A stretch of 64,000 nt of DNA from assembly GCF_000337795.1 (NCBI RefSeq), contig NZ_AOLP01000009.1, positions 248,001-312,000 on the forward strand. Reading direction: 5' to 3'. A model generated the notes under the pieces. The model had not been told where the DNA came from, ran no database searches, and saw only the letters and a list, made by a program, of their open reading frames with translations. The translations under genes and the position numbers were made by a program. This document shows, piece after piece, positions 1 through 64,000 of this stretch; the first letter of the stretch is position 1; each line of letters begins with the position of its first letter. The DNA comes from Haloferax denitrificans ATCC 35960. Its GTDB lineage: Archaea > Halobacteriota > Halobacteria > Halobacteriales > Haloferacaceae.

Positions 1-1077
1 GTCCGCGTCGGTCGTCGCCGTCTCGAAGTACTTCATCGGGTGCTTGATGGTGTCACAGCGGTCGTCGCGGTTCACACAGAGGTCGTACGCCTGCATCGTC
101 TCGCAGGTCGGCGGCGCGTACTGCGACCCGCTTGAGTCCGCGAGGACGGTCGCCCGCTTTTCGAGCTCCTCGGCGTTCGCGTCGCCGACGACGCCCCCGA
201 CCGCCTCGGGTTCGAGGCCGACGCCGACGAGGAACGCCGCGAGCGCGAACGCCGCCTCGTTCGGGAGGTCCTCGCCCTCTCGCGCCCGCGCCAACAGCGC
301 CTCGACGCAGGGCGGGAAGTGGTCGGGGTCGACCGAGTCGACGTAGACGACGTTGACCGCGCCGCGGTCCGAAAGCAGGTTCCGCAGGCGCTCGACGTGG
401 GGTTTGAGCGCGTCGGCGAGCCGGTCGCCGGCGTCGCTCCCGCGGACGGCGAAGGGAAGCCCCTCGGCGACCCGGCGGCGGACCGCCTCGCGGAGCAGTT
501 CCGAGAGCTCCTCGCGGGTGACGCGGACCGCGCCGCCGGCCAGCGAGCGGTTGACGAGCCGCCAGTCCGCGCCCCAGTCGGTGTCGGAGTAGGTGAGGTA
601 CGGCCCCACGTCGACCCAGTAGTGGTCGGGCGCGCGGCGGCTGTTGCGGTTCCGGGTCGACTCGGCCCGCACCGCGCCGTCGAGGTCGAACTCGCGGAGG
701 AAGTCGTCGAGGCTCGCGCGGGCCTCGCCGTGGACGTCGTCGTCGCCGGCGTCGAAGTCGGCGAGCATGCGCTCGTAGGCCGTGTCGGCCTCGGCGCGGG
801 CGTACTTGTCCACCGCCGCGGGCGTCTCGACGAGCGAGACGATGATGCGCGAGATGGGGTAGGAAAGCAGTTCCGTCTGGGTGTCCCGCCCGTAGGCCTC
901 GTCGGGGTCGGGTTCGACGGTGCCCTCCATGAGGGCGCGTTCGACGCGCTCGACGCCACGCTCGACGGCCGGGGCGTCCTCGGCGACGAGCGTCGCGATG
1001 GCGACGTCGGCCGATTCGACCGCCTCTCTGGCCGCGGCGAAGAACGGGTATCGGGCGTGGAGCGGGCGCATCCGCAT
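1..1077 (-). CDS. priL: DNA primase large subunit PriL (3' end outside window)
   Basis: Regulatory, Fe-S-containing subunit of the archaeal/eukaryotic-type primase; with PriS it makes RNA/DNA primers for replication. The 359 visible codons start MRMRPLHARYPFF and run off the left edge. The C-terminal part shows the family's cysteine pattern: one Cys in FPPCVEAL, then three in CETMQAYDLC...RDDRC, followed by KHPMKYF, consistent with the PriL 4Fe-4S domain. Start at 1077 is supported by a TATA-like GTTTATC about 25 bases upstream (leaderless). A long open frame in another phase of the same strand is an arginine/serine-rich shadow. It is divergent from the small gene at 1215. The last residues lie outside the window. 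Confidence 0.93.
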   Translation of the reverse strand, partial: MRMRPLHARYPFFAAAREAVESADVAIATLVAEDAPAVERGVERVERALMEGTVEPDPDEAYGRDTQTELLSYPISRIIVSLVETPAAVDKYARAEADTAYERMLADFDAGDDDVHGEARASLDDFLREFDLDGAVRAESTRNRNSRRAPDHYWVDVGPYLTYSDTDWGADWRLVNRSLAGGAVRVTREELSELLREAVRRRVAEGLPFAVRGSDAGDRLADALKPHVERLRNLLSDRGAVNVVYVDSVDPDHFPPCVEALLARAREGEDLPNEAAFALAAFLVGVGLEPEAVGGVVGDANAEELEKRATVLADSSGSQYAPPTCETMQAYDLCVNRDDRCDTIKHPMKYFETATTDAD

Positions 1078-1214
1078 ACCGCCACGTTCCGGGTGCCCAC
1101 CGATAAACGCGACGGATTCGGCGGTGGCGCACGGGTCGCGTGACCCCGTCACAGACCCGCCGGCGGCGACGCGCATCACACAACCTATTACCGACCACTT
1201 CCTCAGGCTCTCAC

Positions 1215-1808
1215 GTGCCGCACTTCGACTACCCGTGTCCGGACTGCCGCGCCACGACCAGTCTCCACGACGCCGACTGCCGCTTCGAGGGGACGCCGTG
1301 GGTCGAAGTCGAGCGGGCCTACGTCGACATCGTCTCCGTCCTCGCTGGCGGCCCGTGCGACGAGGAGACGCTCCGCCGCGAAGCGCCGGGCGAGTGGGGA
1401 CCGCTCCAGCAGGCCGCGCTCCGCCGACTCAAGCGCGACGAGCGGGTGTCGGAAGCGAACTCGGGCGTCCTTCGGCTCCTCACCGCCGAGGAGTTCAGAG
1501 AGGAGGTCTCGGAGCCGACCCGGGAGCCGATGCGGACGCTCCACCAGTACGGGAGCGTCCCCGGCTGTCACGACAACGCCGTCTTCGCCATGATAGCGTG
1601 GTACGAGATGGTCGGCCTGTCGTGGCCCGAGACGCGCGAGAACGTCGTCAACTGGCTCCGCGACACCGGTACGTGGGACCGCGGCGGCTTCGAGGAGGCG
1701 ACGCCCGCCGAACTCGTCGAGAAGAAGCGCCACGTCTACGACGCGGGCTACGGCTGGAAGGAAAAGGCCGTCTCGGCGAAGCGCGTCATCGACCGCTACC
1801 GCTCTTGA
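1215..1808 (+). CDS. Conserved haloarchaeal hypothetical protein with N-terminal zinc-binding motif
   Basis: A 197-residue acidic protein that I do not recognise by function. The N-terminus has CPDC followed by HDADC, a likely zinc-binding knuckle; the rest is mixed helical with a run EELRREAPGEWG-like region reminiscent of a winged helix, then a conserved-looking GCHDNAVFAMIAWYEM segment. The GTG at 1215 is chosen because CTATTA lies at 1185-1190, placing transcription start almost exactly at the GTG; the frame is open further upstream but that part is basic and low-complexity. It is divergent from priL and 76 bases before an MFS gene. Confidence 0.75.
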   Translation: MPHFDYPCPDCRATTSLHDADCRFEGTPWVEVERAYVDIVSVLAGGPCDEETLRREAPGEWGPLQQAALRRLKRDERVSEANSGVLRLLTAEEFREEVSEPTREPMRTLHQYGSVPGCHDNAVFAMIAWYEMVGLSWPETRENVVNWLRDTGTWDRGGFEEATPAELVEKKRHVYDAGYGWKEKAVSAKRVIDRYRS

Positions 1809-1884
1809 GCGTCGACCTCATTCTCCTGCCAACTCGGCCAACTACGTCGTAACTGTTAGGCGCTTCTCGCGCGTCTGTGGTGTC

Positions 1885-3243
1885 GTGAGTGCCCCCGAGT
1901 CCGCCGTGTCTTCCGACGCCGAGATTTCCGAGGAGTCGCGGGGGACGCGACGCGCCCTCGCGGTCGTCATCGCCGTCGTCTTCATCGACCTCCTCGGGTT
2001 CGGCGTCGTCATCCCCATTCTGCCGTTCTACGTCCGGAGCTTCGGCGTCAGCGACGTGTACATCGGATTTCTGGCGGCGTCGTACTCGCTCATGCAGTTC
2101 CTCTTCGCGCCCGTCCTCGGTCGCATCTCCGACCGGCGGGGCCGCCGGCCGGTCATCATGCTCTCGCTCGTTGGGAGCGTCCTCGCGTGGACCGTCTTCG
2201 GCGTCGCCGGCGAAATCGACCTGCTTTTCGGGACGGCGCTCGCGGTGGCGACGCTGTTCGCCTCGCGGATGCTCGCGGGCGCGATGGGCGGCAACATCGC
2301 CACGGCGCAGGCGTACATCGCCGACATCACGCCGCCGGCGCGGCGGGCCGGCGCGCTCGGCCTCGTCGGCGCGTCGTTCAGCCTCGGGTTCATCTTCGGC
2401 CCGGCCATCGGTGGCCTGATGGCCTCCGACCCGGCGGTCGCGCTCGCCCGCGACCTGCTCCCGTCGTTCGTGCCCGCGACGCGCTTTTCGCTACCGAGCT
2501 TCACCGCGGCGGCGCTGAGCCTCGTGAGCCTCGGCTTCGCGTTCGTCTTCCTGCGCGAACCCGAGCGGACCCGCGCGCCCGCCGGCACGCCCGCGACGAC
2601 GCTCGTCTCGCAGTTCCGCGCCGCCCTCGCCGACGACGACCTCCGGGGACTCGTCGTCTCGTTTTTCGTCGTCTCGGTCGCCTTCTCGGGGATTCAGGTC
2701 ATGTTCATCCCCTTCGCGGCCGACGTGTACGGCTACGGCGAGACCGAGACGGCGCTGTTTCTGACCTACATCGGCCTGCTCGGCACGCTGAATCAGGGGG
2801 TCGTCGTCGGCCGCCTCGCCCGGCGCTACTCGGAGGAGAAACTGGCGGTCGTCGGCGCGGTCGGGCTCCTGCTCTCGCTCGCGTTGCTCCCGTTTTCGCC
2901 CGACATCGGGGCGGTGCTCCCCGCGGTCGGCGGGCCGCCGTGGCTCACCCGCGAACTCGTGGCGCTCCTCCTCGTCGGGGCGCTCCTGTCGTTCGGCAAC
3001 GGGATGTTGAACGTCTCGCTGTCGACGCTCGTCTCCACGTCGGCGTCGGCCGACCAGCAGGGCAACGCCTTCGGCGTCACGCAGGGCGCGGGGAGCCTCG
3101 GCCGGACGCTCGGCCCGCCGTCGATGGCGGCGCTGTACGTCTTCGCGTACTGGTCGCCGTTCGTCGTCGGGGCCGTGCTCATCGTCCCCGTGGTCTACGT
3201 CCTCGCGTCCGTGGCGCGAGGTCCGCGGACTGAACCCACCTGA
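1885..3243 (+). CDS. MFS transporter (drug:H+ antiporter-like)
   Basis: A 452-residue secondary transporter with about 12 predicted membrane spans. The signature motif A of the major facilitator superfamily is visible between TM2 and TM3 as GRISDRRGRRPV, and TM5 contains the proline/glycine-rich SFSLGFIFGPAIGG typical of motif C in 12- or 14-TM exporters, so efflux by proton antiport is the likely mechanism; substrate cannot be told. The GTG start at 1885 lies about 28 bases after a CTGTTAGG TATA-like element, again leaderless. It stands alone, convergent with pcn. Confidence 0.88.
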   Translation: MSAPESAVSSDAEISEESRGTRRALAVVIAVVFIDLLGFGVVIPILPFYVRSFGVSDVYIGFLAASYSLMQFLFAPVLGRISDRRGRRPVIMLSLVGSVLAWTVFGVAGEIDLLFGTALAVATLFASRMLAGAMGGNIATAQAYIADITPPARRAGALGLVGASFSLGFIFGPAIGGLMASDPAVALARDLLPSFVPATRFSLPSFTAAALSLVSLGFAFVFLREPERTRAPAGTPATTLVSQFRAALADDDLRGLVVSFFVVSVAFSGIQVMFIPFAADVYGYGETETALFLTYIGLLGTLNQGVVVGRLARRYSEEKLAVVGAVGLLLSLALLPFSPDIGAVLPAVGGPPWLTRELVALLLVGALLSFGNGMLNVSLSTLVSTSASADQQGNAFGVTQGAGSLGRTLGPPSMAALYVFAYWSPFVVGAVLIVPVVYVLASVARGPRTEPT

Positions 3244-3370
3244 GGTTCGGTTCGCGCCGCCCGCCGCCCACGCCGACGCGGTCGCTGGCGGGTGAGAATC
3301 GAGAGAAACGAGTGGGACGGCTCGGATGGTCCGAAAACGACGCGGCCGCCGCGGCCGCCGAAACGTCCGT

Positions 3371-4114
3371 TCAGTCGCTCTGGATGCGCGGGGCGAGCAT
3401 GTACGTGATGGTTCCCATCCCCTCTGCGATCTGGTAGTGAAGCTTGACCGGGAACTCCTCGCCGAGTTCGACGGTGACCTCGGCGTCGGTCGGAATCGCC
3501 TTGTTCATGTCCTTCAGGTAGTCGAGCGAGAACAGCGAGTCGGCCGCGCCCGCTTCGATGCTGATGAGGTCCGCCGGGGGGAGCGACAGGTCCACGTCGT
3601 CGGTGTCGCCCTCGGCCTCGATGTGGAACGTCTCTTCCGCGCCGTCGACGCGGAGGCGGATGTGGTCCGAGACCATGTCGGCCGCCTTGATACCGCGGTC
3701 GAGGTGCGTCCCTTCGAGGACGATGTTCGCGGCGAGGTCGAGGTCCGGGATGTCGGGTTCCTGGCGAATCGAGTCGGGGTCGATGAGCGCGAGCGTGTAC
3801 GACAGCCCGTCGATGCGGATGTTGAGCTTGCGCGTCTCCTCGTCGAGCGTGAGGTGGATGAGGTCGCCCGCGCCCGCCATCCCGGCGACCTCTTCGAGGC
3901 GCGAGAGGTTGACGCCGATGACGCCGCCGTCGGCTTCGTAGGATTCGAACGCCGCCGCGTCGAGCGTGAGGTCCACCATGCCGACGTTCGCGGGGTCGAC
4001 GGCGCGGATGGAGAGACTCTCCTCGTTGAGTCGAATCTTACACTCGTCGACGAGGACGCTCACGGAGTCGAGCGCGTCCCGGAGCGTCGCGGCGCTCACG
4101 ATGGCCTTGAACAT
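3371..4114 (-). CDS. pcn: DNA polymerase sliding clamp (PCNA)
   Basis: Ring-shaped processivity factor that tethers DNA polymerase, FEN1, ligase and RNase H partners to DNA. The 247-residue length and the sequence [19 protein letters not shown]... are those of archaeal PCNA; acidic substitutions replace most surface lysines, as in halophile clamps. The C-terminal MLAPRIQSD corresponds to the LAPKIE tail that lies against PIP-box partners. Transcription probably starts at the ATG: TTTTTAAG (complement of 4138-4146) is centred 28 bases upstream. It sits among other replication genes (priL, orc1/cdc6, rfcA, mcm). Confidence 0.97.
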
Positions 4115-4337
4115 ATGTGCCGTCGTACGACAGCGGTCTTAAAAATACTCCTGATTTGGACTCACCGCAATATGATGTTCGCACGCTCTCCCGCGTGCGC
4201 GCTCCCGCGAGCACCCCGCCGTTCCCCTCGGCTCCCCATGCGTGTTGTTGTCACAGTTTGGCTATCGAGCTAATCTCCTGATTTCAGTGGATACAGGCTC
4301 CAAAGCACTCAAATAGCTGATTGTGCAACTCCCGAGC

Positions 4338-4391
4338 ATGGCGCACGACGAGACGAAGCCAGCCGCCCGCCGACGAGGTGCCGAGCGATGA
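4338..4391 (+). CDS. 17-residue leaderless mini-ORF coupled to the downstream phosphatase
   Basis: ATG at 4338 opens a 17-codon frame (MAHDETKPAARRRGAER) whose TGA overlaps the ATG of the next gene as ATGA (4388-4391). A TATA-like CAAATAG near 4310-4316 predicts the transcript to begin at or next to this ATG, so ribosomes would translate the mini-ORF first and restart on the main gene. The peptide itself may have no function. A matching arrangement occurs before the permease at 7149. Purely sequence-based inference. Confidence 0.45.
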   Translation: MAHDETKPAARRRGAER

Positions 4392-4855
4392 CCGACGCCG
4401 CCGATGTCGATGTAGACGCCGACGCCGACGCGACTGCGACCCGCGTCGCCTTCGTCTGCGTCCAGAACGCCGGCCGGAGCCAGATGGCGACGGCCTTCGC
4501 CCGCCGGGAGCGCGACGAGCGCGGCGTCGGCGACCGAGTCGAGGTCGTCACCGGCGGCACCGACCCCGCCGACCACGTCCACGACGAGGTCGTCGCGGTC
4601 ATGGGCGAAGCGGGGTTCGACCTCGCCGACGAGACGCCCCGCGCAATCGAGCAGGACGAGATTATGGGCGTGGATATCGTCGTCACGATGGGCTGTTCGG
4701 CCGAGGGTATCTGCCCGATGACGTGGCGCGGCGACGCCCGCGACTGGGACCTCGACGACCCGGACGGACAGGACCTCGATGCGGTTCGGGCGATTCGCGA
4801 CGACATCGAGGGGCGCGTCTCGGCGCTGTTCGACGAACTCGTCGGCGACGACTGA
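4388..4855 (+). CDS. Low-molecular-weight phosphatase family protein (arsenate reductase/LMW-PTP fold)
   Basis: A 155-residue cytoplasmic protein of the LMW protein tyrosine phosphatase/ArsC superfamily. The phosphate-binding loop C-x5-R-S is present as CVQNAGRSQMA near residues 25-35, and the acid-loop Asp is probably in the DWDLDDPDGQDLD stretch near residues 118-130. The GCSAEGICPMTW segment resembles the MGC-C motif of thioredoxin-coupled arsenate reductases, so arsenate reductase is a fair alternative to phosphatase. The start ATG overlaps the stop of the preceding mini-ORF. It is divergent from pcn and convergent with the permease gene. Confidence 0.82.
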   Translation: MTDAADVDVDADADATATRVAFVCVQNAGRSQMATAFARRERDERGVGDRVEVVTGGTDPADHVHDEVVAVMGEAGFDLADETPRAIEQDEIMGVDIVVTMGCSAEGICPMTWRGDARDWDLDDPDGQDLDAVRAIRDDIEGRVSALFDELVGDD

Positions 4856-4899
4856 GTCGGGGGCCGGCCGGTCTCGATGCCGGACGTCCGACCCGCCCG

Positions 4900-7149
4900 T
4901 CAGCCGAACAGCCGCTCTCGGAGCGACCGCCGCCGCGGGCGCTCGGCCAGCAACACGGTCGTCTCGAGGTCGTTGAGCACGGACAGCGCCAGCGACCCGC
5001 CGACGAGTCGGGACAGCAGGCCGGACTCCGTCGCGCCGACGAGGACGAGCGACTTGTCCGCCGCCGCCTCGCCGATGACGGTCTCCACGTCGCCCGTTTC
5101 GACCAGTCGCTCCACTCCTTCTAGTTCGTGGTCCGCGACCCACTGTTCGAGGAACTCCCGACCGGCGGCGACCTCGTCGGCGACGTGTAGCACCGAGATG
5201 TTCGCGTCGGTCGTCGCTTGCAGTGCCCGTGCGACCTCCGCGGAGAGGTCCGACGAGTGGCCGCCCGCCGTCGGGAGGAGCACCTCGCTCGGGTCGAACT
5301 CCCCTCCGTCGAGGACGAGCACGTCGCACGGGAGGTCGTGGGTGAGTTCGTCGAGCGCGCCCTCGACCCGTCCGCCGGCGAGTTTCGCGCCGCTGTGGCC
5401 CATGACCAGCCTGTCGACGCCGTGTTCGCGCGCCGCGTCGAACACCTCTGCGAGTCCCTCGTGGGAGAGAATCGTCCGCGTGTCGACCGGCACGTCCAAC
5501 TGTTCGACGTCGGCTCGCGCGTCGGCCATGAGCTGTTCGGACGTCTTCGAGATGCGGTCGCGCTGGTCGGCGGCGGCCGCCAGCGAGGTCTGGTCGGGGA
5601 CCTGAATGACGTGGGTGGCGAGGACCCGCCCGCCGTCGAACTTGGCGAGCGCGGCCGCGAGCGTCACGAGCGCCCGCTCGGTTCGGGGGTTCGAAACCGC
5701 GACCATCGTCGTCGTCGCGGGCGCGTCGTCGATGTGCCCCGACCCGTTCGGCGCGACCGTCGCCGCGGCGTCGACGACCGAGTTCGGTAGCTCGTCGCCC
5801 CGAGAGAGGATGTGCCGACCGAGCAGGCCCTGCCTGTCGGCGTTGTTCCGTGCGTACACGAAGTACCAGACGACCGCGCCGACGACGAACAGCCCCGAAA
5901 GCAGGAGCTCCTCCCCGCCGACGAACGCCAGCAGTCCGAGCGAGAGCGCCATGCCGACTATCGGCGTAAACGGGTACAGCGGCACGGTGAACGCCGGGTC
6001 GTACTCGGGGTCCGTCTCCCGGAAGACGATGAGCGCCGCGTTCATGAGCGCGTAGACGACGAGGTGGAGGACGCTCGCGGCTTTCGCCAGCACCTCGATG
6101 TCTCGGCCGAGCGCCGCGATGAAGAGGATGATGACGGCACCCGTGACGAGAATCGAGCGGTAGGGCGTCGCGTAGTTCGGGTGAATCTCGTTGAGCCAGT
6201 TGGTGACGATTCTGTCCCGACCCATCGCGAAGTTGATTCGGGCCGACGCCAGAATCGACGCGTTCGCGCTGGAGGCGGTCGCGAGAAGCGCGCCCAGCGT
6301 CACGACGGTGACGGCGAGACCGGCCAGTCCGCCGGGGAACGCGACCTGCGTCGCCTGCGTCAGCGGCGCGCTCTGGCTCAGGTCCGGCCACGGAACCACG
6401 CCGAGCATGATGCTCACGAGAATCGCGTAGAGGACGGTGACGATGGCGACGCTCCCGATGACAGCCAGCGGGAGGTTCCGACCGGGGTTCTTCAGCTCCT
6501 CGGCGACGGTCGCAATCTTCGCGTATCCGAGGAACGAGACGAACACGAGCGCCGTGCCCGGCAGGATGGCACCGTAGCCGAACGGCGCGAGACCGCCGTC
6601 GCCGACGAGCGTCGCGAAGTCGAACGACAGCCAGCCCTGAACCGCGAACAGGGCCAGAATCGCCAACAGGACGGTGACGATGACCGTCTGCACGCCGCCG
6701 GTCTCCTTGGCACCGATGTAGTTGACGCCCACGAAGACGGCACCGGCGACGAGTGCGCCGACCTGCACCTCGTTGAGAAAGAGGAACTCCGGCATCGGCA
6801 CGAGCGTCGCGAGGTACTGCCCGAAGCCGATGCTGTAGAACGCGGAGGCGAACGCCAGCCCCATCCAGTCGCCGAGGCCGGCGATAGAGCCGAAAAGCGG
6901 CCCGAGCGCGCGGTTGACGTAGTAGTACCCCCCGCCGGCTTTCGGCATCGCGGTGCCGAGTTCAGAGACCGAAAGCGCGTTCACCAGCGCGATGAGTCCC
7001 CCGACGACGAACGAGGCGACGACGACCGGGCCGGCGGTGCTGGCCGCGACGCCGGGCAGGACGAAGATGCCCGCGCCGATCATCGTCCCGATGCCGATGG
7101 TCAGCGCCGACAGGAGGCCGAGGTCTTTCGCGAGTTCCTCGTCGCTCAT
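4900..7149 (-). CDS. APC-family amino acid permease fused to two UspA domains
   Basis: A 749-residue membrane protein. Residues about 1-430 form a 12-TM amino acid-polyamine-organocation permease with the signature start GIGTMIGAGIFVLPG; residues about 440-749 carry two universal-stress-protein domains, the first with the nucleotide-binding GHSGAKL...G pattern (VMGHSGAKLAGGRVEGALDE). Such fusions are common in haloarchaea and are usually annotated as cationic amino acid transporters; the UspA halves may sense ATP and gate transport. Its ATG overlaps the TGA of a 35-residue mini-ORF. The divergent gene encodes an Lrp regulator with a TrkA-C ligand domain, likely controlling it. Confidence 0.9.
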   Translation of the reverse strand: MSDEELAKDLGLLSALTIGIGTMIGAGIFVLPGVAASTAGPVVVASFVVGGLIALVNALSVSELGTAMPKAGGGYYYVNRALGPLFGSIAGLGDWMGLAFASAFYSIGFGQYLATLVPMPEFLFLNEVQVGALVAGAVFVGVNYIGAKETGGVQTVIVTVLLAILALFAVQGWLSFDFATLVGDGGLAPFGYGAILPGTALVFVSFLGYAKIATVAEELKNPGRNLPLAVIGSVAIVTVLYAILVSIMLGVVPWPDLSQSAPLTQATQVAFPGGLAGLAVTVVTLGALLATASSANASILASARINFAMGRDRIVTNWLNEIHPNYATPYRSILVTGAVIILFIAALGRDIEVLAKAASVLHLVVYALMNAALIVFRETDPEYDPAFTVPLYPFTPIVGMALSLGLLAFVGGEELLLSGLFVVGAVVWYFVYARNNADRQGLLGRHILSRGDELPNSVVDAAATVAPNGSGHIDDAPATTTMVAVSNPRTERALVTLAAALAKFDGGRVLATHVIQVPDQTSLAAAADQRDRISKTSEQLMADARADVEQLDVPVDTRTILSHEGLAEVFDAAREHGVDRLVMGHSGAKLAGGRVEGALDELTHDLPCDVLVLDGGEFDPSEVLLPTAGGHSSDLSAEVARALQATTDANISVLHVADEVAAGREFLEQWVADHELEGVERLVETGDVETVIGEAAADKSLVLVGATESGLLSRLVGGSLALSVLNDLETTVLLAERPRRRSLRERLFG

Positions 7150-7253
7150 CCGTTGGCCTCCGTGCTGGCACCCTCGGTCCGTCGCTTCGGGACCCGCTGT
7201 TCGGGTCGGAGCGCCGCGTTGTCGGCCGTCTCGGTGACGTTCGTCTCGTTCAT
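7146..7253 (-). CDS. 35-residue mini-ORF translationally coupled to the permease gene
   Basis: Starting at ATG 7253, this frame reads MNETNVTETADNAALRPEQ..., a polar, probably disordered 35-residue peptide, and stops at TGA 7148-7146, overlapping the permease ATG as ATGA. A TATA-like ATATAAG (complement of 7277-7283) lies about 26 bases before ATG 7253, so the mRNA should begin right at this start codon: the mini-ORF is the leaderless first cistron and the permease is read by termination-reinitiation. It has no recognised domain. An alternative is that the permease has its own undetected promoter. Confidence 0.55.
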   Translation of the reverse strand: MNETNVTETADNAALRPEQRVPKRRTEGASTEANG

Positions 7254-7547
7254 AGACGCTACCCGGTTGTGTAACGATATAAGCTCTGCCCTTCTACTAC
7301 GGATTCGAAAATAGAAACGAGTATAATTTCTAAGAACGAAATTGTGGGCGAGTGAGAGAGAGAGAGGTCGCCCGCGTCCGGACTGGCTCGTCGTCGCGGC
7401 CCCTCACGGACCGGTACGGGGCCGCCCTCCGCCCCGCGGCTCCTCGTTCGAGCGGTTCCGTCTCGCAAAACGGGGGTCGTCCAGACAAGCCTTATAAGAA
7501 AACGCGGGGTAGCTAACTTCGCAAACCGAAACTCGACACAGCCACCG
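7254..7547. promoter_or_regulatory. Divergent promoter region between permease and Lrp/TrkA-C regulator
   Basis: A 294-base spacer with two outward TATA-like boxes: ATATAAG read leftwards at 7277-7283 and TTATAAG read rightwards at 7492-7498. Between them is an A/T-rich stretch (about 7300-7345) followed by G+C-rich sequence without a start codon in a credible frame. Autoregulation by the Lrp protein from here is plausible but no clear operator palindrome was found. Confidence 0.6.
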
Positions 7548-8327
7548 ATGCCATATCGCAACACCGACCACCGCCTCGACGAAATCGACCGACGCATCCT
7601 CCACGCCCTGATGACCGATGCGCGTAACACGTCCGCCAGCACGCTCGCCGCGGAGGCCGGCGTCTCCGGAGCGACCATCCGGAATCGCATCCACAAGCTC
7701 GAAGACTCCGGAATCATCCGCGGCACCACCGCGCAGGTCGATTTCGAGCGCGCCGGCGGGAAGCTCACGAACCTCTATCTCTGCGACGTTCCCGTGACCG
7801 AAAGAGAGGCGCTCGCGCACGAGGCGCGGGCGATTCCGGGCGTCATCAACGTCCGGACGCTGATGACCGGCCGCCGCAACCTCCACGTCCTCGCGGTCGG
7901 CGAGAGCACCGGCGACCTCCGGCGCGTCGCGCGACTGCTCACCGACATCGGCATCCACATCGAAGACGAAGACCTGCTCGAAGAGGAGCTGTTCGCCCCC
8001 TACGGGCCGTTCGACCCCGAGGACGGCGGCCACGCGCCCGAGGCGAACGACTTCATCAGCCTCACCGGCGACGCGAGCGTCGTCGAGGTCTCGGTGCAGT
8101 CCGACGCGCCGATAGCCGACCTCACGCTCGAAGACGCCTCCGAGCGGGGGATTCTCGACGAAGAGACGCTCGTCATCGCCATCGAGCGGGGCGACCGGGA
8201 ACTCACGCCGCACGGGGACACGGTCATCGAGCCGGACGACATCGTGACGATTCTCTCTCGCGCCGGCGGCGACGCGGACGCGCTGTCGGCGTTCCGCGGC
8301 CCGCAGACGGAGTCGTCTGCGGGCTGA
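7548..8327 (+). CDS. Lrp/AsnC-type transcription regulator with C-terminal TrkA-C domain
   Basis: A 259-residue regulator. Residues about 8-60 form the Lrp winged helix (LDEIDRRILHALMTDAR...GVSGATIRNRIHKLEDSGII), residues 70-150 an AsnC/RAM-like region, and residues about 165-245 a TrkA-C (RCK_C) ligand-binding domain (VVEVSVQSDAPIADLTLED...VIEPDDIVTIL). TrkA-C domains bind small ligands or nucleotides, so this protein probably senses an amino acid or nucleotide and controls the divergent permease. A TTATAAG box at 7492 leaves a leader of about 25 bases before the ATG. Confidence 0.87.
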   Translation: MPYRNTDHRLDEIDRRILHALMTDARNTSASTLAAEAGVSGATIRNRIHKLEDSGIIRGTTAQVDFERAGGKLTNLYLCDVPVTEREALAHEARAIPGVINVRTLMTGRRNLHVLAVGESTGDLRRVARLLTDIGIHIEDEDLLEEELFAPYGPFDPEDGGHAPEANDFISLTGDASVVEVSVQSDAPIADLTLEDASERGILDEETLVIAIERGDRELTPHGDTVIEPDDIVTILSRAGGDADALSAFRGPQTESSAG

Positions 8328-8475
8328 CTTCGGCGGTGTCGCGCCCCGGCCGCGCCGACGCGCCTTCGGGTGGTATCCGATGTGCCTTTCCGGTTCGACC
8401 ACGTCACACCGATATGAACGCGAATTCGCCGGCTGTTCCCGCGCGGAACATCTCGGGCAGTTCAGCGAGGTAACC

Positions 8476-9255
8476 ATGGCACGAAAAGACCACTACTACA
8501 ACAAGGCCAAACAGGAGGGCTATCGCGCCCGCTCGGCCTACAAGCTGAAGCAACTCGACGGGGACGCGGGCCTGTTCGGTCCCGGTAACACCGTCGTCGA
8601 CCTCGGTGCCGCCCCCGGCGGGTGGCTCCAGGTCGCCTCCGAAGAAGTCGGTGACCACGGCAAGGTCGTCGGCGTCGACCTCCAGCGAATCCGCGGCATC
8701 GACCGCGACAACGTTCAGACGATTCGCGGCGACATGACCGAAGACGAGACGAAAGAGGAGCTGACGGCCGTCATCGGCGAGCGCGGGGCCGACGCCGTCG
8801 TCTCCGACATGGCACCGAACATGACCGGCGAGTACTCGCTGGACCACGCCCGCTCGGTCTACCTCGCCCGGCAGGCGTTCGAGGTCGCACAGGAGCTGTT
8901 GGCGACCGGCGGCGACTTCGCCGTGAAGGTGTTCGACGGCCCGGACGTCGCGGACCTCCGCGCCGACATGGAACGGGAGTTCCAGTACGTCCGGTCGATG
9001 CGCCCCGACGCCTCCCGCGATAGCTCCTCCGAGCAGTACCTCGTCGGCAAGCACTTCCTCACCGCTCCGGTCCGCAAGGGCGACGAACTCGACGTGGAAA
9101 TCGTCGACGTGGGAAGCGAGGGCGACGGCATCGCCAAGGTCGAGGACTTCACGCTGTTCGTCTCCGGCACGGAGGCGGGCGACACGCCGACGGTCCGCGT
9201 CACCGACGTGAAGCCCCGGTTCGCCTTCGCCGAACCGATAGACGACGAAGACTGA
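8476..9255 (+). CDS. rlmE: 23S rRNA (uridine-2'-O) methyltransferase RlmE/FtsJ with TRAM domain
   Basis: A 259-residue SAM-dependent 2'-O-methyltransferase of the RrmJ family acting on large-subunit rRNA. The SAM-binding loop is VVDLGAAPGGWLQVA (residues about 38-52); the K-D-K-E catalytic tetrad is visible as K in ARSAYKLKQL, D in VVSDMAPNMTG, K in FAVKVFDGPD and E in SSEQYLVGKHF. Residues about 200-255 form a TRAM RNA-binding domain, the arrangement typical of haloarchaeal orthologues. The ATG at 8476 gives the conserved N-terminus MARKDHYYNKAKQEGYRAR; the frame is open 96 bases further upstream but without conservation. Confidence 0.94.
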   Translation: MARKDHYYNKAKQEGYRARSAYKLKQLDGDAGLFGPGNTVVDLGAAPGGWLQVASEEVGDHGKVVGVDLQRIRGIDRDNVQTIRGDMTEDETKEELTAVIGERGADAVVSDMAPNMTGEYSLDHARSVYLARQAFEVAQELLATGGDFAVKVFDGPDVADLRADMEREFQYVRSMRPDASRDSSSEQYLVGKHFLTAPVRKGDELDVEIVDVGSEGDGIAKVEDFTLFVSGTEAGDTPTVRVTDVKPRFAFAEPIDDED

Positions 9256-9404
9256 GCGCACCGACCGCACGCGACTCGCCGCCCGAGTCCGGCGTGTCTC
9301 GCGCCCGCGGGCCACCACGTCGCCGACCTCGTTTCCTCCGCAATTTGTGTCTAAGTTCGGGCAAGCATTATCCCCGTTTGACACGACTCTGCTCGTAAGT
9401 CACT

Positions 9405-9782
9405 ATGTCAGCAGATACGACGACCACCGACTCGCAACCGTTGTTCACCGGCCTCCCGTCAGGCATCGTTCCGTACGTCGCCATCCTCGGGGCGTTGGCG
9501 TCCGTGTACGCCCACCTCTCGCTCGCGCCGGTGTTGATGCAGTTCAACCAGACGCAGGCGATTCTGTTCGTCCTCGCCGGCGTCGGGTTCCTCGCGGGCA
9601 TCGCCGTCTACCTGAGCAAGTTCTGGCGGCGCGAGTTCTACCTCGTCGCCATCGCGTTCGCGCTCGCCCAAATCGTGGCGTGGGTCGTCATGAGCGGGCG
9701 AATCAGCGAGATGGCGATTCTCTCGAAGGGCGGCGAGGCCGTCTTCGCCGTCGCGGCGGCGTACCTCTATCTGAACGAGTGA
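9405..9782 (+). CDS. Small integral membrane protein, unknown function
   Basis: A 125-residue protein with four predicted membrane segments (roughly residues 18-40, 47-67, 75-97 and 103-123) and a hydrophilic Thr/Asp-rich N-terminus. I do not recognise a named family. The coding character (acidic N-terminus, alternating hydrophobic helices) and stop placement support a real gene. It follows rlmE by 149 bases and is convergent with the zinc-finger gene at 9902, with a pyrimidine-rich tract (9826-9870) between them that is a likely terminator. Confidence 0.72.
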   Translation: MSADTTTTDSQPLFTGLPSGIVPYVAILGALASVYAHLSLAPVLMQFNQTQAILFVLAGVGFLAGIAVYLSKFWRREFYLVAIAFALAQIVAWVVMSGRISEMAILSKGGEAVFAVAAAYLYLNE

Positions 9783-9817
9783 ACGAGCCGCCGGACGCCG
9801 ACGGGACCGCCTGAGCG

Positions 9818-9875
9818 CGCGCTGTTCTTCCGCTTGTGCTTCTGCGTCTGCTTCCGCTTCCACTCCGCGACTCGG
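9818..9875 (+). terminator. Pyrimidine-rich tract, likely transcription terminator
   Basis: After the stop at 9782 the sequence becomes a run of TTC/CTT/TCTG triplets (for example TTCTTCCGCTTGTGCTTCTG). T-rich stretches without a hairpin are the usual archaeal termination signal. It lies between two convergent genes. Confidence 0.4.
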
Positions 9876-9901
9876 CGTCTCGTCGGTCTCGCCCGTCGTT
9901 T

Positions 9902-10078
9902 TCAGTCGTACACCACGAGGTCGAGCCGAAGTCCCGTTCGACACCCCTTCCACCCGCCGCGGCAGGCCCCGGTGGCGAGGATGTCCCCGAACGACGTGTA
10001 GGTCCCGCAGTTCGGACAGCGAACCCCCATCTCCATCCCGTCTCGCTCGGTGAGCCTGTGGCGGTGCTCGTCGGCCAT
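9902..10078 (-). CDS. Small CPxCG zinc-finger protein
   Basis: A 58-residue protein, MADEHRHRLTERDGMEMGVRC..., containing CPNCG (residues 21-25) and a second pair C39 and C46 (ACRGGWKGC), so one zinc site is likely. Haloarchaea encode many such CPxCG micro-proteins; several affect stress or biofilm behaviour when deleted, but this member's role is unknown. Start ATG at 10078, preceded by A+T-rich CTTTTGGTAGC; stop TGA at 9904-9902. It stands alone. Confidence 0.7.
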   Translation of the reverse strand: MADEHRHRLTERDGMEMGVRCPNCGTYTSFGDILATGACRGGWKGCRTGLRLDLVVYD

Positions 10079-10133
10079 ACGTCGTGTGGTATGCTACCAA
10101 AAGAGATAAGGCGTCCGTCGCCCCGGGCGCGTC

Positions 10134-10853
10134 TCAGTCCGCGACCCAGCCGTCGGTCGAGGACTCGTCGTCGCCGCGGAGGAGCGCGACGGTCCCGTAG
10201 ACGAACGGCGTGTCCACGATTGCGATGAGGAGCTTCAGGAGGTACTGGCCGACGGCGAGGCCGATGAGGACGTTCCACGGGAGCACGTCTCCGATGCCGA
10301 GGACCGTCGGCGCGACGTAGAACCCGACGCCGACGAAGATGACCGTGTCGATGGCCTGACTCGTCGCCGTCGAGACGATGTTGCGGAGCCAGAGGAACGA
10401 GCCGTCGGTCAGCTCGCGGATGCCGTGGAAGACGATGACGTCCCAGTTCTGACTCACGAGGTACGCGAGCAGGCTCCCGGCGACGATGTTCGTCCCCGAC
10501 GAGAGCACCGTGGCGAACTGCGCGGCGAACTCGGGGTTCGCGGCGGGCGCGGCGATGGTGCTCCAGACGAGGCCGAGGAGGACGAAGTTCATGGCGAAGC
10601 CGACGTTCACCATGACCTGCGCCGCCCGGCGGCCGTACAGTTCGGAGTAGCAGTCGGACGCGAAGAAGGTGAGCGCGTACGCCAGCGCCGCCCCCGGCAT
10701 GAGGATGGCCGCGCCGACGAACGGGAGTTCGCCCACCGCCGACGGCAGGGGAATCGAGAGCAGTTTCGACGCCGTCAACTGCGCCGTCGTCAGCGCGGTG
10801 ACGAACAGGCCGACGAGGGCGACCTGCCCGACGGCCGAGCGCCCCTCACTCAT
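10134..10853 (-). CDS. YhhQ/VUT-family transporter (queuosine-precursor/7-deazaguanine type)
   Basis: A 239-residue protein with about six membrane spans: the VUT family (DUF165), whose bacterial member YhhQ imports queuosine precursors. In archaea 7-deazaguanines feed archaeosine synthesis. Family features visible are the early LTASKLLSIPLP segment, ITFF-like ALTFFASDCYSELYGRRAAQ (family signature D-C-Y-SELYG) and FLWLRNIVSTATSQAIDTVIFVGVGF. The ATG at 10853 is chosen because it lies inside the end of the upstream ribbon-helix-helix gene (8-base overlap), implying translational coupling; the frame continues upstream but only by overlapping that gene. Confidence 0.88.
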   Translation of the reverse strand: MSEGRSAVGQVALVGLFVTALTTAQLTASKLLSIPLPSAVGELPFVGAAILMPGAALAYALTFFASDCYSELYGRRAAQVMVNVGFAMNFVLLGLVWSTIAAPAANPEFAAQFATVLSSGTNIVAGSLLAYLVSQNWDVIVFHGIRELTDGSFLWLRNIVSTATSQAIDTVIFVGVGFYVAPTVLGIGDVLPWNVLIGLAVGQYLLKLLIAIVDTPFVYGTVALLRGDDESSTDGWVAD

Positions 10854-11022
10854 CTTCGACGAGGCGGTTGTGTCGGTCGTCGATTTCGTCGAGGATGTCG
10901 AGCGTCTTCCGGATGGACGCCCGAACCGCATCGCTCCGGTTCACGAACTTCTTGTCGTCGCCGACGTGCTCGTCCAGGTCGCCGAGCAACTCGTCGGGAA
11001 TCTCGACGCTTATCTTGGCCAT
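10846..11022 (-). CDS. Ribbon-helix-helix (CopG/MetJ-type) DNA-binding protein
   Basis: A 58-residue protein: MAKISVEIPDELLGDLDEHV gives the beta-strand that inserts in the major groove plus helix 1, and FVNRSDAVRASIRKTLDIL gives the second helix, the standard RHH fold. Its stop overlaps the start of the YhhQ-type transporter, so the two form an operon and it is a candidate local regulator. A TTAAG TATA-like element about 26 bases before the ATG predicts a leaderless transcript. It is too short to be picked up by usual length cut-offs. Confidence 0.82.
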   Translation of the reverse strand: MAKISVEIPDELLGDLDEHVGDDKKFVNRSDAVRASIRKTLDILDEIDDRHNRLVEDE

Positions 11023-11143
11023 ATTCAGCGATTCTCGTGAGAATACTTAACGCCTTTTCAACGGCCGTAACGGCCGTGTTCGGCGCGCCCCCGGAACGGC
11101 GAGTCGCCGGGGGACTGCCGAGACAGTCGCGGGCGACTTCCGG

Positions 11144-13285
11144 TCACTCCGCCGCGCCGCGGGCGGGCGAGAGGTCGCGGCGGCCGCCGACCGTCAGCAC
11201 GAACAGGACGCCGAGACCGACGCCGTAGGCGGCCATCAGCGGGAGCGTCACCATGAACATCGTGGTGATGCTCGCCGGGGTGAACACCGCCGAGATGGCG
11301 AGGATGAACACCGTGACCTCGCGCCAGCGCTTCCGCATCATCCGGTAGCTGACGCCGGCGGTGTTGAGAAGCACCATCAGGATGGGGACGTCCGCGAGGA
11401 GGCCGATGCCCGCGGTCGTGAAGAAGATGAGCCAGAAGAAGTTGGTGATGCGGTAGGAGATTATCATGTTCGCCGCGAGCGCGTCCTCGACGAGGAACGT
11501 GATGACCGTCGGCGCGACGTAGCTGTAGCCGAGCGCGAAGCCGCCGAGGAGGCCGCCGGCGAGCGCGCCGGTCCACAGGAAGACGGTCCGGCGGCGCTGG
11601 CGGATGATGTTGCGCTCGCGGAGTGCGGGCCACGCGAAGTACGCGAGGAGCGGAAGCGTCGCCAACACGGCCAGAATCGTCGAGAACTTCACCTCGAAGA
11701 TGAGCGCCTCCATCGGGTGGAGCGCGACGACGTTGAGCACTTCTTCCGGCGTCACGACGGCGGGGAGCCGGCCGAGGAAGTCCTCGTAGACGTCCCGGAT
11801 ACCGCCCGTGTAGAGCCAGCCGAACGTCACCGCGAGGACGAGCATGAACCAGCCGACGACCCAGAACGCCCGCGAGGTGAGCGAGTCGACGATGAACGCG
11901 ATGTCGGTGTAGTAGCCGCCGATGTCGTCCTCGTCGGTCTCGCCTTCGGTCAGTTCGGCGAAGAACGCGCCGCCCGCGCGAGTCGTCCGGTCTTCGAGTT
12001 CGCCCGGCTCGTCTTCGGCCTCGCGGTCCGCTTCGGCCTCGTCGAACCGGTCGATGAGCGCCTGCGCTTTGGCCTTGTCGCCGTCGTCGATGGCGGCGGA
12101 CGCGAGGCCCATAATCTCGTCTTCGTCGCGGTCGGCGAAGACCTCCGGCGGCGCGGCGCGGACGCCGGCGACGTCGAGCGCCGAGAGGTCGAGCTTCGAG
12201 GGGTCGCCGACGCCGACTTCGGTGCGTTCGATCCGCTCGATGTCGCGGTAGACGAGGTACGCGAGCCCGAACGCGAGGCCGACGACGCCGCCGGCGACGA
12301 CGAACGCGCCCAACGCGAGTTGCGAGCCGGGGTCGAGGAACACGTAGTCGCTTCCGACCGCGGCGAGGCCGTCGTTGACGAGTTCTACGCCGCCGTACTC
12401 GTAGAAGGCGTAGACGAGGAGGCCGCCGACGACGCCGACGCCCGCGAGGTGGTTCCAGTGGTGGGCCGCTGTCGCCTTGACGTCCATCTTCTCGCTCCCG
12501 CGTTTGGCCGTGACGACCACGCGGGCGAGATAGAGGCTGAACGCGTACAGCGAGATGACGGGGACCGCCCACATGATTTGGGTGAACGGGTCCGGCGGCG
12601 TGAACAGCGCGCCGAAGGCGAAGATGCCGACGACGGCGTGCCGCCACTTGTCGCGGAACAGTTCGTAGGGGACGATTTCGGCGTACGAGAGGCCGGTCAT
12701 CGCGAGCGGGAGCTGGCTCGCGAGGCCGAACGAGAGCGTGAGCAGGAAGATGAACTGCGCCCACTTCACGATGGAGTAACTCGGCGTGAAGCCGGCCGAC
12801 AGCGCGTTCTGCGCGAGGAACGCGAAGGTGAACGGGAAGAAGACGAAGTAGCCGTAGGCGACGCCCGCGGCGAACAGCACGACCATCGTCAGCCCGATGA
12901 GCGCGAGTTTCCACGGCGCGACGGGCGATTTGGGCCACGCGCCCCGGGCTTTCAGCGCGTCCCGCGAGACGTAGATGAACGGCGGGACCGCGAAGAGAAT
13001 CCCCACGACGAGGCCGATTTTCGCCTGCAAGAGAATCACGTCGAACGGCGTCTGGGCGATGATGCTGACGTTTCCGGAGACGCTGGCGTCCATCTGCGCC
13101 TTGGTCACGCCCCGGAAGAACCCCCAGACGTAGAGTCGGAGCGCGTAGAACGTGCCGAGGAACCCGACGAGGAAGACGATAAAGACCTTCTGGAGGTCCT
13201 TTTGCGCCGCTCGGAGCATCGCACCGGCGGTCTCGCGGCCTGCCGCGATGGTCTGTTGGGTGTCCTCGTCGAGGGCGCTGGACAT
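11144..13285 (-). CDS. tatCt: Twin-arginine translocase TatCt (tandem TatC fusion)
   Basis: A 713-residue membrane protein consisting of two TatC domains (residues about 30-260 and 470-700) joined by two extra membrane spans and an acidic cytoplasmic linker (about 345-445), giving about 14 spans. TatC recognises the RR signal peptide of folded exported proteins; haloarchaea send most secreted proteins through Tat, and this double form is restricted to them. The Pro/Glu-rich loops IPLAM-like QLPLAMTGLSYAEIVPYELFRDKWRHAVVGIFAFGALFTPPDP and its C-terminal counterpart RMMRKRWREVTVFILAISAVFTPA match the TatC signature. Divergent from tatCo with 130 bases between. Confidence 0.94.
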   Translation of the reverse strand: MSSALDEDTQQTIAAGRETAGAMLRAAQKDLQKVFIVFLVGFLGTFYALRLYVWGFFRGVTKAQMDASVSGNVSIIAQTPFDVILLQAKIGLVVGILFAVPPFIYVSRDALKARGAWPKSPVAPWKLALIGLTMVVLFAAGVAYGYFVFFPFTFAFLAQNALSAGFTPSYSIVKWAQFIFLLTLSFGLASQLPLAMTGLSYAEIVPYELFRDKWRHAVVGIFAFGALFTPPDPFTQIMWAVPVISLYAFSLYLARVVVTAKRGSEKMDVKATAAHHWNHLAGVGVVGGLLVYAFYEYGGVELVNDGLAAVGSDYVFLDPGSQLALGAFVVAGGVVGLAFGLAYLVYRDIERIERTEVGVGDPSKLDLSALDVAGVRAAPPEVFADRDEDEIMGLASAAIDDGDKAKAQALIDRFDEAEADREAEDEPGELEDRTTRAGGAFFAELTEGETDEDDIGGYYTDIAFIVDSLTSRAFWVVGWFMLVLAVTFGWLYTGGIRDVYEDFLGRLPAVVTPEEVLNVVALHPMEALIFEVKFSTILAVLATLPLLAYFAWPALRERNIIRQRRRTVFLWTGALAGGLLGGFALGYSYVAPTVITFLVEDALAANMIISYRITNFFWLIFFTTAGIGLLADVPILMVLLNTAGVSYRMMRKRWREVTVFILAISAVFTPASITTMFMVTLPLMAAYGVGLGVLFVLTVGGRRDLSPARGAAE

Positions 13286-13415
13286 ACGTACGTGGCGAAA
13301 GCAGTCTGGCGGTTATCAATCTTTTTCACCGCGGGCGTGATTTCGACCCCCTCGACGCGCCTCCTCGGCGCGATGCGAAAAGACCTATAACTGGCCGGAA
13401 GCGTAGGACACCTGA

Positions 13416-14915
13416 ATGGCGGACGAGGAGCGCGACACAGGGCTCTCTGCGGCCGACGACGAGACGGATGCCTCGGGCGACGCCGACCAGCGCTCGTCCG
13501 ACGAGTCTGGCGACGACGGGCCTTCGTCGTCCGACGGTCCGGTTTACGGTCGAGTCACCCCGCGAGACGAGGCCGTCACCGACGGGTTTGACGACGGCGA
13601 GACCGACGACGCTCCTGACGAGACGGACGACGACGCTCCCGACGAGACGGACGACGACGCTCCCGACGAGACGGACGACGACGCTCCCGACGAGACGGAC
13701 GACTCCAACTCGGGCGACGACGATTCTGACGAGACCGGCGACGCCGACGGCGCTTCCGGCGATACTGACGACAGCGACGACGGCGACGACCCGGACGACG
13801 GCAACGACCCGGACGACGGCGACGACCCGGACGACGGCGACGACCCGGACGACGGCAACGACCCGGACGACGGCGACGATAGCGCTTCCGGCGACGCCGA
13901 CGAGCCCCGCCTCCTCGCCGACGACGAACACACCTCGCACGTTCCCGAGGGGACGTACGACGATTCGCCCGAGGCGTCGGCCGACGCCGGAGCCGGACCG
14001 AACGCGGCGGCCGACGACGCGACCCCCGCTCTTTCGGGCGAGGACGAGGTGACCGGCGTGGCCCCGTCGACCGCGCCCGTCGAGGACGACTTCGACGACG
14101 AAGACGTGGGCGGCCTCGTCGGCGAGGCCCCCGAAAGCGACCAGGAGATGCCGCTGACCGCGCACATCGAGGAGATGATTCGTCGGTTGGCGGTCGTCCT
14201 CGGCGTCGCCGGCGCGATTACGCTCGTGCTCTTCCCCGGCGCGGACATCCTCAACGCGCTCGTGGACACGCAGGCCGCCTTCGGCGTCCACATCCCGAGC
14301 GCGACCGACGTCATCAACTTCCTCTGGAACTCCCACATCCCCGGCGCGGAGACCATCGTCGACCGCCGGCCGCGACTCTACGGCCCGCTCGAACTCATCC
14401 TCACCAAACTGAAGGTCGCCGGCCTCGCCGGGACCGTCATCGGCCTCCCCGTGTTCGTCTACGAGACGTACCTGTTCATGCGCCCCGGCCTCTATCCGAA
14501 AGAGCGCAGATACTACCTCGCGGCCGTCCCGACGAGCCTCATCCTCGCGCTCGTCGGCGTCCTCTTTGCGCACTTCGTGGTGCTCCCGGCCATCTTCGCG
14601 TACTTCACCTCCTACACCGAGGGGACCGCGGTCGTCGCGTTCGGTCTCAAAGAGACGTTCAACCTCATCCTCATTCTGATGGGCTACATGGCGGTCGTCT
14701 TCCAGATTCCGCTGTTCGTGGAGCTGGCCATCATGATGAACCTCGTCACCCGGCGGTGGCTCGAAGACCGCCGCCTGCTGTTCTGGGGCGCGTTCCTCGG
14801 CCTCGCGTTCCTCGTCAGCCCCGACCCGACCGGGATGGCCCCCATCATCATCGGCGCGACGATGATCGTCCTGTTCGAGGGGACGCTCGCGGCCCTGCGC
14901 TGGACCGGGAACTGA
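13416..14915 (+). CDS. tatCo: Twin-arginine translocase TatCo with long acidic repeat N-terminus
   Basis: A 499-residue TatC. The six-span TatC core occupies residues about 245-495 (MPLTAHIEEMIRRLAVVL... FLVSPDPTGMAPIIIGATM). Ahead of it is a roughly 240-residue, almost entirely Asp/Glu/Gly/Ser region with tandem repeats, predicted disordered and cytoplasmic; normal TatC N-termini are under 40 residues. The core carries the conserved Glu and FxxPxF-like motifs needed for signal-peptide binding. CCTATAAC at 13383-13390 gives a transcript start just before the ATG. It pairs functionally with tatCt, the essential Tat components of haloarchaea. Confidence 0.92.
   Translation: MADEERDTGLSAADDETDASGDADQRSSDESGDDGPSSSDGPVYGRVTPRDEAVTDGFDDGETDDAPDETDDDAPDETDDDAPDETDDDAPDETDDSNSGDDDSDETGDADGASGDTDDSDDGDDPDDGNDPDDGDDPDDGDDPDDGNDPDDGDDSASGDADEPRLLADDEHTSHVPEGTYDDSPEASADAGAGPNAAADDATPALSGEDEVTGVAPSTAPVEDDFDDEDVGGLVGEAPESDQEMPLTAHIEEMIRRLAVVLGVAGAITLVLFPGADILNALVDTQAAFGVHIPSATDVINFLWNSHIPGAETIVDRRPRLYGPLELILTKLKVAGLAGTVIGLPVFVYETYLFMRPGLYPKERRYYLAAVPTSLILALVGVLFAHFVVLPAIFAYFTSYTEGTAVVAFGLKETFNLILILMGYMAVVFQIPLFVELAIMMNLVTRRWLEDRRLLFWGAFLGLAFLVSPDPTGMAPIIIGATMIVLFEGTLAALRWTGN
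13607..13882 (+). repeat. Two in-frame tandem repeat arrays in tatCo
   Basis: Array 1 (about 13607-13705) repeats a 24-base unit encoding DETDDDAP about four times; array 2 (about 13785-13882) repeats an 18-base unit encoding DDPDDG or NDPDDG six times. Copies are nearly identical at DNA level, including synonymous positions, which suggests recent expansion by slippage or unequal crossing-over. Copy number is likely to vary between strains; both unit sizes keep the frame. Confidence 0.9.
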
Positions 14916-15025
14916 CCGGCTTCTCGTTTCTCCCGTCTCCCCCTCGGCCGGTTCGCTCCTCCTCGTTTCCGCCGACCGCCGACCGTTCAGAAGACCTATC
15001 TTAGAATGGTTAGAATATCTATACG

Positions 15026-15349
15026 ATGGCCGACCTCGTCGCCCTGTCGGTGGTCGCCCTCCCGCTCTGGTTCGTCGTGAGCGTCTGGGCCGGCATCGAC
15101 GCGACCAGGCACAGTTCGCACAACGCCTTCCTCTGGGGTTTCTCGGTGTTCGTCGGCGGGGTTCTCGGCTTGGCGCTGTACCTCAACCTCGGGCGCGACG
15201 AACCCGGGGTTGGTCGCCGCGCGGCCGGTCAGTCGGCGTCGCCGAACGGCGTCCCTTCCGTCCGCACCGAGACCGTCACCTGTCCGAACTGCCACTCGTT
15301 GGAGGAGTCAGGGAGAGACACCTGCCGTTTCTGCGGCGAGTCGCTGTAA
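15026..15349 (+). CDS. Small membrane protein with C-terminal zinc ribbon
   Basis: A 107-residue protein with two N-terminal membrane helices (about residues 4-24 and 34-54) and a C-terminal double-CxxC zinc ribbon (CPNCHSLEESGRDTCRFCG). The layout resembles the haloarchaeal PLDc_N/zinc-ribbon membrane proteins, but no function is known. A TATA-like TTAGAATGG/AATATC tract lies at 15001-15020, close to the ATG. It is convergent with the SRPBCC gene. Confidence 0.75.
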   Translation: MADLVALSVVALPLWFVVSVWAGIDATRHSSHNAFLWGFSVFVGGVLGLALYLNLGRDEPGVGRRAAGQSASPNGVPSVRTETVTCPNCHSLEESGRDTCRFCGESL

Positions 15350-15377
15350 CGCGCCGAATCCCCGAGACCGCGGGAAA

Positions 15378-15860
15378 TCACGCCGCGTCCGTCGACTCCG
15401 CCGCCTCCCGTTTCTCGGCCGCGACCACTCCCTCGACGCGCGTCTTCAGCCCCTCGTTCATGGCGACGAACCCCGCCCGCGTCTCGTCGCCGACGAACCG
15501 CAACAGGAGTCCGGCGAAGACGCCCGAGAACGTCTCGGACTGCTCGAATCGGGTGCGCTCGCCGCCGTCGAGCGGTTCGAGGCGGAACCGGTGTTCGCCG
15601 TCGAACAGCCCCGGGAAGACGAGGTGGCCGAGCCAGCGCAGTTCACGGTGCTTCTCGCAGTGGGTCACGTCGGGTTCGAACTCCGACTCGCGGCCGCCCG
15701 GCGGCCGCAGGTGGACGGTGAGCGTCGCGCCCTCGTTCGGCCGCCCGGCGATTCGCATGAACGGGTTCCACTCGGGGTAGCGGTCGAAGTCGACGAGGGT
15801 CTCCCACACCCGTTCGGGCGGGGCGTCTATCTCGATGCTCGTTTCGAGTTCGTGTGCCAT
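15378..15860 (-). CDS. SRPBCC-family (START/Bet v1-like) protein
   Basis: A 160-residue polyketide-cyclase-like ligand-binding protein. The family start HELETSIEIDAPPERVWETLVDFDRYPEWNPF is clear (strand, alpha1, the conserved PxxVWxxLxDxxxYPxWNP motif), and the C-terminal amphipathic helix is FVAMNEGLKTRVEGVV. Such proteins bind hydrophobic ligands or act as putative toxin/cyclase homologues; the ligand is unknown. ATG at 15860 preferred over the upstream TTG at 15866. Divergent from the phosphatase at 15935, only 74 bases apart. Confidence 0.85.
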   Translation of the reverse strand: MAHELETSIEIDAPPERVWETLVDFDRYPEWNPFMRIAGRPNEGATLTVHLRPPGGRESEFEPDVTHCEKHRELRWLGHLVFPGLFDGEHRFRLEPLDGGERTRFEQSETFSGVFAGLLLRFVGDETRAGFVAMNEGLKTRVEGVVAAEKREAAESTDAA

Positions 15861-15934
15861 ACCCAACAGTTGGCGCGCCGAGACCGTGAATCTCGCGCGG
15901 AACGTTCATTGCCGGTGGGGAGAGAGACGGACGT

Positions 15935-16573
15935 ATGGCAACCCTCCTTCTCGCCAGACACGGCGAGACGACGTGGAACCGCGCCGGGCGCATACAGGGG
16001 TGGGCCCCCGTGTCGCTCACCGAGCGCGGCCGCGCGCAGGCCGACGCCCTCGCGCGCCACGTCGCGGACTCCTACGAGGTCGACCGCCTCGTCTCCTCTG
16101 ACATCGAACGCGCCCAAGAGACCGCCCGCCCCGTCGCTCGCGAACTCGGGCTCGAACCCGTCCTCGACTCCGCGTGGCGCGAGCGCGACGTGGGGTCGCT
16201 TCAGGGGCTCGAATTCGACGAGCTCACGGACCGGTACCCGCAGTACTCCCTCTCGGCCGTGGGGACGCCCGCCGCCCGCGAGCGCCCCCCGAGCGGCGAG
16301 AGCCTCGTCGAGGTCCGCCGCCGCGTCCTCAACGCCCGCAAGGGGCTCGCCGACTCGCTCGCCACCGACGAGACGGTGCTCGTCGTCAGCCACGGCGCGC
16401 CGATTCGGCTGTCGCTCGGCGAGGTGAAGGGACTCGACGTCGTCGAGGCGATGCTGTCGCAACCGCTCGACAACGGCGGCATCTGCGAGCTCGAAGTCGA
16501 ACTGAGCGACGACGGCGACGAGCCGTCCGTCCACGTCGTCGCCGAGAACGAGACGCGATTCCTGACGACGTAG
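15935..16573 (+). CDS. Histidine phosphatase family protein (phosphoglycerate-mutase-like)
   Basis: A 212-residue member of the branch-1 histidine phosphatases. The catalytic phospho-acceptor motif is LARHGETTWN (His at residue 9), the second Arg is in SSDIERAQETA, the general acid Glu is in WRERDVGSLQG, and the second His is in VLVVSHGAPIR. Most likely a small-molecule phosphatase (GpmB/CobC-like) rather than a glycolytic mutase, given its 212-residue length. No operon partners on its strand; larE converges from the other side. Confidence 0.9.
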   Translation: MATLLLARHGETTWNRAGRIQGWAPVSLTERGRAQADALARHVADSYEVDRLVSSDIERAQETARPVARELGLEPVLDSAWRERDVGSLQGLEFDELTDRYPQYSLSAVGTPAARERPPSGESLVEVRRRVLNARKGLADSLATDETVLVVSHGAPIRLSLGEVKGLDVVEAMLSQPLDNGGICELEVELSDDGDEPSVHVVAENETRFLTT

Positions 16574-16603
16574 GCCGTTCTGCGGGCGATTGGGCGATTC
16601 TCG

Positions 16604-16648
16604 GTGGGGTCGCGGCGCTCGCGTTTCCTCGCGTTTCCTCGCGTTCCG
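16604..16648 (+). terminator. Imperfect CGCGTTTCCT repeats, probable bidirectional terminator
   Basis: Between convergent genes the sequence holds three near-copies of CGCGTTTCCTC/CGCGTTCCGC (16619-16648). T/C-rich direct repeats in this position are a plausible termination region; no strong hairpin was seen. Confidence 0.3.
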
Positions 16649-16649
16649 C

Positions 16650-17546
16650 TTACTTCCGCATCGGGTAGTCCTGCGCGAACACGTCGTCCACGAGGAGGTC
16701 GTCGTCGCCCGCGTCGGCGTCCGTACCCGCCTCGGCCGCGGGGCTGACGCTCCCGGTTCGGTAGCCGTGGAGGTCGAGCGTGACGTGGTCGAAGCCGGCG
16801 TCCTTCAGGTGGTCGCGGGCGGCGCGGACGAAGTCGGTGTCGAGCGCGCGGTCGAGTTCCTCCGGCGCGACCTCGATGCGGGCGAGGCCGTCGTGGTCGC
16901 GGACGCGGAACTGCTCGAAGCCCCACGTCCGGAGAATCGTCTCGGCGCGTTCGACCCGCGAGAGCCGTTCCTCGGTGACTTCGAGCCCGGTCGGAATCCG
17001 CGAGGAGAGACAGGCCATCGAGGGCTTGTCGGCGACCGACAGGTCGTAGTCGTCGGCGATGGCGCGGACCTCCTCTTTCGTGATGTCGTGGGCGAGAAGC
17101 GGCGACAGCACCTCTAACTCCTCGACGGCGCGGAGGCCGGGGCGGTGGCCCTCGCCGGGGTCCGAGGCGTTGGTCCCGTCGCAGACGGCCTCGATGCCGC
17201 GGTCGCGGGCGGCCTCGTACATCCGGCCGAGGCGCATCGTCCGGCAGTGGTAACACCGGTCGTCGTCGTTGGCGACGAAGTCGGGGTTGTCCAACTCGGA
17301 GAACTCGACGGTCAGGTGTTCGATGCCGATTTCCTCGGCGACGCGCCTCGCGTCGTCCAACTCGGCGTCCGGCAGGGTCTCGCTTTTCGCGGTGCAGGCG
17401 ACCGCGTCGTCGCCGAGCGCCTCGTGGGCGAGTGCGGCGACCACGCTGGAGTCCACGCCGCCCGAAAAGGCGATGAGGACGCTCTCGCGCTCCGCGAGCG
17501 CCTCGCGTACTTCGTCGGCCTTCGCCGCGACGTCTCGCTCGCTCAT
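16650..17546 (-). CDS. larE: ATP-dependent sacrificial sulfur transferase LarE
   Basis: A 298-residue PP-loop enzyme that transfers sulfur from its own or cluster-bound source to make the nickel-pincer nucleotide cofactor of lactate racemase LarA. The ATP PP-loop is FSGGVDSSVVAAL (residues about 25-37); CYHC near residue 98 and the Cys in SMACLSSRIPTG near residue 180 correspond to sulfur-donor or cluster-binding positions of the family. Start ATG at 17546 gives a normal-length protein. LarB, another enzyme of the pathway, is at 22685. LarA and LarC are not in the window. Confidence 0.92.
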   Translation of the reverse strand: MSERDVAAKADEVREALAERESVLIAFSGGVDSSVVAALAHEALGDDAVACTAKSETLPDAELDDARRVAEEIGIEHLTVEFSELDNPDFVANDDDRCYHCRTMRLGRMYEAARDRGIEAVCDGTNASDPGEGHRPGLRAVEELEVLSPLLAHDITKEEVRAIADDYDLSVADKPSMACLSSRIPTGLEVTEERLSRVERAETILRTWGFEQFRVRDHDGLARIEVAPEELDRALDTDFVRAARDHLKDAGFDHVTLDLHGYRTGSVSPAAEAGTDADAGDDDLLVDDVFAQDYPMRK

Positions 17547-17724
17547 GGCCTTCCTTCCCGGCCGACGGGCAAAAGCCCCTCGCCCCCGGCGCGAACGACC
17601 GCGAAGGCCGGACGCGCCGGCGAACCGGCCGCGACAGGCGCTCTCTCGGCGGGCGCGACCCGCGCGTCGTCCCGCGGTCACCACCCCGCGACTTTTTGTC
17701 CTATGCCGCGATAGGTCCGCCCGA

Positions 17725-19719
17725 ATGGACTTCGAGACCATCCCGGGCGTCGGCGAGAAGACCGCCGCCGCGCTCGCGGAACTCGACGACGCCGAGCGAG
17801 CGCTCACCGACGGCGACGTGGCGGCGCTCGCGCGGGCACCGGGGCTCACGGAGGGCAGGGCGGCGGCCATCGCCCGCGGGGCGATTCGCCGCGACCACGA
17901 CGACCCCGGCGGCTTCCTCGCCACCGACCGCGCCTCGGAGATATACCGCGACGCGCTCGGCCTCCTGCAGGCGCGGACGGTCACGACGTACGCCGAGAAG
18001 CGACTGGAGACGCTGTTTCCCACCGGGTCGGCCTCGCGCATCGAGGAGGTCCGGGCGTTCGCCGCCGACGCGACCGACCTCGACCCCGACCCCGACGTGC
18101 TCGCGGCGCTGGCGGGCGTCGAACCCCTCGCGGACCCGAAGCCGCGTCGCGTCCGCGAGCGCTGTCTCGCCACCGCCGACGCGGAGCGCTACGCCGCCGC
18201 CAAGGAGGCGTTCCCCGAACTCTCCATCGAGGTCGTCGAGAACGGCCGCGACATCGCCGAACTCGCGCGGTCGTACTCGACGGTGGTCGTCCTCGACGAG
18301 TCGTTCGCCGGCATCGACGTCGAGGGCGACGTGCGCGTCCTCCCCGACGCCGCCGAGCGGACCGACGAGGTCGTCCCCGAGCGACTGCTCGCCTTCTTCG
18401 CCGCGAACCGCGAGGCCTTGCAGGCGGCCGCCGCGGTCCACGAAGTCGCCGGTCTCGACCCGCCGTGTGACCTCGCCGCCCTCCGCGACGCCCTCTCTCG
18501 GCTGGCCGACGACGGGACCGTCCTCGGCGACGACGAACTCGAACGCCTCTCGAACGCGGTGGACGACCTCGACACCGCCGTCTCGACCGCCGAGTCGGTC
18601 GCCAACGACCGCCTCCGCGACGTGATTCGAGAGCGCGACGTGACCATCGAGGGGACCGATTTCCTCTCGCTCGTCGAGCAGGGCGCGCGCGTCGACTCCC
18701 TGCTGTCGCGCGAACTCGAAGACGAGTTCGACGAGGCGCTGGCGGCCGCCCGAAACCACCTCGTCGAGTCGCTGTCGCTCCGCCCCGGCGAGGCCGACCT
18801 GACGGAGCGGGTGTTCCCCGAGGACCCGTCGTTCCCGCTCGGCCACGACGAGGACGCCGTCGGCCGGCTCCGAACCGAACTGAAGGCCGCCCGCGACCGC
18901 CGCGCCGCGAAGCTGAAAGCCGGCCTCGCCGCCGACCTCGGCCACCTGCGCGACCCCGTCGAGACGCTGGTCCGCGACGCGCTCGAACTCGACGTGCGCC
19001 TCGCCGTCTCGCGGTTCGCCCGCGACTTCGACTGCGTCTTCCCCGAGTTCACCGGCGCGGCCGGCGACGACGGTGCCGGGTCGTTCGCCATCGAGGCCGG
19101 CCGCTCGCCCCTCCTCGACGTGGACTTCGCGGACGTCGACCCCGTGGACTACGAGGTGTCGGGCGTCACGCTCCTGTCGGGCGTCAACAGCGGCGGCAAG
19201 ACCTCGACGCTCGATCTCGTGGGCCTCGTCGTCGTCCTCGCGCACATGGGGCTTCCCGTCCCCGCCGAGTCGGTCCGGCTCTCGCGGTTTTCCGAACTCC
19301 ACTACTACGCCAAGTCGCAGGGCACCCTCGACGCCGGCGCGTTCGAGAGCACGCTCCGCGACTTCGCCGCGCTCACCGACGGCGCGGCCGACCGACTCGT
19401 CCTCGTGGACGAACTGGAGAGCATCACCGAACCCGGCGCGTCGGCCAAAATCATCGCCGGCATCCTCGAAGAACTCGCCGAACAGGGCGCGGCCGCGGTG
19501 TTCGTCTCGCACCTCGCCGGCGGCATCCGCGAGGCGGCGGACGTGTCGGTCGCGGTCGACGGCATCGAGGCCGTCGGACTGGAGGACGGCGAACTCGTCG
19601 TCAACCGCTCGCCCGTGAAGGACCACCTCGCGCGCTCGACGCCGGAACTCATCGTGGAGAAACTGGCTGGCGAGAACGAGACGAGTTTCTACGGGCGACT
19701 GCTGGAGAAGTTCGACTGA
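17725..19719 (+). CDS. mutS5: MutS-family DNA mismatch/recombination ATPase with N-terminal helix-hairpin-helix
   Basis: A 664-residue protein with an HhH start (FETIPGVGEKTAAALAEL), a second HhH-like segment, a long helical clamp-like middle (about 230-430) and a C-terminal MutS ATPase domain: Walker A SGVNSGGKTS at about 485-494, then RLVLVDELESI (Walker B), and VFVSHLA (H-motif). It lacks MutS domain I, which reads mismatches, so it belongs to the MutS2/MutS5-like group active on branched DNA rather than classical MutS1. ATG 17725 sits just after TTTTTGTC and an appropriate TATA spacing. The final codons KFD plus TGA belong to a 29-base tandem repeat. Confidence 0.88.
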   Translation: MDFETIPGVGEKTAAALAELDDAERALTDGDVAALARAPGLTEGRAAAIARGAIRRDHDDPGGFLATDRASEIYRDALGLLQARTVTTYAEKRLETLFPTGSASRIEEVRAFAADATDLDPDPDVLAALAGVEPLADPKPRRVRERCLATADAERYAAAKEAFPELSIEVVENGRDIAELARSYSTVVVLDESFAGIDVEGDVRVLPDAAERTDEVVPERLLAFFAANREALQAAAAVHEVAGLDPPCDLAALRDALSRLADDGTVLGDDELERLSNAVDDLDTAVSTAESVANDRLRDVIRERDVTIEGTDFLSLVEQGARVDSLLSRELEDEFDEALAAARNHLVESLSLRPGEADLTERVFPEDPSFPLGHDEDAVGRLRTELKAARDRRAAKLKAGLAADLGHLRDPVETLVRDALELDVRLAVSRFARDFDCVFPEFTGAAGDDGAGSFAIEAGRSPLLDVDFADVDPVDYEVSGVTLLSGVNSGGKTSTLDLVGLVVVLAHMGLPVPAESVRLSRFSELHYYAKSQGTLDAGAFESTLRDFAALTDGAADRLVLVDELESITEPGASAKIIAGILEELAEQGAAAVFVSHLAGGIREAADVSVAVDGIEAVGLEDGELVVNRSPVKDHLARSTPELIVEKLAGENETSFYGRLLEKFD

Positions 19720-19850
19720 TTCGACCGTCTGTGGCGATGTTCGACTGACGCGGCCGTCTGTGGCGATGTTCGACTGACGCGGCCGTCTGTGGCGATGTTC
19801 GACTGACGCGGCCGTCTGTGGCGATGTTCGACTGACGTGGTCGCCCGCGG
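19711..19850 (+). repeat. 29-base tandem repeat overlapping the mutS5 stop codon
   Basis: The 9-mer TTCGACTGA recurs at 19711, 19740, 19769, 19798 and 19827, exactly every 29 bases. Copies 2, 3 and 4 are identical; copy 1 contains the last two sense codons and stop of the MutS-family gene and differs slightly; copy 5 decays after about 10 bases. Units abut without unique spacers, so this is not a CRISPR. Probably a minisatellite generated by duplication of the gene's end. Confidence 0.95.
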
Positions 19851-19889
19851 CGACACACGATTTATCTTGGCCCGCCGACAACTCCGCCC

Positions 19890-20159
19890 GTGCCCTCCGA
19901 CTCGCTCTCCCCCGAGGAACGACAGCAGTACGATCTCGTCTACCACGCCACGAAGAACGCCCTCTGGGACGTGCTCGGGACCGCCGTCTACCTGGTGTTT
20001 CTGGTGTTCGGCGGGTTCCTCGTGCTGTTCGTCTTCGTGCTTCCGGCGCTTAGTGCGCTCTCGCGGACCGGTGGGACGCCGGTCGCCCTCGGTATCGGCG
20101 CAGTCGGACTGCTCCTACTCGTCGCCATCGGCTACCGACTCGTTCGGCTCCTCCAGTAG
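19890..20159 (+). CDS. Small two-span membrane protein, unknown
   Basis: An 89-residue protein with a charged N-terminus (SPEERQQYDLVYHATKNALWD) and two strong membrane helices (about residues 34-56 and 66-86). GTG start at 19890 is supported by GATTTATC at 19859-19866, giving a leaderless transcript. It resembles haloarchaeal short membrane proteins of undefined family. It stands between the mutS5 repeat and orc1/cdc6, on the same strand as both. Confidence 0.65.
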   Translation: MPSDSLSPEERQQYDLVYHATKNALWDVLGTAVYLVFLVFGGFLVLFVFVLPALSALSRTGGTPVALGIGAVGLLLLVAIGYRLVRLLQ

Positions 20160-20310
20160 GCGACGCCCCGATTCGTGAGTTCCCACCGGACCGCGGCGAC
20201 GACGGCGACCGCCTCTCGCGGGCGGGTGCGAGCGAGCCGACGCCCGTCTGTCCCCCGTCGGACGCCGGCGCGGTAAACGATTAAGTCCCCCGCGCGTGGT
20301 ACTTCACTCG

Positions 20311-21435
20311 ATGAGGGAGGACCCCGAAGAGGGGATGCTGTCGTGGGACGAGACGGTGTTCCGCGACGAACACGTCTTCGAAATCGACCACGTTCCGGAG
20401 ACGTTCAACCACCGCGAGAGCCAACTGCGGAGCCTGAAGTACGCGCTTCGGCCCGCGGTCCGCGGCTCTCGCCCCCTGAACACGATGGTGCGTGGTCCGC
20501 CGGGGACGGGCAAGACCACCGCGGTCCAGAAGCTGTTCGGCGAGTTGGGCACGCAGTCGGGCGTCCGGACCGTCCGGGTGAACTGCCAGGTCGACTCGAC
20601 GCGCTACGCGGTGTTCTCGCGGGTCTTCGAGCACATCTTCGAGTACGAACCCCCGTCGTCGGGTATCTCGTTCAAGAAGCTGTTCGGCCAGATAACCGAC
20701 CGCCTCGTCGAGGACGACGAGGTGCTCGTCGTCGCGCTCGACGACGTGAACTACCTGTTTTACGAGAACGAGGCCTCCGACACGCTCTACTCGCTGTTGC
20801 GCGCCCACGAGGCGCACTCCGGCGCGCGCATCGGCGTCATCATCATCTCGTCGGACCTCTCGCTCGACGTCATCGACGAACTCGACGGGCGCGTCCAGAG
20901 CGTCTTCCGGCCCGAGGAGGTGTTCTTCCCCCGCTACGACGTGGACGAAATCGTCGACATCCTCCGCGGCCGGTCGAAGCGCGGCTTCCACGAGGACGTC
21001 ATCGGCACGCCCGAACTCGACCAAGTCGCGGAGTTCACCGCCGACAGCGGCGACCTCCGGGTCGGCATCGACCTGCTCCGCCGCGCCGGTCTCCACGCCG
21101 AGATGCGCGCCTCCCGCACCGTCGACATGGAGGACGTGGAGGCGGCCTACGACAAGTCGAAGTACGTCCACCTCTCGCGGTGTCTGCAGGGGCTTTCGGA
21201 CCCCGAACGCGAGCTCGTCCGGGTCGTCGCCGAGTACGACGGCGAGCGCGCCGGCGAGGTTTACGAGGCGTTCAACGAGGAGACCGGTCTCGGTTACACG
21301 CGCTACTCCGAGCTCGTGAACAAACTGGACCAACTGGGCGTCATCGAGGCGCGCTACACCGAAATCGAGGGACGGGGTCGGACCCGCGCCATCTCGCTCG
21401 CCTACGACGCGGACGCCGTCTTGGACCGCCTCTGA
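20311..21435 (+). CDS. cdc6: Orc1/Cdc6 family replication initiator
   Basis: A 374-residue AAA+ initiator/origin-binding protein. Walker A is RGPPGTGKTT (residues about 61-70), Walker B VVALDDVNYLF, sensor 1 VIIISSDLS, an arginine-containing sensor-2 helix DLRVGIDLLRRAGLHAEM, and a C-terminal winged helix (residues about 290-370) that binds origin repeats. ATG 20311 is chosen over GTG 20296 because TTAAG at 20281-20285 predicts transcription to begin near 20309. I see no adjoining origin-recognition-box repeats or long A+T-rich stretch, so this paralogue may act at a remote origin or have another role. Confidence 0.93.
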   Translation: MREDPEEGMLSWDETVFRDEHVFEIDHVPETFNHRESQLRSLKYALRPAVRGSRPLNTMVRGPPGTGKTTAVQKLFGELGTQSGVRTVRVNCQVDSTRYAVFSRVFEHIFEYEPPSSGISFKKLFGQITDRLVEDDEVLVVALDDVNYLFYENEASDTLYSLLRAHEAHSGARIGVIIISSDLSLDVIDELDGRVQSVFRPEEVFFPRYDVDEIVDILRGRSKRGFHEDVIGTPELDQVAEFTADSGDLRVGIDLLRRAGLHAEMRASRTVDMEDVEAAYDKSKYVHLSRCLQGLSDPERELVRVVAEYDGERAGEVYEAFNEETGLGYTRYSELVNKLDQLGVIEARYTEIEGRGRTRAISLAYDADAVLDRL

Positions 21436-21495
21436 GGGCGTCTCGCCCGCCCCGTTTCAGGACCATTTTTACTCGCCGGCCGAGTCGGCTGAGCC

Positions 21496-22188
21496 ATGAA
21501 GACTACCGGCGGAACCGACGCGCAGAAGCGCCGAGCCGCGGCCGCGGCGGTCGAAGCGGTCGAAAACGGGACCGTCGTCGGCCTCGGAACCGGCAGTACC
21601 ACCGCGTTCGCCATCCGCGCCATCGGCGACCGCGTCGCCGACGGCCTCGACGTTCGGGGCGTCCCGACCTCCTTCGCGGCCCGCGAACTCGCCCGCGAGT
21701 GCGGCATCCCCGTCGCCGACCTCGACGAAGTCGACGCCATCGACCTCGCTATCGACGGGGCCGACGAGGTGGCGACGACCGACGGCGCGCTCGTCAAGGG
21801 CGGCGGCGCGGCCCACGCCCGCGAGAAAGTGGTCGACGCCTTCGCCGACCGGTTCCTCGTCGTCGCGGACCCCTCGAAGACCGCCGAAACGCTCTCGCAC
21901 GCCGTCCCCATCGAGGTGCTCCCGTCGGCGCGGACGACCGTCTCAGCGGGCGTCTCGGACCTCGGCGGCGAGGCGACGCTCCGCCGCGCCGAGCGCAAGG
22001 ACGGCCCCGTCGTCACCGACAACGGGAACCTCGTTCTCGACTGCGACTTCGGCGCGGTTTCGGACCCCGAGTCGCTCGCGACCGACCTCGCGTCGCTCCC
22101 CGGCGCGGTCGAACACGGCCTGTTCGTCGGCCTCGCGGACGCGGTCTACGTCGGCACCGACGACGGCGTCGACGTCACCGAATACTGA
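21496..22188 (+). CDS. rpiA: Ribose-5-phosphate isomerase A
   Basis: A 230-residue enzyme interconverting ribose 5-phosphate and ribulose 5-phosphate. Signature loops are present: GTVVGLGTGSTTAFAIRA (phosphate binding), DLAIDGADEV (catalytic Asp pair), and LVKGGGAAHAREK (Lys/Gly loop with catalytic Glu). The ATG follows TTTTTAC at 21464-21470 by a leaderless distance. It ends before two tandem hairpin sequences and is convergent with the histone-fold gene. In haloarchaea this step supplies ribose 5-phosphate for PRPP (a prs gene is also in the window). Confidence 0.95.
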   Translation: MKTTGGTDAQKRRAAAAAVEAVENGTVVGLGTGSTTAFAIRAIGDRVADGLDVRGVPTSFAARELARECGIPVADLDEVDAIDLAIDGADEVATTDGALVKGGGAAHAREKVVDAFADRFLVVADPSKTAETLSHAVPIEVLPSARTTVSAGVSDLGGEATLRRAERKDGPVVTDNGNLVLDCDFGAVSDPESLATDLASLPGAVEHGLFVGLADAVYVGTDDGVDVTEY

Positions 22189-22195
22189 CTCGATT

Positions 22196-22252
22196 GGTCC
22201 GGCGCTCGAACGGACCTGCGGCAGACCGGGTGGTCCGGCGCTCGAACGGACA
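22196..22252. repeat. Duplicated hairpin after rpiA
   Basis: The 20-mer GGTCCGGCGCTCGAACGGAC occurs at 22196-22215 and 22232-22251, 36 bases apart. Each copy is itself a potential hairpin: GGTCCG pairs with CGGACC (first copy full, second copy one base short). Two equal stem-loops in the convergent gap suggest a terminator, a processing site or a protein-binding site. Confidence 0.75.
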
Positions 22253-22332
22253 CCGCCGACAGACTCGATTTGCGGGACACAGCCGGCGCTCACCGGCCGG
22301 CGATAAAAGAACGAGAGGTCTAAAGACCGAGT

Positions 22333-22500
22333 TTACAGGTCGCGGGGCTGGACCGTCTTACGGTCGTTCTGCTCAGCGCGGCGAGCAGCGTCTTCGAGAA
22401 GCTCCTTGACTTCCTCGTCGAGAGCGTCGTAGAAGTCCGAGGCCACGTTCTTGTCCTTGAGCGCTTCCTTGACGGCTGCCTTGACAATGAGGTCTGCCAT
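22333..22500 (-). CDS. 55-residue histone-fold (CBF/NF-Y-like) small protein
   Basis: MADLIVKAAVKEALKDKNVAS begins a 55-residue protein whose second half, from ALDEEVKELLEDAARRAEQN through RKTVQPRDL, matches alpha2-loop-alpha3 start of archaeal histones, where the equivalent is RKTVKxxDI. It resembles the DUF1931/histone-like family conserved in haloarchaea. It is acidic, so ordinary DNA wrapping is doubtful; a structural or transcription-factor role is possible. An excellent TATA (TTTATTAAA, complement of 22524-22532) is 28 bases before the ATG, indicating strong leaderless expression. Convergent with rpiA. Confidence 0.8.
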   Translation of the reverse strand: MADLIVKAAVKEALKDKNVASDFYDALDEEVKELLEDAARRAEQNDRKTVQPRDL

Positions 22501-22684
22501 ACAGAATGTCCTACCGATTCTCCTTTAATAAACTTTCCTATATTGGACGTTAATACCGCCGGATTTGGGGGTTATGGCGCTTCTATGAGGACGGATTTAT
22601 CGGGAACAATCTCCACTTATATATGCTTTATCCTCGCGAGGGCGGAACGACGGGTATGAGTACGCCTCGGGCCAACGTGCGGCC
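22501..22684. promoter_or_regulatory. Divergent promoter region: histone-fold gene and larB
   Basis: An A+T-rich spacer. Read leftwards it has TTTATTAAA at 22524-22532 for the histone-fold gene. Read rightwards it has TTATATAT at 22617-22624 followed by GCTTTATCC for larB, which would leave a leader of roughly 35 bases. No other feature seen. Confidence 0.6.
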
Positions 22685-23446
22685 ATGCGCGACATCTTGG
22701 AGGCGGTCGCGGACGGTTCGCTCTCGCCCGCCGAGGCCGAGGTACGACTCTCCGGGTACGCGACGACCGACGCCGGGCGGTTCGACGCCGCCAGAGAGAC
22801 GCGGCGCGGCGTCCCCGAAGCGATTCTGGCAGAGGGAAAAACCCCCGACGAGACGGCGACGCTGGCCGTCGCGGCGGTCGAGACCAGCGGTCGGGCGCTC
22901 GTCACCCGGGCAGACACCGCCCACGCCGAGGCCGTCGCCGACGCCCTCCCGGACGCCGACATCGACCGCGACGCCCGGGCGAAGACAATCGTCGCGGCCG
23001 CGCCGGAGTTCGAGCGCCCCGACCTCGACGCGACCGTCGCCATCGCCACCGGCGGCACCTCCGACGCCGAGGCCGCGGGCGAGGCGGCCGCCGTCCTCCG
23101 CGAGATGGGCGCGGACGTCGAGCGAATCGAGGACGTGGGCGTCGCCCACCTCGGCCGCGTGCTCGACCACCTCGACACGCTCCGCGAGGCCGACGTGGTC
23201 GTCGTCGCCGCCGGCCGCGAAGGCGCGCTTCCGACCGTCGTCGCCGGTCTCGTCGATACGCCGGTCATCGGCCTCCCCGTCTCGACGGGCTACGGCCACG
23301 GCGGCGACGGCGAGGCCGCCGTCCTCGGGATGCTCCAGTCGTGTACCGTCCTCTCCACGGTGAACGTCGACGCCGGCTACATCGCCGGCGCGCAGGCCGG
23401 ACTCATCGCCCGCGCGGTCGCCGACGCCCGCGACGCCGACGCCTGA
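22685..23446 (+). CDS. larB: Nickel-pincer cofactor biosynthesis protein LarB
   Basis: A 253-residue carboxylase/hydrolase of the lactate-racemase cofactor pathway: it carboxylates nicotinic acid adenine dinucleotide and releases AMP. The C-terminal half is PurE-like (ATGGTSDAEAAGEAA, VVVVAAGREGALPTVVAGL, VIGLPVSTGYGHGGDGEAAVLGML), the N-terminus (RDILEAVADGSLSPAEAEVRL) is the LarB-specific region. The ATG at 22685 starts the conserved N-terminus; an ATG at 22656 is out of frame. It shares the pathway with larE at 16650 but is not in an operon with it. Confidence 0.92.
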   Translation: MRDILEAVADGSLSPAEAEVRLSGYATTDAGRFDAARETRRGVPEAILAEGKTPDETATLAVAAVETSGRALVTRADTAHAEAVADALPDADIDRDARAKTIVAAAPEFERPDLDATVAIATGGTSDAEAAGEAAAVLREMGADVERIEDVGVAHLGRVLDHLDTLREADVVVVAAGREGALPTVVAGLVDTPVIGLPVSTGYGHGGDGEAAVLGMLQSCTVLSTVNVDAGYIAGAQAGLIARAVADARDADA

Positions 23447-23592
23447 CTGGGCGCTGTAGACACGCCTGAACGGCGGCAGTTGTCCCTCCGTGGTCGTGCG
23501 CGATTTCGCGTGCGTACGCACACGCGCGAAGCCCTCATATGGGTGGGGTACCGTGTAACATACACCGGCTCGGTGGCTGCCGGACCGCAACA

Positions 23593-23742
23593 ATGCCAGT
23601 CTGTGACCACTGCGGGTCACACGTCTCCGAGCGCTTCGCACGCGTGTTCGCCGACAAGGACGGTCAGGTTCTCGCCTGCCCCAACTGCTCGGCGAACGCG
23701 GGTATCGCGGAGGTCGCTCGACAGCGTGCCCGCACTGCATGA
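23593..23742 (+). CDS. Small CPxCG-type zinc-finger protein (DUF7563-like)
   Basis: A 49-residue protein, MPVCDHCGSHVSERFARVF..., with CDHCG and CPNC about 25 residues apart, enough for one zinc-finger. I associate this pattern with the haloarchaeal DUF7563 family; function unknown. ATG 23593 begins the conserved part; the frame is open to 23539 but that stretch looks non-coding. A GTAACATACA element near 23554-23563 is a possible TATA box. The preceding 146 bases hold no other gene. Confidence 0.72.
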   Translation: MPVCDHCGSHVSERFARVFADKDGQVLACPNCSANAGIAEVARQRARTA

Positions 23743-23836
23743 CCACTGAAGCGACAAAAGACCACCACGCGAAGCCAACTCCTCGTGCGCGAGGTCGGGC
23801 GCAGGGTTCATACCCGCGCCCCTGAACCACTCTCTC

Positions 23837-24076
23837 GTGCACTTCGTCTACGTCATCGAGTGTAGCGACGGCTCGCTGTACACCGGATACACGACCGACG
23901 TGGAGCGACGCGTCGCGGAGCACGAAGCCGGCGAGGGCGCGAAGTACACCCGCGGCCGGACCCCGGTCGAACTCGTCCACGTCGAGGAGTTCGACTCGAA
24001 GTCGGCCGCGATGTCCCGCGAGTACGAGATTAAACAGCTCCGCCGCCGGGAGAAACAACGCCTCGTCGAGTCGTGA
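23837..24076 (+). CDS. GIY-YIG nuclease family protein (UPF0213/YhbQ type)
   Basis: A 79-residue single-domain GIY-YIG protein: the two motifs appear as FVYVIECSDGSLYTGYTTD, with the conserved Arg in ERRVAEH and the Glu in MSREYEIKQL. Standalone proteins of this size (YhbQ-like) have nuclease or DNA-repair roles in bacteria. GTG start at 23837 is indicated by the sharp beginning of homology-like sequence and a TTCATACC element about 26 bases upstream (leaderless). Confidence 0.85.
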   Translation: MHFVYVIECSDGSLYTGYTTDVERRVAEHEAGEGAKYTRGRTPVELVHVEEFDSKSAAMSREYEIKQLRRREKQRLVES

Positions 24077-24218
24077 GCGCGTCGGAGCCGCGTCGTGGTC
24101 GCGTCGCGGTCGCGGTCGCGGTTCTCGCCGGGTCCTTCCACTGTCGCCCCGCCGAGATGTGCCCCGAATCTGTTCGCTCGTAACGTAGTTTTTTGCCCCG
24201 CCGCGGAGTGGTGCGCGT

Positions 24219-25592
24219 ATGGACGAAATCTCATTCGGGACCGACGGGTGGCGCGCCACGCTGGACACCTTCACCGACGACCGCGTCCGCGTCGTCGGAC
24301 AGGCCGTCGCCGACTACCTCGCCGACGAGGGCTTCACCGCGCCGGTGCTCGTCGGCTACGACGCCCGCGAGACCTCCCCCGGCTTCGCGGAGTCGCTCGC
24401 GGAGGTCGTCGCCGGCAACGGCTTCGACGTGCTCCTGCCGGAGCGTGACTGCCCGACCCCGCTCGTCGCCTACGCCATCGCCGAGCGCGGCCTCTCGGGG
24501 GCGCTCATGGTCACGGCCTCGCACAACCCGCCGGAGTACAACGGCGTCAAGTTCATCCCCTCGGACGGCGCGCCGGCGCTCCCCGACGTGACCGACGCGG
24601 TCGCCGAGCGACTCGCCGAACCGGACCTCCTGCCCGAGTCCGAGCGCGGCACCATCGAGCGCGTCGACGTGGTCTCGCCGCACGCCGACCACGCGATGGA
24701 CCTCGTCGGCGACGACCTCTCGGACCTCACGGTCGTCTACGACGCCATGCACGGAAGCGGTCGCGGCGTCACCGACGCGCTCCTCGAAGCCGCCGGCGCG
24801 GAGGTCGTTCGCCTCCGGTGTGAACGCGACGCCGACTTCGGCGGCATCTCGCCGGAACCCTCCGCGGAGAACCTCGGCGGCCTCGCCGAGGCGATGGCCG
24901 AACACGACGCCGACCTCGGGGTCGCCAACGACGGCGACGCCGACCGCATCGGCATCGCCACGCCCGACCGGGGCGTCCTCGACGAGAACCTCTTTTTCGC
25001 CGCCGTCTACGACTACCTGCTCGAATCGGACGCCGGACCGGCCATCCGGACCGTCTCGACCACGTTCCTCATCGACCGCATCGCCGAGGCCCACGGCGAG
25101 GAGGTGTTCGAGACCGCGGTCGGATTCAAGTGGGTCGCCGACGGCATGCGCGAACACGACGCGCTCATGGGCGGCGAGGAGTCCGGCGGCTTCTCCGTCC
25201 GCGGGCACGTCCGGGAGAAGGACGGCGTGCTGATGGGCCTGCTCGCGGCCGCCGCGACCGCCGAGGAGGACTTCGACGCGCGCCTCGACCGCATCGAGGC
25301 CGAACACGGCGAAATCGTCGCCGACAAGATAAGCGTCGCCTGCCCCGACTCCGAGAAGGCGCGCGTCATCGACGAGTTGGAGGACGTGCTCCCCGAGACG
25401 GTCGCCGGCCGCGACATCGCCAAGGTCGTCACGCTCGACGGCTTCAAACTCCTCTTAGAAGACGGCTCGTGGCTCCTCGTCCGCCCCTCGGGGACGGAGC
25501 CGAAGATGCGCGTCTACGCCGAAGCCGGGAGCGAAGACGCGGTCTCGTCGCTCCTCGAAGCCGGCCGCGAACTCGTCGAACCGCTCGTCTGA
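24219..25592 (+). CDS. Phosphohexomutase (phosphoglucomutase/phosphomannomutase/phosphoglucosamine mutase family)
   Basis: A 457-residue alpha-D-phosphohexomutase with all four landmark motifs: catalytic phosphoserine TASHNPPEYNG (residues about 99-109), metal loop DGDADR (about 245), sugar loop GGEESGG (about 321-327) and phosphate-binding RPSGTEPK (about 422-429). It converts hexose 1- and 6-phosphates for glycan or nucleotide-sugar synthesis; which sugar is not deducible. TTTTTT at 24189-24194 precedes the ATG by the leaderless distance. Convergent with the HTH gene. Confidence 0.93.
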   Translation: MDEISFGTDGWRATLDTFTDDRVRVVGQAVADYLADEGFTAPVLVGYDARETSPGFAESLAEVVAGNGFDVLLPERDCPTPLVAYAIAERGLSGALMVTASHNPPEYNGVKFIPSDGAPALPDVTDAVAERLAEPDLLPESERGTIERVDVVSPHADHAMDLVGDDLSDLTVVYDAMHGSGRGVTDALLEAAGAEVVRLRCERDADFGGISPEPSAENLGGLAEAMAEHDADLGVANDGDADRIGIATPDRGVLDENLFFAAVYDYLLESDAGPAIRTVSTTFLIDRIAEAHGEEVFETAVGFKWVADGMREHDALMGGEESGGFSVRGHVREKDGVLMGLLAAAATAEEDFDARLDRIEAEHGEIVADKISVACPDSEKARVIDELEDVLPETVAGRDIAKVVTLDGFKLLLEDGSWLLVRPSGTEPKMRVYAEAGSEDAVSSLLEAGRELVEPLV

Positions 25593-25603
25593 GCGGACCG
25601 CTC

Positions 25604-25984
25604 TCAGAGCTCTCGTCTCTCTTCTTCGTCGCCGACCGGTCTGACGACCCCGCGGTACGCCGGCGTGAAAAGCGGGAGCGTCTCCGCGTGCTCGGTCAGA
25701 AAGACGCCGTCTTCCGCCGACTCAACGAGGTCTGCGGCCTGCAACTTCGGCAGGTGGACGTGGACGATGCCGACCTCCGCCTGCTGGACGACCTGCACGT
25801 CCACCTCGTCGGGCGGGAGGTCGGTCGTCCGAACCGCGAGGGCGACCGCGAGGTCCCAGACCGACGCCGGCTCCGACCGGTCGTGAAGATACTCCAGCAC
25901 GTAGCGGCGCGACGGGTCCGCGAGCGCGTCGAAAACGCGGTCCCAGTCGGTCAGGATACGGTCGCTCCGGTCTCGCTTTGCCAT
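25604..25984 (-). CDS. Haloarchaeal winged-helix regulator (DUF7344-like)
   Basis: A 126-residue predicted transcription factor. The segment VFDALADPSRRYVLEYLHDRSEPASVWDLA is an ArsR-like winged-helix start, and HVHLPKLQAADLV is the recognition-helix/wing part characteristic of the haloarchaeal DUF7344 group. C-terminal FLTEHAETLPLFTPAYRGVV is a short hydrophobic tail. No known ligand. Two GTCAAG direct repeats flank CTAG just before the ATG (around 25987-26010), which may be an autoregulatory site. Confidence 0.78.
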   Translation of the reverse strand: MAKRDRSDRILTDWDRVFDALADPSRRYVLEYLHDRSEPASVWDLAVALAVRTTDLPPDEVDVQVVQQAEVGIVHVHLPKLQAADLVESAEDGVFLTEHAETLPLFTPAYRGVVRPVGDEEERREL

Positions 25985-26065
25985 GGGCTTGACTCCCTAG
26001 CCCTTGACGACCGGCGGCTAAATCTGTGTCGATTGTTAACGACCCACATTCGGGCGGCGCGGCCG

Positions 26066-26506
26066 TCACTCGTCGCGCAGGACGCCGCGAAACCGCCTTT
26101 CGCCGTCGCCTCGCCCATCTCCACCGTCTCGCTCTTCGATGTCGAATCCGAGCGCCTCGTAGAACGGCCTGACGCCCTCGTCGAAGTCGGCGACGAGACG
26201 GCCCCGGCGGTCGAGCGCCGCCCGCACGAGTCGGGTTCCGACGCCCCGGCCGCGGCGGCTCGGCGAGGCGGCCACGGCGTCGATGTAGTCGCCGTCGAGC
26301 GCCAGCGCGCCGACGACCCGGCCGGACGCCTCGGCGACGAGGCAGTCGCCGGCGGCCAGTCGGTCGCGGACCTCGCCCGCGTCGGCTTCCAACAGCCCGG
26401 CGTCGAACACGCGCATCACGGCCACCAGTTCGTCGGGGTCGCCCTCGCGGACTGTGGTTGCGTCGCCGACGCCGTCGGTCGCACGGCCTCTCTCGGTGTC
26501 GTCCAT
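26066..26506 (-). CDS. GNAT-family N-acetyltransferase
   Basis: A 146-residue acetyltransferase. The acetyl-CoA-binding motif A is visible as [23 protein letters not shown] (R-x-x-G-x-G/A pattern), followed by motif B with [16 protein letters not shown]. Its start lies 7 bases after the stop of samp2 on the same strand, so the two are co-transcribed; whether it modifies a component of the SAMP system or an unrelated substrate is unknown. Substrate cannot be predicted. Confidence 0.83.
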
Positions 26507-26513
26507 CCGCCGA

Positions 26514-26714
26514 CTACCCGCCCTTGATGAGGCGGAGTATCTGCACGCGGTCGACTTCGACGGGCTGGTCTTCGGGGACGGGGCGGCCGTCGACGAGGAC
26601 GGTCACCTCGTGGGGGCTGAGGTCCACCGCCCGCACGAGGTCCGCGTAGGTCCCGTCGTCGCCGACGGCGACCTCGCTGGTCTCCTCGCCGACGACCTCG
26701 ACGGTCACGTTCAT
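26514..26714 (-). CDS. samp2: Ubiquitin-like small archaeal modifier protein SAMP2
   Basis: A 66-residue beta-grasp protein ending in Gly-Gly (QILRLIKGG), used both as a protein conjugate (sampylation) and as sulfur carrier for tRNA thiolation after activation by the E1-like UbaA. The sequence ([17 protein letters not shown]..., [16 protein letters not shown]) matches what I remember of Haloferax volcanii SAMP2 almost residue for residue. The internal Lys before GG is a known branch point for chains. In frame it could extend upstream over rfcA but the ATG at 26714 gives the canonical length. Divergent from rfcA. Confidence 0.93.
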
Positions 26715-26819
26715 GGTCGCTCGTGGGTCGGGCGCGGGTTTCAGTCCGTCGGCTCGGCGTCGGCCGGCGGCGCTCTCCGTCTCGCACGGTTTATGTGCGG
26801 GGCGGTCGGTAGAACGGAT

Positions 26820-27803
26820 ATGAGCGAGGCCGCGGAGTCGGGCGACGCCCCGGCGGGTCGAGAAATCTGGATAGAGAAGTACCGACCGCAGACGTTCGAC
26901 GACGTCTACGGACAGGACGACATCGTCGAGCGCCTGCGGAGCTACATCGAGCGCGACGACCTGCCGCACCTCCTGTTCGCGGGGCCGGCGGGCGTCGGCA
27001 AGACCACCTCCGCGACGGCCATCGCCCGCGCCATCTACGGCGACGACTGGCGCGGCAACTTCCTCGAACTCAACGCCTCCGACGAGCGCGGCATCGACGT
27101 GGTCCGCGACCGCATCAAGAACTTCGCGCGCTCGTCGTTCGGCGGCCACGACTACCGCGTCATCTTCCTCGACGAGGCCGACTCGCTGACGAACGACGCG
27201 CAGTCGGCGCTCCGCCGGACGATGGAGCAGTTCTCCGACAACACGCGCTTTATCCTCTCGTGTAACTACTCCTCGAAGATTATCGACCCCATCCAGTCGC
27301 GCTGTGCGGTGTTCCGCTTTTCCCCGCTCGGCGACGACGCCGTCGCGGAGCAGGTCCGCGACATCGCCGCGGCCGAGGACATCGAGGTCACGGAGGACGG
27401 CCTCGACGCGCTCGTCTACGCCGCCGGCGGCGACATGCGCCGCGCCATCAACTCCCTGCAGGCCGCCGCGACGACCGGCGAAGTCGTCGACGAGGAGGCC
27501 GTCTACATGATTACCTCGACCGCCCGCCCCGAGGACATCGAGGAGATGGTCCGGAACGCCATCGACGGCGAGTTCACGGCCGCGCGCAAGCAGTTAGAGA
27601 CGCTCATCGTCGACACCGGGATGGCCGGCGGCGACATCATCGACCAGCTTCACCGCTCGGTCTGGGAGTTCGACCTCGACGAGCGCGAGGCCGTCCGCCT
27701 CATGGAGCGCATCGGCGAGGCCGACTACCGCATCTCGGAGGGCGCGAACGAGCAGGTCCAGCTCGAAGCGCTCCTCGCGTCGCTCGCGCTCTCGCGGAAC
27801 TGA
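26820..27803 (+). CDS. rfcA: Replication factor C small subunit A
   Basis: A 327-residue clamp-loader AAA+ subunit that loads PCNA (gene at 3371). RFC boxes present: [14 protein letters not shown] (box II), [10 protein letters not shown] (Walker A), FLDEADSLT (Walker B, DEAD-like), [19 protein letters not shown] (sensor 1 and SRC arginine finger), [11 protein letters not shown] (sensor 2). TTTATG at 26790-26795 gives a transcript start within 2 bases of the ATG. It stands divergent from samp2. Confidence 0.96.
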
Positions 27804-27872
27804 ACGCAGGACACTGCACCGGTCGTTTCGACGCCGCGGTCTCCGGTTTCTCCGCTCGTTTTTACTCGTCCG

Positions 27873-30170
27873 TCACGCCCGGAACTCGAAGCGTGCGCCG
27901 CCCGCCGTCCCCGACGTCACGACGGCCGTCCAGCCGTGGGCCTCGGCGATGGACTCGACGATGGCGAGGCCGTAGCCGATGCCGTCCTCGCCGGTCGTCT
28001 CGCCCGGTTCGAACACCTCGTCGCGGCGCTCGGGTTCGATGCCCGGGCCGTCGTCTTCGACGTAGAAGCCGCCGTCGACGCCGCCGACCTCGACGCGCAC
28101 GTCGCGGCCGCCGTGTTCGACCGCGTTCCGAAACAGGTTCGCCAGCAGTTCGACGAGGCGGTCCTCGTCGGCGTCGACGACGACCGACTGGCAGGTGACC
28201 AACTCGGCGTCGGCGGTCTCGGTCGTCGCCCACGCCTGTTTGGCGACCGCCGGGAGGTCGACCCGCTCGGTCTCGTCGACCAGTTGGCCGCGGCGGGCGA
28301 GCGACAGCAGGTCGTCGATGAGCTGTTCCATCTGTTCGAGCGCCCGCTCGGCGGTGTCGAACCGCGACTCGTCGCCGGTCTCGCGGGCGAGGTCGAGGTT
28401 TCCGCGGGCGACCGAAAGCGGGTTCCGCAGGTCGTGGCTCACGATGTTCGCGAACTCTTCGAGCCGCTCGTTCTGTCGCTCTAGCTCGCTTTCGCGGGTC
28501 TTCCGCTCCGTGATGTCGGTGTAGATGGCGTAGCCCGCCCCGCGCTCCTCGCCGGGCGACAGCGGGACCACGTTCAGGATGAACTCGCGGACGCCGCCTT
28601 CGGTCCGGCGGCGGACCTCCCCGCGGTAGCTCTCGCCGGCGGCGACGAGGAGTTCGGGGATGGTCTCGTCGGCCCCGGGTTCGGGGACGGGGTCCGGGTC
28701 CGGCTCCGGGGGGACGATTCGCCCGAGGAGGTCGCTTCCGACGACGTCGTCGGCGTCGTAGCCGAACGCCGACTGGAACGCCCGGTTCACGTCGCGGACC
28801 GTGAGCGCGCCGCCCTCAACGTCGTAGGCGACGGCGGCGTCGGAGACGTGTTCGAACAGCGCCGTCGAGCGGTCGCGCTCGTCTCTGAGCCGCGACTCGG
28901 CGCGGATGCGCTCGGCCGTGACCGCGACGTGCGCCATGAGGAGTTCGGTCAGTTCGGCGTCCCGCTCGTCGAACGCGGCGGGCGTGAACGCGGTCGCCTG
29001 AAAGACGCCGATGTCGCCGATTGGCACGCTCAGAACGGCGCGGTACATCCGCTTGACCGGCCGCGCCTCGGGGTGGTCGCGCACGTCGTCGGTGATGTTC
29101 GTGGTCCCCGACAGGTACACCTCGGCCGCGATGCCGCCGTCGTCGAGCGGGACGCGCTCCGCGCCGTCGGCCGGGGCGTCGGACGAGATGGCCGTCGGGA
29201 CGATGTGGCCGTCTTCGACGACGCCCACGTAGCTGATGTCGAACTCCAAGATGTCGTCCGTGATTTCGACGGTCCGCTCGAACAGCTCGTCGAGGCTCGT
29301 CGCCGCGGCCAGTTCGGTGGCCCCCCGGTGGAGCCGTTCTATCTGCTCGCGGCTCTGTCTGACGGCGGCCTCCGACTCGATGCGGCTTCGCGTCTCCGAG
29401 ACGTACGACACGAGGAGTTCGGCCAGCGTGAGGTCGGTCTCGTCGTACGCGCCGACCTCGTTGGAGATGGCCTGAAACACCGCGTCGTCGCCCGCGGGCA
29501 CGCTCAGCGCCGAGCGATACGCGGGGTCGTTGGGGTCGGCTTCCGGGTGGTCGCGCACGTCGTCCACGAGAAACGAGCGTCCGGTCCGGTAGGTCCGCCC
29601 GAGCAGGCCCGTCTCGTCGGATATCGGTCCCGTCCCGGCCAGACCGTCGTTGTTGGCGACGACGTAGAACCCCTCGCCGTCGTGGCGGAAAAACGAGGTG
29701 TTGTCGAATTCGAGGATGTCCTCGGTGAGTCCGATGGCGCGTTCGTACAGTTCCTCGACCGTCTCGGCGGCGATGAGCTCCGTCGTCCCCTCGTAGAGCC
29801 GTTTGAGGCGGTCCCACTCGGGGTCGTTCCTCGGCTCCGCCGCCCGCTCAGCGTCTTCGGCGTCCCCGCTTGCGCCCGCGTCGCCGCCGGACGCGAGCAA
29901 CCAGCGGACCTGCGATTCGAGCGCGGCGCGGTCGCCGCGTCTGACGTAGGCGTCGAATCGGTCGGGACGGTCGACGGCCTCGGGCGGCACGTCGGTGTAC
30001 AGCACCGTCGGCACGCCGTCGGGAACCTCCGCGTCGGGGTCCGCGACGACGACGCACGCGGCGTCGCTCGGACCTTTCTCGTCACTCGGTGACGCCACCG
30101 TGACCCCGTCGCCGAGGTCGATGCCGTCGAAGTCGTCGTCCACGAAAACCGTTGGGTCCGTCGCGTGCAC
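27873..30170 (-). CDS. GAF/PAS-containing sensor histidine kinase
   Basis: About 765 residues without membrane spans, so a soluble sensor. Order: N-terminal pseudo-receiver-like region (1-100), GAF 1 (about 115-265), GAF 2 (about 275-420), PAS (about 425-545), HisKA with H-box IVSHDLRNPLS (about 557) and HATPase with N-box LANLFRNAVEHGG, G1 VEDDGPGIEP and G2 IGYGLAIVESIAEAHGW. No receiver partner is adjacent. The frame is open to a TTG at 30194, but TTATAG (complement of 30201-30206) predicts transcription start near 30177, downstream of that TTG, so I prefer GTG 30170. Confidence 0.87.
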   Translation of the reverse strand: MHATDPTVFVDDDFDGIDLGDGVTVASPSDEKGPSDAACVVVADPDAEVPDGVPTVLYTDVPPEAVDRPDRFDAYVRRGDRAALESQVRWLLASGGDAGASGDAEDAERAAEPRNDPEWDRLKRLYEGTTELIAAETVEELYERAIGLTEDILEFDNTSFFRHDGEGFYVVANNDGLAGTGPISDETGLLGRTYRTGRSFLVDDVRDHPEADPNDPAYRSALSVPAGDDAVFQAISNEVGAYDETDLTLAELLVSYVSETRSRIESEAAVRQSREQIERLHRGATELAAATSLDELFERTVEITDDILEFDISYVGVVEDGHIVPTAISSDAPADGAERVPLDDGGIAAEVYLSGTTNITDDVRDHPEARPVKRMYRAVLSVPIGDIGVFQATAFTPAAFDERDAELTELLMAHVAVTAERIRAESRLRDERDRSTALFEHVSDAAVAYDVEGGALTVRDVNRAFQSAFGYDADDVVGSDLLGRIVPPEPDPDPVPEPGADETIPELLVAAGESYRGEVRRRTEGGVREFILNVVPLSPGEERGAGYAIYTDITERKTRESELERQNERLEEFANIVSHDLRNPLSVARGNLDLARETGDESRFDTAERALEQMEQLIDDLLSLARRGQLVDETERVDLPAVAKQAWATTETADAELVTCQSVVVDADEDRLVELLANLFRNAVEHGGRDVRVEVGGVDGGFYVEDDGPGIEPERRDEVFEPGETTGEDGIGYGLAIVESIAEAHGWTAVVTSGTAGGARFEFRA

Positions 30171-30290
30171 GGCAGTCTCCCTATCGAACGACAACGAGAA
30201 CTATAATCGTTGCGGCATGTTTTCAATGAGCAAGAACGCGCCGCGAGCGCTCCGATTCGGCGACGCGGCGCGTTGACCCCGCCGGATTAC

Positions 30291-30776
30291 TCAGTTTAGC
30301 GACCAGAAGCCGTAGTTGAGCGCGGCGGCGAAGCACGTCCACAGGAGATAGGGGGCGAGGAGGCCCGCGGCGCGCCGGTCGACGGCGGCGAACTCGCGCA
30401 TCGTCGCCAGAATCGCCGCGATGAGGACGACGATGACGGCGAGGCCGGCCGCGGGGGACTGCAGTCCGAAGAACGCCGCGGACCACGCGACGTTGACGAC
30501 GAGGTGGCCGACGAAGACGGCGAGCGCCCGTTCGCGGCGGGGGTGGTCCCGTCGGGAGACGAGCCACGCGGCGACGCCCATCAGGGTGAAAAGCGTCACC
30601 CAGACCGGGCCGAACACCCAGTTCGGCGGGGCGAACCGCGGGCGGGCGAGCGTCGCGTACCACGACCCCACGGCGGTGACGGTGAAGACGCTCCCGAGCG
30701 CGCCCGCGAGTTGCGCGAGGACGACCCACGCGAGCAGTTCGACCGCCGGTCGCCGCCGGAGTGAAGCGAGTTCCAT
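30291..30776 (-). CDS. tspO: TspO/MBR family membrane protein
   Basis: A 161-residue, five-helix tryptophan-rich sensory protein homologous to TspO/peripheral benzodiazepine receptor, which binds porphyrins and tryptophan derivatives. Diagnostic residues: YATLARPRFAPPNWVFGPVW, VNVAWSAAFFG, and LLWTCFAAALNYGFWSLN at the C-terminus. ATG 30776 gives the normal length; an ATG three codons upstream (30785) is possible. It sits divergent from alaS. Confidence 0.92.
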   Translation of the reverse strand: MELASLRRRPAVELLAWVVLAQLAGALGSVFTVTAVGSWYATLARPRFAPPNWVFGPVWVTLFTLMGVAAWLVSRRDHPRRERALAVFVGHLVVNVAWSAAFFGLQSPAAGLAVIVVLIAAILATMREFAAVDRRAAGLLAPYLLWTCFAAALNYGFWSLN

Positions 30777-30898
30777 ACCCCTCATTCGCTCGGGAGGGAA
30801 AAGAACGACGCGGCCCGTGCGGCCGAAATTGAGGGGAATCGGGCGTCTGCATCCATTTCCCGGAACTGTTTTACCCGACGGTAGACCAGAGTTTGGCA

Positions 30899-33667
30899 AT
30901 GAGCGAACTCGAAGCGGAGTACCGCCTCGACTACTTCGAGGAGGAGGGCTTCTACCGGAAGCAATGCCCCGTGACGGGCGTCCACTTCTGGACACGAGAC
31001 CCCGACCGCGAGACATGCGGCGAACCGCCGGCCGACGACTACACCTTCATCGACAACCCCGGCTTCGACGAGGAGTACACCCTCGAGGAGATGCGCGAGA
31101 AGTTCCTCTCGTTTTTCGAGGACCACGACCACGAGCGCATCGACCCCTACCCGGTCGCCGCGAACCGCTGGCGCGACGACGTGCTCTTGACGCAGGCTTC
31201 TATCTATGACTTCCAGCCGCTCGTCACGTCCGGCGAGACGCCGCCGCCGGCCAACCCGCTGACCGTCTCCCAGCCCTGTATCCGGATGCAGGACATCGAC
31301 AACGTGGGCAAGACCGGCCGCCACACGATGGCGTTCGAGATGATGGCCCACCACGCGTTCAACGCCCGCGAGGAGGCCGGCGACAAGTACGCCTACGAGG
31401 GCGAGGTCTACTGGAAAGACGAGACGGTCCGCCTCTGCGACGAGTTCTTCGAGTCGCTCGGCGCGGACATCTCCGAAATCACCTACATCGAGGACCCGTG
31501 GGTCGGCGGCGGCAACGCCGGTCCCGCCTTCGAAGTCCTCTACCGCGGCGCTGAACTCGCCACCCTCGTCTTCATGTCGATGAAGCAGGACCCCGACGGC
31601 GAGTACGAACTCAAGGACGGCAACACCTACTCGCCGATGGACACCTACATCGTCGACACCGGCTACGGGCTCGAACGGTGGACGTGGGTGTCGCAGGGGA
31701 CGCCGACGGTGTACGAGGCCGTCTACCCCGACATGATAGAGTTCCTGAAGGACAACGTCGGCATCGAGCACACCGACGAGGAGGAGGAACTCATCCACCG
31801 CGCGGCGAAGCTCTCGGGCCACCTCGACATCGACGAAATCGACGACCTCGCCACCGCGCGCGCCGGCGTCGCAGGCGAACTCGGCGTCGACGAGGCCGAA
31901 CTCACCGCGTTGCTCCGCCCGCTCGAAGACATCTACGCCATCGCGGACCACTGCCGCACGCTCGCGTACATGTTCGGCGACGGCATCGTCCCCTCGAACG
32001 TCGGGACGGGCTACCTCGCCCGCATGGTCCTCCGGCGCACGAAACGCCTCGTGGACAACCTCGGCGTCGACGCCCCGCTCGACGAGCTCGTGGACATGCA
32101 GGCCGAGCGGCTGGACTACCAGAACCGCGACACCATCCGCGACATCGTCCGCAGTGAGGAGCGCAAGTACAGAAAGACGCTCGAACGCGGCTCCCGCAAG
32201 GTCCAACAGCTCGCCGACGACTACGCCGACAAGGACGAACCCATCCCGGTCGACGAACTCATCGAGCTGTACGACTCCCACGGCATCCAGCCCGACATGG
32301 TGCAGGAAATCGCCGAGGAGCGCGGCGCGACCGTCGACATCCCCGACGACTTCTACTCGCTCGTCGCCGACCGCCACGAGCAGGTCGACGGCGAGGACGA
32401 GGCCGAGGAGCGCGACGACCGCCTCGGCGACCTGCCGGCGACGGACAAGCTCTACTACGACGACCAGGAGCGCACCGAGTTCGAGGCCGTCGTCCTCGAC
32501 GTGTTCGAGCGCGAGGAGGGCTACGACGTGGTCCTCGACCAGACGATGTTCTACCCCGAAGGCGGCGGCCAGCCCGCCGACCACGGCTCGCTCGCCACCG
32601 ACGACACGACCGTCGAGGTGACCGACGTGCAGATCGTGGGCGACGTGGTGCTCCACCGCACCGACGAGGACCCCGGCAAGGGCGAGTTCGTCCGCGGCCA
32701 GCTCGACGCCGAGCGCCGCCGTCGGCTCATGCGCCACCACACGGCGACCCACGTCATCGGCCACGCCATCCGGACGGTCCTCGGCGACCACATCCGGCAG
32801 GCCGGCGCGTCGAAGGGCGTCGACCGCTCGCGGCTCGACGTGACCCACTACGAGCGCATCACCCGCGAGGAGGTAAAGCAGATAGAGCGCGTCGCCAACG
32901 AAATCGTGATGCGGAACATCCCGGTCAAACAGGAGTGGCCGGACCGCCGCGACGCCGAGAAGAAGTACGGCTTCGACCTCTATCAGGGCGGCATCCCCCC
33001 GGGCGAGCAGATTCGCCTCATTCACGTCGGCACCGACGTGCAGGCCTGCGGCGGCACCCACGTCAAGCGCACCGGTGACATCGGGGCCATCAAGGTGCTG
33101 ACGACGGAGCCGGTTCAGGACGGCGTCGAGCGCGTCGTCTTCGCGGCGGGCGACGCGGCCATCGAGGCAACCCAGCGCACCGAGGACGCGCTGTACGGCG
33201 CGGCCGACGTGCTCGACGTGAACCCCACGGACGTGCCCGAGACGGCCGAGCGCTTCTTCACCGAGTGGAAAGAGCGCGGCAAGACCATCGACCGCCTGAA
33301 GACGGAGCTCGCCGAGGCGCGCGCCGCGGCCGGCGCGGACGAAATCGACATCGACGGCACGCCCGTCGTCGTCCAGCGCCTCGACGGCGACGCCGACGAG
33401 CTTCGCGCGACCGCCAACGCGCTGGTCGAGGAGGGCAAGGTCGCCGTCCTCGGCTCCGCCGCGGGCGGGAGCGCCCAGTTCGTCGTCGGCGTCCCCGACG
33501 ACGTGGGCATCAACGCCGGGCAGGTCGTCGGCGAACTCGCCGGCAAGGTCGGCGGCGGCGGCGGCGGCCCCGCGGACTTCGCGCAGGGCGGCGGCCCCGA
33601 CGTGGACGCGCTCGACGACGCGCTCGACGAGGCCCCCGACGTGCTCCGGACGGTCCTGAACGCCTGA
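30899..33667 (+). CDS. alaS: Alanyl-tRNA synthetase
   Basis: A 922-residue class II synthetase of archaeal type: an N-terminal Zn-finger-like extension ([21 protein letters not shown]) absent in bacteria, catalytic core with motifs around [14 protein letters not shown] and GFGLERW-like [10 protein letters not shown], the editing domain with [13 protein letters not shown] and [13 protein letters not shown], and a C-terminal glycine-rich C-Ala-like tail ([15 protein letters not shown]). TTTTA at 30869-30873 puts the transcript start just before ATG 30899. The largest antisense open frame here (1,234 codons) is a composition artefact. Confidence 0.97.
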
Positions 33668-33679
33668 GTCGGTCGCGCA

Positions 33680-33740
33680 CCGACCCGCGTTCGCGGTTCG
33701 CTTTCGTGTTCGTTTTCGCGTTCGCATTCGCTTTTTCGTC
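33680..33740 (+). terminator. T-rich TTCG-repeat tract after alaS
   Basis: Between alaS and the next gene the sequence repeats TTCG/TTTCG units (GTTCGCTTTCGTGTTCGTTT and on to CTTTTTCG). Poly-T segments of this kind serve as archaeal terminators; the repetition suggests slippage. Confidence 0.4.
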
Positions 33741-33784
33741 GCCGAGACGGACGCCCTAAGTCGCTCGCCCGCCGAGCCTCCGGT

Positions 33785-34561
33785 ATGCCCACGGCAGTCG
33801 CGGACGGGGTCGAACTGTACTACGACAGCGAGGGCGACGGCGAGACGGTCGCCTTCGTCGGCGACGCGGGCTACGGCGCGTGGCAGTGGGGCTGGCAACA
33901 CGCCGCCGTCGCCGGCCCCTACGAGAGCCTCGTGACCGACCTCCGCGGGGCCGGCCGCTCCGACGCTCCCGCGGGACCGTACTCGGTCGAGACGCTGGTC
34001 TCCGACCTCGTGGCCGTCCTCGCGGACGCGAACGTCCGGAAAGCCCACCTCGTCGGGTTCGGTCTCGGCGGACTGGTCGCGCTGGAGGCCGCGCGGACGA
34101 CGAACCGCGCCCGGAGCCTCACGCTCGTCGGCACCGCCGCCTCCGGGGAGGGCATCGACCCCGAACCGCTCTCTGCCGCGCCCGACGACCCGGCCGCGCT
34201 CCGCGAGTCGCTCGCGCCGGCGCTCTCCGAGGCGTTCCGCGCGGAACAGCCCGAGGTGGTCGACCAACTCGTCTCGTGGCGCGGACGCGAGGACGCCGAC
34301 CCGGAGGCGTGGGCCGCGCAGGCCGCCGCCGTCGCCGACTACGACGCCGGCCCGCTGTACGAGGTGACGGTTCCGACGCTCGTGCTCCACGGCGACGACG
34401 ACCCGGTCTGGCCGGTCGATGGCGGCCGCGCGCTGGCCGAGGGACTCCCGCGCGGCGAGTTCGAGTCGTTCGCGGGCGCGCGGCACCTCGTCACCGTCGA
34501 GCGGTCGCGGCTCGTCAACGACGCGCTCGTCTCCTTTCTCGAATCGGTCGGCGACGACTGA
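33785..34561 (+). CDS. Alpha/beta-hydrolase fold protein lacking the usual Ser nucleophile
   Basis: A 258-residue alpha/beta hydrolase. The oxyanion region (VGDAGYGAWQWGWQH), strand 4 (YESLVTDLRGAGRSDAPAG), acid Asp (LHGDDDPVWPVDGG) and base His (GARHLVTVERSRLV) are all in place. The nucleophile elbow, normally G-x-S-x-G, reads VGFGLGGLV: the nucleophile position is Gly. Either the protein is a non-catalytic member or a cofactor-free oxygenase-like variant. ATG 33785 follows a CCTAAG element. Same strand as alaS and the amidotransferase but not tightly spaced. Confidence 0.82.
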   Translation: MPTAVADGVELYYDSEGDGETVAFVGDAGYGAWQWGWQHAAVAGPYESLVTDLRGAGRSDAPAGPYSVETLVSDLVAVLADANVRKAHLVGFGLGGLVALEAARTTNRARSLTLVGTAASGEGIDPEPLSAAPDDPAALRESLAPALSEAFRAEQPEVVDQLVSWRGREDADPEAWAAQAAAVADYDAGPLYEVTVPTLVLHGDDDPVWPVDGGRALAEGLPRGEFESFAGARHLVTVERSRLVNDALVSFLESVGDD

Positions 34562-34685
34562 GCGTCGCTCCGGCGCGTTCGCCCCGCGTTCACCCCGTGT
34601 TCGCCGCCGCCGTCGCGCTCGCAGATGCCGGCAGTGAGCGGTCCGGGCGCAACTTCTTTAGAGCCCCGCCGATTGTCTCTCCACG

Positions 34686-35399
34686 ATGACTCGCCCGCGA
34701 CTCGCGTTCTTGGACGCCTCCCACGGCGATTCGAGCACGTCACGAAACTTCAGGCGCGAACTCGACGCCGACCTCGTCGAGTTCGACGTTACCGACGGCC
34801 GTCTCCCAGACCACTTCGACTACGACGGCGTCGTTATCAGCGGCTCGTCGTCGTCGGTCTACTGGGACGAGCCGTGGATTCGAAACCTCGTGTCGTGGGT
34901 CGCCGACGCCGACGAGCGCGGCGTCCCCCTCTTGGGCGTCTGTTTCGGCCATCAGGTCGTCGCGGCGGCCCTCGGCGGCACCGTCGAGGACATGGGCGAG
35001 TTCGAACTCGGCTACAACGAAATCGAGCGCACCCCCCTCGACGACGACGCCGACATCCTCGCCGGTCTCGACGAGCGATTCACCGTCTTCACCTCCCACG
35101 GCGACCGGGTGACCGAACTCCCGTCGGGCGCGGACCTCCTCGCCGAAAACGAGTTCGGCGTCCACGCGTTCCGCCGGAACCACGCCTTCGGGGTCCAGTT
35201 CCACCCCGAGTACGACACCGACACCGCCGAGACCATCGCCCGGCAGAAGGACTTCCTCCCCGACGAGCGGATTCAGTCGGTCGTCGACGGCATCACGCCG
35301 GAGAACTACGCCGCCGCCTGCGAGGCAAAGCGCCTGTTCGACAACTTCGTCGGCTACGTGAACCGGGCGAACGCGGGCGCGGTCGAATCGGCGGCCTGA
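34686..35399 (+). CDS. Class I glutamine amidotransferase-like protein
   Basis: A 237-residue standalone GATase1 domain. The catalytic Cys is in GVCFGHQVVAAALGG, the His-Glu pair in FGVQFHPEYD, giving a complete triad. It resembles the glutaminase-like proteins annotated GMP synthase-like, but no synthetase domain is fused or adjacent, so glutamine hydrolysis for an unknown acceptor, or a gamma-glutamyl peptidase, are both possible. It is preceded by TTTAGAG near 34657, a fair TATA box. Confidence 0.87.
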   Translation: MTRPRLAFLDASHGDSSTSRNFRRELDADLVEFDVTDGRLPDHFDYDGVVISGSSSSVYWDEPWIRNLVSWVADADERGVPLLGVCFGHQVVAAALGGTVEDMGEFELGYNEIERTPLDDDADILAGLDERFTVFTSHGDRVTELPSGADLLAENEFGVHAFRRNHAFGVQFHPEYDTDTAETIARQKDFLPDERIQSVVDGITPENYAAACEAKRLFDNFVGYVNRANAGAVESAA

Positions 35400-35539
35400 C
35401 GGCTCGACTGCCGTCCCGCGGTTCGGAGCCGTCTCTGAATCAGGACCGCCCCGTTTCCGTCTCCGGCTTTTCGACCGTCCGTCTCCGCGAACCTCGACCG
35501 AGCGAATCGCTTTTCACCGCGCCGAGCGCAGAAACCATC

Positions 35540-36703
35540 ATGCTCGATTATCTGGAATTGGAGGGCGACCTGACCGGCGAAGAGAAACTCGTCCGCGACG
35601 AGGCCCGGCGCTTCGTCGACGAGCAGGTCAAACCCGACATCGGCGAGCACTACGAGGCCGGGACGTTCCCGACCGACCTCATCCCGAAGATGGGCGAACT
35701 CGGCTTCTACGCGCCCAACCTCGACGGCTACGGCCTCCCCGGTCTCGGCGAGCGCGCCTACGGCCTCCTGATGCAGGAACTCGAGGCCGGCGACTCCGGC
35801 CTCCGGTCGATGGCGAGCGTGCAGGGGTCGCTCGTCATCTACCCCATCCACGCCTACGGCTCCGACGAGCAGAAACAGCGGTGGCTCCCGAAGCTCGGGT
35901 CGGGCGAGGCGGTCGGCTGTTTCGGCCTGACCGAACCGCAACACGGTTCCGACCCGTCGGGGATGGAGACCCGCGCGGAACGCGACGCCGACAGCTACGT
36001 CCTCAACGGCTCGAAGACGTGGATTACGAACTCGCCCATCGCCGACGTGGCGGTCGTCTGGGCGCGCGACGTGTCGGCGGAGGGGTCGCCGGTCCGCGGG
36101 TTCCTCGTCGAGACCGACCGCGACGGGGTGACGACGAACAAAATCGAGGACAAGCTCTCGATGCGCGCGTCGGTCACGGGCGAAATCGGCCTCGACGACG
36201 TGCGGGTCCCCGAGGCGGACGTGCTTCCCGGCGTCGAGGGGATGAAGGGGCCGCTTTCGTGTCTCACGCAGGCGCGGTTCGGCATCGCGTGGGGCGTCGT
36301 CGGCGCGGCCCGCGACGCCTTCGAGGACGCCCGCCAGTACGCGAAGGACCGCGACCAGTTCGGCGGCCCCATCGCGCGCTTCCAACTCCAGCAGGGCAAG
36401 CTCGCGGAGATGGCGACCCAAATCACGAACGCGCAGTTGATGGCTCACCGCCTCGCCGACCTCAAAGAGCGCGGCGACCTGCGACACCAGCAGGTGTCGA
36501 TGGCGAAGCGCCACAACGTCCGCGTCGCCCGCGAGGTGACCCGAACCGCCCGCGAGATGCTCGGCGGCAACGGCATCACGACGGACTACTCGCCGATGCG
36601 CCACATGGAGAACATCGAGACCGTCTACACCTACGAGGGGACCGACGACATCCACACGCTCGTCCTCGGCGCTGACCTGACGGGAATCGAAGCATTCGAG
36701 TAG
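35540..36703 (+). CDS. Acyl-CoA dehydrogenase, glutaryl-CoA dehydrogenase-like
   Basis: A 387-residue FAD-dependent acyl-CoA dehydrogenase. It most resembles glutaryl-CoA dehydrogenase: RSMASVQGSLVIYPIHAYGS contains the substrate-binding Arg region, GCFGLTEPQHGSDPSGM binds FAD, and the catalytic base is the Glu of TYEGTDDIHTLVLG. Electrons would go to ETF and then quinone; the membrane Fe-S protein at 39846 is a possible ETF:quinone link. ATG at 35540 begins the conserved sequence. The frame is open for 900 bases upstream, over the amidotransferase gene, but that is another gene's shadow. Confidence 0.9.
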   Translation: MLDYLELEGDLTGEEKLVRDEARRFVDEQVKPDIGEHYEAGTFPTDLIPKMGELGFYAPNLDGYGLPGLGERAYGLLMQELEAGDSGLRSMASVQGSLVIYPIHAYGSDEQKQRWLPKLGSGEAVGCFGLTEPQHGSDPSGMETRAERDADSYVLNGSKTWITNSPIADVAVVWARDVSAEGSPVRGFLVETDRDGVTTNKIEDKLSMRASVTGEIGLDDVRVPEADVLPGVEGMKGPLSCLTQARFGIAWGVVGAARDAFEDARQYAKDRDQFGGPIARFQLQQGKLAEMATQITNAQLMAHRLADLKERGDLRHQQVSMAKRHNVRVAREVTRTAREMLGGNGITTDYSPMRHMENIETVYTYEGTDDIHTLVLGADLTGIEAFE

Positions 36704-36811
36704 GACTCGGGAGCGGACGCCCCCGGGGCGTTCGCGGTCGTGCGTGACGCATGACAACAGTACACATACATTTATGCCTCCCCGCCCATAGGTTACGATA
36801 GAGGCCCCACA

Positions 36812-37102
36812 ATGACCACATCGGCCCAGGACCGTCCGACGGCGCTCGACCTCTCTCGCGAAGAGACGTGGGTCGTCCACGCCGCGTTGCTCGACGCCAT
36901 CGAGCGGGCGGTCGATGCAGACGAAGAGCCGACGCCGGCCCCCGGCCTGCTCGCGCGGGTCGAGGCCGGCGACGAAGATTTCGACAGCGCCGAACTCGAC
37001 TATCTCGTAGATGCCCTCCGTACGTATCGGACACAGGCGCCCGCCCGGGACGACCACCACATCTCGCGCGTCCTCGAACACATCGAGGCCGCGCGGGTTT
37101 AG
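36812..37102 (+). CDS. Conserved haloarchaeal hypothetical protein (DUF7853-like)
   Basis: A 96-residue, strongly acidic, all-helical soluble protein: DLSREETWVVHAALLDAIERAVD ... DDHHISRVLEHIEAARV. I recall this small family in many haloarchaea without assigned function. A TATA-like CATTTATGC at 36768-36776 leaves a leader of about 10 bases. It stands alone between the acyl-CoA dehydrogenase and ferredoxin genes. Confidence 0.75.
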   Translation: MTTSAQDRPTALDLSREETWVVHAALLDAIERAVDADEEPTPAPGLLARVEAGDEDFDSAELDYLVDALRTYRTQAPARDDHHISRVLEHIEAARV

Positions 37103-37207
37103 TCGCCCGACCGACGTTCGCCCGCTGGTTTCCTTTCGCCGCCGAAGTTCCCGAGCGGCCGGCTTCTTCGGGCCCGTCGCCGACGCGTCCCGGTCGCCTC
37201 TCGGTGA

Positions 37208-37651
<444 letters not shown>

Positions 37652-37695
37652 CACGAAGACCAGACGTTATCTCTCCGCGCCGCGTCGCGTCGGCC

Positions 37696-38070
37696 ATGGG
37701 TCTCATCCACACCGCCCTCGTCGTCTCGGACATCGACGCCACGCTCGACTTCTACGCCGACCTCGGTCTCGAACGGACCAACGAGTTCGAACTCGACGGC
37801 GTCCGGAACGTCTACGTCGGTAGCGACGACACCGACATGGAACTGCAGTTCAAGTACGACCCGACCTCGGCGGCGCGCGTCGAACCCGCCGGTATCGATC
37901 ACGTCGCGGTCGAGGTCGCCGACGCCGACCGCGCGTTCGAGGACATCGTCGAGGCGCAGTCCCCGGAGGTCGTCAAGCCGCCGGTCGACATCGACCCGGC
38001 GAACGCCCGCGCGGCGTTCGTGAAGGACCCCGACGGCTACGTCGTCGAACTCGTCGCGCTCGAAGACTGA
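37696..38070 (+). CDS. VOC (glyoxalase/dioxygenase) superfamily protein
   Basis: A 124-residue vicinal-oxygen-chelate protein, one betaalphabetabetabeta repeat pair: IHTALVVSDIDATLDFYADLGLE and GIDHVAVEVADADRAFEDI. Candidate metal ligands are His5, Glu in DMELQFKY, His in GIDHVAV and Glu in GYVVELVAL, the lactoylglutathione-lyase pattern, so a metal-dependent lyase or isomerase is likely. Substrate unknown; haloarchaea lack glutathione but use gamma-glutamylcysteine. Same strand as the ferredoxin. Confidence 0.85.
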   Translation: MGLIHTALVVSDIDATLDFYADLGLERTNEFELDGVRNVYVGSDDTDMELQFKYDPTSAARVEPAGIDHVAVEVADADRAFEDIVEAQSPEVVKPPVDIDPANARAAFVKDPDGYVVELVALED

Positions 38071-38190
38071 ACTCCCGCGCCGCCGACCCGCCTCACACGC
38101 CGACTTTCGCCGACGCCGACGGGTCGACCGCCCGCCCGACTCGCCGCGGCGAACAGCTATTTGTTGCCAGAGCGTCAATACGAAGTCGCT

Positions 38191-38643
38191 ATGTCCGAGG
38201 ACGTAACCGCGCTGTTGAAGCGCGCCTATCAGGACGAGATCGAGACGGTGATGAACTACATGACGAACTCTATCGTCCTCGACGGCGTCCGGGCCGAGGA
38301 GATAAAGCAGTCCCTCCAGACCGACATCCAAGAGGAACTCACCCACGCGGAGCAACTCGGGAACCGACTGAAGCAACTCGACGAGAAACCGCCGGGCTCC
38401 GCGTCCTTCGAGGCACGCCAGCACGACCTCCAGCCGCCGGAGGACAGCACGGACGTGCTCGCCGTCATCAACGGCGTCCTCACGGCCGAGGAGGACGCCA
38501 TCGAGACCTACCGCGCGCTCATCGACGCGGCGGAGGAGGCCAACGACCCCGTCACCGAGGACCTCGCCGTGACCATCCTCGCCGACGAGGAGGCCCACCG
38601 GACCGAGTTCCGCGGCTTCAAGAAAGAGTACGACCGCGAATAA
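38191..38643 (+). CDS. Ferritin-like superfamily protein
   Basis: A 150-residue four-helix bundle. Potential diiron ligands: Glu in AYQDEIETVMNY, Glu and His in QEELTHAEQL, Glu in TAEEDAIETYRAL, and Glu/His in ADEEAHRTEFRGF; this E, ExxH, E, ExxH spacing is the ferritin/rubrerythrin pattern. It may store or detoxify iron or peroxide. ATG at 38191; CTATTTG at 38156-38162 upstream is a workable TATA box. It is followed by the A+T-rich ldh promoter region. Confidence 0.84.
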   Translation: MSEDVTALLKRAYQDEIETVMNYMTNSIVLDGVRAEEIKQSLQTDIQEELTHAEQLGNRLKQLDEKPPGSASFEARQHDLQPPEDSTDVLAVINGVLTAEEDAIETYRALIDAAEEANDPVTEDLAVTILADEEAHRTEFRGFKKEYDRE

Positions 38644-38739
38644 GCCTACCAGCCCCCGACGCCGCAGACGCCGTCGTCACCGACGAGCGACCCGCCGCTC
38701 GCTGTCGTCCTCGCCCGTTGGTGACCCCAACGATTTTTC

Positions 38740-38864
38740 ACTTTTTCAACGAATATGTCATGATAGATCCGTATCTAACAAACTATCATCTATTACAAAA
38801 ATAGTACTCCCAGTTCTTCGAAATAGGGGTTTGTTTTTATCAATTCGTCGCTCGAACGACCGGT
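38740..38864 (+). promoter_or_regulatory. A+T-rich promoter of ldh with inverted repeat
   Basis: A 125-base A+T-rich stretch. It contains an inverted repeat ATGATAG (38760-38766) / CTATCAT (38783-38789) with a 16-base centre that itself holds AGAT/ATCT, then TTTTTATC at 38834-38841 as TATA box 26 bases before ATG 38865 (leaderless). The dyad lies about 50 bases upstream of the TATA box, where an activator would bind. Confidence 0.55.
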
Positions 38865-39827
38865 ATGAGCACTGAACGCGGCAAGGGTACGGTCGCGGTG
38901 GTCGGCGGCGCCGGCGCAGTCGGGTCGAGCACGGCGTTCGCGCTGATGGAGAGCAGTCTCGTGGGCGAAATCATCCTCGTCGATATCGCCGAAGAGCGCG
39001 TCGAAGGCGAGGCGATGGACCTCAACCACGGGTCGTACTTCACGTCGCCGGTCCGCGTGCGGACGGGCGACTACGAGGACTGCTGGGACGCCGACGTGGT
39101 CATCGTCACCGCCGGCGCCAGCCAGAAACCGGACGAGACTCGCCTCGACCTGATGGAGCGGAACGCCGACATCTTCGCAGACATGATTCCGCAGATTACC
39201 GAGGGGCTGAACGACGACGCCGTGATGCTCATCGTCACCAACCCCGTCGACGTGCTGTCGTACGTCACGTGGAAGGTGTCGGACCTGCCGGCCGAGCGCG
39301 TCATCGGCTCGGGAACCGTCCTCGACACGTCGCGGTTCCGCCATTCGCTCAGCCGCGAGTTCGACCTCGACCCGGCGAACGTCCACGCCTACGTCGTCGG
39401 CGAGCACGGCGACAGCGAGGTGCTCGTCTGGAGTTCGGCGAACCTCGGCGGCATCCCGTTCGTGTCGTACGCCACCAGCCACGGCGTCGACGACGTCGAC
39501 GCGCTCAAAGCCCGCGTCGAAGAGGAGGTGCGCGAGGCCGCCTACGAGATTATCGAACGCAAGGAGCGGACGAACTACGGCGTCGCGCGCTCGGTGGCCG
39601 CGACCACGGAACGCATCCTCGGCGACGACAACTCCATCCTCACCGTCTCGACGCTCGTCTCGGGCGAACACGGCATCGACGACGTCTACATGAGCCTCCC
39701 GTGTACCGTCAACCAAGGCGGCGTCCGCGACGTCCACGAGTTCGACCTCTCGGCGGACGAGACGGCGGCGCTCCGGGAGTCGGCGGACGTCATCCGCGAG
39801 TCCATCGAGCGGTTGGACCTACAGTAA
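38865..39827 (+). CDS. ldh: L-lactate dehydrogenase (LDH/MDH superfamily)
   Basis: A 320-residue NAD-dependent 2-hydroxyacid dehydrogenase with Rossmann GGAGAVGSSTA, catalytic Arg/Asp in SGTVLDTSRFR and His in GEHGDSEVLVWS. The specificity loop reads AGASQKPDETRLDL: Gln at the position that is Arg (AGIPRQPGQTR) in archaeal malate dehydrogenases. Gln selects pyruvate/lactate, so LDH is the better call than MDH. TTTTTATC supports the ATG. Together with LarB/LarE (lactate racemase cofactor) it suggests use of both lactate isomers. Convergent with the Fe-S oxidoreductase gene. Confidence 0.88.
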   Translation: MSTERGKGTVAVVGGAGAVGSSTAFALMESSLVGEIILVDIAEERVEGEAMDLNHGSYFTSPVRVRTGDYEDCWDADVVIVTAGASQKPDETRLDLMERNADIFADMIPQITEGLNDDAVMLIVTNPVDVLSYVTWKVSDLPAERVIGSGTVLDTSRFRHSLSREFDLDPANVHAYVVGEHGDSEVLVWSSANLGGIPFVSYATSHGVDDVDALKARVEEEVREAAYEIIERKERTNYGVARSVAATTERILGDDNSILTVSTLVSGEHGIDDVYMSLPCTVNQGGVRDVHEFDLSADETAALRESADVIRESIERLDLQ

Positions 39828-39845
39828 AATAGCCGCGCCGCCGAC

Positions 39846-41963
39846 TCAGTCGGCCGACGCGGGCGTCGTATCCGTGCCCGCTTCCGTCGCCGCGGCGGTC
39901 TTCGCGTCGAGCGCCTCAACGACGAGTTCGGCGATGTCAACGACGTCGATGTCCTCTTCGTAGTCGCCGGTCTTGCGGCCGTCTTCGTACATCGTCGCGC
40001 ACATCGGGCAGGCGACGACGAACCGCTCGACGCCGCCGGTCGTGTCGTCCAGCGCCTCGCGCAGGCGCTCTTCGGACGGCTTCGACTCCTCTTCGTGGTC
40101 CATCCAGAGGCCGCCGCCGCCGCCGCCGCAACAGAACGACTGGTCGCGGTTGCGCGGCATCTCGGCGAGTTCGACGCCGGTCGCGCGGATGACCTCGCGG
40201 GGCGCTTCGTACTCGCCGTTGTAGCGGCCGAGGTGACACGGGTCGTGGTACGTCACCGTCTGGGCGGCGAGTTCGTCGCCCGCGAGACCGAGGCGGTCGT
40301 CGCCGACGAGGCGCTCGACCAGTTGGGTGTAGTGGTACACCGGGTAGTCGAACGAGTCGTCCATCTCCGGGTACTCGTTTTTGAACGTGTTGTACGAGTG
40401 CGGGTCGGTGCAGACGATTTTGTCGAACTCGCAGTCGGCCATCGCGGCGGCGTTGTCCTCGACGAGCATCTCGTAGAGTCCCTCCTCGCCGACGCGGCGC
40501 ACGTCGTTGCCGTCGTGCCCTTCGTCCTCGTAGAGGATGCCGTAGGAGACGCCGGCTTCCTCGAAGATGCGGGCCAAAGAGCGGGCGACGGCGCGGTTGC
40601 GCTCGTCGTAGGAGGGGTAGTCGCCGACGTACCAGAGGAACTCGACCGATTCGTCGCGGGCGTCGGGCACCTCGAAGCCGAGGTCGTCGGTCCAGTCGGG
40701 CCGCTTGCGCTGGGGATCGCCGAAGGCGTTGCCGTTCTGGAAGATGTTCATCATCGCCTCCTGCACCGGCTCTTGCTGTTGGCCCGTCTCGGTGAGCCGG
40801 CGGTTCATCTCGGTGAAGTGCGTGAGGTGTTCGATATCGACCGGGCAGGCGTCCATGCAGGCCATGCAGGCCATGCAGGACTCCATCGACTCGGCGTCGA
40901 CGACGGAGGTGCCGCCGTCGGCGACGATGTCGACGGAGTCGCCGCCGGCGTCGACCGACTCGCGGTAGGTCTTCAGGTCGAGAATCACGTCCCGCGGGTC
41001 GAGGTTGCGGCCGGAGGCCTTCGCCGGGCAGGCGTCGGTACAGCGGCCGCACTTCGTGCAGGCGTCCATGTCGAGCATCGCCTTCCACGAGAAGTCGTCT
41101 TCGGAGACGTAGCCGATTTCGTCCGGCGGCGTGTCCGCGGGCACCGCCGGGAGGCGCTTTCCGGCCTTCTCGTCTGCGGTGACGACGTTGGCGAAGGAGG
41201 TGAGCATGTGCAGGGGCTTGGCGTAGGGGACGGCGGCGACGAACGCCAAGGCGAGGAGCGCGTGGGACCACCAGCCGAACCAGTAGAGCGTCTGCGCGAG
41301 GCCCTGTCCCATGCCCGCGGTCTCGAACACGACGGCGACGAAGTAGCCGACGAAGCTCACCGTCTCGAAGTCGGGGAAGTCGGTGCCGACGATGCGGACG
41401 CCTTCGAGGACGTAGCCGCCGACGCCGAGGAAAAACAGCGTCCAGACGAACGCGGCGTCCTCGAAGCCGGTGTGTTTGCCCCACAGCCGCGGGTGTCGGA
41501 CCCCGTAGCGCCGCCACAGCGCCATGCCGACGCCGACGACGAACGCGAGACCCATGAGGTCCATGACGAACGAGTACGAGAGGTAGAAGTCGCCGACGAA
41601 GAAGGAACTGCCCGTCACCCGCCGCCACACGTCGATGTCGATGGCGAGGATGGTCGTCCCGATGAGGAGCGTCAGGAAGCCCCACATGATAAACGCGTGC
41701 ATCACGCCGGCGAACCGGTCGCGTTTGAACTGCTTTTCGTTGGAAAACACCACTTTCGCGGCCCGAACCGTCCGTCCCGGGAGGTCGGACAGCCGGTCGA
41801 ACGGGTCTTCGCCGCCCCGCGCGTATCGCGCGAACCGCTCGTACACCCCGTAGAGGAAGACGAGCGACGCGATGACGGCCAGACCGTAGAAGAGCGCCTC
41901 GCCGACCGGACTAATCGTCCAGAACGTCTCCCGCGTAACATCCGCCTGTGCCGCAAAGTCCAT
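39846..41963 (-). CDS. Membrane-bound Fe-S oxidoreductase (HdrD/Emo-like)
   Basis: A 705-residue protein: about six membrane helices in residues 20-265 (NarI/DUF3483-like, possible haem b or quinone site), then two 4Fe-4S motifs CTKCGRCTDACPAKASG and CMACMACMDACPVDIEH, then two CCG cysteine-rich domains (CHLGRYNGEY with upstream Cys, and CCGGGGGGLW ... CPMCATM) as in HdrD/GlpC. Proteins of this build pass electrons between ETF and the quinone pool, or act in lactate/glycolate oxidation. Placement next to ldh and near an acyl-CoA dehydrogenase fits either. ATG 41963 preferred over TTG 41969. Confidence 0.86.
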   Translation of the reverse strand: MDFAAQADVTRETFWTISPVGEALFYGLAVIASLVFLYGVYERFARYARGGEDPFDRLSDLPGRTVRAAKVVFSNEKQFKRDRFAGVMHAFIMWGFLTLLIGTTILAIDIDVWRRVTGSSFFVGDFYLSYSFVMDLMGLAFVVGVGMALWRRYGVRHPRLWGKHTGFEDAAFVWTLFFLGVGGYVLEGVRIVGTDFPDFETVSFVGYFVAVVFETAGMGQGLAQTLYWFGWWSHALLALAFVAAVPYAKPLHMLTSFANVVTADEKAGKRLPAVPADTPPDEIGYVSEDDFSWKAMLDMDACTKCGRCTDACPAKASGRNLDPRDVILDLKTYRESVDAGGDSVDIVADGGTSVVDAESMESCMACMACMDACPVDIEHLTHFTEMNRRLTETGQQQEPVQEAMMNIFQNGNAFGDPQRKRPDWTDDLGFEVPDARDESVEFLWYVGDYPSYDERNRAVARSLARIFEEAGVSYGILYEDEGHDGNDVRRVGEEGLYEMLVEDNAAAMADCEFDKIVCTDPHSYNTFKNEYPEMDDSFDYPVYHYTQLVERLVGDDRLGLAGDELAAQTVTYHDPCHLGRYNGEYEAPREVIRATGVELAEMPRNRDQSFCCGGGGGGLWMDHEEESKPSEERLREALDDTTGGVERFVVACPMCATMYEDGRKTGDYEEDIDVVDIAELVVEALDAKTAAATEAGTDTTPASAD

Positions 41964-42043
41964 AATCAATCACCGGAGAACGGCGGGTTAAATCTTGCCA
42001 CCCGAGGCGTGTCGGTCGGCGGATTACGAGCGCCCCGGCGACC

Positions 42044-42748
42044 TCAGAACGCGAGGCTGGCGAGGAGCGCGGCGGCGAGGACGAGTCCGGGCGCGTCGCG
42101 CCGACCGAACCGAATCTCGGGGAGCGTCGGGTTCCACGCGAAACACCGCGCGCGGAGGGCGAGCGCGAGCGCGTCGGCCCGCGCGAACGACCGTCGGAGG
42201 CCGCCGGCGGCGACGAGCGAGAGCCGTTCGTCCAGCCGCCGCTCGCTCCCGAGGCGGGCCGCCTGCGCCTCGCGGACGCGAAGCAGGTCGCGGCGGACGA
42301 GGGGGAGAAACCGGAAGACGAGGGCGACGCCGACGCCGAGCGCGACGCCGAAGCGACCCGGCACGAGCCGCTGAATCGCCGCGCGGGACTCGCGCACGGG
42401 CGTCGTCCTGACGTACGCGGCCGCGACGAAGAAGACCAAGAGCACGCGGACGCTGGCGAGCGCCGGCTCGACGGCCGCCTCGGGGTCGAACCACGGCGCG
42501 CCGAGGCGGGCGGCCTCGACGACCGGGCCGAGCGCGAGGAACGGAATCGCATAGCGGAGGTCGCGGAGAGCCGCCACCGGCGACGCGTCGGCGGCGCGGA
42601 GACAGCCCGCGGCGACGACGCCGAGGGCGACGAGCCCGGCGGGCGTCGTATGTGCGAAGCCGGCCGCCGCGAAGGCGACCTGCACCGCGAGCTTGGTCCG
42701 CGGGTCGAGTCGGTGGGCGAGGCTGTCGCCCGGTTCGTAGGTCAACAC
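42044..42748 (-). CDS. bioN: Energy-coupling factor transporter T component (BioN/EcfT)
   Basis: A 234-residue membrane scaffold protein with five or six spans. The EcfT signatures LDPRTKLAVQVAFAA and two A-R-like coupling motifs (RARCF in LALALRARCFAWNP; AQAARLGSERRLDERL) that bind the ATPase are visible. Its ATG overlaps the end of bioM by 7 bases, so bioY-bioM-bioN is one transcript for biotin uptake. Confidence 0.92.
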   Translation of the reverse strand: MLTYEPGDSLAHRLDPRTKLAVQVAFAAAGFAHTTPAGLVALGVVAAGCLRAADASPVAALRDLRYAIPFLALGPVVEAARLGAPWFDPEAAVEPALASVRVLLVFFVAAAYVRTTPVRESRAAIQRLVPGRFGVALGVGVALVFRFLPLVRRDLLRVREAQAARLGSERRLDERLSLVAAGGLRRSFARADALALALRARCFAWNPTLPEIRFGRRDAPGLVLAAALLASLAF

Positions 42749-43443
42749 GGCGGGCGAACGTCGAGGTCGGGGAGGCGGTCTGCGGCCTCGTCGGGCGCGG
42801 CGTCGAGGGCGACGTCGCCGTCGGCGAGGACGACCACGCGGTCGGCCAGTTCGGCCACGTCGCGCAGGTCGTGGGTGACGACGACGAGGCTCGTCCCCTC
42901 GGCGCGGAGGTCCCGGAGGCGCGCGAGCACGGAGCGCCGCGCGGGTTCGTCGAGGCCGGTGAACGGTTCGTCCAAGACGAGATGGTCGGGTCGCATCGCC
43001 AGCGCGCCGGCGATGGCGAGTCGCTCGACCTCGCCGCCGGAGAGGGCGTCGACGCGCTCGTCTTCCCGGCCGTCGAGGTTGACCGCGCCCAGCGACTCGC
43101 TGACGCGGCGGTCGATTTCGTCGCGGTCGAGGCCGAGGTTCTCCGGGCCGAACGCCACGTCAGCGCCGATTGTCGCGGCGACGAGTTGGTCCTCGGGGCG
43201 CTGGAACACCATCGCCACCGCGGTCCGGGCGGCGACGAGGTCGTCGGCGACGCTCCGTCCGTTGACCGAGACCGTCCCCTCGTCGGGGTCGAGCAGGCCG
43301 TTGAAGTGGCGGACGAGCGTGGTCTTGCCGGAGCCGTTCGCGCCCGCGACGATGACGCACTCGCCGTCGTCGATGGCGAGGTCGACGCCGTCGACCGCGA
43401 CGGTGTCGCCGTACCGGTGGACGAGTCCCTCGACGCGAATCAT
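42742..43443 (-). CDS. bioM: Energy-coupling factor ATPase (BioM/EcfA)
   Basis: A 233-residue ABC ATPase: Walker A AGANGSGKTTLVRH, Q-loop VFQRPEDQLVAATIGADVAFG (the ECF-specific Q-E-D-Q... pattern), signature LSGGEVERLAIAGAL, Walker B DHLVLDEPFTGLD, His switch VVVTHD. The signature SGGE rather than SGGQ is normal for ECF ATPases. Start abuts the stop of bioY (ATG 43443 directly after TAG 43444-43446). Powers the BioY importer. Confidence 0.94.
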   Translation of the reverse strand: MIRVEGLVHRYGDTVAVDGVDLAIDDGECVIVAGANGSGKTTLVRHFNGLLDPDEGTVSVNGRSVADDLVAARTAVAMVFQRPEDQLVAATIGADVAFGPENLGLDRDEIDRRVSESLGAVNLDGREDERVDALSGGEVERLAIAGALAMRPDHLVLDEPFTGLDEPARRSVLARLRDLRAEGTSLVVVTHDLRDVAELADRVVVLADGDVALDAAPDEAADRLPDLDVRPPC

Positions 43444-44022
43444 CTACTGGGCGGCGATGGCGTCGGAGCGGACGATGCCGACCGCGGCGGCGATTTTGAA
43501 CGCCTCGGCGGGGATGAACGCGGCGGAGGCCGTCCAGAACGCGGATTCGAGGCCGACGCGATTGACGTACGCGAAGCCGACCGTCCCGAAGGCGTAGACG
43601 ACGACGGTGCCCGCGACCATCGCGCCGACGAGTCGGGCGGTGCGCACGCGGTGGTCGCCGACGCTGATGCCGCCGTGGACGACGAGGCCGACGACGGCCG
43701 CGGCGACGGGGTACGACCAGAGGTAGCCGGCGGTCGGTCCGACGAGGGGTGCGAGCCCGGCGGAGCCGCCGGCGAACACCGGCGCGCCGAGGCCGCCCGC
43801 GACGAGGTAGAGCGCGATGGAGCCGCCGCCCCAGACGGGACCGAGGAAGATGCCCGCGAGGAAGACGACGAGCACCTGCATCGTCACCGGAATCGGCGAG
43901 ACGGGGTTCGGGAACGAGACGTAACCGCTCGCGCCCATGAGCGCCGCGAACAGGGCGGCGCGGGCGATGTTGCCGACGAGTTCGTCGCCGACGAGTTCGA
44001 CTGACTCGCGTTCGGTTGCCAT
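43444..44022 (-). CDS. bioY: Biotin transporter substrate-binding subunit BioY
   Basis: A 192-residue, six-span S-component. The BioY landmarks are FPNPVSPIPVTMQVLVVFLAGIFLGPVWGGGSIALYLVAGGLGAPVFAGG and the GPTAGYLWSYPVAAAVVG loop that contacts biotin. It is the first gene of the bioYMN operon and lies directly downstream of a BirA-type operator (44038-44065), so biotin should repress it. Confidence 0.95.
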   Translation of the reverse strand: MATERESVELVGDELVGNIARAALFAALMGASGYVSFPNPVSPIPVTMQVLVVFLAGIFLGPVWGGGSIALYLVAGGLGAPVFAGGSAGLAPLVGPTAGYLWSYPVAAAVVGLVVHGGISVGDHRVRTARLVGAMVAGTVVVYAFGTVGFAYVNRVGLESAFWTASAAFIPAEAFKIAAAVGIVRSDAIAAQ

Positions 44023-44037
44023 GCTCGTCGCTGTCTC

Positions 44038-44065
44038 GTAAACCCAGTTTAACTTATCGGTTTAC
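44038..44065. promoter_or_regulatory. BirA-type biotin operator over the bioY promoter
   Basis: GTAAACC (44038-44044) and GGTTTAC (44059-44065) form a perfect 7-base dyad separated by 14 bases. The established BirA operator is TTGTAAACC-N14/15-GGTTTACAA, so arms and spacing agree. The spacer, read towards bioY, contains AAGTTAAAC, a TATA-like box about 26 bases from ATG 44022; the operator therefore encloses the promoter and a bound repressor would block TBP. The regulator gene is not in the window. Confidence 0.85.
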
Positions 44066-44184
44066 GGAGTTCGCGGCCGGAGTGCCGGTTCGGGCCTCGT
44101 CGGTCGATTCGAGTCGTCTCGCCGGCGCTCGGGCGGCTCTCGGGTCAGCATCATTAAAGACGCTGGGCGTGCCATTCTCCGGGT

Positions 44185-44790
44185 ATGGACGAGAAGACCG
44201 CCGAACTCCGCGACATCTTCATCGAGGCGACCGGCTCGGACACCGTGACCGAACAGCAGTCCGAGTCGCGCGGGTCGCTCGCCGACGTGGACGACCCCGA
44301 AGCGGTCCGCGAGGGCGTCCGCGACACCGTGGCGACGATGCGCGAGCGCTACGCGTTCGACACCGACCTCGACGACGACGCGCTCGTCGCGCTCGTCGTC
44401 GGCTACTTCGACGGCGACGCGGACGCCGACCTCGCGGTCGAACTCGACGCGTCGCCCGAGGCGGTTCGCACCGCCCGGTTCGACCTCCACCTCGTCCGCG
44501 ACGCCGACCGCGAGTTCCCGTTCGACGCCGACCGATTCGACAACCTGCTCGTCGACGGCGCGGACGACGAGACCATCGCCGAAGCGCTCGACGTGCCCGC
44601 CGAGGTCGTCGCCGAGTGCCGCCCCGTCGCCGAGGCGGACATCCGTTCGAGTCGGGCCAACTACCGCTTCCGCGACGACTTCGCGGAGCTGTTGACCGAC
44701 GACGACCTCTCGAACCGGATGGCCGAGGACGCCCGACGCGACGGCCTCCGCGAGGCGACAGAGGACATCGAGACCGACGTGTCACTGTAG
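44185..44790 (+). CDS. Conditioned-medium-induced protein 4 homologue (Cmi4-like)
   Basis: A 201-residue acidic helical protein with two repeated HTH-like helical units (LVALVVGYFDGDADADLAVELDASPEAVRTARFDLHLV and DRFDNLLVDGADDETIAEALDVPAEVVAECR), each ending in an A-x-x-L-x-V/A-S/P-pattern reminiscent of a helix-turn-helix. I recall this haloarchaeal family by the name conditioned medium-induced protein 4; molecular role unknown. ATTAAAG at 44153-44159 supports ATG 44185. It precedes mcm by 53 bases; mcm has its own TATA-like TTAACC. Confidence 0.78.
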   Translation: MDEKTAELRDIFIEATGSDTVTEQQSESRGSLADVDDPEAVREGVRDTVATMRERYAFDTDLDDDALVALVVGYFDGDADADLAVELDASPEAVRTARFDLHLVRDADREFPFDADRFDNLLVDGADDETIAEALDVPAEVVAECRPVAEADIRSSRANYRFRDDFAELLTDDDLSNRMAEDARRDGLREATEDIETDVSL

Positions 44791-44843
44791 CGGTCGGTCA
44801 GACGACGAAGGTTCTTAACCACTTGGGGACATACCCCTGTGCG

Positions 44844-47800
44844 ATGGCGCAGGCCCCCCAGAACCGAGACCTGACGGAGCGGTTCATCGAGTTCTACCGA
44901 AACTACTACCGAGAGGAGATCGGGACGCTCGCACAGCAGTACCCGAAGGAAAAGCGGTCGCTGTACATCGATTACGACGACCTCTATCGGTTCGACGCGG
45001 AGCTCGCGGACGACTACATCACGAAGCCCGGCCAGTTCCAGGAGTACGCGGAGGAGGCCCTGCGCCTGTTCGACCTCCCCGCGGACGTGAAGCTCGGGCA
45101 GGCGCACGTCCGGATGCGCAACCTCCCCGAGGCGGTCGATATCCGGAACATCCGGGTCAACGACGACCACATCGGGACGCTCATCTCGGTGCAGGGCATC
45201 GTCCGCAAGGCGACCGACGTGCGCCCGAAAATCACGGAGGCCGCCTTCGAGTGCCAGCGCTGTGGGACGATGAGCTACATCCCGCAGGGCGACGGCGGCT
45301 TTCAGGAACCCCACGAGTGTCAGGGATGCGAGCGTCAGGGGCCGTTCCGCATCGACTTCGACCAGTCGAACTTCGTCGACTCCCAGAAACTGCGCGTTCA
45401 GGAGTCCCCCGAGGGCCTGCGCGGGGGCGAGACGCCGCAGTCGATCGACATCAACCTCTCTGACGACGTGACCGGCAAGGTCACCGCCGGCGACCACGTC
45501 ACCGCCGTCGGCGTCCTCCACATCGAACAGCAGACCTCGGGCAACGAGAAGACGCCCGTCTTCGACTACTACATGGAGGGCATCTCGCTCACCATCGAAG
45601 ACGAGGAGTTCGAGGACATGGAGATATCCGACGAGGACGTGGCCGAAATCGTCGAACTCTCGAACGACCCGGCCATCTACGAGAAGATGGTCGAGTCCGT
45701 CGCGCCCGCCATCTACGGCTACGAGCAAGAGAAGATGGCCATGATTCTCCAACTGTTCTCGGGCGTCACGAAACACCTGCCCGACGGGTCGCGGATTCGT
45801 GGCGACCTGCACATGCTGTTGATAGGGGACCCGGGTACCGGGAAGTGTGTCGACGGAGACACGCGAGTCACGCTCGCCGACGGGCGAGACGTGCCGATTC
45901 GAGAGTTGGTCGAATCGAACCTCGACGACCCGAAACCCATCGACGACGGCGTCTGGGACACCGCGGAGTTCACCGTCCCGTCGCTCGGCCCCGACGGAAC
46001 GCTCACGCCGCGACAGGCGACGAAAGTCTGGAAGCGAGAGGCTCCGGACCGAATGCTCCGTATCCGGACGAACACCGGCCGCGAAATCGAGGTCACTCCC
46101 TCCCATCCGTTGTTCACCCGCACCGACGGGGTGACGACTGCGGTCAGGGCGGACGGCCTAACCGAAGGAGCGTTCCTCGCGGCACCGAACTCGCTTCCGG
46201 CGACGGGTCGGGACGAACTCGACGTCGACTTCCGGCGCTCGAAGTCTCACAACGCGATTCGACTCGAACTCCCAGACGAGTGGGAGCCTTGGCTCGCCCG
46301 GCTCATCGGCTACATCGTGGCTGAGGGGTACGTCGAACAGCGCGACGATGCGACCGGGTTCGTCTCCGTCACGAACAACGACCGCGAAGTGCTCGACGAC
46401 GTGGCAGACGCGTTCGACCGCCTCGGCGTCAACCACTTCGAGCGGTCCTCGCACGAAGGAAAGCGCGCGCGTGAGGTCATCTGTGGGTCCGGCGAGCTCG
46501 TTAGCTTCCTCGAAAACCTCTCCCCGACGCTCTTGGCGGGCTCGGCCGAGCAACGAATCCCGGAGCAGATCATGTCTGCGAGCGCGGGCACCGGGCGGGC
46601 GTTCCTCCGCGCGCTCATCGAAGGCGAAGGCCACGTCTCGGCGAGTCAACGAGAGATAACGGTCGCCTCGATGAGCCGCGAACTCCTCGAAGACGTTCGA
46701 ACGCTCCTGCTCACCGCTGGCATCCGGTCGCAACTGCGCCCCCGACACAACGGGAGCTACCGGCTCCGAATCAGCGGTGACGACTTCGAGACGTACGTCG
46801 ACGAAATCGGATTCGTGACCGAACGGAAGTCGCTCGCAACCGCCGAATTCGTGGGAACGGACGGGAACACGAACACCGACTTGATTCCCGCCGGCGGAGA
46901 GCTTCGGGAACTCCGCGAGGAACTCGGGCTCACGCAGGCCGAATGCGGGCTTCCGCGGTCGACGTACCAGCACTACGAACGGGGCGACCGAACCCCGAGT
47001 CGCGGAAGCCTCTCCCGTGTCGTCTCGGCGTTCGAAGACGCACTACAGAGCCGAGACGGCGAGGGGGCACGAGCGGTCGCTGACGGGGGGCGCTCGGTTG
47101 TAGACCGCGTCTCTGAACTCCGGTCGCTCGTCGACGGCAACGTCGCTTGGGAGTGCATCGAGTCGATAGAGCGCGTCGAACCCGCCGAAGAGTGGGTGTA
47201 CGACCTCGAAGTCGAAGGCACCCACAGCTACGTTTCCAACGGGCTCGTCTCGCACAACTCTCAGATGCTATCGTACATCCGCCACATCGCGCCCCGGTCG
47301 GTCTACACCTCCGGCAAGGGTTCGTCCTCGGCGGGTCTCACCGCCGCGGCCGTCCGCGACGACTTCGGCGACGGCCAGCAGTGGACGCTCGAAGCCGGCG
47401 CGCTCGTCCTCGCGGACAAGGGTATCGCGGCGGTCGACGAGTTGGACAAGATGCGGCCCGAGGACCGCTCTGCGATGCACGAGGGGCTCGAACAACAGCA
47501 GATTTCGGTCTCCAAGGCCGGCATCAACGCGACGCTCAAGTCGCGGTGTTCGCTCCTCGGCGCGGCGAACCCGAAGTACGGTCGCTTCGACCAGTACGAG
47601 CCGATCGGCGAGCAGATAGACCTCGAACCCGCGCTCATCTCCCGGTTCGACCTCATCTTCACGGTCACGGACGACCCCGACCCCGACGAGGACTCGAAGC
47701 TCGCGGACCACATCCTCAAGACCAACTACGCGGGCGAGCTGAACACCCAGCGGACGAACGTCGCCAACTCCGAGTTTACCGAACAGCAGGTCGACGCCGT

Positions 47801-48365
47801 CACCGACGAGGTCGCGCCCACCATCGACGCGGACCTGCTTCGCAAGTACATCGCCTACGCGAAGCGCACCTGCTACCCGACGATGACCGACGAGGCGAAG
47901 CAGGTCATCCGCGACTTCTACGTCGACTTCCGCGCCCGCGGTGCCGACGAGGACGCGCCCGTCCCCGTGACCGCCCGGAAGCTCGAAGCGCTCGTCCGCC
48001 TCGGCGAGGCCTCGGCCCGCGTCCGCCTCTCGGACAAGGTGACCCGCGAGGACGCAGAGCGCGTCACGGGAATCGTCGAGTCCTGTCTGCGCGACATCGG
48101 CATGGACCCCGAGACCGGCGAGTTCGACGCCGACATCGTCGAGACGGGTCGGTCGAAGACCCAGCGCGACCGCATCAAGAACCTGCTCGAACTCATCCGC
48201 ACCATGCAGGAAGAGTACGAGGAGGGCGCGCCCCACGAGGAGGTCCTCGAACGCGCCAACAGCGAGCTGAACATGGACGAGAAGACGGTCAACGACCAGC
48301 TTGACAAGCTCAAGATGAAAGGCGACATCTACGAGCCCCGCGGCGACGTGTACCGCGCGACGTAG
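44844..48365 (+). CDS. mcm: Replicative DNA helicase MCM with in-frame intein
   Basis: A 1,173-residue precursor; removing the 471-residue intein leaves 702 residues, normal for haloarchaeal MCM. Extein parts: N-terminal zinc motif CQRC...CQGC (about 135-165), Walker A GDPGTGK split from its Ser by the intein, then Walker B AAVDELDKM, sensor LLGAANPKYG, arginine finger ALISRFDLIFTV, and a C-terminal winged helix. It unwinds DNA at forks with PCNA, primase and RFC, all in this window. A TTCTTAACC element near 44811-44819 predicts a leaderless mRNA. Splicing is essential for function, since the P-loop is interrupted. Confidence 0.96.
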   Translation: MAQAPQNRDLTERFIEFYRNYYREEIGTLAQQYPKEKRSLYIDYDDLYRFDAELADDYITKPGQFQEYAEEALRLFDLPADVKLGQAHVRMRNLPEAVDIRNIRVNDDHIGTLISVQGIVRKATDVRPKITEAAFECQRCGTMSYIPQGDGGFQEPHECQGCERQGPFRIDFDQSNFVDSQKLRVQESPEGLRGGETPQSIDINLSDDVTGKVTAGDHVTAVGVLHIEQQTSGNEKTPVFDYYMEGISLTIEDEEFEDMEISDEDVAEIVELSNDPAIYEKMVESVAPAIYGYEQEKMAMILQLFSGVTKHLPDGSRIRGDLHMLLIGDPGTGKCVDGDTRVTLADGRDVPIRELVESNLDDPKPIDDGVWDTAEFTVPSLGPDGTLTPRQATKVWKREAPDRMLRIRTNTGREIEVTPSHPLFTRTDGVTTAVRADGLTEGAFLAAPNSLPATGRDELDVDFRRSKSHNAIRLELPDEWEPWLARLIGYIVAEGYVEQRDDATGFVSVTNNDREVLDDVADAFDRLGVNHFERSSHEGKRAREVICGSGELVSFLENLSPTLLAGSAEQRIPEQIMSASAGTGRAFLRALIEGEGHVSASQREITVASMSRELLEDVRTLLLTAGIRSQLRPRHNGSYRLRISGDDFETYVDEIGFVTERKSLATAEFVGTDGNTNTDLIPAGGELRELREELGLTQAECGLPRSTYQHYERGDRTPSRGSLSRVVSAFEDALQSRDGEGARAVADGGRSVVDRVSELRSLVDGNVAWECIESIERVEPAEEWVYDLEVEGTHSYVSNGLVSHNSQMLSYIRHIAPRSVYTSGKGSSSAGLTAAAVRDDFGDGQQWTLEAGALVLADKGIAAVDELDKMRPEDRSAMHEGLEQQQISVSKAGINATLKSRCSLLGAANPKYGRFDQYEPIGEQIDLEPALISRFDLIFTVTDDPDPDEDSKLADHILKTNYAGELNTQRTNVANSEFTEQQVDAVTDEVAPTIDADLLRKYIAYAKRTCYPTMTDEAKQVIRDFYVDFRARGADEDAPVPVTARKLEALVRLGEASARVRLSDKVTREDAERVTGIVESCLRDIGMDPETGEFDADIVETGRSKTQRDRIKNLLELIRTMQEEYEEGAPHEEVLERANSELNMDEKTVNDQLDKLKMKGDIYEPRGDVYRAT
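45846..47258 (+). mobile_element. MCM intein (LAGLIDADG endonuclease type) with extra HTH domain
   Basis: Precursor residues 335-805. Splice block A: CVDGDTRVTLADG with Cys1; block B: TNTGREIEVTPSHPLFT; blocks F/G: WVYDLEVEGTHSYVSN...VSHN, with His-Asn at the end and Ser as +1 extein residue. Between them two LAGLIDADG-like helices (ARLIGYIVAEGY near 46300 and FLRALIEGEGHV near 46600) keep acidic active-site residues, so the homing endonuclease may be active. After them (about 46876-47040) is a Cro/C1-type helix-turn-helix (LRELREELGLTQAECG...YQHYERGDRTPSRGSLSRV). Insertion directly inside Walker A is a known conserved MCM site. Confidence 0.93.
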
Positions 48366-48620
48366 ACATTCCTCGCCCGAGTCTTGGCCGATGGCGTCGA
48401 TGTCAACCGGTCTGGGGGCCTGTGGACGGTCTCGATTCTCCCCTCTCACAAGCACCGTGATAGTCAAAACTGCAAAATCTATGAAATCACTCGCCGGAAA
48501 TCTATCGTCGCCGAATTCTTAGAGGGGCCTCCGGAGGAGCAGTCAGAGCAATCTCTCTTTGATCACAACCCCTACTTCAGATCGAGACGGTTACACTCTC
48601 CTCGCTTCGAGTACACCGAT

Positions 48621-49130
48621 GGGGTGTATCCGCAACATAAGGCTCGAACAGGGGTGTAGCCAGCTATCGCCCGTGGTGCTGTCGTGAAACGCTCGCCAGA
48701 CACCCGTTTCGAGACGTCGACGTGAACCCGAATACTGGCTCAAACAGCGCTGAAAACTCTATCTACGACGATTTCAACCACTGGCAATTCGCTCTGATTC
48801 TCTGTCAGTATCGGGTGATTATTCGAGGGGACAGCATATCTCTACATCCCCGATACACCCCACCTACGTCGTGGTGTACCGGCAATACGGACTCTTGGTA
48901 CAGTACAGAATCCGGGTTGTGCAGGAATCCAAAATTCACTAACTCAGAGGCTCAAGGCCTATCGCGGATATTCATGGCCATGTAGACTATCCACGAACTC
49001 ATTCGAACAGATGTTGAAGACGCCTTGTGAACGTCTTGTTGCGGATACACCCGTGCCCTGTATCGGTGATATAGTACACACTCAGTCTTCGAGTCAAACT
49101 TGAGATTTTATTGGCAGCCGACAGGGGTGT
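48621..49130. repeat. Repeated GGGGTGT motif upstream of the recombinase genes
   Basis: GGGGTGT occurs at 48621-48627, 48651-48657 and 49124-49130 (+) and as ACACCCC at 48855-48861 (-). Two copies extend into a 15-base inverted pair: GGGTGTATCCGCAAC at 48622-48636 matches the complement of 49038-49052; the copy at 48852-48861 shares GATACACCCC. Also ACAGGGGTGT is shared by 48648-48657 and 49121-49130. By chance less than one heptamer copy is expected in 500 bases. Likely protein-binding sites, perhaps for the recombinase. Confidence 0.7.
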
Positions 49131-49138
49131 CGGCTGCC
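49113..49138. repeat. Perfect 26-base palindrome before recombinase genes
   Basis: GGCAGCCGACA (49113-49123) is mirrored by TGTCGGCTGCC (49128-49138) around a GGGG centre. It starts just after TTTTATT (49106-49112), a TATA-like box whose predicted transcript start (about 49135) falls inside the right arm, and ends 18 bases before ATG 49157. Arms of 10-11 bases around a short core are also the layout of a tyrosine-recombinase crossover site. It may be attachment site, autoregulatory operator, or RNA hairpin. Confidence 0.85.
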
Positions 49139-49156
49139 TGAAGCGGTCGAATTCGT

Positions 49157-49636
49157 ATGAATCGACGAAAATCAAACAACGTACACCGGCGGATGGGCAT
49201 CTACAAACAACTGAATGAGGTCCCCTCTCGATCGCGACTAGAGCGGTTTGAATCGACGTTTGAAACACGAGATGTGTGGGATGAATTCGTCAAATCACGG
49301 AACCCCAATTTCGATTCGAACGCGTATCGTGCAACGTTGCGGAAAGCAGGGTCGGCATTCACGTCGTACATAGAGTCACGGGGTCGACATCATGCATGTG
49401 CAAGACCGACCGACGTGGAAGCGTGGCTTGCAGAGTTAACGGAGACGCGGACGCTCAACACAGTCTACTCTGAATACTGGATTCGTGTTGAAGAGTTCTT
49501 CACTTGGCTGCAGCGGCATCCAGGATACCCACACGTGTATCATCCCGTGTGGATGGCGGCGGCGAGCTATCCCACAGCAAAGGCGCTGTGGGCGAGGAAG
49601 ACTGGCACAATGACGTCAGGAGGTGCACCGCAATGA
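49157..49636 (+). CDS. Catalytic-domain-less tyrosine-recombinase N-terminal-domain protein
   Basis: A 159-residue basic protein. Its body aligns by eye with the N-terminal core-binding domain of the recombinase encoded next: both have F/YESTFE, then a NAY/QAY helix, then SRGRHHAC versus SVGRHPAC, then a final amphipathic helix ending in WLQ/YWQ and a P-rich PHV/PHDPG segment. There is no Arg-His-Arg-Tyr catalytic domain; the frame stops after TSGGAPQ. The stop overlaps the next ATG (ATGA at 49633-49636), so the two are made together. It could bind the same DNA and act as accessory or inhibitor. Codon usage differs from core genes. Confidence 0.72.
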   Translation: MNRRKSNNVHRRMGIYKQLNEVPSRSRLERFESTFETRDVWDEFVKSRNPNFDSNAYRATLRKAGSAFTSYIESRGRHHACARPTDVEAWLAELTETRTLNTVYSEYWIRVEEFFTWLQRHPGYPHVYHPVWMAAASYPTAKALWARKTGTMTSGGAPQ

Positions 49637-50766
49637 CCGACGACTATGACTCGACGGGCGATGCACTTCGCGACGAAATTGGTGCCGCGTTCGAACGGGA
49701 ACGTGATCCCCTGTCGGTATACGAGTCGACCTTCGAAGCACTGACGGTGGATCCATTTGAGGTATTCCTGAAATGTGGTCTCGAACCGGACGACCCTGCT
49801 CCCAGAACCACACAAGCATACCAGCAACTCATCGACGAGTGGACCCACCATATGTCCAGTGTGGGACGTCATCCGGCATGCCCGAGCGAGGACCATATCC
49901 TGCGGTACGTGGAGAACTGTCTCTCAACGCGAGAGCTGAAGCCCGTGACAATTCGGACACGGCTTCACCGACTCAATCGAGTGTATCGCTACTGGCAGGC
50001 CGATTCAGTGTTTCCGCACGACCCTGGCTACAATCCGTTCCAGTATGTATTCGCGACAACGGATTTGTCACAGCCTCCCTCGAAAGACCCACCGAGAATT
50101 TCGCCAACGCGCCTCGGTGAAATCGTCCGCACGATCACCGATGTCCGCGACCGTCTCATTGTCGTCTTGCAACTCAAACTGGGTCTGCGGGCGGGTGAGG
50201 TGAGTAACCTTCGACTGGCGAACCTCGCAGTTGACCACGAGGAACTGAACACAGCGTACCCTGGACTTGGGACAAATCCTGTCGTTGAGGACCTTTCCCA
50301 GGTGGTTTACATCCCGTCGAGATACGAAGAACAGGGGAATAAGTCACACCGAGCGCGACTCCTCCCACTAGACGACGAGGTGTACCAGTCACTCGTGCAG
50401 CACTTATTGGTACGACCAGATACGGGGAGTCAGTGGGTGTTTCAGAGTCATACGACAGCTTCGCAAATCACCCCTGAAGCTATCAACCGCGTGTGGACTA
50501 GCGTGTTCAGGCCAGAGTACGACGAGACCGATGTTCATCGAGCGGTGACGAGTCATTACGGGCGGCATCGATTTAGCACATACTGGCAAGTCGAGTGTGA
50601 AATCCCACGTGAGTTGGTTCAGTATATGCGTGGAGATCGAATTGAGAGTGCTGACCCGAATCGAGAGACGATTGACAGCTATATACATACATACTATGAG
50701 GATATCGAGACTGTATATCTAGAAAATATGTACTCGTTGGGGCTTTCAACCGAATTCTCGTTGTGA
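49633..50766 (+). CDS. Tyrosine recombinase/integrase
   Basis: A 377-residue site-specific recombinase. N-terminal core-binding (SAM-like) domain about residues 45-150, catalytic domain about 165-365. Catalytic residues: Arg in LKLGLRAGEVSNLR, Lys in EEQGNKSHRARLLPL, H-x-x-R-H in TSHYGRHRFSTYW, and Tyr in the IDSYIHTYYEDIETVY segment; the usual second His position reads YMRGD, as in several haloarchaeal integrases. All residues for activity are present. Lower G+C and less biased codons than neighbours suggest recent transfer. No tRNA or flanking att duplication was recognised. Confidence 0.88.
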   Translation: MTDDYDSTGDALRDEIGAAFERERDPLSVYESTFEALTVDPFEVFLKCGLEPDDPAPRTTQAYQQLIDEWTHHMSSVGRHPACPSEDHILRYVENCLSTRELKPVTIRTRLHRLNRVYRYWQADSVFPHDPGYNPFQYVFATTDLSQPPSKDPPRISPTRLGEIVRTITDVRDRLIVVLQLKLGLRAGEVSNLRLANLAVDHEELNTAYPGLGTNPVVEDLSQVVYIPSRYEEQGNKSHRARLLPLDDEVYQSLVQHLLVRPDTGSQWVFQSHTTASQITPEAINRVWTSVFRPEYDETDVHRAVTSHYGRHRFSTYWQVECEIPRELVQYMRGDRIESADPNRETIDSYIHTYYEDIETVYLENMYSLGLSTEFSL

Positions 50767-50853
50767 TGCGGTTGAACTCTGGGTTAAAATCCAACAATCA
50801 CCAGCGATCGAGACGCACGACCGCTCTCCCAAAATAGTCGACGCCGCGCGCGC

Positions 50854-51597
50854 TCAGCGACGGACGTACTCGCCGACCGAGCCGAGGACCCCGTCGGTGG
50901 CGGCCGCGGCATCGATTTCGACGTCGAGGAGGATTTCCGCGACTGCGCCGACGCCCGCCGCGAGCTCGGCGTCGTCGCGGCACGCCGGCACGTCGGCGAT
51001 GCCGTCCGCCTCGGTTTCGGGGACGACGACGTCCGCGTCGTCGAGTTCGCCGAACGTGGAGACGACCGCGTCGACGTCGGTGCCGATGTCGGCGGCCCGC
51101 GCGCTGAGTCGACCGACGGCGTCGGCACCGCGGTCCGTGGCGGGCGCGACGAGCGCGACGCGGTCGCAGGCCGCGGCGGCGGCGACCGTCTGATTCGACG
51201 CGAGAAGCGGCGCGTCGACGAGGACGTGGTCGAAGCCGTCTGCGGCCTCGGCGATACGCCCCTCGAACGCCCGCGCGGCGTCGGGCGTCATCGCCCGCGC
51301 GAGTCGCTCGAACGGGGCCGCGGCCGGACAGACGGCGACGCGCCCCTCGGTGTCGGGGGCGAACGCGACCAACCCCGATTCGAGCGGCACGTCCGCGGCG
51401 TCGGTGACGAGCGCCGTCGCGTCGGGGTCGAGCGTCCCCGAGACGTAGTCCGAGAGTCCCTGCGTGGCGAACGCCGCGTCGAGGACGGCCACGTCGCGAC
51501 CGTCGTCCGCGAGCGCCGCGGCGAGTTCGAGCGTCAGTCGGGTCGTCCCCGCGCCGCCGGTGGCCCCGACGAGCGCGGTGGTGGTGGGAATCGACAT
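50854..51597 (-). CDS. ParA/MinD-like protein with degenerate P-loop
   Basis: A 247-residue SIMIBI-class protein. The fold is clear: deviant Walker A region LVGATGGAGTTRLTLELAAALADDG, switch I DVAVLDAAFATQGLSDYV, Walker B FDHVLVDAPLL, and LVAPATDRGADAVGRL. The canonical KGGxGKT reads TGGAGTT, so both the signature and catalytic lysines are missing and ATP hydrolysis is doubtful. It probably belongs to the haloarchaeal MinD-like paralogues that act as scaffolds or positioners. Divergent from no close gene; a membrane protein lies upstream on the same strand. Confidence 0.8.
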   Translation of the reverse strand: MSIPTTTALVGATGGAGTTRLTLELAAALADDGRDVAVLDAAFATQGLSDYVSGTLDPDATALVTDAADVPLESGLVAFAPDTEGRVAVCPAAAPFERLARAMTPDAARAFEGRIAEAADGFDHVLVDAPLLASNQTVAAAAACDRVALVAPATDRGADAVGRLSARAADIGTDVDAVVSTFGELDDADVVVPETEADGIADVPACRDDAELAAGVGAVAEILLDVEIDAAAATDGVLGSVGEYVRR

Positions 51598-51665
51598 ACC
51601 GCGAGTGGTCGGGTGCTCAGATTAATAGCTTCGGTCGCCCGCCGTCGGTGCCACCGAACGCGCGA

Positions 51666-52481
51666 CTACGCCGCCCACTCGCCGTCGGTCGTCACCGGGT
51701 CCGCTCCCGGCGCGTCGTCCGTGCAGGCCCGGTAGAAACAGACCTTGTAGGTCCGCCCGACGAGCGTGGTGACCGTCGAGGCGACGGCCACGACGGCGAT
51801 ATCGACCGCCGACATCGGCGCTTGGAACGCCGTCACCGCGCCGGCGACGGTGGTCGCCCCGTCGAGGGTGACGAACCAGAGCACCGGCAGGTCGACGACC
51901 GAGGTCGCGACGGTCGCCACGACCGCGTAGCCGACGACCTGCCGGAAGTTCCCGAAGACGAAGTCGACGCTTCTGCTGAGCGACCCGCCCGCGGTCTTCC
52001 CGTCGAAGACGACGGCGGTGTCGAAGAAGGTGAAGACGTAGACGACGGCCATCAGGACCGCGAGCGCCGCTCCGCCGCCGGCGAGTTCGACGAGCGTGAG
52101 GCTCGCGGAGCCGTTCAGCACCGCGTTGAGTCGGTCGAAGCCGATGTAGCCGACGACGCCGCCGCCGACGACCATCGCGACGACCATGATGACGAGGCCG
52201 GAAAGGACGCTCGCACCGAGCAGGCTGACGTAGTAGCGCTGTGCCGCGGTGGACGCGCGCAGGTCGGTGTCAGTGCCGGGGCGCGCGCCGTCGATGGCGG
52301 TGTAGAACGCGCCGATGAGCGCCGGTGAGCCGAACAGGAGCAGAATCGTCCCGACCACACTGACGAGGCCGGAGGCGTTATTCAGCGCGCCCATGGCCCC
52401 GAACGCGAGGGCGAACGCGACGAGCACCGGCGTGTCGGTGACGACTTGGAGGGTCGTTCGAAACGATTGGAGGACTGTCAC
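51666..52481 (-). CDS. Haloarchaeal multi-span membrane protein (DUF7847-like)
   Basis: A 271-residue protein with six predicted membrane helices grouped in pairs, and the glycerophosphodiester-like membrane-domain pattern FDTAVVFDGKTAGGSLSRSVDFVFGNFRQVVGY that I associate with the DUF7847 family of haloarchaea. Function unknown. The frame is open to ATG 52508, but that ATG is within CATATG, which as a TATA-like element would put transcription start at about 52482, exactly at the GTG 52481 chosen here; the nine-residue longer version is the alternative. Confidence 0.72.
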   Translation of the reverse strand: MTVLQSFRTTLQVVTDTPVLVAFALAFGAMGALNNASGLVSVVGTILLLFGSPALIGAFYTAIDGARPGTDTDLRASTAAQRYYVSLLGASVLSGLVIMVVAMVVGGGVVGYIGFDRLNAVLNGSASLTLVELAGGGAALAVLMAVVYVFTFFDTAVVFDGKTAGGSLSRSVDFVFGNFRQVVGYAVVATVATSVVDLPVLWFVTLDGATTVAGAVTAFQAPMSAVDIAVVAVASTVTTLVGRTYKVCFYRACTDDAPGADPVTTDGEWAA

Positions 52482-52571
52482 GACTGGCGGTACTCGGGCC
52501 GCCCTCATATGTGTTCATATCTACACGTTCGGTGGGAGAGAAGTCGCGTCGGCTGAACCGAAAGCGGTGCG

Positions 52572-52988
52572 TCAGCCCGAGATGGCCGCTTCGATGTCGT
52601 CCAGTTCCTCGTCGGAGAGGTCGGGTCGCTCGCCCGCGACGGCGTGGATGGGACTGCCGCCGTCGCCCTCGAACCGCGGGACGATGTGGACGTGGACGTG
52701 GTCGACTTCCTGGCCGGCGGCGGAGCCGTTGTTGATGCCGACGTTCGTCGCGTCGGCGTCGACCGCCGCCTCGACGCGTGGGACGAGGTCGTTCACGGCG
52801 GCGAAGAGGTCGGCCGCCGCGTCGGCCGGCACCTCGTCGAGGCGGGCGTGGTGCTCTTTCGGGACGACGAGCGTGTGGCCGGGCGCGAGCGGGTTGGCGT
52901 CGAGGAACGCGAGCGTGTGCTCGGTCTCGTGGACGATTCGGCCGGGGATGTCGCCGTCGACGATGGCGCAGAAGATGCAGTCGGACAT
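52572..52988 (-). CDS. HIT family hydrolase
   Basis: A 138-residue histidine-triad nucleotide hydrolase: CIFCAIVDGDIPGRIVHE at the start (zinc-type CxxC as in Hint proteins), LAPGHTLVVPKEHHARLDEV, and the triad VDHVHVHIVPRFEGDG. It cleaves nucleoside phosphoramidates or dinucleoside polyphosphates. ATG 52988 gives normal Hint length. On the same strand as the downstream membrane protein gene 51666 but separated by 90 bases. Confidence 0.92.
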   Translation of the reverse strand: MSDCIFCAIVDGDIPGRIVHETEHTLAFLDANPLAPGHTLVVPKEHHARLDEVPADAAADLFAAVNDLVPRVEAAVDADATNVGINNGSAAGQEVDHVHVHIVPRFEGDGGSPIHAVAGERPDLSDEELDDIEAAISG

Positions 52989-53110
52989 ACGTGAGGTGTC
53001 GATTGGCGGGAAAAAGAAAGTTCGCACCGGTCCGGAGTCGGTCGAGTCAGTTCCGCTCGGCGGACCGTTTGTGGTCGGCGTCGGTGTGCGCCTCGGTCGA
53101 CACGGCGAGG

Positions 53111-53740
53111 TTAGGGGAGAATCGACTCCAAGTCGGCCAGATACTCGTCTAACTCGTAGCCGAGCCGGGAGAGCCACACGTCGCGGTAGGAGGGGTGTAA
53201 AAGCGGGACCACGGTGTAGCCGAACCGCTCGCTCTCGACGGGTTCGAGGACGGTATCGAGAAAGCCGTCCAGCGAGGCGTCGTCGAGCGCGAGGACGCTT
53301 TCGGTCGCGTGGCGGCCGGTCGGGACCACCACGTCGGGGTCGATGGCTTCGAGTTCGGAAACGAGGTGGTCGCGGCAGTTCGCCTTTTCGGCGGCCGTGG
53401 GCGCGCGGTTCGACCCCTCGCCGTCCGAGGGGAAGCACTTGACGGCGTTCGTGTAGAAGACGCCGGACTCGTAGCCGACGGCGGCCATCGTCTCGCGGAT
53501 GCGGCGGCCCGAGTGCCGGGCGGTGTAGGACATCCCGGTCCAGTTGCCGCCCCGCCAGCGCTCGGCGTCGGGGTTGCCCGCGCCGGGCGCTTCGCCGACG
53601 ACCATCACGGTCGCGTCAGCGGGGCCGACGCCCCACGAGATGCGGTTTCGGCACTCGACGAGCGCCGGACAGCGCGCGCAGTCGGGTTCGAGGACGAGCG
53701 TCTCGTCGGCGTCGGGAAACCGGGGGTCGGCGTCGGCCAT
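53111..53740 (-). CDS. Uracil-DNA glycosylase superfamily protein (Fe-S, family 4/5-like)
   Basis: A 209-residue base-excision repair glycosylase. Four cysteines fit an Fe-S cluster: CARC (about 21-24) plus those in NAVKCFPSDG and EKANCRDHL. Motif 1 reads VVGEAPGAGNPDAERWRG and motif 2 VVPLLHPSYRDVW, characteristic of thermophile-type UDGs. Its active-site motif GEAPGAGN is not typical for pure uracil specificity, so it may accept other deaminated bases. ATG 53740 directly follows the TAG of the 76-residue membrane protein gene, so both are one operon. Confidence 0.87.
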   Translation of the reverse strand: MADADPRFPDADETLVLEPDCARCPALVECRNRISWGVGPADATVMVVGEAPGAGNPDAERWRGGNWTGMSYTARHSGRRIRETMAAVGYESGVFYTNAVKCFPSDGEGSNRAPTAAEKANCRDHLVSELEAIDPDVVVPTGRHATESVLALDDASLDGFLDTVLEPVESERFGYTVVPLLHPSYRDVWLSRLGYELDEYLADLESILP

Positions 53741-53971
53741 CTACTCCGTAAGCGGGAGCACGATGCCGAAGATAATCGGCGAGAACAGCACCAGCGCGAT
53801 GCCGAGCCACTCGGCGTCGAAAAACAGCGTGCGCTCCCAGCCGGGGATGGCACCGCCGCTCACGGCGAGGGCGACTTTCGCGCCGACAGCGCCGAACAGG
53901 AACAGCGCGAGCCCCAGTCCGAGGCCGGTCTTGGTCATCCGCGGGTAGTCGATGTTTCCGTAACGTCCCAT
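53741..53971 (-). CDS. Small two-span membrane protein, unknown
   Basis: A 76-residue protein: MGRYGNIDYPRMTKTG then two membrane helices (about 18-38 and 52-74) separated by a hydrophilic loop. Homologues seem widespread among haloarchaea next to UDG or PRPP synthetase genes but I know no function. ATG 53971 begins the conserved YGNIDYPRMTK; the frame is open to 53998. It ends directly before the UDG start codon. Confidence 0.72.
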   Translation of the reverse strand: MGRYGNIDYPRMTKTGLGLGLALFLFGAVGAKVALAVSGGAIPGWERTLFFDAEWLGIALVLFSPIIFGIVLPLTE

Positions 53972-54025
53972 AGTATCCCGAGATGCGGGGACCGGCAAAA
54001 CCGTTTCGAGAGAGTGTGTGGTCTG

Positions 54026-54877
54026 CTACCGTTCGAGTTCGTCGACGAGAGCGGGCGCGACGGACACCTCGCTCACGTCGCGCTCGATGGTGTCGGTGCC
54101 GACGACGCGCTCGATACCGGCGCGCGCGAGTTTCGTGCGGGCGTTGCGAGCCAAAAGCGGGTGGACGGTCGCACAGAAGACGCGCTTTGCGCCGCCGTCG
54201 GCGAGGACGGTCACGGCCTCGCTCATGGTCGACCCGGTGGCGATGATGTCGTCGGTGATGACCACGTCGCGGCCCTCGAAGTCGGCGTCGCTCGGCGTGA
54301 TTTCCACGTCGGTCCCGGAGTGGCGCACCTTCTCGAAGTAGTCGGTCTCGCCGTCGCCGTAGGCGTCGCGGACGGTTTCCGCGATGCCGATAGCTCCCGA
54401 GTCGGGCGACAGAAACAGCGGGTCGTCGAGTTCGGGGAGCGGTTCGGCGAGTCGCCCGGCGGCGTCGACGATGTCGACGGGCACGTCGAAGAACTCCGAG
54501 ACGGCGTCCTCGTGGGGGTTGACGAGCACGACGCGGTCGGTCGTCGTGCTCACGGCGCGGGCGACCGCGCGGGCCGAAACCGGGTGGCCGGCCTCGAACG
54601 CCTTGTCCTGTCGGGCGTAGCCCATGTACGGGATGACCGTCGTGACCGCCGACGCGCCGGCCTCGCGGACGGCGTCCTGCAGTTGGAGCAGTTCGACGTA
54701 GGCGTCGTTGCTGGCGGTGCTGGCGACGATGGTGGCGGCGTCGGCGTCGAAACCGGGGACCGCGGCCAGCGTCTCGCCGTCGGGGAAGCGGTCGTACTCG
54801 ACGGCCGCGAGCGACTCGCCGAGTTCGGAAGCGAGCGCGGCCGCGAGTGCCTGCGAGGATGCGCCGGGTACGAGCAT
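54026..54877 (-). CDS. prs: Ribose-phosphate pyrophosphokinase
   Basis: A 283-residue archaeal class III-like PRPP synthetase, producing PRPP from ribose 5-phosphate and ATP for nucleotide, His and Trp synthesis. Visible are the flexible loop YARQDKAFEAGHPVSAR, the divalent-metal site VVLVNPHEDAV, and the PRPP loop VVITDDIIATGSTMSEAV. ATP-binding ELFDG-like sequence is RFPDGETLAAV. Shorter than bacterial Prs by about 30 residues, as in archaea. Its substrate is made by RpiA (gene at 21496). Confidence 0.95.
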   Translation of the reverse strand: MLVPGASSQALAAALASELGESLAAVEYDRFPDGETLAAVPGFDADAATIVASTASNDAYVELLQLQDAVREAGASAVTTVIPYMGYARQDKAFEAGHPVSARAVARAVSTTTDRVVLVNPHEDAVSEFFDVPVDIVDAAGRLAEPLPELDDPLFLSPDSGAIGIAETVRDAYGDGETDYFEKVRHSGTDVEITPSDADFEGRDVVITDDIIATGSTMSEAVTVLADGGAKRVFCATVHPLLARNARTKLARAGIERVVGTDTIERDVSEVSVAPALVDELER

Positions 54878-54937
54878 ACCCGTTCGTCTCTCGTGGGGGG
54901 TAAAACCGCTTTTCGTTGCGTTCAGCCGCGTCGCGTG

Positions 54938-55765
54938 TCAGCGCACCGCGACGCCGACCGTGTCCAATCCGAGCACCTGCGTCCGCCAGTCGTCCCCGGT
55001 CAGTCGGACGCAGAAGCTCCCCGCGTCGGTGACGGCGTAGGCGGCGCGGGCGTCGTGGGCGAGCGCGACGACCGTCTCGTCCAGCGGAATCGGCGCGGCC
55101 TCCCACGTCCCCGACTCGGCGTCGCGCGCGACGACGCCGTCCGGACCGACCGCGTGGGCGCGGCCGTCCGGCATCGACGCGACCGCCGAAAACGCCCCGT
55201 CGAGCGCGTCCATCCAGCCGTTGCCGAGCGCGTACAGCCCCGAGTCGGTCGCGGCGAGCGGGGTCCCCGAGTCGCCGCCGAGGCGGCCCGCGGGGTCGGA
55301 CACGTCGTTCACGTCGTCGAGGCCGACGTGCGTGAGGCCGTCGTCGCCGATACGGTAGACGCCGTCGTCGGCCGCGACGAGGCTCCCGTCGAGGGCGCGG
55401 ACCGCTCCGACCGCGCCGAGGTCGGTCCACCCGGACTCGTCGAAGCGGGCGACGCGACCCGCATCGTCGGCGGCGACGACGCGATTCCGGTGGAAGCCGA
55501 CGGCCGTCGCGGGACCGAAGTCGAGTTCGTGGTAGTCGCCGCCCTGCACGAGCAACACGTCCTCGTCGGTGGCGACGGCGACTTCTCCGGGCGACCCGGC
55601 GGCGTCCCGCGCGGTACACCGGTGGTCGATGCGGAAGCCGCCGACGAGGTCGTCGGAGACGTCGACGGTCACGACCCCGACGCCCGCGGCGACGTACACC
55701 GTCTGCTTGTCGGACTTGTCCGCGTACACCCGCTTTTCGTCGATAGAGAGGTCGAAATCAGCCAT
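54938..55765 (-). CDS. Haloarchaeal beta-propeller-like protein (HVO_0234 family)
   Basis: A 275-residue protein made of six to seven repeated four-strand blades, each with a pattern like D-x-V/L-x-A-x-x-x-G-V/L-Y-R-I (for example VYRIGDDGLTHVG, GLYALGNGWMDAL). It has no signal peptide or enzymatic motif and is probably a cytoplasmic protein-interaction platform. I recall a Pfam family named for the Haloferax volcanii member HVO_0234; the match is from memory. It is upstream of prs on the same strand, 60 bases apart, possibly co-transcribed. Confidence 0.78.
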   Translation of the reverse strand: MADFDLSIDEKRVYADKSDKQTVYVAAGVGVVTVDVSDDLVGGFRIDHRCTARDAAGSPGEVAVATDEDVLLVQGGDYHELDFGPATAVGFHRNRVVAADDAGRVARFDESGWTDLGAVGAVRALDGSLVAADDGVYRIGDDGLTHVGLDDVNDVSDPAGRLGGDSGTPLAATDSGLYALGNGWMDALDGAFSAVASMPDGRAHAVGPDGVVARDAESGTWEAAPIPLDETVVALAHDARAAYAVTDAGSFCVRLTGDDWRTQVLGLDTVGVAVR

Positions 55766-55861
55766 CCGTTGGGCCGAGGTTCGCGGCGGGGTTCGGAAAG
55801 GATTGTGGTCGTTCCCGCGGCGCGACGACGGGCCGAACGGGCGCGTCGTTGAGAACTGAGA

Positions 55862-56206
55862 TTACAGAAATTCCCGCACGTCGGAGTACCACATGTCGTG
55901 GTGGTCGAGTTCGCCGAGCGCCTCGGCCACGTCGACCGCGAGGACGTGCCAACAGCGCTCGCCCTCGTCGGGGTCGAGGTTGTACTGGGAGTCCTTGCAG
56001 GTACAGCCCCGGTCTTCGACCACGTACTCGTCGTCGTAGCCGACGACCACGTCGAAGTCGCGGTAGCGCTTCACCCGTCGCTCGGAGACGGCCTCGATGG
56101 CCGTGACGCCCCGGTCGCCGTGGGCGTCGACGATGGCCTGCACGATGGTCGGCGAGAGCCGCCCGGTCTCCGCGAGCGCCGCTCGCCAGTCGTCGGCCGG
56201 GTCCAC
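55862..56206 (-). CDS. SWIM zinc-finger domain protein, start uncertain
   Basis: The last 40 residues carry a SWIM finger, C-x-C-x(n)-C-x-H: CTCKDSQYNLDPDEGERCWH, a DNA- or protein-binding zinc motif. The GTG at 56206 gives 114 residues. Upstream the frame stays open and still looks coding for about 15 codons ([12 protein letters not shown]) before merging into an 11/13-base tandem repeat, with no ATG, GTG or TTG in a good place; either the repeat expansion removed the original start or a non-standard start is used. Divergent from trm1. Confidence 0.65.
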   Translation of the reverse strand: MDPADDWRAALAETGRLSPTIVQAIVDAHGDRGVTAIEAVSERRVKRYRDFDVVVGYDDEYVVEDRGCTCKDSQYNLDPDEGERCWHVLAVDVAEALGELDHHDMWYSDVREFL

Positions 56207-56269
56207 GCCGGCGACTTCGTCGGTGGCGGTGAAAACGCATTCGATGCCGCGGGGTGGACCGACCGCCGA

Positions 56270-56355
56270 AATCGCGTCACAATCGCATCGTAATCGCGTC
56301 ACAATCGCGTCGCACAACCGCGTCGCACAACCGCGTCGCACAATCGCATCGCAAC
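56270..56355. repeat. 11/13-base tandem repeats before trm1
   Basis: Short units of the type AATCGCGTCAC (11 bases) and AACCGCGTCGCAC (13 bases) follow each other from 56270 to about 56355: seven units, the best conserved being two consecutive copies of AACCGCGTCGCAC. They lie between divergent genes and reach close to trm1's start. Likely a minisatellite that also forms the shared promoter region. Confidence 0.8.
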
Positions 56356-56385
56356 CGGTTTCCGCCCGCGCGGGCGACTGCGGGT

Positions 56386-57516
56386 ATGCACGTGAGCGAG
56401 GGAGGCGTCGAAATCGAGGTTCCCGACGCCCGCGACGGGGCGTCCGCGGGGACCGGCGACGATGTCTTCTACAACCCCACACAGGAGTTGAACCGGGACA
56501 TCACCGCGGCCGTCCTCCGCTCCTTCCGCGAGCGCGAACCCCGAGCCGAGAGCTACCTCGACGCGATGGCCGCCTCGGGTATCCGGGGCGTCCGCGCCGC
56601 CGCCGAGGGCTACGACGTGACCTGCGCCGACCTCGACACCGACGCCGTCGAACTCGCCCAGTCGAACCTCGACCGCGCCGGCAACGGCGGCGAGGCGGTC
56701 CACCGCAACGCCAACGCCCTCATGTACGACTCCGTCTTCGACGTGGTCGACCTCGACCCCTTCGGCACGCCGATGCCCTTCGCCGACCCCGCGTTCGCCA
56801 ACACCCGCGACCTCGTCTGCGTCACCGCCACGGACACCGCCCCGCTGTGCGGCGCACACCAGAAAAGCGGCATCCGGAAGTACGGCTGTCTCCCCCAGAA
56901 CACCGACTACCACCCCGAGATGGGGCTTCGCACCCTCCTCGGCGCGATGGTCCGCACCGCCGCCCGCTACGACAAGGCCGCCGTCCCGATTCTCTCGCAC
57001 GCGACGCGTCACTACGCGCGGGCGTATCTCGAACTCGACGAGCGGGCGACGAAGGCCGACGAACTCCTCGAATCCACCGGCTTCGTCTACCACTGCGAGG
57101 ACTGCCTCCACCGCGAGGCCGAGCGCTCGCTCATCGCCCACCCGCCCGAGTCGTGCGCCAACTGCGACTCGACCCGGATTCTCGAAGCCGGTCCCATCTG
57201 GCTCGGTCCCGTCTCCGAGCCGGCGTTCGCCGAGGCCGTCCGCGACGAGGTGACCGAGGACTTCGGCACCGCGAAGCGCGCCCGCAAGCTCCTCGACACG
57301 CTCGCGGTCGAACTCGACACGCCGACCCACTTCGACCAGCACCGCCTGTGTAAGCTCTGGGGTCGGTCGGCATCGAAGATGGAGACGTTCCTCGAAACCC
57401 TCCGCGAGGCCGGCTACGACGCCACGCCCGCGCACTACCACGGCACCGCGTTCAAGACCGACGCGACGGTCGCTGAGATACGCGAGGCGACCGCCGCGCT
57501 CGACCCCGAAGCCTGA
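56386..57516 (+). CDS. trm1: tRNA (guanine(26)-N(2))-dimethyltransferase Trm1
   Basis: A 376-residue SAM-dependent enzyme methylating G26 of tRNA. Class-I methyltransferase motifs: [17 protein letters not shown] (motif I), [29 protein letters not shown] (motif IV, D-P-F/Y-G). The C-terminal zinc ribbon has CEDCL and CANCD and the lysine-rich tail [14 protein letters not shown] 56386 gives [14 protein letters not shown]; further upstream the frame runs into tandem repeats. Confidence 0.94.
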
Positions 57517-57601
57517 CGAGGCAACGGCCAGCGGCCGTAACCGAGTCACGAGGCCGCGTCGGCGGGTAGCTTCTTTGCCTCCCGTGTCGTTTCCGTGATA
57601 C

Positions 57602-58939
57602 GTGAGCGCCACGATTCGAACCGCCGTCCCCGTCGCACGGGCCGTCGTCGACACGATTCGGGAGAAGGAAATCTCGTTTCTCGCGGCCAGCATCTCGTAC
57701 TACGCGCTCGTCTCGTTGATTCCGCTTCTCGTCCTCGGCGTCGTCGTCGCCACCGCGGTCGGCGGCGCGGAGTTGCAGGCCCAACTCCAGACGCTCGTCG
57801 AGCAGTACCTCGTCCCGACCGGGCAGGGCCTCGTCGAGGAGGCCCTCGCGGACCGAACCGGACAGGGAAGCGTCGGGGCGGTGAGCCTCGCGCTGACGGT
57901 CTGGGGGGCGCTGAAGCTCTTCCGCGGCCTCGACATCGCCTTCTCGCGCATCTACGGCTCGGAGGCTGGCGGCCTCCTCGACCAGCTCCGCGACGGCGCA
58001 ATCGCCCTCGCCAGCATCGGCGTCGGCACCATCGGCGTCGCGGTGCTGACCGCGCTCCTCGGCCTGCTCGACGTGCCGTTCATCCAACTGCTCTCGCCGA
58101 TTCTGTTGCTTCTCACGCTGTGTGCGGCGTTCTTCCCGCTGTACTACGTCTTTCCCGACGCCGACCTCTCACCGCGGCAGGTCGTTCCGGGAACCGTCTT
58201 CGCGGCCGTCGGCTGGACCGTCCTCGGGGTCGGCTTCGGTCTCTACGCGTCGGTGGCCGGCGCGTCGGTCGCGGGCGCGCTCGGGACGCTCCTGTTGCTC
58301 GTGACGTGGTTCTACTTTTCGGGGCTCATCCTGCTTTCGGGCGCGGTCGTCAACGCGGTCCTCGCGGGGGTCGGCGACGACGCGTCGCCCGCGGAACCGC
58401 GTGACCCGCCGGGGGGACCACCCGGAGTGGACCGGCAGGTACAACATACGGGAGACCGACATGACGCTCGTACGGATATGAGCGACGACCGAGGAGACAC
58501 CGATGGGCCGCGGACGGACGACGCCGGCGACGCGGAGACCGGCGCGTCCGTCTCCCCGCGCGGCGCTCCCGACATCGAGGAGCTGGAATCGCAGGTCGAG
58601 GAACTCCGGGCCGACCTCGACGCGTTCGAGGACGACGTGACCGACCGGACGGTCGAAAAGCCCAAGCTCGAAGCCGAGTTGAAGCGCTACGTCCGCCGGC
58701 GGATGCGCCGCGGCAAGGCCCGCGGCTGGGGTCCCTACCTCGTGCTCGGCTACGGCGTCGTCCTCACGCTCGGCGCGTTCTACTACCTCCAGTCGGACCT
58801 CATCGCGGTCGTCGCCATGCTCATCATCTTCCTGTCGACGCTCGGGCTCTACGTCCTGTTCGTCATCTTCGGCATCGGCCTGAACGCGCTCGGCCTCCCC
58901 GGCCGCGCCGTCGACGCGGTCCGCGAACGCCGCGGCTGA
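57602..58939 (+). CDS. YihY/BrkB-family membrane protein with extra C-terminal membrane module
   Basis: A 445-residue protein. Residues about 1-265 are the YihY/BrkB six-helix domain (start EKEISFLAASISYYALVSLIPLLVL, later FRGLDIAFSRIYGSEAGGLLDQLRDGAIALA, WFYFSGLILLSGAVVNAVLAG). Residues 270-370 are hydrophilic with a coiled coil (IEELESQVEELRADLDAFEDDV), then two further membrane helices. The second part resembles a separate small haloarchaeal membrane protein, so the gene looks like a fusion. GTG start at 57602. TGA is one base before the PAP2 start, so co-transcribed. Confidence 0.83.
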   Translation: MSATIRTAVPVARAVVDTIREKEISFLAASISYYALVSLIPLLVLGVVVATAVGGAELQAQLQTLVEQYLVPTGQGLVEEALADRTGQGSVGAVSLALTVWGALKLFRGLDIAFSRIYGSEAGGLLDQLRDGAIALASIGVGTIGVAVLTALLGLLDVPFIQLLSPILLLLTLCAAFFPLYYVFPDADLSPRQVVPGTVFAAVGWTVLGVGFGLYASVAGASVAGALGTLLLLVTWFYFSGLILLSGAVVNAVLAGVGDDASPAEPRDPPGGPPGVDRQVQHTGDRHDARTDMSDDRGDTDGPRTDDAGDAETGASVSPRGAPDIEELESQVEELRADLDAFEDDVTDRTVEKPKLEAELKRYVRRRMRRGKARGWGPYLVLGYGVVLTLGAFYYLQSDLIAVVAMLIIFLSTLGLYVLFVIFGIGLNALGLPGRAVDAVRERRG

Positions 58940-58940
58940 G

Positions 58941-59906
58941 ATGTTCCGGTTCGCACTCTCGCTTCAGACCCGCGGCTTCGGCGAGCTGGCGCTCGCGAAC
59001 GCGCCGGACGCGCTGGTCTTCCTGTTCGGGCTCGCCACCCAACTCGGCGACCAGTGGTTCTACTTCGTCGCGTTCACGTCGCTGTACTGGCTCTGCCGCC
59101 CCCGAATCACGGCGCGACCGCGGCGGACCGCGGCCTCCTTCGTCGGCCTCGCGCTCGGGTCGCTGGCGCTCGTCACGGCGCTGAAAGTCGGCTTCGCCCT
59201 GCCGCGGCCGCCGACCGCGGCCGTCGCCGACGCGCCCGCGTGGCCGTCGCCGCTTTCGGACCTGTTCGTCTCGTTCACGACAGACGACGGCTTCGGCTTC
59301 CCGAGCGGGCACGCCCTCGGGACCACGGTCGTCTACGGGGCCGCCGTCTCGCTTCTCGACCTGTGGGACCGCCGCCGCCGACTCGTCGCCGCGGCGGTCG
59401 CCGTCGGCATCGTCTCGCTCTCGCGAATCTTCCTCGGCGTCCACTACGGCGTCGACGTCGTGGTCGGCGTCCTCCTCGGCCTCGGCTTCCTGAAGGCGGT
59501 CTTTCTCGTCGCCGGCGCGGACGACCCCGACGCGGCCGGCCACCTCGACCCGGCGCGCCTGTTCGCCATCGCGGCCGGCCTCAGCGTCCTCGCGCTCGCG
59601 GCGGTGTTCGCCACGGGCCTCTCCGGACACACCGAAAACGCCGCGGCGGCGCTCGGCGGGTCGCTCGGCGGCCTCGCCGGCTGGACGCGACTCGCCGACC
59701 ACGAGTCACTGCCGACGCTGTCGCCGCCGGTCGCGCTCGTCGCGTTCCTCGGCGCGGGCGGCCTCTGGGTCGGCGTCGACGTGGTGGACGCCTCGGTCCC
59801 GGTGACGGTGCTCGCCACCGCGGCGGTGGTCGCCTTTATCCTCGTCGCGCCGCGGGCGTACGACCGGCTCGGACTCGGCGACGGGGCGTCCCTGCGGGCC
59901 GACTAA
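58941..59906 (+). CDS. PAP2-family lipid phosphatase-like membrane protein
   Basis: A 321-residue membrane protein with the complete phosphatidic-acid phosphatase signature: C1 KVGFALPRP, C2 FPSGHALG, C3 SRIFLGVHYGVDV. Six helices form the PAP2 core (residues about 20-200); four more helices follow (to residue 310). It may dephosphorylate isoprenoid diphosphates or archaeal lipid phosphates. It starts one base after the YihY-type gene and is convergent with glnA. Pyrimidine-rich TTCTG repeats at 59947-59975 are a likely terminator. Confidence 0.9.
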   Translation: MFRFALSLQTRGFGELALANAPDALVFLFGLATQLGDQWFYFVAFTSLYWLCRPRITARPRRTAASFVGLALGSLALVTALKVGFALPRPPTAAVADAPAWPSPLSDLFVSFTTDDGFGFPSGHALGTTVVYGAAVSLLDLWDRRRRLVAAAVAVGIVSLSRIFLGVHYGVDVVVGVLLGLGFLKAVFLVAGADDPDAAGHLDPARLFAIAAGLSVLALAAVFATGLSGHTENAAAALGGSLGGLAGWTRLADHESLPTLSPPVALVAFLGAGGLWVGVDVVDASVPVTVLATAAVVAFILVAPRAYDRLGLGDGASLRAD

Positions 59907-60050
59907 GGCCGCGTTTTCGGGCTGTTATCCGCGTTCGGCTCGCGTCGCTTCTGGTTTCTGTTTCTGCTTCTGGCCGACTGCGATACCGGGCGCTGTCGCT
60001 CTCCGACCAGCGGTCGCGAAAGAAAAATCGGTGTTGGGCGTGCGCGGCGC
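59907..60050. terminator. Convergent-gene gap with TTCTG repeats
   Basis: The 144-base gap after the PAP2 gene contains GGTTTCTGTTTCTGCTTCTG-type repeats (59950-59970) and an AAAGAAAAAT tract (60019-60028) facing glnA. Both fit U-tract archaeal termination in the two directions. Confidence 0.45.
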
Positions 60051-61421
60051 TTAGAACGTCTCGAGGTACCGGTCGAGCTCCCACTGGGAGACGTCGACGA
60101 GGTAGTCCTTGAACTCGGAGCGCTTGGCTTCGACGAACTTCTCGAAGACGTGGTCGCCCAGGGCGTCCTGGATGACTTCGTCCTCTTCGAGGGCGTCGAC
60201 GGCGCCGCCGAGGTCCTTCGGGAGCGTCTCGATGCCGTACTCTTCGCGCTTTTCCTCGTCGAACTCGTAGATGTTCTCGCGGACCGGGTCGGGGCAGTCG
60301 AGGTCCTTCTCGACGCCGTCGAGACCGGCGTGGATGAGCGCGGCGAACGCGAGGTACGGGTTACAGGACGGGTCGGGGAAGCGGGCCTCGATACGCGAGG
60401 CGGCCGGCGTGCGGGCGGCCGGCTTGCGGATGAGCGCCGAGCGGTTGCGGTCGGACCACGCGATGTAGACCGGCGCTTCGTAGCCGGGGACGAGGCGCTT
60501 GTAGGAGTTGACCGTCGGGTCGGCGACCGCCGTGATTGCGGGCGCGTGGTCGAGGATGCCCGCGACGAAGCTCTTGGCCGTGTCGCTCAGGTCGAACTCG
60601 TCGTCGCCGTCGTGGAACGCGTTCTCGCCGTCCTGGAACAGCGAGATGTGGGTGTGCATGCCGGAGCCGTTGATGCGCGGGATGGGCTTGGGCATGAACG
60701 TCGCGTGGAGGTCGTGTTCGGCCGCGATGGCGCGGACGACGGACCGGAACGTCGCGACGTTGTCGGCCGTCGACAGCGCGTCGTCGTACGTGAAGTTAAT
60801 CTCGTGTTGACCCTCGGCGACCTCGTGGTGCGAGGCTTCGATGTCGAAGCCCATGCTTTCGAGGCCGTAGATGATGTCGCGGCGCACGTCGGACGCGAGG
60901 TCCTTCGGCGCGAGGTCGAAGTAGCCGCCGGCGTCGTTCGTGACGGTCGTCGCGCGGCCGTTTTCGTCTTCTTCGAACAGGAAGAACTCCGGTTCGGGGG
61001 CGACGTTCACGTCATAGCCGAGGTCTTCGGCGCGGGCGATGGCGCGCTTGAGGACGCCACGCGGGTCGCCGCTGAAGGGCTCGCCGGTGGACGTGTTGAA
61101 CACGTCACAGATGAGACGGCCTGCGGCGCTGTTTTCCTTCTTCCGCCACGGGAGGACGGCGAACGTCGACGGGTCGGGCTCGAGGCGCATGTCGGACTCC
61201 TGGATGCGCACGAAGCCGTCGATGGAGGAACCGTCGAAGTAGATGCCCTCCGTGAACGCCTTCTCGGCCTGCGAGGCCGGGATGGAGACGTTTTTGACCG
61301 TTCCGAGAATGTCGGTGAACTGCAGTCGGAGGAAGTCGACATTCTTCTCTTCGATCTCGTCGATGACCGACTGTGCCTCGTCGCTCAGGCCGCCGTCGGT
61401 GAGTGCGTTGTCTTCCGTCAT
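60051..61421 (-). CDS. glnA: Glutamine synthetase
   Basis: A 456-residue class I GlnA, assimilating ammonium into glutamine. Signatures: [18 protein letters not shown] (substrate loop), [13 protein letters not shown] (metal-binding Glu), [49 protein letters not shown]. It is the most closely archaeal-type GSI-alpha, without the adenylylation Tyr loop (the region reads [18 protein letters not shown]). ATG 61421 preferred over GTG 61433. TTTATAG (complement of 61452-61458) makes a leader of about 8 bases. Divergent from an Lrp regulator likely to control it. Confidence 0.97.
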
Positions 61422-61547
61422 TTTCCTGAACACGCGATTCGAACACCCGCACTATAAAGACCTTTCCGCTTAATGCAATTCCCCGCGGTGTGCCACAGAA
61501 TTGGATATTCGTAAAATTCTAATGCCCTCGGACGGTCTCTGGATGTA
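61422..61547. promoter_or_regulatory. Divergent glnA / lrp promoter region
   Basis: Leftward TATA TTTATAG at 61452-61458 for glnA; rightward TAAAATTC at 61512-61519 for the Lrp gene with ATG at 61548. The spacing lets one Lrp octamer cover both. TTAATGCAATT near 61470-61480 is A+T-rich but not a clear palindrome. Confidence 0.6.
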
Positions 61548-62006
61548 ATGACGTACGAAAACCTCGATGCGAAGCTCATCAACGCGCTCCTCGGTGACGG
61601 TCGAGCGAGCCTGCGAAGCCTCGCCGAAGAACTCGACGTGTCGGTGACGACCGTCTCGAATCACCTGCGAGACCTCGAAGACGAAGGCGTCATCGAGGGC
61701 TACACGCCGCGGGTGAACTACGACGCGCTCGGCTACGACGTGACCGCCGTCATCCAACTCAAAGTCGAGGGCTCCGCGCTCCCCGAAATCACAGAGCGCC
61801 TCCGCGCCGAAAAACAGATGATTTCGGTGTACGAGGTCACCGGCGACTACGACATCATCGCCATCGGCAAGTTCCGCGACACCGACGGCATGAACACGCA
61901 GATCAAGAAACTGCTCACCGACGCGGACATCCGCGAGTCCAACACGTCGGTCGTGCTCAACGCTGTCACCGAAAACGAGCAGTTCGACCTCGACCTCGAA
62001 GAGTAA
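61548..62006 (+). CDS. lrp: Lrp/AsnC-family transcription regulator (glutamine-synthetase-linked)
   Basis: A 152-residue classical Lrp: N-terminal winged HTH ([44 protein letters not shown]) and C-terminal RAM ligand-binding domain ([21 protein letters not shown]..., [16 protein letters not shown] with the G-D-Y-D signature). Placement divergent from glnA is a conserved haloarchaeal arrangement, so it likely regulates glutamine synthesis in response to glutamine or another amino acid. No TrkA-C domain, unlike the protein at 7548. Confidence 0.92.
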
Positions 62007-62011
62007 CGCCG

Positions 62012-62164
62012 TCAGACGATTCGCGTTTTTACGTCGCGCATCTCGGAGCCGCAGTAGGGACACCGATATCTCGTCTCGAAGCCGTCGGGCGTCGTCGTGG
62101 TCGCCGTTTCTATCTCGTGGACCGCCACGTCGCGTCCACACTCCCGGCACTGGACCGCTGGCAT
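62012..62164 (-). CDS. Small zinc-ribbon protein
   Basis: A 50-residue protein: MPAVQCRECGRDVAVHE then CPYCGSEMRDVKTRIV, with CxxC pairs 29 residues apart, forming one zinc ribbon. Its stop comes 6 bases after the lrp stop on the opposite strand. GGTTTATTTCG (about 62188-62198, complement) gives a leaderless start at ATG 62164. Function unknown; typical haloarchaeal micro zinc-finger protein. Confidence 0.72.
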   Translation of the reverse strand: MPAVQCRECGRDVAVHEIETATTTTPDGFETRYRCPYCGSEMRDVKTRIV

Positions 62165-62444
62165 CGGTTCGTGTTCGTCGGCTATTCGAAATAAACCTAC
62201 TGGGATATGTGTATTGTTGTCACACGCCTGTCTATAGTCGGAAGGGCACCGCTTCGACTGGAGAATCCGTGAGTGTCGCTCGATGTGGCCCGAGTTTCGC
62301 CCGCGGTTCCGCGCCGTTTTCGACGACCGCTCGAAGGCTCCCGTTTCGACTGGAAAACCCGACGACGCGAGTCGATTCACCGGTCGATAAACTGGAGCTG
62401 AAATGTTGCGAGTTGTCCGCTACCGGGCGGAGCCGCCGGGCGGG
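62165..62444. other. 280-base gap after the aminopeptidase gene
   Basis: Holds the promoter of the zinc-ribbon gene and an A+T-rich part at 62188-62235. Two partial copies of TTCGACTGGA (62253-62262 and 62346-62355) are noted. No credible coding frame. Confidence 0.5.
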
Positions 62445-63527
62445 TCAGAACCCGTCTTCGAAGACGAACGTGCCGTCTCGCTGGACGACCTCGCCGTCGA
62501 CCTCGATGACCGAGTCTTCGGACATATCGACGATCATGTCCACGTGCTCGGCGCTCTCGTTGAGTTCGTTGTCCGCGCCGACCGTCTCGGGGTACGCCGA
62601 GCCGACGGCCATGTGGACGGTGTCGCCCATCTTCTCGTCGAACAGCATGTTGTAGGTGAACTGGTCGATACTGCGGTTCATGCCGATGCCGAGTTCGCCG
62701 AGGTAGCGCGCGCCCTCGTCGGTATCGAACACGCCGTCTAAGACCTCCTCGTTGCCCTCGGCGGAGTAGTCGACGACCTCGCCGTCCTCGAAGCGGACGC
62801 GGACGCCGGAGACCTCGCGGCCCTGCCGGTACAGCGGCAGGTCGAAGTAGACCTCGCCGTTCACGGACTCTTTCACGGGCGCGGTGAACACCTCGCCGCC
62901 GGGGAGGTTGTGCTCGGCCGTGTCGTTGATGGCGGTGTTGCCGGCGATGCTCATCGTCACGTCGGTCTCGTCGCCCGATTTGATGCGGACTTCGTCGCCG
63001 TCGTTGAGGATGTCGACCAACTGCTGTTGGAGTTCGCCCTGCGCGTCCCAGTCGAGGGTGACGGCGTCGTAGACGAAGTTCTCGTAGGCCTCGGTGCTCA
63101 TGCCCGCGAGCTGGGCGCTCCCCTTCGCGGGGTACTGGGTGAGACACCAGCGCTTCGAGAGCATCTCGCCCTGTACGGGCTTGTAGGCGCGCTTGTACGC
63201 GGCGTTCGTCTCGGGCGGCACGTCGCTCTGTTCGGTCGCGTTCGTCTCGCCGCGGACGCGGATGATGACGTCGGTCTCCTCGTAGAGCGCCAGCACGTGT
63301 TCGGGCGTCTCGTAGTCGTCGTCGCCGGCGCGGAGGAACGCGCGGGTGAATCGCGGGTTCGCGTCCATCGCGACGACGTTCGCGCCGCGGTCGCCGAGCA
63401 GTTCGTGGACGGCCGTGACGAGGTCCTCGGCCACCGAGGGCGCGGAGACGACGACGTTGTCGCCGGCCTCGACGCTCGTGGAGTGGTCGACGATAGTTTG
63501 TGCGTGCTCGCGGATGCGCGGGTCCAT
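62445..63527 (-). CDS. Aminopeptidase, M29 family
   Basis: A 360-residue metallo-aminopeptidase of the thermophilic-aminopeptidase (AmpS/PepS) family. Typical start [28 protein letters not shown]; metal-ligand region includes the Glu in [19 protein letters not shown], the His of that stretch and HVDMIVDM near the C-terminus. It releases N-terminal residues from peptides in the cytoplasm. ATG 63527 gives full family length; the frame is open a little further upstream. Divergent from the threonine-aldolase gene. Confidence 0.9.
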
Positions 63528-63643
63528 ACCGCGTCGTGTGTGTCCCCGGGGCAAACACCTTTCGAAGCGCAAATATTGCGACCGCGACCGACAACGCCCC
63601 GCGGACCATCGTTTATTTCTCCGTCGGCGCGGTCTCTCCGCGC

Positions 63644-64000
63644 ATGATAGACCTCCGAAGCGACACCGTCACGCTCCCGTCCGACGAGATGCGCGAGGCC
63701 GCCCGCGACGCCGCCGTCGGCGACGACGTGTACGGCGACGACCCGACCGTGAACGAACTCCAAGCGCGCGCCGCCGAACTCGTCGGCAAGGAGGCCGCGC
63801 TGTTCGTGCCGTCGGGGACGATGGGTAACCAAATCGCCGCCCGCGTCCACGCCGACCCCGGCCAAGAGGCGCTCGTGGACGAGAGGGCGCACGTCTACAA
63901 GTGGGAGGTCGGCGGCTTCGCCCAACTCTCGGGCCTGCAGGTCCGCGCCTACGACGCCGGCGAGCGCGCCGCGCCGACGCCCGCGCAGGTCCGCGACCAC
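63644..64000 (+). CDS. Low-specificity L-threonine aldolase-like PLP enzyme (cut by window edge)
   Basis: The first 119 residues of a fold-type I PLP enzyme. [19 protein letters not shown] followed by [17 protein letters not shown] and [14 protein letters not shown] is the classical start of L-threonine aldolases and related beta-eliminating lyases, which split threonine/allo-threonine to glycine and acetaldehyde. The PLP lysine is beyond the window. TTTATTTC at 63612-63619 supports ATG 63644. Confidence 0.9.

Follow-up and report, generated by a model that had tools for sequence, protein, structure and literature searches.

The 64,000-nucleotide stretch of Haloferax denitrificans ATCC 35960 analysed here (the window) carries, next to mcm, a tyrosine recombinase gene (P2) that is preceded by a short gene (P1), and the question arises what a small protein that looks like the DNA-binding part of the enzyme would contribute to a recombinase that already appears complete. 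From our point of view, the pair is best understood as the integrase module of a haloarchaeal family of integrative elements, with P1 as an obligate accessory protein that does not cut DNA, a reading to which we assign a probability of about 0.72.

A predicted core-binding protein beside a complete recombinase

A preliminary description of this DNA had reported a complete recombinase that is coupled by an ATGA overlap to a 159-residue protein, and both reading frames are indeed present as described (Table 1). Its proposal that the short protein shares the N-terminal DNA-binding domain of the recombinase was borne out by profile-profile comparison of the two families (14 sequences each), in which hhalign aligned residues 26-139 of P1 with residues 25-144 of P2 (probability 97.5, E 8.5e-12). 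AlphaFold2 predicted the same order of helices in P1 (pLDDT 90.5; helices 28-35, 40-47, 55-73, 84-97, 100-120, 130-137 and 139-149) and in the N-terminus of P2 (pLDDT 84.1; helices 28-36, 41-53, 57-76, 86-98, 104-123 and 135-142, followed by the catalytic domain). With VIA-align, the best 22 rows for P1 were recombinase core-binding domains only (Z 7.1-9.7), led by XerD, the N-terminal domain of a Haloarcula integrase, lambda Int, Cre and XerA, and unrelated folds started in the next row, at Z 4.0 and below; a Foldseek search with the P1 structure returned nothing up to E 0.001. Profiles and models thus indicate that P1 is a core-binding domain that shares its origin with the N-terminal part of P2 and has no catalytic domain.

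The catalytic domain of P2 matches PF00589 (Phage_integrase, E 2.4e-11) and shows the R-K-HxxR-Y pattern, with R186, K237, H308, R311 and Y350 invariant among 14 sequences. Tyrosine recombinases usually have His or Trp at the second His/Trp position, which is taken by Asp335 in most P2 family sequences. P2 stays far below the cut-off of the NCBIfam model for XerA (45.7 vs 220 bits). Between the genome of the window (G000) and genome G002, dN/dS values (YN00) of 0.066 for P2 and 0.20 for P1 point to purifying selection that still acts on both genes.

Table 1. Positions of the features discussed in the text. Positions are those of the window, except for the nop5 elements, which are counted within their own loci.
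Feature	Position	Strand	Basis or remark
Segment replacing 5.2 kb of other genes of same-species genome G197	48362-50832	.	genome comparison
Non-coding region from mcm to P1, carrying the conserved site array	48366-49156	+	comparison of G000, G002, G004 and G005
Probable decayed 3' end of a lipoprotein gene	48500-48542	+	KSIVAEFLEGPPEE resembling FTFVADFFEELPDE; alignment with G004/G005 and lipoprotein sequence
Block A, two direct GGGTGTA sites (48622 and 48652, 30 bp apart)	48609-48683	+	cross-genome comparison
Dyad core CGATACACCCCACCTACGTCGTGGTGTAC, crossover-like inverted pair	48851-48879	+	cross-genome comparison
Block B, inverted GGGTGTA sites (49047; degenerate near 49074)	49030-49079	-	cross-genome comparison
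TATA-like box TTTTATT	49106-49112	+	sequence
Palindrome, 11-bp arms, GGGG spacer	49113-49138	.	likely operator over the promoter
P1, predicted stand-alone core-binding-domain protein, 159 aa	49157-49636	+
P2, tyrosine recombinase, 377 aa	49633-50766	+
nop5 element L250	about 11087-16760	nop5 on +	counted on the reverse complement
nop5 element L240	near 18753	nop5 on +	counted on the reverse complement
nop5 element L251	2673-18722		other end retains the displaced 5' fragment of the host gene, as in L250

Pairing and distribution

Among 391 haloarchaeal genomes, 55 carry P1, at 62 loci in total, and at 60 of these P1 lies directly ahead of P2; seen from the enzyme, 60 of 66 family P2 genes are paired with P1, the unpaired ones being mostly truncated. 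A second pair is found in the genome of the window itself, on contig C17, and among 98 relatives there are 15 near-family recombinases with P1 directly upstream. Judged from these gene neighbourhoods, the pairing is obligate. Since P1 shares the domain, has no catalytic part and is obligately paired with the enzyme, a DNA-binding partner that does not cut represents the best reading. The preliminary description had arrived at such a partner, and of its parts the shared domain, the missing catalysis and the pairing all held, with DNA binding being what we infer from them.

At 34 of 54 loci P1 is preceded by a third gene, P0, which overlaps or abuts it and is absent at the window locus; the members without P0 are spread over several clades of the P2 tree. 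The pattern of the sequence, together with Pfam matches that are weak and below threshold, suggests that P0 is composed of a ribbon-helix-helix-like N-terminus, a coiled coil and a winged helix.

Relatives as integrative elements

When related operons are compared across genomes, homology ends at the P2 stop codon and is followed by a variable segment of 0-4 kb and then by the same host gene. From reading their proteins, we take these host genes to encode nop5-fibrillarin, a beta-CASP RNase, a secretion ATPase and a MutY-like protein. In the nop5 group, comparison with eight congeneric genomes places the start of homology exactly at nt 253 of nop5. The elements bring a 5' end of their own for the gene, and that of the host has been displaced by 5-16 kb, namely to about 5 kb upstream in L250 and about 16 kb upstream in L251. 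The displaced fragments terminate in the core ATGGACGA, reading CGATGGACGA (L250) and GCGATGGACGA (L251) at their ends, and the intact nop5 reads GCTATGGACGACTG at the junction (GCTATGAACGACTG in L250). The core ATGGACGA is present at the nop5 junctions, where the DNA of the supplied 5' ends is near-identical and the rest of the stretch has diverged; in L250, an inverted repeat, ATAGTATTCGT / ACGAATACTAT, surrounds this core when both junctions are taken together. Such junctions show a precise integration of the recombinase type inside the gene by which nop5 is restored. The nop5 elements illustrate how mobile DNA can insert into a housekeeping gene for RNA modification and leave it functional.

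The place of integration could be fixed exactly for nop5 and less exactly for a second target, and the other targets are read by analogy. This second target is a MutL-like gene, a segment of which is duplicated around the operon in L173 with 70% DNA identity. A search for long, exact direct repeats on both sides of the operons gave L173 as the only convincing case; in L049, the operon is flanked by such a repeat of 264 bp, which may be an assembly artefact. With regard to the variable segment, L162 carries a gene at +1611 to +4424 from the P1 start whose product, by sequence reading, resembles a PHP-AAA (TrlF-like) defence protein; such a defence-like gene in the cargo of the nop5 elements would tie the module to the exchange of accessory genes among haloarchaea. 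A variable gene after P2 in L164 presumably encodes a DUF2971-like protein, likewise by sequence reading. The segment of about 1.9 kb that follows P2 on contig C17 of the window's genome (L041) is absent from the corresponding locus of G002 (L039); it was rejected as cargo, being an IS insertion by eye.

These comparisons lead us to regard the operon as the mark of integrative elements in the relatives, and since these relatives, which occur in many other haloarchaea, would place small mobile elements at exact positions within genes, P1 probably helps to aim or to regulate P2. In the mechanism that we propose, P2 would cut and join DNA in the manner of tyrosine recombinases at a short core inside the target gene, P1, an obligate accessory subunit, would bind sites of the recombinase type, leave them uncut and build or bias the recombination complex, and P0 would join in most members as a third DNA-binding protein.

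Comparison with described systems

The preliminary description knew of no system with a comparable duplication of the binding domain. This was too strong a statement because MpsB stands alone and RitA has two core-binding domains. On SGI1, a recombinase-family protein (MpsA) is accompanied by a separate small core-binding-like accessory (MpsB), and a site is located upstream of the operon (PMC9299015); P1, here likened to MpsB by description, is similarly a stand-alone core-binding-like partner. However, MpsA, although like a tyrosine recombinase, has no core-binding domain of its own and works in conjugative transfer (PMC9299015), whereas P2 is complete and its relatives appear to integrate elements. 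One could also imagine that P2 is a relaxase-like nickase with P1 as its accessory and the site array as oriT, as has been proposed for MpsA/MpsB, which is the closest described two-protein layout (PMC9299015), and P0 does match the NikA and TraM relaxosome families, weakly and below threshold. As P2 has its own core-binding domain, in contrast to MpsA, and as the nop5 junctions point to integration of the recombinase type, we regard this as very improbable.

RitA recombinases of RIT elements also show a duplicated core-binding domain, yet both copies reside in one chain of a catalytic protein (PMC8138268), whereas the second copy is here the separate P1; a row of three recombinases of the RIT type was not found in the P1-P2 operon. 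Like the present elements, the GInt system (ginABCD) has a recombinase operon of several genes at one end, cargo that starts from the stop codon of its final gene and insertion into genes; it reportedly has not been encountered in archaea (PMC5385486). A cargo start of this type is seen in the relatives, with the window copy being free of cargo. GInt differs in that it uses three recombinase-like proteins plus GinD (PMC5385486), whereas a GinA-GinB-GinC-type trio was not encountered in the P1-P2 operon, which has a single catalytic recombinase, a protein predicted to be a core-binding domain only and often P0. In the pleolipovirus SNJ2, a haloarchaeal tyrosine integrase, IntSNJ2, is accompanied by two small co-transcribed helpers (a coiled-coil and a MarR-like DNA-binding protein), which raise recombination and are dispensable (PMC8371274). 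Neither helper is described there as a core-binding domain (PMC8371274), and P0 resembles them in domain types only; P2 found no match in the phage collection at E 1e-3, a collection that may not include SNJ2. The P1-P2 module hence differs from each of the four systems in a tested feature, and an obligate stand-alone core-binding protein beside a complete tyrosine recombinase would, if true, represent a new control of site-specific recombination.

A conserved site array in front of P1

The low-G+C island noted in the preliminary description is evident (51-57% vs 64-73% around it), and in G000, G002, G004 and G005 its non-coding part shows four blocks whose order is kept and whose spacing is nearly kept, namely two direct sites, a dyad core, inverted sites, and the TATA-like box with the palindrome. 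The remainder of this region is hard to align except between G000 and G002, and the spacing of the array is kept across proteins of 68-69% identity. In G004, the dyad core has perfect 9-bp arms and a 7-bp spacer. The cluster of motifs first described as iterated GGGGTGT was confirmed, since six GGGTGT/ACACCC copies were reached in 0 of 1000 dinucleotide shuffles of 48366-49156 (mean 0.39), and is better read as GGGTGTA/TACACCC, most copies of which fall in the four blocks. By analogy, the layout is reminiscent of an attP and its arms, and the window copy would thus have an attP-like site array in front of the pair. The composite sites gave no Rfam match at gathering scores, with one weak hit at chance level in the window.

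Similar sites also occur apart from the pair. The core pattern (up to three mismatches) is present 1-6 times per genome in nine of ten Haloferax genomes, some of which are without the pair, and the reversed control pattern gave zero hits in the Haloferax genomes. Block A, dyad core and block B recur together with near-fixed spacing at about nine unlinked Haloferax loci (L199-L216; for example L212, near 3959-3987) that have no neighbour gene in common and no recombinase gene nearby. G000 and G002 share one such copy, in place of which G197 has 32 bp, a strain variation at one locus; at L212, no clean insertion ends and no target duplication were found. We hypothesise that the dispersed arrays are connected with the recombinase. 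One could speculate that P1, as a dead core-binding subunit made together with the enzyme, partly fills the sites and sets the direction of the reaction, and that the dispersed arrays are non-autonomous partners moved or used by the enzyme family, a tentative idea that we think somewhat unlikely.

The palindrome as a putative operator

The palindrome, GGCAGCCGACA-GGGG-TGTCGGCTGCC, was correctly described with 11-base arms and is rare by chance, palindromes with such arms being found in 2 of 1000 dinucleotide shuffles of the non-coding region. It lies between the TATA-like box and the P1 start codon, and in G002, G004, G005 and the C17-type paralogues it is likewise preceded by TTTTAT or TTTAT. 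L150, L152, L143 and L042 show palindromes with compensatory changes in the arms at about the same distance from P1. The palindrome occurs directly before P1 only in loci without P0; it was not found there in any of the 34 P0-bearing loci, and a search before P0 in these loci did not find it as a rule. The earlier idea that it could be the crossover site does not fit with this distribution, nor with the nop5 elements, where the crossover would take place at the short core ATGGACGA. It is more likely that the palindrome represents an operator, through which P1 may also repress the shared promoter in operons like that of the window. The preliminary description had further raised the question whether the palindrome and the GGGGTGT motif travel with the pair; the palindrome was seen in loci without P0 only, and the motif accompanies the pair only in the Haloferax subclade and in L151.

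It is conceivable that P1 is nothing but the repressor of the operon and takes no part in recombination, as the place of the palindrome between TATA-like box and start in the P0-less operons and the compensatory arm changes would suggest. Yet P1 is retained with equal strictness in loci that have P0 and lack the palindrome, and its translational overlap with P2 suits a subunit that is made in step with the enzyme. We hence consider a purely repressive P1 to be quite unlikely and favour the accessory subunit, for which the DNA binding and the role of P1, the operator function and the role of the site array are all inferred.

History of the window locus

In other Haloferax genomes, mcm and a MinD-like gene are separated by 5-11 kb of other genes. 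The preliminary description had proposed to look for an empty site in strains without the island; G197, of the same species, holds 5.2 kb of other genes there, with breakpoints at window positions 48361 and 50833, and the genes missing from the window interval were not found as a block elsewhere in G000. For the window copy, neither a clean empty site nor a flanking repeat was found, and it has no recognisable ends and no located recombination junction. P2 is followed by the MinD-like gene after about 88 bp, leaving no cargo. A lipoprotein gene follows mcm in other Haloferax; it is kept ahead of the pair in G004, a 3'-end remnant is left in G005 and the window has a probable one (Table 1), so that the pair probably sits behind the lipoprotein gene and the neighbouring genes were deleted. 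The window copy is a cargo-less and probably old resident form which, as we read it, would still be active; it could also be a domesticated or a dying remnant.

It is in this context that one may ask whether the pair is a domesticated chromosomal recombinase, serving dimer resolution or local inversion with the array of about 450 bp as its own res-like site. The window pair is chromosomal and free of cargo, the spacing of the array is conserved and dN/dS is low. Moreover, P1 was absent from the plasmid records, in which a Haloarcula plasmid gave one partial match to P2, P2 was absent from the phage records (E 1e-3), and neither was found in viral contigs. On the other hand, the pair is limited to 55 of 391 haloarchaeal genomes, whereas a different, Xer-like recombinase, which forms a separate and lower-scoring group from P2, is near-universal in the relatives; furthermore, relatives of the pair appear to mark integrative elements. 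Domestication of the pair is hence unlikely in our view, and the integrase module remains the preferred reading.

As a minor observation on the neighbouring gene, the mcm reading frame (window positions 44016-48365) seems to be interrupted by an intein-like insertion that follows the GTGK motif of the ATPase.
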